8,035 nt of DNA, taken from positions 1 through 8,035 of the forward strand of contig JAAYEN010000262.1 of NCBI GenBank assembly GCA_012728775.1, read 5' to 3'. Origin of the DNA: Tissierellia bacterium (GTDB lineage Bacteria > Bacillota_A > Clostridia > Tissierellales > Peptoniphilaceae). Position numbers and translations under genes: made by a program. Positions 1 to 8,035 of this stretch are shown here, piece by piece; position 1 is the first letter of the stretch, and every line of letters starts with the position of its first letter. The notes below the pieces were generated by a model. It did not search any database. It was not told where the DNA came from and saw only the letters and a program-made list of their open reading frames with translations.

Positions 1-324
1 ACTGAAAGAATAAATGGACATGTAGAAGATGGATTTATGACAGCAGATGAAGCAAATGAAAGAATCACATCAATTAAAACTTATATAGAAGGTGCAACTG
101 CTTTAGAATTGAACAATGGAATGAGACAAGGCGGAAGAAGAGGAATAGGCTTGAATGCTCCTATGAAACAATCTTCAAGAATGAATGGGAACTTTAACAG
201 AGGAAATGGAGTTCAAGATGGAACAGGAGCAGGTTTAAGGGATGGATTTAACCAAGGAAGAGGTTTAGCAAATGGTACTGGATTGGGAATGAAAGACGGT
301 TCAGGCCCAATGTGTAACAGATAA
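1..324 (+). CDS. 3' part of a glycine-rich protein, DUF2680-like (5' truncated)
   Basis: The reading frame is open from base 1, so the gene begins upstream of the window; 107 residues are visible. The in-frame ATG at 37 is probably internal, because the upstream codons continue the same charged helical region. Residues 1-35 look like a short helix-turn-helix-like hairpin with the pattern VEDGFMTADEANERI, similar to the 'DGxlTxeEAxxr' segments of DUF2680-type Firmicutes proteins (family resemblance only). Residues 40-107 are rich in Gly, Asn and Arg, and contain two near-copies of a ten-residue unit, DGTGAGLRDG (73-82) and NGTGLGMKDG (91-100). The protein ends in Cys-Asn-Arg. No catalytic motif is visible. 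The family often has a signal peptide, but that end is missing here. Function is unknown; the protein may be exported. It ends just before a strong hairpin terminator. Confidence 0.6.
   Translation, partial: TERINGHVEDGFMTADEANERITSIKTYIEGATALELNNGMRQGGRRGIGLNAPMKQSSRMNGNFNRGNGVQDGTGAGLRDGFNQGRGLANGTGLGMKDGSGPMCNR
217..300 (+). repeat. Two-copy glycine-rich protein repeat (30-bp units)
   Basis: Within the first gene, codons for DGTGAGLRDG (217-246) and NGTGLGMKDG (271-300) form a degenerate tandem unit with an 18-residue period. The similarity is clearer in protein than in DNA, which suggests an old internal duplication or selection for a low-complexity Gly/Asp/Lys/Arg surface. Confidence 0.4.
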
Positions 325-344
325 AATAAATAACTGAATTGAAA

Positions 345-373
345 AGCCAGAGGATATAATAAGTCCTCTGGCT
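345..373. terminator. Bidirectional Rho-independent terminator
   Basis: A perfect 10-bp inverted repeat (AGCCAGAGGA at 345-354, TCCTCTGGCT at 364-373) with a 9-nt loop is followed by a T-rich tract on the + strand. It is preceded by an A-rich tract, which becomes a T-rich tail on the - strand. It lies between the convergent glycine-rich gene (+) and permease gene (-), so it can end transcripts from both sides. Confidence 0.85.
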
Positions 374-381
374 AATTTTAT

Positions 382-1302
382 TTATAATTGATCTTCTGGT
401 CTTCTAGATCTTCTTGGTATCATTATTAAAATTAAAGCAGTAACTACCAAGGCTATGCCTATATAATCTAAATAAATAAATATAACTCCCATAAAGGTCG
501 TGGCGATAATTGTAGAAAATACAGTTTCCAACAAACTCAAAATACTGGCAATCACTGGGCTTACTATTTGTGCTCCAGTCATATATATTAAAAATGGAAT
601 GAGTGTTCCAAATATTGACACGTATAAAATCCCTAAGATACTTTGTAAATCTATAATAAATGGAATTTTCCAGGGTTGGTTTAATAATCCAAAAACCAAT
701 CCAGCAATTAACATGCTCCATCCATTAACAGCTATAACACCATATTTTTTTTGTAAAGGATGGGGGAGAATATTAAAAAGAGTAGATCCTAAAGTGCCCA
801 TTAGTCCAGATAGAAGAGCTATTTTAGACACAGCTAAACTTCCTATATCGCCGTGAGTAATCAGTAAAAAGCCACCATACAAAGCTAAAATCAAAGCTAA
901 CACAGTTTTTAATGGTGGAAATCTTCTTGCTACAATTGATGAAATTAAAATTACAAAAAAAGGAGCGAATTGTTGAAGTACTATGGCGGTAGCAGCGTTA
1001 GAATGTTTGACAGTTACGAAATAAAAATACTGCATGGTGAAAAGTCCACCAAAAGCAAAAAGCAACATTCTGAAAATATCTTTTCGATTTTCAAATACAT
1101 TAAAGAAATTTTTTGATTTATCAAAATAATGAGCTACTAACTGAATTGATCCAGCTATTACTAATCTAATTGTGACCAAATGTTCCGGTGTCACTTCTTT
1201 AGATTTAAATAAAAAAGCCCCAACATTACCACCTATGGCCCAAAATAAAGTTGCTAAAACAATTATAAATACACCAAATACTTTAGTTTCTCTAAATTTC
1301 AT
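382..1302 (-). CDS. EamA/DMT-superfamily permease
   Basis: A hydrophobic protein of about 306 residues with roughly ten membrane segments in two homologous halves (about 10-150 and 160-298), the architecture of EamA-domain drug/metabolite transporters. The first half starts with a segment containing FWAIGGNVGAFLF. The second half ends with the 'SPVIASILSLLETVFSTI' segment, matching the family's 'a.ais.l..lePv.a.l' motif, and then a basic tail. The acidic residue usual in the 'lgE' part of each half is not obvious here. The substrate cannot be predicted; relatives export amino acids, metabolites or nucleotide sugars. Two ATGs are adjacent (1305 and 1302). The Shine-Dalgarno-like AAGGAA (minus strand, 1307-1312) sits one base from the first and four from the second, so I prefer 1302. 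The gene has its own promoter, so it appears monocistronic. Confidence 0.85.
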   Translation of the reverse strand: MKFRETKVFGVFIIVLATLFWAIGGNVGAFLFKSKEVTPEHLVTIRLVIAGSIQLVAHYFDKSKNFFNVFENRKDIFRMLLFAFGGLFTMQYFYFVTVKHSNAATAIVLQQFAPFFVILISSIVARRFPPLKTVLALILALYGGFLLITHGDIGSLAVSKIALLSGLMGTLGSTLFNILPHPLQKKYGVIAVNGWSMLIAGLVFGLLNQPWKIPFIIDLQSILGILYVSIFGTLIPFLIYMTGAQIVSPVIASILSLLETVFSTIIATTFMGVIFIYLDYIGIALVVTALILIMIPRRSRRPEDQL

Positions 1303-1335
1303 CATATTCCTTTTCGATTCAATATTTTCAAATAT

Positions 1336-1364
1336 ATTATAACTTATAAAAGATCAAATGCAAA
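1336..1364 (-). promoter_or_regulatory. Sigma-A-type promoter of the permease gene
   Basis: On the minus strand TTTGCA (1359-1364) and TATAAT (1336-1341) are separated by 17 bp. The -10 is perfect and the -35 matches 4 of 6 consensus bases. The expected start near 1329 would leave a leader of about 25 nt before the permease start. This is a pattern match only. Confidence 0.55.
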
Positions 1365-1450
1365 CAATTTAGCATAAAAAAAGTTAAAAAAATGGCTTGA
1401 TTACTTAATTACAGCTAGTTATCAATTCGGGTTAATATTACATATTCACT

Positions 1451-1478
1451 AAAAAAACTTGGGAAAATTCCCAAGTTC
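1451..1478 (-). terminator. Rho-independent terminator after the SDR gene
   Basis: Read on the minus strand, AACTTGGGAA pairs with TTCCCAAGTT around a very short loop, and a run of seven T follows. It begins about 23 bp beyond the SDR stop codon and separates that transcript from the downstream permease promoter. The 195-bp spacer 1303-1500 holds this hairpin and the permease promoter; I see no further gene in it. Confidence 0.85.
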
Positions 1479-1500
1479 TCGACAAAGTATTTATTTAAAA

Positions 1501-2265
1501 TTAATATGCTGTCCATCCGCCATCTACTACCAATGCGTGGCCATTTGTAAATGATGCTTCATCAGATGCTAGATATAAAAATGCGTATGCCAGTTCTTCA
1601 GGCTTTCCAAAAGTTGGAAATATTTCAACACCTTTCATTAGTTTATCTAAGGATTTCATATCAGGATTTTTTACACTTTCTCCAATTTCTGTTCCAACAG
1701 AGCCTGGAGCTACAGCATTACATCTAATTCCATCATCTGCATAAGTGTAAGCGATATTTTTAGTCATACCTATAACGGCATGTTTAGAAGCTACATACGC
1801 AAGCCCGCCTCTCATTCCATGAAGTCCGCCTACAGATGCAGTATTTACAATTGAGCCTTTTTTGTTTCCAAGCATAGTTGGAAGAACTAATTTTGAAAGT
1901 TTCATCACTGCGTGAACATTGATATCAAAAACTTTCATCCACAAATCTTCTTCAACATTTTCTAAAGATTTATACTCATCTAGTATACCAGCGTTGTTTA
2001 TTAAAATATCTATAGTTCCATATTTTTCTAGGGTAGCATCAACTAGATGTTTTAAATCTTCATCTTTTCCTACATCGGCAGATACTGGATAAATTTCTCC
2101 AGAGAAACCACCGTCAGCAATTTCTTTTTGTAAATCTTCCAATCTTTCCGATCTTCTAGCTGCGGCTACTACTTTAGCTCCTTCTTTTGCGAATAAGGCA
2201 GCTACAGCTTTTCCAATACCAGAACTTGCACCTGTTACAATTGCTACTTTATTTTCTAGTCTCAT
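1501..2265 (-). CDS. Short-chain dehydrogenase/reductase (classical SDR)
   Basis: 254 residues, the normal length for a classical SDR with a Rossmann fold. The cofactor motif TGASSGIG is at 11-18, NNAG at 90-93, the structural Asn at 116, catalytic Ser at 144, and the Tyr157-x-x-x-Lys161 pair in YVASK; a PG motif follows at 187-188. The pair Arg37-Arg38 after the second beta strand suggests preference for NADP(H) over NAD(H). The C-terminal end 'LVVDGGWTAY' is typical of the 3-oxoacyl-ACP reductase/glucose dehydrogenase-like branch, but the substrate cannot be read from the sequence. It is a soluble cytoplasmic enzyme. The ATG at 2265 has a well-placed GGAGG (minus strand, 2273-2277). The gene is transcribed away from the pump/pxp operon and ends at its own terminator, so a link to that operon is not implied. 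Confidence 0.9.
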   Translation of the reverse strand: MRLENKVAIVTGASSGIGKAVAALFAKEGAKVVAAARRSERLEDLQKEIADGGFSGEIYPVSADVGKDEDLKHLVDATLEKYGTIDILINNAGILDEYKSLENVEEDLWMKVFDINVHAVMKLSKLVLPTMLGNKKGSIVNTASVGGLHGMRGGLAYVASKHAVIGMTKNIAYTYADDGIRCNAVAPGSVGTEIGESVKNPDMKSLDKLMKGVEIFPTFGKPEELAYAFLYLASDEASFTNGHALVVDGGWTAY

Positions 2266-2404
2266 AAACGTACCTCCATTTTATAAATATTTATTGCAAT
2301 AAAGTTTTACCCTAATCTGCATTAATTTACTCATATTAAGATTTATTAAGGATTTTATAAATAAGAATAAATTATTATGAACTTAAGAAATTGGATAGAT
2401 AATA

Positions 2405-2413
2405 TGCTATAAT
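2405..2413 (+). promoter_or_regulatory. Extended -10 promoter of the pump/pxp operon
   Basis: TGCTATAAT is a perfect extended -10 element (TGn plus TATAAT). No good -35 sits at 17 bp; the nearest weak candidate is TTAAGA at 2383-2388 (19-bp spacer), which fits the idea that the TGn compensates. A start near 2420 would give a leader of about 100 nt containing the cre site. A second TATAAT at 2424-2429 lacks a -35 and is less likely. I see no convincing promoter for the opposite SDR gene in 2266-2523. Confidence 0.5.
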
Positions 2414-2479
2414 AAAAACGTAATATAATACTATTTGTTAATTATATGGTTTCACTTATTTAAAAGTAATCAATGAACA

Positions 2480-2493
2480 TGAAAACGTTATCA
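2480..2493 (+). promoter_or_regulatory. Catabolite-responsive element (cre), CcpA operator
   Basis: TGAAAACGTTATCA matches the Bacillota cre consensus TGWAANCGNTNWCA at every defined position. It lies downstream of the predicted start site and 31 bp before the first gene. That placement is typical of CcpA repression by roadblock, so repression by preferred sugars is inferred. CcpA itself is not in the window. Confidence 0.75.
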
Positions 2494-2504
2494 CAAAATC
2501 TAAT

Positions 2505-2514
2505 TTGTTAACAA
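2505..2514. repeat. TTGTTAACAA palindrome abutting the first ribosome site
   Basis: A perfect 10-bp palindrome whose last two bases overlap the AAGGAGGA ribosome site of the OadG-like gene. Its left part belongs to a 9-bp direct repeat, ATTTGTTAA, found at 2433-2441 and 2503-2511 exactly 70 bp apart. It may be an operator, or a chance result of AT-rich sequence. Confidence 0.3.
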
Positions 2515-2523
2515 GGAGGAAAG

Positions 2524-2817
2524 ATGGCAAATTCTATTTCGATGGTTGAAGGATTATTAATAACTGTAATAAGTATGATGGTAGTATTTGTTGTGTTGAT
2601 GATTATTGCTGTAATAATCAAATTGCTAGAAAATATTAACGGACAAGATGTAATCAAAAAGTCTGATCCAGAAGAGCTAGAACCTAAAATTGTTGCGGCT
2701 ATAGTAGCATCAGTAAATGAGTTTATTGAAGAAGAAAGAATTTCTCACGAGATGACGGCAGCTATGATGGGGGCGTTAAAAGTTCACCTTAGGAATGAAC
2801 GAAAATTAATTAAATAA
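2524..2817 (+). CDS. OadG-family small membrane subunit of a Na+-pump decarboxylase
   Basis: 97 residues with one strong N-terminal membrane helix (about 9-35) followed by a charged cytoplasmic tail. This matches the OAD gamma/delta family (OadG, MmdD, GcdD). In that family the subunit anchors the complex and holds the carboxyltransferase and biotin subunits to the membrane beta subunit. The tail segment 'LEPKIVAAIVASVNEF' (52-67) resembles the conserved 'elvAAIaAAi' region of the MmdD/GcdD branch. There is no His-rich metal-binding end as in Klebsiella OadG. A further 25-residue basic helix closes the protein. The ATG at 2524 follows AAGGAGGA at 2513-2520. It is the first gene of the inferred seven-gene operon, and the biotin carrier begins 31 bp downstream. 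The family call rests on topology, tail motif and neighbours, since such short proteins are weakly conserved. Confidence 0.8.
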   Translation: MANSISMVEGLLITVISMMVVFVVLMIIAVIIKLLENINGQDVIKKSDPEELEPKIVAAIVASVNEFIEEERISHEMTAAMMGALKVHLRNERKLIK

Positions 2818-2848
2818 TTGGAAGCTTAATTTTACTTAGGAGGATTAA

Positions 2849-3202
2849 ATGAAAAAATATGTTGTAACTGTAAATGGCATCTCATATGAAGTTGAAGTTG
2901 AAGAAATGACTGACGGAACCCATGTGGTTGAAAAAATTGAACCCCAGAGGAATCAAGAATCCCAAATTGAGACCCGTGAAGTTGTTGAAAAAACTGAAAT
3001 TTCTGCACCTATGCCAGGAAATATTTTGAAAGTTTTAGTCAAAGTTGGTGAAAAAGTTAATTCTGGAGATACTTTGATGATATTAGAAGCTTTAAAAATG
3101 GAAAACGAAATACTTGCATCTAGTGATGGTGAGGTAAGTTCCATCAATGTCAAAGAAGGTCAGGCTGTAGATACGGGAGAATTATTAGTTGTTTTGGCCT
3201 AA
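2849..3202 (+). CDS. Biotin carboxyl carrier subunit (GcdC/MmdC-like)
   Basis: 117 residues. An N-terminal strand region (1-30, starting KKYVVTVNGISYEVEV) resembles the start of glutaconyl-/methylmalonyl-CoA decarboxylase biotin subunits. A short, charged linker (31-48) lacks the usual Ala/Pro-rich hinge. The C-terminal biotinyl domain has the APMPG turn (53-57) and the biotinylation motif EALKMEN (80-86). Lys83, 34 residues from the C terminus, is the predicted biotin attachment site and would be modified by a biotin ligase encoded elsewhere. Leu82 replaces the common Met of AMKM. The role is to carry the carboxyl group between a soluble carboxyltransferase and the OadB-like membrane subunit. 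AGGAGG at 2838-2843 is well placed for the ATG, and the beta subunit gene follows after 25 bp. A lipoyl carrier is unlikely given the KM motif and the neighbours. Confidence 0.92.
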   Translation: MKKYVVTVNGISYEVEVEEMTDGTHVVEKIEPQRNQESQIETREVVEKTEISAPMPGNILKVLVKVGEKVNSGDTLMILEALKMENEILASSDGEVSSINVKEGQAVDTGELLVVLA

Positions 3203-3227
3203 CTTCAAGAAAGAAAGGAATGTGTAA

Positions 3228-4424
3228 ATGTTTGTAGATGTAATTTATGAATTCTTATCTAGCACAGGCATAGCTAATATCGATATTGGCCAAATCATTA
3301 TGTTACTTATATCTTTTTTTCTTTTGTATTTGGCTATAGTGAAGGAATTTGAACCTTTGCTTTTGATACCCATAGCTTTTGGGATGTTACTTGCAAATCT
3401 ACCTTTGGCTGGATTATTTAATGAACCTATTGTGGAAATTATAAAAGACCCTAAGACAGGTGAGTTGGTTTCTAAAACATTAGAACCAGGTGGACTCCTT
3501 TATTACTTATATCTTGGTGTTAAACTTGGAATATATCCTCCGCTAATTTTTATGGGGGTAGGTGCGATGACGGATTTCGGGCCTCTTATTGCTAATCCTA
3601 AAAGTTTGTTATTGGGCTCTGCTGCTCAATTTGGAATATTTACTACTTTTTTAGGAGCTATTCTACTTAATCAATTGGGACTTGTACCTTTTACTCCTCA
3701 AGAAGCTGCTAGCATTGGAATCATTGGAGGAGCCGATGGACCAACTGCATTGTTTTTAACATCTAAATTGGCACCTCATCTTTTAGGACCTATCGCTGTG
3801 GCTGCGTATTCATATATGGCTTTGGTTCCTATTATACAACCTCCTATAATGAAAGCTTTAACTACAGAAGATGAACGTAAAATCGTAATGAAACAACTTA
3901 GAGTTGTTAGCAAAAAAGAAAAAATTATTTTCCCAATTGTAGTAACAGTCGTTGTTAGTTTAATATTACCATCTGCTGCTTCTTTAGTAGGCATGCTAAT
4001 GCTTGGGAATCTGTTTAGAGAATCTTTATTAACAGATAGATTGTCAAAAACAGCTCAAAATGAATTGATGAATATTGTAACAATATTTTTAGGAGTTACT
4101 GTTGGAGCAACTGCCAACGCTGAAACCTTTTTGTCAGTAAAAACTTTAAGCATAATAGCTTTAGGACTTTTAGCGTTTTCAGTGGGAACTGCTAGTGGAG
4201 TATTATTTGCAAAATTGATGAATAAATTCGTAAAGGACAAAGTAAATCCGCTTATAGGTTCTGCCGGCGTTTCTGCAGTGCCTATGGCTGCACGTGTATC
4301 CCAAAAGGTTGGTCAAGAAGCTAATCCTAGTAACTTCTTATTAATGCATGCAATGGGACCAAACGTTGCTGGTGTTATCGGTTCTGCTGTAGCAGCTGGA
4401 ATGCTTTTAAATTTCTTTGGATAA
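3228..4424 (+). CDS. Na+-translocating decarboxylase beta subunit (OadB/MmdB/GcdB family)
   Basis: 398 residues and very hydrophobic. This is the membrane subunit that decarboxylates carboxybiotin and exports Na+ in oxaloacetate, methylmalonyl-CoA and glutaconyl-CoA decarboxylases. The residues reported as functionally important in Klebsiella OadB appear at a constant offset: Asp170 in GGADGPT (Asp203), Tyr196 in AYSYMALVP (Tyr229), Asn340, Gly344 and Ser349 in [10 protein letters not shown] (Asn373, Gly377, Ser382), and Arg356 (Arg389). The signature [21 protein letters not shown] spans 110-130. It therefore looks catalytically intact. A hydrophilic stretch at about 65-87 looks longer than in the relatives I recall. 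The natural substrate partner cannot be told from this subunit. The start has an AAAGGAA ribosome site, and the gene lies between the biotin carrier and pxpA in the same direction. Confidence 0.93.
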
Positions 4425-4461
4425 AATAGGTAACAATGGGTTTTGAACCTAAAAAATAAAT

Positions 4462-4466
4462 GGAGG
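4462..4466 (+). promoter_or_regulatory. Ribosome site that fixes the pxpA start
   Basis: GGAGG lies 9 bases before the ATG at 4476. A possible TTG start at 4443 would put this site inside the coding frame and add 11 residues unlike the family, so 4476 is chosen. Confidence 0.75.
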
Positions 4467-4475
4467 TATAGTAAT

Positions 4476-5243
4476 ATGAAGATTGTAGATTTGAACTCAG
4501 ATATTGGAGAAAGTTTTGGTAGCTATACATTAGGTCTTGACAAAGAAGTTATTAAATTTGTTAGTAGTGTGAATATTGCTTGTGGATGGCATGCAGGTGA
4601 TGCTCTTATTATGGACGATACTGTGAAAAATGCAGTGGATCAGGGAGTAGCTATTGGTGCTCACCCAGGTTATCCTGATTTAGTTGGATTTGGAAGAAGA
4701 AATATGGATATTTCTTTAAAAGAAGCAAGAGCATATATTTTATATCAATATGGAGCATTACAAGCTTTTGCCCAAGCTCATAAAACTTTTGTCCAACATA
4801 TAAAACTTCACGGAGCATTTTATAATACTGCTTCAGTGGATGAAAAATTTGCAAAGGCTATATTAGATATGATGTTGGAATTAGACGAAAATTTAATTTT
4901 AATGGCACTAAGTGGCTCGTTAATTGCAAAAATGGCAAAAGAGATGGGTGTTAAAGTTGCTCAGGAAGTATTTGCCGATAGGGCATATAACAAAGATGGT
5001 ACTTTGGTGAGTAGAAAAATTGAAGGTTCTGTAATTCATGATGCTGATGAAGCTATTGCAAGAACTAAACGTATGATTTTGGAAGGAAAAGTTACTACAA
5101 TTGATGGAGAGGACATTGATATTGTAGCTGATTCTATTTGCGTACATGGAGATAATCCTGAAGCTGTAGAATTTGTAAAAAATATTAGAAAGAGTTTGAT
5201 AGATGAAGGAATAGAAATTAAGCCACTACATGAATTTATTTAA
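4476..5243 (+). CDS. pxpA: 5-oxoprolinase subunit A (LamB/YcsF family)
   Basis: 255 residues, the usual family length. PxpA is the subunit of the PxpABC 5-oxoprolinase thought to open the 5-oxoproline ring to give glutamate; it is a cytoplasmic barrel-fold protein. Visible motifs in order are DLNSDIGESFG (5-15), NIACGWHAGD (33-42), GAHPGYPD (61-68), GFGRR (71-75), KLHGAFYN (110-117), EVFADRAY (164-171) and VHGDNPEA (223-230). Several positions differ from the common form: ACGWHAGD for ACGFHAGD, KLHGAFYN for KPHGALYN, and LVSR for L.PR around residue 180. The metal- and acid-type residues (Asp, His, Glu) are kept, so it is probably active but belongs to a divergent branch. The stop codon overlaps the ribosome site of the next gene, pointing to coupled translation. 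Confidence 0.92.
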   Translation: MKIVDLNSDIGESFGSYTLGLDKEVIKFVSSVNIACGWHAGDALIMDDTVKNAVDQGVAIGAHPGYPDLVGFGRRNMDISLKEARAYILYQYGALQAFAQAHKTFVQHIKLHGAFYNTASVDEKFAKAILDMMLELDENLILMALSGSLIAKMAKEMGVKVAQEVFADRAYNKDGTLVSRKIEGSVIHDADEAIARTKRMILEGKVTTIDGEDIDIVADSICVHGDNPEAVEFVKNIRKSLIDEGIEIKPLHEFI

Positions 5244-5248
5244 GGAGG
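5243..5248 (+). promoter_or_regulatory. Ribosome site overlapping the pxpA stop
   Basis: AGGAGG shares its first base with the pxpA TAA (5241-5243) and stands six bases before the transporter ATG at 5255. Ribosomes ending pxpA can restart on the transporter gene. Confidence 0.7.
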
Positions 5249-5254
5249 ATTTAG

Positions 5255-6445
5255 ATGTCGGATAAGAAAAAGAATTTTTCGGTAGTTTTAGGAGCCGCGT
5301 TTTTGATGGCGACCTCGGCTATAGGACCTGGGTTTTTGACCCAAACTGCAACATTTACAGAGTCTTTGGGAGCTAATTTCGGATTTGTAATATTAATATC
5401 TTTGATTTTTTCCTTAATTGCACAGCTTAATGTATGGAGAGTAATAGGTGTATCACAACTAAGAGGTCAAGATATAGCTAATAAAGTATTGCCAGGACTT
5501 GGATATTTTGTAGCTTTTCTAGTAGCTTTAGGTGGACTGGCGTTTAATATTGGTAATGTTGGAGGAGCAGCACTTGGTCTTAATGTAATATTTGGTTTGG
5601 ATTTAAAAATTGGTGCAGCCATTTCTGCCATTATTGCCATTGGAATCTTCCTTTCCAAAGAAGCTGGCAAGACTATGGATACCTTGACAAAAGTTTTAGG
5701 TGGAGCGATGATTATTCTCATTGGTTATGTTGCGTTGACGACTAAACCTCCCGTTGGAGAAGCTGTTGCAAGAACATTTTTACCATCTGAAATTAACTTA
5801 CTTTCCATAGTAACTTTAGTGGGAGGAACAGTTGGTGGATATATTATTTTCTCTGGAGGTCATAGACTTTTAGATGCTGGAATTAGTGGAAGGGAAAATC
5901 TTGGAGATGTTACACAATCAGCGTTGACTGGAATGGGAGTAGCAGCTATTGTTAGGGTTTTATTATTCTTGGCAATTTTAGGCGTTGTTACAAAAGGATT
6001 TGTTTTAGATCCTGGAAATCCACCGGCATCTGCATTCCAACACGGTGCTGGAACAATAGGATATAAATTTTTTGGTGTTGTAATTTGGGCAGCTGCCTTA
6101 TCTTCTATTGTAGGAGCGGCTTATACCTCTGTATCCTTCTTAACTACTTTGGCAAAGATTTTTGGAGATAATGAAAACAAGTGGATAATCGGATTTATAT
6201 CTATGTCAACATTAATTTTTATGACTATTGGTCAGCCAGTTACATTATTGGTAGTTGCTGGTTCTTTGAACGGGCTTATTCTTCCTATAACTTTAGGCGT
6301 AATGCTAATAGCTTCTAAGAAAAAAGAAATAATTGGGGATTACGAGCATCCGCAAATTCTCTATATTTTAGGCTGGGTTGTAGTAGTGGTAATGTTTGTG
6401 TTTGGTCTAAGATCTTTAAAGGGTATTCTAGCCCTGTTTGGATAA
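5255..6445 (+). CDS. Nramp-fold transporter lacking metal-ligand motifs (YcsG-like)
   Basis: 396 residues with about eleven membrane segments, related to the Nramp family and thus to the LeuT-fold APC superfamily. The relationship shows in the first helix (GPGFLTQTATFTESLGANFG, 24-43) and in the following layout. In true Mn/Fe transporters helix 1 carries DPGN and helix 6 carries MPHN; here the first is GPGF (24-27) and the helix-6 region reads GGTVGGYIIFSGGHRLLD (190-207). The metal-binding Asp, Asn and Met are therefore absent. Bacillus ycsG is a related gene that also sits between pxpA (ycsF) and pxpB (kipI). I infer an organic-substrate permease, most simply for 5-oxoproline or its precursor, possibly coupled to Na+ or H+. 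Mg2+ transport, known for some Nramp-related proteins, is an alternative. The start follows AGGAGG with a six-base spacing. Confidence 0.85.
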   Translation: MSDKKKNFSVVLGAAFLMATSAIGPGFLTQTATFTESLGANFGFVILISLIFSLIAQLNVWRVIGVSQLRGQDIANKVLPGLGYFVAFLVALGGLAFNIGNVGGAALGLNVIFGLDLKIGAAISAIIAIGIFLSKEAGKTMDTLTKVLGGAMIILIGYVALTTKPPVGEAVARTFLPSEINLLSIVTLVGGTVGGYIIFSGGHRLLDAGISGRENLGDVTQSALTGMGVAAIVRVLLFLAILGVVTKGFVLDPGNPPASAFQHGAGTIGYKFFGVVIWAAALSSIVGAAYTSVSFLTTLAKIFGDNENKWIIGFISMSTLIFMTIGQPVTLLVVAGSLNGLILPITLGVMLIASKKKEIIGDYEHPQILYILGWVVVVVMFVFGLRSLKGILALFG

Positions 6446-6448
6446 GGC

Positions 6449-6456
6449 GAGGTGAT
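6449..6456 (+). promoter_or_regulatory. Ribosome site that selects a TTG start for pxpB
   Basis: GAGGTGAT complements the 3' end of 16S rRNA over eight bases and is followed, four bases later, by TTG at 6461. A GTG at 6452 is inside this element and lacks its own good site, so TTG is the better start. Confidence 0.7.
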
Positions 6457-6460
6457 AGAA

Positions 6461-7201
6461 TTGTACGATGAAGTAAAATATTCTCCTTCGGGAGACAAGG
6501 CATTGGTTATGGAATTTGGAAACGCAATAGACCCAAGCATAAATGCAAAGATTAGAAATGTTTTAAATGCTATAAAAAAAGCGGACTTAACATCCATCGA
6601 AGAAATAATTCCCACATATAGATCTATTTTAATAATTTATAACCCATTGTTAAAAAGATATAAAGAAATGATAGAAGAACTAAAAAAATTGGAAGGAAGT
6701 ATTGGAGAAGAAGCCAGTGGTATTGTGAAGATATTTGAAATACCTACAACCTATGGTGGGGAATATGGGCCAGATATTGAATTTGTAGCTCAGCACAATA
6801 ACTTAACTATTGAAGAAGTAATAGACATTCATACTTCTACAAATTATTTAATATATATGCTGGGATTTACTCCTGGATTTACATATTTAGGAGGCTTGGA
6901 TAAAAGAATAGAAACTCCTAGACTAGAAAATCCTAGAACAAAAATACCTGCAGGTTCAACAGGAATTGCCGGAAAGCAAACGGGAATTTATCCAATAGAA
7001 AGTCCTGGAGGTTGGCAGCTAATTGGTAGAACTCCAGTAAAATTATATGATCCATTTAATGATCCGCCTGTAATACTAAGTGCGGGAGATTATGTGAGAT
7101 TTGTTCGTATAGACGAAGAAGAGTTTTTAAGAATAAAAAATGAAGTGGAAAAAGGAACTTATGAAGTAGTAGTTCGAGAGGAGGTGGACAATTTTGCCTA
7201 A
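6461..7201 (+). CDS. pxpB: 5-oxoprolinase subunit B (KipI/PxpB family)
   Basis: 246 residues from the TTG at 6461, so the protein begins MYDEVKYSPSGDKAL, which aligns with the usual 'xxxpaGDxALlveFG' start. Motifs: SGDKALVMEFG (10-20), IPTYRSILIIYNP (50-62), the IPTTYGG region (94-100), GFTPGF (135-140), and the C-terminal signature KIPAGSTGIAGKQTGIYP (161-178) plus SPGGWQLIGRTP (181-192). PxpB pairs with PxpC in the cytoplasm. In E. coli, PxpA, PxpB and PxpC together give ATP-dependent 5-oxoprolinase. In Bacillus the homologue KipI was first described as an inhibitor of the sporulation kinase KinA. The PxpB/PxpC pair is homologous to the carboxyltransferase domain of urea carboxylase, which matters here because a biotin carrier is in the same operon. 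The stop overlaps the pxpC start by 8 bp. Confidence 0.93.
   Translation: MYDEVKYSPSGDKALVMEFGNAIDPSINAKIRNVLNAIKKADLTSIEEIIPTYRSILIIYNPLLKRYKEMIEELKKLEGSIGEEASGIVKIFEIPTTYGGEYGPDIEFVAQHNNLTIEEVIDIHTSTNYLIYMLGFTPGFTYLGGLDKRIETPRLENPRTKIPAGSTGIAGKQTGIYPIESPGGWQLIGRTPVKLYDPFNDPPVILSAGDYVRFVRIDEEEFLRIKNEVEKGTYEVVVREEVDNFA
7179..7186 (+). promoter_or_regulatory. Ribosome site for the pxpC TTG start
   Basis: AGGAGGTG, inside the end of pxpB, stands seven bases before TTG at 7194. No ATG is available at the N terminus expected for the family. Confidence 0.75.
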
Positions 7202-8035
7202 AATATTAATTAAAAATCCAGGACTCCTCACCACGATTCAAGATAAAGGTAGATGGGGATTTCAAAACGTCGGAATGCCTGTAGCAGGTGCCATGGATCA
7301 ATATGCGCTACGATGTGCAAATCTACTAGTAGGAAATGACGAGTATGAAGGTGTTTTAGAAGTAACATTTATGGGACCAGAAATAGAATTTCAATGTGAC
7401 GAAATAATTAGTATAACTGGTGCAAATATGAATCCAATGGTAAATGGAAAAGAAGTGCCTATGTGGCAATCTGTTTTTATAAAAGCTGGTGACGTTCTTA
7501 AGCTTTCAGGAGTAAAATCAGGCCTTAGAGGTTATATTGGATTTAGCAGAGGATTTGACGTGCCTGTTGCTATGAAAAGTAAGTCCACTTATTTAAGAGG
7601 AAATCTCGGAGGCTTCGATGGAAGGGCTTTAAAACAAAATGATGAGATTAGTCTAAATGAAAAAAACTTAGAAGAATATGGCTATATATTAGACGAGAAG
7701 TTTATTCCGAAGTATTCCAAATCAGAAAATATTAGAGTGGTATTTGGTCCACAAGATGATTATTTTTCAGAAGAAGCTAAAAAAGTATTTACTACATCGG
7801 AATATGTTATTTCTTCTGAATCAGACAGAATGGGCTTTAGGCTAGATGGTCCAAAAGTAGAGCACTTAGAAGGTGCGGACATAATTTCTGACGGAATAGT
7901 TTTTGGCTCAGTCCAAATTCCAGGTCACGGAAATCCGATCGTGATGATGGCAGATAGACAAACTACAGGAGGATATACTAAAATAGCTACTGTAATTAGC
8001 GCTGATTTACCTAAAGTAGCCCAAATGGGACCGGG
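7194..8035 (+). CDS. pxpC: 5-oxoprolinase subunit C (KipA/PxpC family), 3' truncated by window
   Basis: The frame opens at TTG 7194 and stays open to the last base, giving 280 residues; family members usually run to about 310-340, so only the C-terminal end is missing. Family motifs are clear: the N-terminal 'NPGLLTTIQDKGRWGFQ' (8-24), GMPVAGAMD (27-35), ANLLVGN (42-48), SDRMGFRLDG (210-219), and the signature running from IPGHGNPIVMMADRQTTGGY (242-261) into KIATVISADLP (262-272). PxpC forms the paired partner of PxpB in 5-oxoprolinase and matches the KipA half of the urea carboxylase carboxyltransferase domain. The 8-bp overlap with pxpB and the embedded AGGAGGTG support translational coupling and a fixed 1:1 ratio. 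Nothing suggests a broken gene. Further operon genes, such as a biotin carboxylase or an alpha subunit, could follow outside the window. Confidence 0.93.
   Translation, partial: MPKILIKNPGLLTTIQDKGRWGFQNVGMPVAGAMDQYALRCANLLVGNDEYEGVLEVTFMGPEIEFQCDEIISITGANMNPMVNGKEVPMWQSVFIKAGDVLKLSGVKSGLRGYIGFSRGFDVPVAMKSKSTYLRGNLGGFDGRALKQNDEISLNEKNLEEYGYILDEKFIPKYSKSENIRVVFGPQDDYFSEEAKKVFTTSEYVISSESDRMGFRLDGPKVEHLEGADIISDGIVFGSVQIPGHGNPIVMMADRQTTGGYTKIATVISADLPKVAQMGP

Follow-up and report, generated by a model that had tools for sequence, protein, structure and literature searches.

The window, the whole stretch of 8,035 nucleotides of Tissierellia DNA analysed here, carries genes for the membrane part of a sodium-pump decarboxylase directly upstream of, and co-directional with, an ordinary pxpAGBC set. 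The explanation we prefer, to which we give about an even chance, is that this module supplies the membrane half of a Na+ decarboxylase whose alpha subunit, GcdA-like, is encoded elsewhere, and that it is co-expressed with conversion of 5-oxoproline to glutamate. A literature search found no paper containing both Na+-pump module and 5-oxoprolinase terms. At the least, the operon ties the use of 5-oxoproline to sodium bioenergetics in amino-acid fermenters.

Gene organization of the window

Ten window proteins were scanned with Pfam and NCBIfam profiles. The genes of interest were as follows.

1501-2265, divergent: SDR gene, left neighbour of oadG
2524..2817, + strand: OadG/GcdD-like gamma/delta subunit, 97 aa (PF04277, 37.2 bits, cut-off 27)
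2849..3202, + strand: pump-type biotin carrier, 117 aa, motif EALKM (PF00364, 72.2 bits)
3228..4424, + strand: OadB/MmdB/GcdB-type beta subunit, 398 aa (PF03977, 545 bits; TIGR01109, 541 bits)
4476..5243, + strand: pxpA, 5-oxoprolinase subunit A, 255 aa from ATG 4476 (PF03746, 333 bits; NF003814)
5255..6445, + strand: Nramp-like transporter of the YcsG/PxpT/PxpG kind (PF01566, 76 bits)
6452..7201, + strand: pxpB (PF02682; TIGR00370, 216 bits, cut-off 145.6)
7194..8033, + strand: pxpC, 280 codons visible, cut by the window end (PF02626; TIGR00724, 297 bits, cut-off 230.2)

The seven genes from oadG to pxpC are co-directional, have open reading frames and lie no more than 51 bp apart (31, 25, 51, 11, 6 and −8 bp with the listed starts). 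As the SDR gene is divergent, oadG is the first gene of the operon. A Shine-Dalgarno-like stretch, judged by eye, was present upstream of 7/7 starts; that of pxpB is a poorer fit to the listed GTG at 6452 than to an in-frame TTG at 6461, which is the more likely start. Only two terminator-like sites were detected between 2200 and 8035, fewer than the shuffle mean, both on the minus strand inside pxpB. Rfam and tRNA searches of the window gave no match, and a plasmid megablast gave a single weak match, in the oadB region.

PxpA, PxpB and PxpC were all present, with matches to PF03746, TIGR00370 and TIGR00724 above the cut-offs. The truncated PxpC scored 235.7 of 500 bits against the equivalog NF045499, and the OadG-like protein scored 33.7 bits against the NCBIfam family oadG_fam, under its cut-off of 36.05. 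The transporter is a probable 5-oxoproline importer by analogy with the homologues described in the available text of PMC13274462. Scanning the window proteins, up to the window end inside pxpC, revealed no alpha carboxyltransferase, biotin carboxylase (AccC) or gene of glutamate fermentation. The profile matches and short gaps thus bore out the original prediction of an OadG-like subunit, a carrier and an intact OadB close-packed with pxpA, a transporter, pxpB and pxpC, with neither an alpha carboxyltransferase nor a biotin carboxylase in the window.

Beta subunit, carrier and delta tail

The window OadB is full length and is 84% identical to MmdB of genome G121 and 82% identical to OadB of G241; these proteins, and not GcdB of G207 or G168, were its nearest relatives. 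An alignment to 6iva indicated that equivalents of Asp203, Tyr229, Asn373, Gly377, Ser382 and Arg389 are all kept (6/6), positions that we take to be catalytic. The clade that holds the window and G241 proteins consists mostly of MmdB but also includes the GcdA-linked OadB of G226, indicating that changes of partner occur. The biotin carrier has a linker poor in Ala and Pro, and its EALKM motif is a minority form (4/120 among the relatives listed). Closer relatives were found by a search of proteins only, with a delta subunit 93% identical to that of the window and nearly the same at the C-terminus (P0001), a carrier 97% identical with the same biotin motif, and a PxpB 99% identical.

A W-containing C-terminal tail was detected in 54 of the 55 delta candidates encoded beside MmdA (56 such OadB; the exception was locus L060), in 0/8 beside GcdA (11 such OadB) and in 0/17 beside OadA (34 such OadB). 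The marker is a correlation found post hoc, and a stricter filter gave 48/48 beside MmdA, hiding the exception. The delta subunits of the window, G241, G207 and G168 all lack the tail. MmdA encoded elsewhere was, therefore, rated an unlikely partner, although the window OadB is MmdB-like, and the window's alpha would more likely be of the GcdA type. The tail could serve as a simple candidate marker from which to predict the alpha partner of an orphan module.

A similar module beside pxp with GcdA apart

Two genomes, G207 and G168, have the gene order delta-carrier-beta-gltS-pxpA-Nramp-pxpB-pxpC. Further along the same contig are a 2-hydroxyacid dehydrogenase-family gene, a glutamate dehydrogenase gene on the other strand and gctA-gctB-gcdA-hgdC-hgdA-hgdB, the distance between the beta gene and gcdA being 13 kb in G207 and 15 kb in G168; each genome had one OadB match. 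G207 GcdA matched 1pix (579 residues, 949.6 bits) and its GctA matched 1poi. The gene families of G207 were checked, several scores behind the CoA-transferase, dehydratase, GltS and glutamate dehydrogenase labels being under the NCBIfam equivalog cut-offs and the 2-hydroxyacid dehydrogenase label being by family only. A glutaconyl-CoA decarboxylase gene set (GcdA with gct and hgd genes) is, hence, present in both genomes. As in the window, delta, carrier and beta are upstream of, and co-directional with, the pxp genes, but gltS lies in between, the beta subunit is from another clade and the alpha is known to be GcdA.

An alpha encoded apart from its membrane subunits has also been published. 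In Acidaminococcus fermentans, gcdB, gcdC and gcdD form an operon of their own, with almost 15 kb between it and that of gcdA (PMC3035267, citing Braune et al. 1999). As in the window, delta, carrier and beta are together without alpha, which in A. fermentans is in another operon; the available text does not describe gcdBCD as joined to pxp, and the window OadB differs in being MmdB-like. Furthermore, OadB genes without an alpha within 8 kb were common (37/147 reading frames, some at contig ends), and in G247 a gcd/hgd cluster lies 12 kb from pxp, on the opposite strand. Together with the absence of the delta tail, these observations make it probable that the subunit missing from the pump has its gene at another locus of the genome. 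We infer that the window organism has such an alpha. The delta, carrier and beta proteins would then belong to a Na+-translocating biotin-dependent decarboxylase supplied with alpha from a separate locus, while PxpAGBC would import 5-oxoproline and convert it to glutamate using ATP. Glutamate could be fermented via 2-hydroxyglutarate and glutaconyl-CoA to crotonyl-CoA and CO2, with the beta subunit exporting Na+ at the decarboxylation step, and the operon would couple glutamate production to the Na+ pump of glutamate fermentation. Counting against this explanation are the kinship of the window OadB with G121 MmdB and G241 OadB rather than with G207/G168 GcdB, the lack of a recognised glutamate-fermentation gene in the window and the minority biotin motif.

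Frequency of the pump-pxp linkage

The linkage was rare, and the idea of a widespread conserved operon was rejected. No pxp match was detected near OadB at 80 OadB loci of the contig collection, within the DNA examined around each. In the class sample, pxpA was present in 40/391 genomes and pump genes occurred within 1.5 kb at 1/30 loci scanned (G241); in the phylum sample, pxpA was present in 121/398 genomes, with pump genes at 0/29 further loci, both scans covering the loci of stronger pxpA matches and distances of up to 1.5 kb. An order sample of 249 genomes gave a PxpB match in 48/199, one of them weak, and PxpA in 12 of 51 further entries, two of which were repeats. Among the matches listed, G207 and G168 had beta, delta and carrier genes on the pxp strand at a distance of up to about 6 kb, G241 had them in divergent orientation, and G144 and G259 had lone OadB-like genes in this range. 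The mmd cluster of G121 is about 18 kb away from pxp.

The G241 locus and other explanations

G241 resembles the window in having an OadB 82% identical, a delta subunit without the MmdA-type tail and no adjoining alpha. It differs in that its delta-carrier-beta module is divergent from pxp, its carrier is split over two frames and no dedicated alpha was matched in the whole 2.51-Mb contig: there was no MmdA, GcdA, OadA, HgdA or GctA match, and an MmdA/OadA/AccC query found AccC, AccD, AccA and a DmpG-type aldolase only. An alpha elsewhere, hence, fails for G241 as assembled. The one OadB match among those listed is that beside pxp. As AccC is likewise split, the split carrier may be an assembly error. 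In the tree of Pxp proteins, G241, G105, G002 and G117/G121/G118 share a polytomy with the window, a branching that fits either a common or a separate origin of the arrangements in the window and in G241.

The G241 module also bears on the proposal of the original prediction that PxpB/PxpC are the pump's carboxyltransferase. Na+ influx through beta would drive carboxylation of biotin, PxpB/PxpC would carboxylate the lactam nitrogen of 5-oxoproline and PxpA would open the ring, with Na+ influx replacing ATP. We consider this unlikely, and hold the same low expectation for a complex of OadB, delta and carrier, with PxpB/PxpC as sole carboxyltransferase, working either in that direction or in reverse with export of Na+. 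The homology of PxpB/PxpC to the urea carboxylase carboxyltransferase agreed with our comparison, and in the structure 9yx5 paired homologues of PxpB and PxpC are attached to a biotin carboxylase complex. The accB/accC genes that the original prediction mentions near pxp were found on a Lactiplantibacillus plantarum plasmid, which, like the window, encodes a biotin carrier with the pxp genes but has AccC where the window has OadB and delta. The delta tails of the window and G241 are not MmdA-like, and the energy demand is small, with a Keq [glutamate]/[5-oxoproline] of about 0.035 (PMC13274462, in the text available). That text, however, has PxpB/PxpC assumed to phosphorylate 5-oxoproline with ATP. 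The window Pxp proteins share only 39 to 49% identity with the accBC-linked set of L. plantarum; in the Pxp tree the latter groups, through long branches, with a set from Bacillus badius that has no annotated accBC. At most of the pxp loci scanned, neither pump nor biotin genes turned up within 1.5 kb or in the longer stretch examined; the pxpAGBC genes of Clostridioides difficile, whose name implies the window's order, and the B. subtilis region pxpA-ycsG, both with the same four genes, are, unlike the window, presented without mention of pump genes in the available text of PMC13274462. The conventional GcdA of G207/G168 and the rarity of the linkage also argue against it. On the whole, the interpretation in the original prediction was partly supported. 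Were it correct, it would bear on what PxpB/PxpC do and would represent, to our knowledge, the first Na+-driven lactam opening.

An mmd-type operon could instead have lost its alpha, with delta, carrier and beta persisting by pxp with reduced or no function. The position of both OadB proteins among MmdB proteins, the tail-less deltas, the Ala/Pro-poor linker and the split G241 carrier are consistent with such decay, but the window frames are intact, the beta subunit is full length, close to G121 MmdB and keeps all six positions checked, the relatives retain nearly the same delta C-terminus and the same carrier motif, and the G241 split may be an assembly artefact; we regard such decay as rather improbable. 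An alpha gene just past the window end is very unlikely: the window does end inside pxpC, but in the linked relatives G207, G168 and G241 pxpC is followed by something other than an alpha gene.

The label nitrilase was assigned by eye, and the label hydro-lyase (DUF1445) comes in part from the L. plantarum plasmid annotation.

Gene layout of the window

Seven close-packed genes, recognized from reading frames and family profiles, occupied the plus strand from 2524 to the end of the window, by which pxpC was truncated.

1-324: end of a Gly/Asn/Arg-rich ORF, no family match
382-1305, minus: EamA-type transporter, no evident link to the operon
1501-2265, minus: short-chain dehydrogenase, left of the operon and divergent, no evident link to it
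2524 to end, plus: OadG-like small membrane subunit (delta), biotin carrier, OadB-type beta subunit, pxpA, Nramp-like transporter, pxpB and pxpC, in this order, from family matches

Distances between these genes, calculated from the listed starts, were 31, 25, 51, 11, 6 and -8 bp. By eye, every one of the seven starts had a Shine-Dalgarno-like stretch upstream, and a search of 2200-8035 for terminator-like sites gave none on the plus strand. The shared direction and short gaps confirmed the original prediction that a sodium pump module (delta, carrier and beta) and the pxp genes form one close-packed operon. An alpha carboxyltransferase and a biotin carboxylase had been described as absent, with PxpB/PxpC proposed as the stand-in carboxyltransferase; the absence held within the window, which stops inside pxpC.

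The two halves of the operon

The pxp half was of an ordinary kind. Excerpts of one report describe pxpAGBC of C. difficile, a set of four genes of the same kinds, a requirement for YcsG/PxpT in 5-oxoproline use and an assumed ATP-dependent phosphorylation of 5-oxoproline by PxpB/PxpC (PMC13274462); the window Nramp-like protein is the counterpart of YcsG/PxpT. The closest named relatives of PxpB were from Tissierellaceae and Tissierella. The usual arrangement in the taxonomic order of the window was pxpA-Nramp-pxpB-pxpC, with no biotin or pump gene detected within 1.5 kb of such sets or in the longer stretches fetched. In a tree of PxpA, PxpB and PxpC, the window was placed among these pump-less sets, distant from an L. 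plantarum plasmid set in which accB and accC are interspersed with pxp genes. PDB entry 9yx5 contains the PxpB/PxpC homologues MSMEG_0435-0436 bound to a mycobacterial long-chain acyl-CoA carboxylase complex. Within the literature searched, with most subscription journals outside its scope, no paper combined 5-oxoprolinase, oxaloacetate decarboxylase and sodium, or methylmalonyl-CoA decarboxylase and 5-oxoproline.

The pump half was intact, if unusual. Its OadB (398 aa; 84% identity to MmdB of a related genome, G121) retained, in an alignment to 6iva, equivalents of Asp203, Tyr229, Asn373, Gly377, Ser382 and Arg389, which we take to be functional residues of OadB-type beta subunits. The biotin motif of the carrier was EALKM, which was present in 1 of 101 carrier-like ORFs of the loci, some of them false members, as against EAMKM in 85; the linker, with at most 4 Ala plus Pro per 30 residues, equaled the lowest value in this collection. 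Of 120 protein relatives listed, 4 had EALKM as well, including the one at 97% identity.

The window delta was without a W-containing C-terminal tail, scored as present if any candidate delta ORF had a W in its last 40 residues. The tail was detected in 54 of 55 MmdA-adjacent loci with a delta candidate (56 such OadB), in 4/5 loci with both MmdA and OadA and in 26/30 loci without an alpha found within 8 kb (37 such OadB), and in none of the loci adjacent to GcdA (0/8; 11 such OadB), OadA (0/17; 34 such OadB) or pxp (0/3; 4 such OadB). The single tail-less candidate adjoining MmdA was L060:9232-9486. As the delta C-terminus of C. symbiosum Gcd has been proposed to connect to GcdA (PMC7145394), it is plausible that the tail varies with the alpha with which delta works; the relation is a post hoc correlation.

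Distribution of pump-pxp linkage

Pump genes adjoining pxp were rare, being found at 0 of 80 OadB loci, at 1 of 30 pxpA loci scanned in a class sample and at none of 29 further pxpA loci in a phylum sample. No alpha was matched within 8 kb of 37 of 147 OadB ORFs, some of which lay at contig ends; as alpha-less modules are this common, the lack of an alpha in the window gives little support to the idea of a new enzyme. Examples included lone delta-beta pairs at L021:9572-11224, L043:9575-11224 and L037:9449-11125. Neither carrier nor alpha was matched near these pairs, which share a similar neighborhood in Caproiciproducens faecalis and two Clostridia MAGs; the L021 and L043 deltas carry the W tail.

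The class-sample positive, G241, makes the strongest case for what would be a pump module lacking an alpha of its own. Its delta-carrier-beta genes diverge from pxpA-Nramp-pxpB-pxpC, no W tail is present on its delta, and its OadB is 82% identical to that of the window. In a quick OadB tree, the window, G241 and G121 formed a three-member group (SH-aLRT 92; internal branching unresolved) nested in a mostly MmdB group. Searches of the 2.51-Mb G241 contig, judged by its size to be approximately the whole genome, matched MmdA/OadA only to acetyl-CoA carboxylase subunits and a DmpG-type aldolase, and no GcdA, HgdA or GctA was matched. The biotin carrier gene was broken across two frames (L155:8946-9309), which may be a sequencing error, since AccC of the same assembly was likewise broken (L266:7718-9104); together, the two splits suggest an error-prone assembly.

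A PxpB search of 199 genomes of one order gave 48 matches, one of them weak, and an OadB search of 48 genomes (47 PxpB positive plus G002) matched 43. Two of these genomes, G207 and G168, had a similar same-strand order with gltS inserted (delta-carrier-beta-gltS-pxpA-Nramp-pxpB-pxpC). Their OadB proteins and those of the window/G241 group fell in separate clades of the OadB tree, an indication that the linkage arose at least twice. The same contigs carried a 2-hydroxyacid dehydrogenase-family gene, an opposite-strand glutamate dehydrogenase and gctA-gctB-gcdA-hgdC-hgdA-hgdB. The G207 alpha matched GcdA 1pix (949.6 bits), GctA matched 1poi and HgdA matched a 2-hydroxyisocaproyl-CoA dehydratase; G207 and G168 each gave a single OadB match. 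Beta and alpha were 13 kb (G207) and 15 kb (G168) apart, resembling A. fermentans, for which excerpts place gcdBCD in a second operon nearly 15 kb away from gcdA (PMC3035267); in G207 and G168, pxp lies in between. In G247, pxp and the gcd/hgd cluster were 12 kb apart on opposite strands.

Insertions named by eye as reverse transcriptase-like and transposase-like surround the G168 gcd-pxp region (L122:1778-3169, 9571-10981 and 14786-16177). Lone OadB-like genes, 51 to 52% identical to the window OadB and with no carrier match, were seen at L123:7111-8235 (G144) and L264:7723-8793 (G259). They adjoin glutamate dehydrogenase and share the strand of pxp, from which they lie a few kilobases downstream; G144 has a normal gcd/hgd cluster as well.
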